A stretch of DNA of 10,191 bases from Bacilli bacterium (GTDB taxonomy: Bacteria > Bacillota_I > Bacilli_A > RF39 > UBA660), in assembly GCA_022793555.1 (NCBI GenBank), contig JAAWDB010000011.1, positions 1 to 10,191 of the forward strand. The letters run 5' to 3'. Of the stretch, positions 1 to 10,191 are shown in pieces. How positions within the stretch are numbered: position 1 is the first letter of the stretch; every line of letters starts with the position of its first letter. The position numbers and the translations under genes are program-made. The notes under the pieces were generated by a model. It searched no databases. It worked only from the letters and a program-made list of their open reading frames with translations, and had not been told where the DNA came from.

Positions 1-25
1 GTAAAACGACACCATATATATTCAT
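1..25 (-). CDS. Start of next gene in the operon (partial, possibly PSP1/RicT family)
   Basis: An ATG at 25-23 begins an open frame that runs off the left edge, reading M-N-I-Y-G-V-V-L. A Shine-Dalgarno-like GAGG lies 6 nt upstream, inside the end of holB, and the ATG is only 3 nt after the holB stop, as expected for a translationally coupled operon gene. In Bacilli the gene after holB is usually yaaT (ricT), a PSP1-domain protein whose N-terminus contains a V-V-G-V type strand; Y-G-V-V-L is compatible with that but far too short to prove it. The existence of a coding start is fairly well supported; the identity is inference from synteny. Confidence 0.5.
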
Positions 26-28
26 TGT

Positions 29-856
29 CTACCTCGTTTCTATAACTAATCGATCCATCAACAAATTTAAATTTACATTAAAATTAAGTTCTTCTTCCAA
101 CTTTTGTACTAACTTTAACTGAGCAATTAAATAATCTGGTGATTTTTTCTGTAAAAAAGAAACTTCAAAAAATTTTTCTACATCCAAATTCTTTATACAT
201 TGCTGAAAATAGTAAAAATAAATTTCCATCATTTTTTGGAACACTTTTTGTAATTTATCCTTTGTTAAACTTCCTACTATTTCTTTATTATATAAAAAAG
301 CTTTTTCTTTAGACAAATGAATCTCTTTCAACAATTCTATTGCTTGCGAATATATAAATTCATCTACTTCTTGGTCCATATCATAATAATTCGAAATAAT
401 TTGACAACGACTTTTAATCGTATTAATAATGTTTTCTTTATTATTTGTTAAAAAGAATCCTAATATTCCTTCTTCAGGTTCTTCTAAAAATTTCAAAATC
501 GTATTCGCCGATGATGCATTTAATTTTTCTGCATTCATAATAATATACATATTAAATCTAGAATAAATAGGCTTCGTTATAAATTTAGTTTTTAATTCCA
601 TTACTTGCTCTTTTCGAATGCTTTGACCTTCTGGACGTACAATCACCAAACTCGGCAAATTTTCAGAATCTATTAAATGACATAGATTACATCTTTTACA
701 ATCGTTTTGATAATCTTGTTCACAATTAATTTCTTTTAAAATATTTTTTAAAGATTCTAAAACCTGTTCTTGATCATTCGTTTCAATTAAAAAAGCATGA
801 GACAGTCGATTCTCATGAAAATTTTCTACTATTTGATTAAGATTCTGATTTACCAC
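29..856 (-). CDS. holB: DNA polymerase III delta prime subunit
   Basis: Clamp-loader subunit that, with DnaX and delta, opens and loads the beta sliding clamp at primer termini. About 275 aa, somewhat shorter than many homologues. From the chosen GTG start, the N-terminal AAA+ fold begins with the family's R-L-S-H-A-F-L strand but lacks a Walker A motif, as expected for the non-ATPase delta prime. A four-cysteine zinc module follows (Cys45, 53, 56, 59), then the N-A-S-S-A-N-x-x-L-K-x-L-E-E-P helix and the S-R-C motif (149-151), which supplies the arginine finger to a neighbouring subunit. The GTG at 856 is preferred because AGGTGAT (867-861) sits at proper Shine-Dalgarno distance; a GTG at 865 adds three residues but has no convincing site. 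It starts 15 nt after the bofA stop and ends 3 nt before the next gene. Confidence 0.93.
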   Translation of the reverse strand: MVNQNLNQIVENFHENRLSHAFLIETNDQEQVLESLKNILKEINCEQDYQNDCKRCNLCHLIDSENLPSLVIVRPEGQSIRKEQVMELKTKFITKPIYSRFNMYIIMNAEKLNASSANTILKFLEEPEEGILGFFLTNNKENIINTIKSRCQIISNYYDMDQEVDEFIYSQAIELLKEIHLSKEKAFLYNKEIVGSLTKDKLQKVFQKMMEIYFYYFQQCIKNLDVEKFFEVSFLQKKSPDYLIAQLKLVQKLEEELNFNVNLNLLMDRLVIETR

Positions 857-860
857 TTCA

Positions 861-867
861 ATCACCT
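861..867 (-). promoter_or_regulatory. Ribosome binding site that decides the holB start
   Basis: AGGTGAT on the minus strand matches the part of the anti-Shine-Dalgarno complement GGAGGTGATC. It is placed for the GTG at 856-854. The upstream GTG at 865-863 lies inside this element, so initiation there would need a different and weaker site. Confidence 0.55.
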
Positions 868-871
868 ACTA

Positions 872-1060
872 CTATTTAACAAGAAAAAATAATACAACCA
901 ATGATAACAAACCTGGTATCCCTAAAAAAGCTACAGTTCCAACAGTAATACAATTAATAGGTATTAAAATACTTATCGAACTAACTAACAAATTAAAACC
1001 ATATAATACAAAAAAACCAATTACAATTTTTTTTATCAAGTTTATTATCATCTTTATCAT
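872..1060 (-). CDS. bofA: BofA-family small membrane protein (pro-sigma-K processing inhibitor family)
   Basis: A 62-residue, very hydrophobic protein with two predicted membrane segments (about residues 6-30 and 38-61) and a short basic N-terminus. The segment I-P-I-N-x-x-T-V-G-x-V-A-F-L-G-I-P-G (about 33-50) is the hallmark of the BofA family, where I-P-I-N-P-x-T and L-G-I-P-G are the conserved blocks. In Bacillus subtilis BofA sits in the outer forespore membrane with SpoIVFA and holds the SpoIVFB protease inactive, delaying sigma-K activation. GAGGG six nt upstream supports the ATG at 1060. It lies 38 bp after recR, the B. subtilis neighbourhood (recR-yaaL-bofA) but without yaaL. The family call is good; whether it acts in sporulation here cannot be seen. 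Confidence 0.82.
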   Translation of the reverse strand: MIKMIINLIKKIVIGFFVLYGFNLLVSSISILIPINCITVGTVAFLGIPGLLSLVVLFFLVK

Positions 1061-1098
1061 AACAATCCCTCATAGAAATGTATGACAAAAAAAGATAA

Positions 1099-1701
1099 TT
1101 ATGAAGAAATCTGCTTACGATCATCTAAAGCTCTATCTAAAGTTATTGTATCAATATAATCGATTTCAGCTCCCATTGGTAACCCATAAGACAATCGTGA
1201 AATAACTACCTTTGTATCTTCAAAAATCTTCTTAATGTATAAAGTTGTAGTTTCTCCCTCAAGAGAAGATTTTAATGCTAAAATGATTTCTGGATTATCT
1301 AAACTATTAACTCTTTTAATCAAAGAAGATAAATTAATATCCTCTGCACCTATATTTTCCATAGGAGAAATCAAACCATTTAAGACATGATACACTCCAC
1401 GATAATTACCAACCTTTTCAAAAGAAAAAACATTTTTATAGTCTTCTACTACACAGATTATATTCCTATCTCGATTTTCATCCGAACATATAGTACAAAT
1501 ATCTCGATCAGTTAAATGTCCACATTGAATACAAGGATGCAAATCTTTTTTTACATTTTTCAATATTTCTGAAAAATCAATAAGTTCTTCTTCCTTAATA
1601 TCTAAAGTAGCAATAGCCAATCTTTCCGCACTTTTTTCACCAATCCCAGGTAATTTCATATAAAATTCAATTAACTTTTCGAATTTATCTGGATATATCA
1701 T
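1099..1701 (-). CDS. recR: Recombination mediator protein RecR
   Basis: A 200-aa protein of standard length. With RecO, and with RecF at double-strand/single-strand junctions, it helps load RecA onto SSB-coated gapped DNA. Domains in order: helix-hairpin-helix with L-P-G-I-G-x-K-S-A-x-R (17-27); C4 zinc finger (Cys57, 60, 69, 72); TOPRIM domain from about residue 80 with I-C-V-V-E (82-86) and G-x-Y-H-V-L-x-G-x-I-S-P (102-113); C-terminal S-R-L-S-Y-G-L-P-M-G (168-177) and the I-T-L-D-R-A-L tail. It starts 2 nt after the ybaB stop and has only a weak Shine-Dalgarno (GGGA), so translational coupling to ybaB is likely. RecF in this window is its pathway partner. Confidence 0.97.
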   Translation of the reverse strand: MIYPDKFEKLIEFYMKLPGIGEKSAERLAIATLDIKEEELIDFSEILKNVKKDLHPCIQCGHLTDRDICTICSDENRDRNIICVVEDYKNVFSFEKVGNYRGVYHVLNGLISPMENIGAEDINLSSLIKRVNSLDNPEIILALKSSLEGETTTLYIKKIFEDTKVVISRLSYGLPMGAEIDYIDTITLDRALDDRKQISS

Positions 1702-1703
1702 TA

Positions 1704-2003
1704 TTACATTATCCCATCAAGCATATTAGCATATGGACCCATTTTTTCTTGAAATGATTTTTCAATTTTATTCATTGCATCTTTTACAGCTAACGAAAAC
1801 ATATCTTCTAGCATTTCTTTATCATCTGAGGTAATATCTCCCTCAAATAATATTTTGACTGAAACCAATTCTTTTTTTCCATTAAATACAACTTCAACCC
1901 AATCTGATTTCCCGGGAAATAATTCTTGATTTAGCTCATCCTTCTTTTTTTGTAAATCTCTTTGCATTTTTTGTGCTTGCGCCATTATACTTTGCATATT
2001 CAT
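1704..2003 (-). CDS. ybaB: YbaB/EbfC nucleoid-associated protein
   Basis: A 99-aa member of the YbaB/EbfC family, small dimeric DNA-binding proteins almost always encoded between dnaX and recR, as here. The N-terminus M-x-x-I-M-A-Q-A-Q-K-M-Q is the typical charged helix; a three-stranded sheet with V-x-V-x-F-N-G-K-K-E-L-V-S-V-K-I follows, then a C-terminal helix. The loop that normally carries a G-x-A-G-G-G-like stretch reads F-P-G-K-S-D-W (29-35). That deviation is exactly where a perfect palindrome, ATTTCCCGGGAAAT, lies in the DNA (separate entry). AAGGA six nt upstream supports the ATG at 2003; a second in-frame ATG two codons later is less well placed. It starts 15 nt after dnaX and ends 2 nt before recR. 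Confidence 0.95.
   Translation of the reverse strand: MNMQSIMAQAQKMQRDLQKKKDELNQELFPGKSDWVEVVFNGKKELVSVKILFEGDITSDDKEMLEDMFSLAVKDAMNKIEKSFQEKMGPYANMLDGIM
1907..1920. promoter_or_regulatory. Noc binding site (NBS) inside ybaB
   Basis: ATTTCCCGGGAAAT is a perfect 14-bp palindrome identical to the consensus site described for Bacillus subtilis Noc, the nucleoid-occlusion protein related to ParB. It is the only CCCGGG I see in this AT-rich window and overlaps ybaB codons 29-33, in a variable loop of that protein. The match is direct; binding by a Noc homologue is inference and needs a noc gene elsewhere in the genome. Confidence 0.72.
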
Positions 2004-2018
2004 AGTTATTCCTTCTTT

Positions 2019-3650
2019 CTATATAATTTCTATTTTATCATGATCAAACAACTCTTGTGCAACTTTTTCCATTGAAGTGTCCTGATTTAAATCAGAAGTC
2101 TGTTCTACAATATCAGGTTCATCTAACATTTGATATTTAAAACCACTCTTAATTTTATTAACATATTCTTGCTTTTCTTTTTGCCATTCTTCTTCGCTTA
2201 AAGCAATGAAAGACAATTCCTGATTAAAAAATTCGCATAAATATTCTCCAATTTCTTGAATTCTTTTATTAATCAATATTGCCGTACTTTCTAAATTAGT
2301 TGAAATAATTACATTCGTATCAGATGCTGCCACAATATTTGAATCAACTAATAAATTAATAATATCATCAGGAATTGGAGAAATTGAAATTTCTTGCCAT
2401 AAATTTTTTAATTCAGTTAAATAGTTTTTTTGAGCTCCATAAAAGCAGTTATTAACTCTAACTTGTTTCAAGTCATTCATATAAGTAGATAAGTTATCTT
2501 CTGATACTTCTTTTATTGGCTCATCATGATTTTCCAAAACATCGGTCTGATGTTCAACAATGACTTCCTGAATTGGATCAGTAGTTTTAATTTGATTTAA
2601 TTTAGCATGAGTTAATTCATCTACAGAATTTTCAACATAGTTAAGAACTTCTAATTCTATTAAAGTATAAGGATTAATATTGATATTAACACGATTCATA
2701 CATTCATTAAGTGCAAATACTAAAGATTTAATTTGTTCATAACTTAAACTAGATGATTTATATTCAGTTTTTAGAGTTATTGCATATTGCACCAATTCTT
2801 GAATAAATTTTTTTATAAAAATTTTATAGTCACTGGAACTATTCTTTAATTCCTCAAATTGTTTTAAAATTTCCTCTACTTTATTATCTAAAATATTCTG
2901 AAACAATTTTTTTATAAAAATAGAAGAAATAGAACCATAACTTGATAATATATTTTCTATCGTAATTTCTTTTGCTGAAGATGAAAGCTGATCTAATAAA
3001 CTAAGAGCATCTCTCATTCCACCCTCCGAAATATAAGCAATTTCTTCCGCGGCTTCTAAAGAAATTTTAATATTTTCTTGTTCACAAACATAATTAATTT
3101 GAGAAATTAATTCATCCAAAGTAAACTTCTTAAAATCAAATCTCTGACAACGAGATAAAATTGTGATTGGCACACTTTCAATATTCGTAGTAGCCATAAT
3201 AAAAATAACATGAGCTGGCGGCTCTTCTAATGTTAATAACAAGGCATTAAAAGCACTTTGTGTCATCATATGAACTTCATCAATAATATAAATTTTATAT
3301 TTACTACTTGTTGGTGCTATTTTAACATTATTAATTAACTCTCTTACCTCATCAACACCATTATTTGAAGCAGCATCGATTTCAATAATATCCGCACTTG
3401 ATAAGAAATTTTTACAAGAATTACATTCTCCACATGCTTCTCCATCAATAGGATGCTCACAATTTATCGATTTAGCAAAAACTTTTGCTGTACTAGTCTT
3501 TCCTGTTCCTCGTGGACCAGTAAAAATATAAGCATGAGAAATCTTACCACTTTTTATAGCATTTTGTAACATTTTCTTAGAATAATCTTGTCCTATGATA
3601 TTTTTAAAGCTATCAGGACGATATTTTCGATAAAACACCTTATATTCCAT
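2019..3650 (-). CDS. dnaX: DNA polymerase III gamma/tau subunit
   Basis: Clamp-loader ATPase, about 543 aa from the ATG at 3650. Residues 1-12 hold the conserved Y-R-K-Y-R-P segment. Walker A is G-P-R-G-T-G-K-T (45-52), a zinc module has Cys64, 73, 76 and 79, Walker B is D-E-V-H (124-127), and S-R-C sits at 166-168. Sensor-2 helix S-E-G-G-M-R-D-A-L-S-L-L-D-Q (about 208-221) completes the AAA+ core; the collar domain follows to about 350, then a low-complexity linker and a tau-like C-terminal domain. The ATG at 3650 is chosen over a GTG at 3659 because that GTG lies inside the Shine-Dalgarno sequence AAGGTGATC. Its partner holB is four genes downstream. No functional gamma-producing frameshift is evident. 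Confidence 0.97.
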   Translation of the reverse strand: MEYKVFYRKYRPDSFKNIIGQDYSKKMLQNAIKSGKISHAYIFTGPRGTGKTSTAKVFAKSINCEHPIDGEACGECNSCKNFLSSADIIEIDAASNNGVDEVRELINNVKIAPTSSKYKIYIIDEVHMMTQSAFNALLLTLEEPPAHVIFIMATTNIESVPITILSRCQRFDFKKFTLDELISQINYVCEQENIKISLEAAEEIAYISEGGMRDALSLLDQLSSSAKEITIENILSSYGSISSIFIKKLFQNILDNKVEEILKQFEELKNSSSDYKIFIKKFIQELVQYAITLKTEYKSSSLSYEQIKSLVFALNECMNRVNININPYTLIELEVLNYVENSVDELTHAKLNQIKTTDPIQEVIVEHQTDVLENHDEPIKEVSEDNLSTYMNDLKQVRVNNCFYGAQKNYLTELKNLWQEISISPIPDDIINLLVDSNIVAASDTNVIISTNLESTAILINKRIQEIGEYLCEFFNQELSFIALSEEEWQKEKQEYVNKIKSGFKYQMLDEPDIVEQTSDLNQDTSMEKVAQELFDHDKIEII

Positions 3651-3653
3651 GGA

Positions 3654-3662
3654 GATCACCTT
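3654..3662 (-). promoter_or_regulatory. Ribosome binding site that decides the dnaX start
   Basis: AAGGTGATC on the minus strand shares its last seven bases with the anti-Shine-Dalgarno complement AGGAGGTGATC and precedes the ATG at 3650-3648. The in-frame GTG at 3659-3657 is part of this element, so it is unlikely to be the start codon. Confidence 0.7.
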
Positions 3663-3666
3663 AATA

Positions 3667-3675
3667 ATTATAACA
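3667..3675 (-). promoter_or_regulatory. Extended -10 promoter for dnaX
   Basis: The minus strand reads TGTTATAAT, a perfect TATAAT with the TGn extension, in the 41-nt gap between tadA and dnaX. No good -35 hexamer is seen, which extended -10 promoters tolerate. Start of transcription would fall near 3660-3662, leaving a leader of only about 10-12 nt. It would let dnaX, ybaB, recR, bofA and holB be transcribed independently of the genes upstream. Confidence 0.5.
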
Positions 3676-3691
3676 TATCTATATAAAAATT

Positions 3692-4105
3692 CTATCTTTT
3701 ATGTGCAAAAAAAGAAGATAAAATCTTACTATATTCTTCACTTAAAACAATATGATTTTGATAAAAAAATTTAGTTTTATCATATTCCTTTTTGAATGAC
3801 AATTTTTCGCATAAATAATAAACATTTTTAATACGTGATTGTTTTATTATATTTTCACACATCGAGCAAGGCTTTAAAGTTACATAGAGATCGCAATCAT
3901 TCAAATTCCAGCGTTTTAAACGCCTAGATGCCTTTTTTATAGCCAAAACTTCAGCGTGAGCCGTTATATCATGCTTTTTTTCCCTTAAATTAAAGGATTT
4001 AGCAAGTATTTTGCCATTATACACAATAATAGCTCCGATAGGAACTTCACCTTTTTTTGCCGCTTTTTTGGCTAAATCTATACATATTTTAAAAAAATTA
4101 TCCAT
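3692..4105 (-). CDS. tadA: tRNA-specific adenosine deaminase (TadA-type nucleoside deaminase), short divergent form
   Basis: A zinc-dependent deaminase of the cytidine/deoxycytidylate deaminase fold. TadA converts adenosine-34 to inosine in the tRNA-Arg anticodon, so that CGN codons can be read. The zinc site is complete: H-A-E (50-52; His50 ligand, Glu52 proton shuttle) and P-C-S-M-C (79-83; Cys80 and Cys83). V-P-I-G-A-I-I-V and S-R-I-K-N-V-Y-Y are also family-typical. At 137 aa it is shorter than usual (about 150-165). Lys78 replaces the common Glu before P-C, and the segment after the zinc site lacks the usual G-A-x-G-S stretch. GAGG (4116-4113), seven nt upstream, supports the ATG at 4105. 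The SRP-RNA/tadA/dnaX neighbourhood matches B. subtilis and favours tadA over another deaminase. Confidence 0.85.
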   Translation of the reverse strand: MDNFFKICIDLAKKAAKKGEVPIGAIIVYNGKILAKSFNLREKKHDITAHAEVLAIKKASRRLKRWNLNDCDLYVTLKPCSMCENIIKQSRIKNVYYLCEKLSFKKEYDKTKFFYQNHIVLSEEYSKILSSFFAHKR

Positions 4106-4120
4106 ATAAATACCTCAATA

Positions 4121-4199
4121 AAAAAAGTGCACACAAATAGGGATTACATTGGCTGCTATCTTCCGATCCTGACCATTTTGTAATATATTTGTTGCACAT
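4121..4199 (-). ncRNA. ffs: Signal recognition particle RNA (small bacterial 4.5S type)
   Basis: The minus strand contains the diagnostic SRP helix 8: GGTCAGG, then ATC-GGAA-GAT (a GNRA tetraloop with closing stem), then AGCAGCC, which together bind Ffh. The flanks pair: TTACA with TGTAA, and an outer helix of GTGCA plus ACAAATA with TATTTGT plus TGCAC, with a single bulged G. The RNA is thus about 73 nt before a T6 tract, at the small end for bacteria and without an Alu domain. Outer helix plus T-run looks like an intrinsic terminator forming the 3' end. The end of the T-run is 15 nt before the tadA ATG, so tadA would need read-through. In B. subtilis scr lies between tadA and dnaX; here it precedes tadA. 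The 5' end is inferred from the promoter. Confidence 0.93.
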
Positions 4200-4203
4200 A
4201 TAG

Positions 4204-4232
4204 ATATTAACAGAAAAAAAGATAATTATCAA
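4204..4232 (-). promoter_or_regulatory. Sigma-A promoter of the SRP RNA gene
   Basis: On the minus strand, TTGATA (4232-4227) and TAATAT (4209-4204) are separated by exactly 17 nt. Transcription would begin at about 4199-4197, which is where the outer SRP RNA helix starts, so element and product agree. The -35 overlaps one copy of the 13-nt parS-associated box and lies 10 bp from a parS palindrome. Confidence 0.75.
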
Positions 4233-4242
4233 CTATTATTCT

Positions 4243-4260
4243 ATGTTCCACGTGGAACAT
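4243..4260. promoter_or_regulatory. parS site 1 (ParB/Spo0J binding)
   Basis: The core TGTTCCACGTGGAACA (4244-4259) is a perfect palindrome. It differs from the widespread parS TGTTTCACGTGAAACA only by a symmetric T-to-C/A-to-G pair. This copy lies 10 bp upstream of the -35 of the SRP RNA promoter and 3 bp from a perfect DnaA box. Confidence 0.88.
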
Positions 4261-4262
4261 AT

Positions 4263-4271
4263 TTATCCACA
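4263..4271 (+). promoter_or_regulatory. DnaA box
   Basis: TTATCCACA is the exact consensus DnaA box, 3 bp from the core of parS site 1. Looser matches occur nearby: TTTTTCACA at 4357-4365, ATATACACA at 4448-4456 and TTATCAACA at 4629-4637. One perfect box does not make an origin; it may regulate, titrate DnaA, or be a remnant of an origin-proximal region. Confidence 0.5.
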
Positions 4272-4313
4272 AGTCATATAAATCAAAATATAAGTACTTT
4301 AAATATATATTAA

Positions 4314-4337
4314 AAAAAGACATTAAAAAGTCTTTTT
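4314..4337 (-). terminator. Bidirectional terminator-like hairpin
   Basis: AAAAAGAC (4314-4321) pairs with GTCTTTTT (4330-4337) around an 8-nt loop, with T-rich sequence at the 3' side on both strands (T7 on the minus strand). Only two stem pairs are G-C, so it would be weak. It could end transcripts leaving gyrA before they reach the SRP RNA promoter. Confidence 0.35.
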
Positions 4338-4416
4338 ATTAGAAAAATACACAGAGTTTTTCACAAAAAAATAAATATTTAACTATAAATATTCAATTCA
4401 TCAATAGTTATAAACA

Positions 4417-4442
4417 TTCTATGTTCCACGTGGAACATAGAA
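4417..4442. promoter_or_regulatory. parS site 2 (ParB/Spo0J binding)
   Basis: The same 16-bp core as site 1 lies at 4422-4437, and palindromy extends to 26 bp. The 24 bases 4416-4439 are identical to 4238-4261 around site 1, which suggests that the two sites are related by duplication. The cores of sites 1 and 2 start 178 bp apart. Confidence 0.88.
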
Positions 4443-4641
4443 ACTTAATATACACAAAAAAAATATTTTTCGTTAAATATTATGAAATTAGCTTTATAAA
4501 TAAAATTTATGATAGTAACAATAATAGAAACAAATTCTAATGTTTTTATTTTATTAAACTACAAAAATCCAAAAATATTTGCTAGTTATATACCAAAAGT
4601 CGTATATAATGCATTTATTTAAAAATAGTTATCAACAAACA

Positions 4642-4667
4642 AAGAATGTTCCACGTGGAACATTCTT
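4642..4667. promoter_or_regulatory. parS site 3, overlapping the gyrA stop codon
   Basis: The 16-bp parS core lies at 4647-4662 within a 26-bp perfect palindrome. Its outermost bases are the last two bases of the gyrA TAA codon (4668-4666). As RNA from the gyrA side it would fold into a strong hairpin followed by a U-rich tract, so it may also act as the gyrA terminator. Confidence 0.88.
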
Positions 4668-7137
4668 ATTTATTTTCATTATTTGTAATATCGTCATTCG
4701 ATTCAATTTCATTATTTTCCAAATTTTCTTCATGTGCAACTAAGCTAATAGTTGAAACCAATTGATCATTTTTTAAATGAATTAAACGAACACCTTGCGT
4801 AACTCTACCTAAAACGGAGACTTGATCAAGAGGCATACGAATTAACATACCCGTATTAGTGATTATTATAACATCTTGATTCTCTTTAACTACTTTAAAT
4901 GCAGAAATACTTCCATTCTTTTCTGTTACATTTAGAGCTTTAACACCTTTACTACCACGTTTAGTGCCTCTATATTCACGAACATTTGTTTGTTTTCCGT
5001 AACCTTTCTCAGTTACAATTAACACTTTATCATCATCAGTGGCAATTTCTGAACCAACACAAGTTGCATCTCCCAAATTAATACCTCTTACTCCAGTTGC
5101 TGTTCTACCCATTACTCTTAGTTCATTTTCATCAAATTTAACCATTCTACCAGCACTAGATCCTAATAATATTAAATTGTCACCTGTAGTCTTCTTAACA
5201 GCAATCAACTCATCATTATCACGTAAATTAATACATATTTTACCAGAAGTTCTTATATTATCAAATTCATTAATAGCTGTTTTCTTAACAATACCATTTT
5301 TCGTAACAAATAATAGATATTTATAATCATGATCATTACTAATATTTATAACACTATTAATCATTTCATCCTTTTCAATTTGTAAAAGATTAATTATTGG
5401 TAAACCTTTGGATTGTCTACTAAACTCAGGAATCTCATAGCCTTTTAATCGATAAACCTTACCTTTATTCGTAAAGAACAAAGCATAATCATGTGTGGAT
5501 AAGTTAACTAAATGCTCAACGAAATCTTCTTCATTCGTTCCCATTCCTTTAACACCTACACCTCCACGATTTTGAGCCTTAAATGTATCTACAGTAGTAC
5601 GTTTAATATAACCTTTATTCGTTAATGCAATCATAATATTTTCTACAGGAATTAACGACTCATCTTCAATATACTCAATAGCTGTCATATCAATATTAGT
5701 TCGACGTTCATCAGCATATTTATTCTTAATTTCTAACAATTCATCTTTAATAATTGCTAACACTTTTTCCTCACTCGCTAAAATAGATTGCAATTCTTCG
5801 ATTGTTTTTAATAAATCTGATAACTCATTTTCTATCTTTTCACGTTCTAATCCCGTCAAGCGACGTAATTTCATCTCTAAAATAGCATTTGCCTGAATAT
5901 CATCTAAACCAAATCTCTGCATTAATTGTTCTTTTGCGATAACATCAGTCTTAGACTCACGAATAATCTTAATTACTTCATCTAAATGATCTAAAGCAAT
6001 CTTTAAACCCTCTAAAATATGTACACGTTCTTGAGCCTTCTTCAAATCATATTGAGTTCGACGAATAATAATTTCTTTTTGATAATCAATATATTTCGAA
6101 ATAATATCTTTTAATGGTAAAATCTTAGGTGTTTGCTGATCTAACATTAAAAAATTAATACCAAACGTTGTTTGTAACTGTGTATGTTTGTATAAATTAT
6201 TAAGTACCACGTTCGCATTGGCATCTCTTTTCAAATAAATAACTACACGAACAGGATTCTCCAAATTTGACTCTTCATGTAATTCACTGATACCGTCAAT
6301 AATTTTATCTCGTACAAGTTCTCCAATTCGTGATTGAAATTCTGCCTTATTAACTTGGTAAGGTAACTCTGTAACGATAATTCGAGACTTACCATTACCT
6401 TCCTCAATTTCCACTTTTCCACGAATAGTAATAGATCCACGACCAGTCTCATAAGCCTTTTTAATTCCACTATTTCCCAAAATAGTAGCACCTGTAGGAA
6501 AATCAGGACCTTTAATAAATTGCATTAACTCTTCAGTAGTGATTTCATGATTATCGATATATGCTACACAACCATCAATAACCTCACCCAAATTATGTGG
6601 AGGAATATTGGTTGCCATTCCAACAGCAATACCCATCGTACCATTAACCAAAATATTAGGAAATCTACTAGGTAAAATATCTGGTTCCTTTTCCGTTTCA
6701 TCAAAATTCGCACTAAAATTTACAGTTTCTTTATTAATATCTCGAACCATTTCAAGTGACAATTTAGACAAGCGTGCTTCGGTATAACGCATTGCTGCTG
6801 CACCATCGCCATCCATATTTCCAAAATTTCCATGACCATCCACTAACATATGACGAAAACTAAATGGCTGTGCCATACGAACCATAGCATCATAAATGGA
6901 AGAATCACCATGAGGATGGTATTTTCCCATAACATCTCCAACAATTCTTGCACTCTTACGATGCGGTTTATCTGGTGTATAACTAGATTCATACATAGAA
7001 TACAAAATACGACGATGAACGGGTTTTAATCCATCACGTAAATCAGGCAAAGCACGAGCAGTTATTACACTCATAGCATAATCTAAAAACGAATCTTTTA
7101 CTTCATCTACAATATTATTTTCAATTATTCTATCCAT
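4666..7137 (-). CDS. gyrA: DNA gyrase subunit A
   Basis: Breakage-reunion subunit of gyrase, which introduces negative supercoils ahead of replication and transcription. It has 823 aa, normal for the family. The winged-helix region holds the catalytic tyrosine ([10 protein letters not shown], Tyr118). The quinolone region [10 protein letters not shown] (74-83) has Ser79 and Asp83 where E. coli has Ser83 and Asp87, so it looks wild type. After the coiled coil (about 355-480) comes the C-terminal beta-pinwheel, with six degenerate repeats and an acidic, Asn-rich tail. The GyrA box reads Q-N-R-G-G-V-G (522-528), with Val where a basic residue is usual. The start is set by GGAGG seven nt upstream, overlapping the gyrB stop. 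Gene order and the box, though altered, favour GyrA over ParC. Confidence 0.97.
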
Positions 7138-7147
7138 ACTCTACCTC

Positions 7148-10163
<3,016 letters not shown>

Positions 10164-10191
10164 AATTTTGCCTCTTTTTAAGCCATATACA

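Follow-up and report, generated by a model that had tools for sequence, protein, structure and literature searches.

Predicted Noc-binding sites clustered near the replication origin, one of them within ybaB, in a family of Bacilli

The palindrome and its gene neighbourhood

The window, by which we mean the whole stretch of 10,191 nucleotides analysed here (29.3% GC), comes from a Bacilli bacterium whose assembly (GCA_022793555.1) comprises 1.03 Mb in 161 contigs and is 70% complete. Its features are collected in Table 1. The ybaB product is a YbaB/EbfC nucleoid-associated protein of 99 aa (PF02575, E 7e-20; TIGR00103, over the cut-off), and three copies of parS (TGTTCCACGTGGAACA), whose consensus is TGTTTCAC-GTGAAACA (PMC7383237), lie between the small SRP RNA gene and gyrA. 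A 62-aa membrane protein encoded between holB and recR (872-1060, minus strand) matches BofA (PF07441, E 2.6e-12). BofA regulates sporulation sigma-K processing, and a BofA-like gene is notable in a host lineage with small genomes.

Table 1. Coordinates of features in the window
Feature	Position	Strand	Remarks
recR	1099..1701	-	Neighbourhood marker; name read from sequence
ybaB	1704..2003	-	Hosts the site in its F-P-G-K-S loop
Noc-binding site (NBS), predicted	1907..1920	.	Exact 14-mer ATTTCCCGGGAAAT
dnaX	2019..3659	-	Name read from sequence; tblastn query; NBS host in relatives, none here
tadA-gyrA gap	4106..4665	.	Small SRP RNA gene, then parS cluster; NBS interleaved with parS here in relatives
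Small SRP RNA gene	4110..4206	-	RF00169, 57.5 bits against a gathering score of 40
parS copy 1, TGTTCCACGTGGAACA	4244..4259	.	parS consensus match
parS copy 2	4422..4437	.	parS consensus match
parS copy 3	4647..4662	.	parS consensus match
gyrA	4666..7137	-	Marker, oriC side; name read from sequence
gyrB	7148..9070	-	Marker, oriC side; name read from sequence

The ybaB codons TTA TTT CCC GGG AAA TCA, which encode L-F-P-G-K-S, enclose an exact 14-bp palindrome, the sole match that the window contains when as many as three mismatches are allowed. As the preliminary description had stated, it agrees at all 14 positions with the published Noc consensus; of the published 16-mer TATTTCCCGGGAAATA, given as TATTTCCC-GGGAAATA in Jalal 2020 (PMC7383237), it retains 15 positions, with G for T on one side. 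The number of exact 14-mers expected per window is 2.5e-5 under independent bases and 3.8e-5 under a first-order Markov model, in keeping with the earlier estimate of a chance far below 1 in 1000. The whole assembly holds three exact copies and no one-mismatch copy; the other two lie at C4:1090, in a methyltransferase gene that is weakly TrmN-like, and at C4:7068, in metG.

The preliminary description had further held that the usual glycine-rich YbaB loop reads F-P-G-K here, as if the DNA site had shaped the protein. F-P-G-K is indeed the reading in the window, but the wording was loose: among the 14 genes parsed (of 30 loci), 13 have (F/Y)-x-G and one, in genome G039, has F-K-A-S. An influence of the site on the protein is plausible for x = P, which occurs in three parsed site-bearing ybaB genes and also in the site-bearing G032, and for the uncommon codons CCC (4% of Pro codons) and GGG (7% of Gly codons); most relatives, however, keep an F-x-G-K-like loop without the site.

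A site within ybaB was found in 4 of 65 regions, three of them among the five same-genus ybaB genes read (G000, G001 and G002) and the fourth in another genus (G032). In the two remaining same-genus genes (G003 and G006), the alignment has TTT AC[AT] GGA AAA at the site codons, for example TTT ACA GGA AAA, and the sites of these genomes stand elsewhere in the same neighbourhood. The ybaB location is not conserved among relatives, and we discarded the idea of a site specific to ybaB and maintained there. The copy in ybaB was probably gained recently, at one among several interchangeable positions, and the YbaB protein loop looks like a ready scaffold for the site rather than its cause.

Noc and its sites across the family

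Two genes of the window genome encode a ParB N-terminal domain. The ParB gene proper (296 aa, contig C75) adjoins a ParA-like gene, forming a Soj/ParB pair, while the Noc-type gene (405 aa, contig C105) lies directly downstream of mnmE-mnmG-rsmG (Pfam-confirmed), a position distinct from soj-parB that recurs at locus L250. In B. subtilis, noc stands beside rsmG-mnmG as well. When aligned to solved Noc and ParB proteins, the Noc-type protein carries Q/K/N/R at residues 173/179/184/201, which is the NBS type, and ParB carries R/M/T/G, the parS type. According to Jalal 2020 (PMC7383237), the set QKKR reads NBS and RTAG reads parS, a single lysine at 179 or 184 is enough, and residue 173 reads the first NBS base. 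The paralogue of parB that the preliminary description had predicted is therefore present and has NBS-type recognition residues.

The Noc-type protein contains PF02195 (ParB_N) and PF17762 (HTH_ParB) domains, and its best sequence matches in the PDB are the solved Noc structures 7ng0 and 7nfu. Its AlphaFold model finds 7nfu as the first fold match and fits the NBS-bound DNA-binding domain 6y93 at 1.3-1.7 A. Against the NCBIfam Noc model TIGR04285 it scores 291.4 bits, below the curated cut-off of 315, and the ParB of the same genome scores 227.2. Seven ParB proteins could be read from nine loci tried; R173 is present in all seven, and residue 201 is G in five and S in two. Genome G014 has five ParB-family matches, three of which are weak, lie on other contigs and possibly represent plasmid or prophage partition genes.

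The 117 related genomes include 70 from the same family as the window (f1). Of these, 63 carry the exact 14-mer, as do 3 of the 47 others; the reversed palindrome, our control throughout, occurs in none of the 117. A second, class-wide draw of 394 genomes, which partly overlaps the first, gave a similar picture (55/63 in f1, 14/331 in others, control 1/394). The excess anticipated earlier is hence strong in f1. The 65 fetched regions (the window and 64 others) contain 101 exact sites, of which 90 show the complete 16-mer, 11 are one-sided, including the window ybaB copy, and none lacks both outer bases. The outer base, which was outside the search, is accordingly T/A in 191 of 202 half-sites.

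A Noc-type protein was detected in 67 of the 70 f1 genomes. The other three (G017, G031 and G069; 69, 91 and 95% complete) have the site but only a ParB-size match and no Noc-type match. We fetched 66 of the 67 Noc loci and parsed 65; the parser required R201, and none was dropped for lacking it. Q173 is found in 64 of these proteins, K179 in 63 and R201 in all 65, and the unparsed Noc of G024 reads Q/K/D/R by eye. Two Noc proteins (G029 and G051) are without lysine at both 179 and 184, a class that is reported as non-functional in a Caulobacter ParB background (Jalal 2020, PMC7383237), yet their genomes carry an exact site.

Three f1 genomes are without a site at up to one mismatch. In two of them, Noc has Q173/K179/R201, and the assembly has no ybaB match (G024) or the contig ends in the region (G034), so that only the third, G039, is informative on site loss. 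There the region is fully assembled, and the Noc is the only one read in which residue 173 is changed (Q to V). This covariation of V173 with the absence of an NBS is a single case and suggestive. A new motif for the altered Noc was sought in 20 kb; apart from nine copies of a parS variant, described below, no perfect 14-bp palindrome with at least four G/C was found. Judged by sequence, the palindrome of the window is very likely a true NBS.

The sites are confined to the vicinity of the origin. We listed 149 exact sites from 63 genomes (17 of the 20 sites of G028 among them), and 133 share a contig with ybaB or noc; 104 of these lie within 5 kb of either gene, 113 within 10 kb and 132 within 20 kb. 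The lone far site belongs to G021 and is about 102 kb from ybaB; a one-mismatch site of this genome is about 35 kb from noc. The other 16 listed sites are on contigs without ybaB or noc and include the two C4 sites of the window genome, for which the matching positions in same-genus relatives fall some 3 and 8 kb away from ybaB. A site at up to one mismatch occurs within 10 kb of ybaB in 59 of 65 genomes with ybaB located (the exceptions are G012, G019, G029, G034, G039 and G049). Genomes having any exact site have a median of two; most f1 genomes hold one to a few sites, the highest number being 20 (these are incomplete MAGs).

Where ybaB and noc share a contig, as they do in 29 genomes, 17.6-24.8 kb separates them. 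In G002, a genome of the same genus as the window's, the blocks dnaA-dnaN and rnpA-yidC-jag-mnmE-mnmG-rsmG-noc diverge (jag was read from sequence), and oriC therefore probably lies between them. Relative to dnaA, ybaB is 12.1 kb away, which agrees with the earlier prediction of an origin-proximal site; the two exact sites are at 12 and 15 kb, a one-mismatch site is at 20 kb and parS is at 9.3-9.7 kb, with noc 6.6 kb away on the other side.

Host genes, parS units and the anatomy of Noc

At up to one mismatch, the 65 regions hold 131 sites, 66 within genes and 65 intergenic. Besides ybaB, recurring hosts are dnaX, the TrmN-like gene, metG and a further gene, coding for about 280 aa, which we take for rsmI from its R-E-[IL]-[ST]-K motif. 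The dnaX sites occupy differing positions and frames and give the peptides ISRE or FPGN. Of 42 aligned copies of the rsmI-like gene, 16 agree in every letter of ATT TCC CGG GAA ATA, with variation setting in at the following codon, and the arginine codon is CGG in 19 of the 42, compared with 2.0% of 11,282 arginine codons in the same regions. All five third positions are fixed across 16 genera, which argues for constraint at the DNA level in this gene, although shared ancestry of the 16 aligned copies may contribute as well. The rsmI-like gene would then show clearly how a DNA site bound by a protein can persist within coding sequence across many genera.

Many sites keep company with parS. In the window the NBS is 2.3 kb from the nearest parS, and the window genome has no composite unit; in relatives, the tadA-gyrA gap holds NBS as well. 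Overall, 57 of the 131 sites, in 26 of the 65 genomes, lie within 150 bp of a parS, as against 6.0 sites on average and never more than 19 when sites were moved within their regions (1000 trials). Scanning parS with N instead of Y/R at the variable base gave identical counts (57/131 and 26/65). Members of several genera have NBS and parS in alternation, at a fixed distance between their centres: 44-46 bp in G020 (8/8), 58 bp in G059 (4/4), 35-36 bp in G064 (4/4), 59-60 bp in G062 (3/3) and 29-30 bp at four array sites of G028. Mean spacer identity within an array is 0.61-0.65 in G020, G064, G062 and G028 and 0.88 in G059; the spacers are thus related but mostly diverged, their length having been kept as the letters changed. 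These arrays arose in part by duplication of units. Two G064 units are identical, one of them abutting an N run, and two identical G059 units lie at a contig end, so these counts may include assembly duplicates.

For every Noc homologue examined in Adams 2015 (PMC4331003), an N-terminal amphipathic membrane helix has been predicted. In the f1 proteins, 15-39 residues (median 17; at most 27 in 62 of 65) precede the conserved core when counted from the first possible start codon, and the values of 36-39 in G009, G012 and G016 apply only if an upstream TTG is used. In the alignment, residue 5 of the window genome's Noc stands opposite residue 26-28 of the Noc chains from Geobacillus and B. subtilis. 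From these two observations, we conclude that the N-terminal helix is absent. Its loss is not unique to f1, since N-termini are short in families f9 and f19 too (10 of 17 fetched other-family loci parsed); three f11 proteins combine a short N-terminus with FSFFS or FNIF.

Past the DNA-binding core, the 65 Noc proteins (L051-L080, L214-L249) extend for 118-499 residues, and in the AlphaFold model a long low-confidence linker joins the HTH to a C-terminal domain that is predicted to be alpha-beta-beta. One or two FF motifs stand out in the linkers amid sequence of otherwise low conservation. The motif [KR]FF is present in 33 of 65 linkers, with a mean of 1.9 and a maximum of 8 in 2000 shuffles, and is missing from the other 32, among which G027, G048 and G051 have FF without a preceding K/R. 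Its usual form is [NG][KR]FFN, after which come F or L and acidic residues, as in NKFFNFLEDEAANM of the window genome's Noc. This is the same tripeptide as residues 7-9 of the B. subtilis helix, where mutants name R7, F8 and F9 (Adams 2015, PMC4331003). The model gives the motif no placement (pLDDT about 48-51). On the strength of this resemblance, we hypothesise that a membrane motif may have moved from the N-terminus into the linker, where [KR]FF might contact the membrane.

MinC (PF03775) was found in none of the 70 f1 genomes and in 1 of all 117 (family f13), and the control search has matches in B. subtilis. The combined loss of Min and Noc blocks division in B. subtilis (PMC5540599), and Noc may therefore matter more in f1.

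What the origin-confined sites may do

At the sequence level, the preliminary prediction of Noc was right and its emphasis on ybaB was wrong. It is likely that the palindrome is one of few Noc sites in a compact cluster beside oriC and near parS, and that these sites act through a Noc clamp. A Noc dimer would nucleate on each NBS, become a CTP-dependent sliding clamp on DNA and coat some kilobases around the origin, beside the ParB-parS complex. Within this one origin-proximal locus, ParB would drive segregation and Noc would mark or anchor the origin region, possibly keeping division or re-initiation away from it. As for the nucleoid-occlusion system foreseen in the preliminary description, the noc gene and its sites exist; occlusion itself would be a further step, and as the sites are origin-confined and the N-terminal helix that B. 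subtilis requires is missing, the output of Noc may instead be origin-specific.

A bolder form of this reading, which we put forward tentatively and hold to be somewhat doubtful, is that the locus may have become, or may always have been, a dual centromere. Composite units of NBS and parS would load two CTP clamps, the Noc membrane motif would have moved to [NG][KR]FFN in the disordered linker, and, as no MinC was found, the locus might carry the known division placement.

Noc at origin-flanking sites might alternatively restrain DnaA, with effects on division being secondary. S. aureus Noc also controls replication initiation: noc mutants there initiate too often, and dnaA has a minor Noc site next to it (PMC5540599). 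All three sites of G002, two exact and one with a mismatch, are within about 20 kb of dnaA. On balance we regard initiation control as the main role as unlikely.

Slightly less probable still is a second centromere in which Noc, bound at NBS, would act like ParB as an adaptor for segregation or SMC loading, with no membrane or division contact left. The median of 17 residues before the core in 65 proteins, leaving no N-terminal membrane helix, would suit such a role, as would NBS interleaved with parS arrays in short origin-proximal clusters that resemble parS. However, the linker [KR]FF resembles the B. subtilis membrane-helix residues, and none of the Noc N-termini inspected has the GKGL-type ParA-binding motif that is found near the N-terminus of the seven ParB proteins read.

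Occlusion as in B. subtilis, in which the perfect sites near the origin would merely be the strongest and weaker degenerate sites across the chromosome would act spatially, appears improbable in f1. About 70 Noc loci are reported in B. subtilis (PMC4726725) and 41 in S. aureus (PMC5540599), and the dispersed mode of these two species is seen in other Bacilli families: in 15 Noc-bearing genomes, a search tolerating two mismatches gives 7-24 sites (0-15 for the control), few of which are exact, and the count exceeds the control in each of the 15. These sites are spread over contigs in the four genomes listed, and the five and six exact sites of G123 and G413 are all on different contigs among the matches listed. 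In f1, by contrast, a search of the window genome that tolerates three mismatches gives 35 sites for the palindrome and 48 for the control, hence no excess of degenerate sites. At up to two mismatches, 38 of the 70 f1 genomes together have 199 sites, 90 exact and 109 inexact, the latter against 83 for the control, indicating that a dispersed degenerate set is small or absent. Further, 28 of 34 one-mismatch sites can be anchored by ybaB or noc on their own contig, in every case at a distance of no more than 20 kb. The expectation of many sites dispersed over the origin-proximal chromosome does not describe f1, where they cluster near ybaB or noc, and dispersed degenerate sites were rejected for want of more than a slight excess over control in these searches. 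Origin clustering is not unique to f1, as three exact sites lie within about 5 kb of noc in G096 (family f17).

That some other palindrome-binding regulator owns the site, with noc a bystander, is highly improbable: the 65 intergenic sites of 131 are operator-like, but the match extends to the published 16-mer including unsearched bases, the Noc specificity residues fit, the sites are origin-confined, residue 173 covaries in G039 and half of the sites are inside genes. Chance, or F-P-G-K codons that happen to spell the 14-mer, has a negligible probability and was rejected, since the F-x-G-K loop common in the family's YbaB supplies some letters but the expectation per window, the family excess, the same DNA under different peptides and frames (ISRE, FPGK, FPGN) and the rsmI-like codon data all speak against it.

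Returning to the clamp reading, the f1 system resembles B. subtilis Noc-NBS in its ParB paralogue, the same 14/16-bp palindrome, residues 173/179/201 and the ParB_N fold, and differs from it in having few sites near oriC, no N-terminal helix and a long linker after the HTH (compare PMC4726725). With S. aureus Noc it shares the core consensus and the bias towards the origin; all but one of the 41 S. aureus loci lie between -700 and +700 kb, whereas f1 has a compact cluster partly interleaved with parS (PMC5540599). Like a ParB-parS centromere, it has short palindromes clustered near oriC, in some genomes as tandem arrays, but its sequence and reader residues differ, and these genomes have ParB and parS of their own besides. 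What is new is the layout: few, near-perfect, origin-confined NBS, partly interleaved with parS, together with a Noc that has no N-terminal helix. We found no report of such a layout in the consulted portions of the open-licence literature, including PMC5540599, PMC4726725, PMC7383237, PMC8429893, PMC4331003, PMC6852036 and PMC12704722.

Noc is known from organisms with dozens of dispersed sites, in which position and number are hard to separate. The family f1 would offer a natural minimal version, with one or a few origin sites adjoining parS or alternating with it, no MinC found and no N-terminal helix. It makes testable whether Noc needs dispersed sites, whether its clamp and that of ParB are cooperative or mutually exclusive, how Noc sites came about once noc had arisen from parB, and whether the place of a membrane motif within a protein can change.

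The parS arrays of some relatives are of interest in themselves. In the tadA-gyrA gap, G035 (L200, about 11486-11837) has 10 and G031 (L167) 13 parS copies at 37-39 bp spacing, which are unusually many for a chromosomal parS cluster. The same gap in G039 (L177, 7557-8572) contains nine copies of a parS variant, TGTTACACGTGTAACA, at 106-186 bp spacing, and the letters of the window's small SRP RNA recur next to this array.
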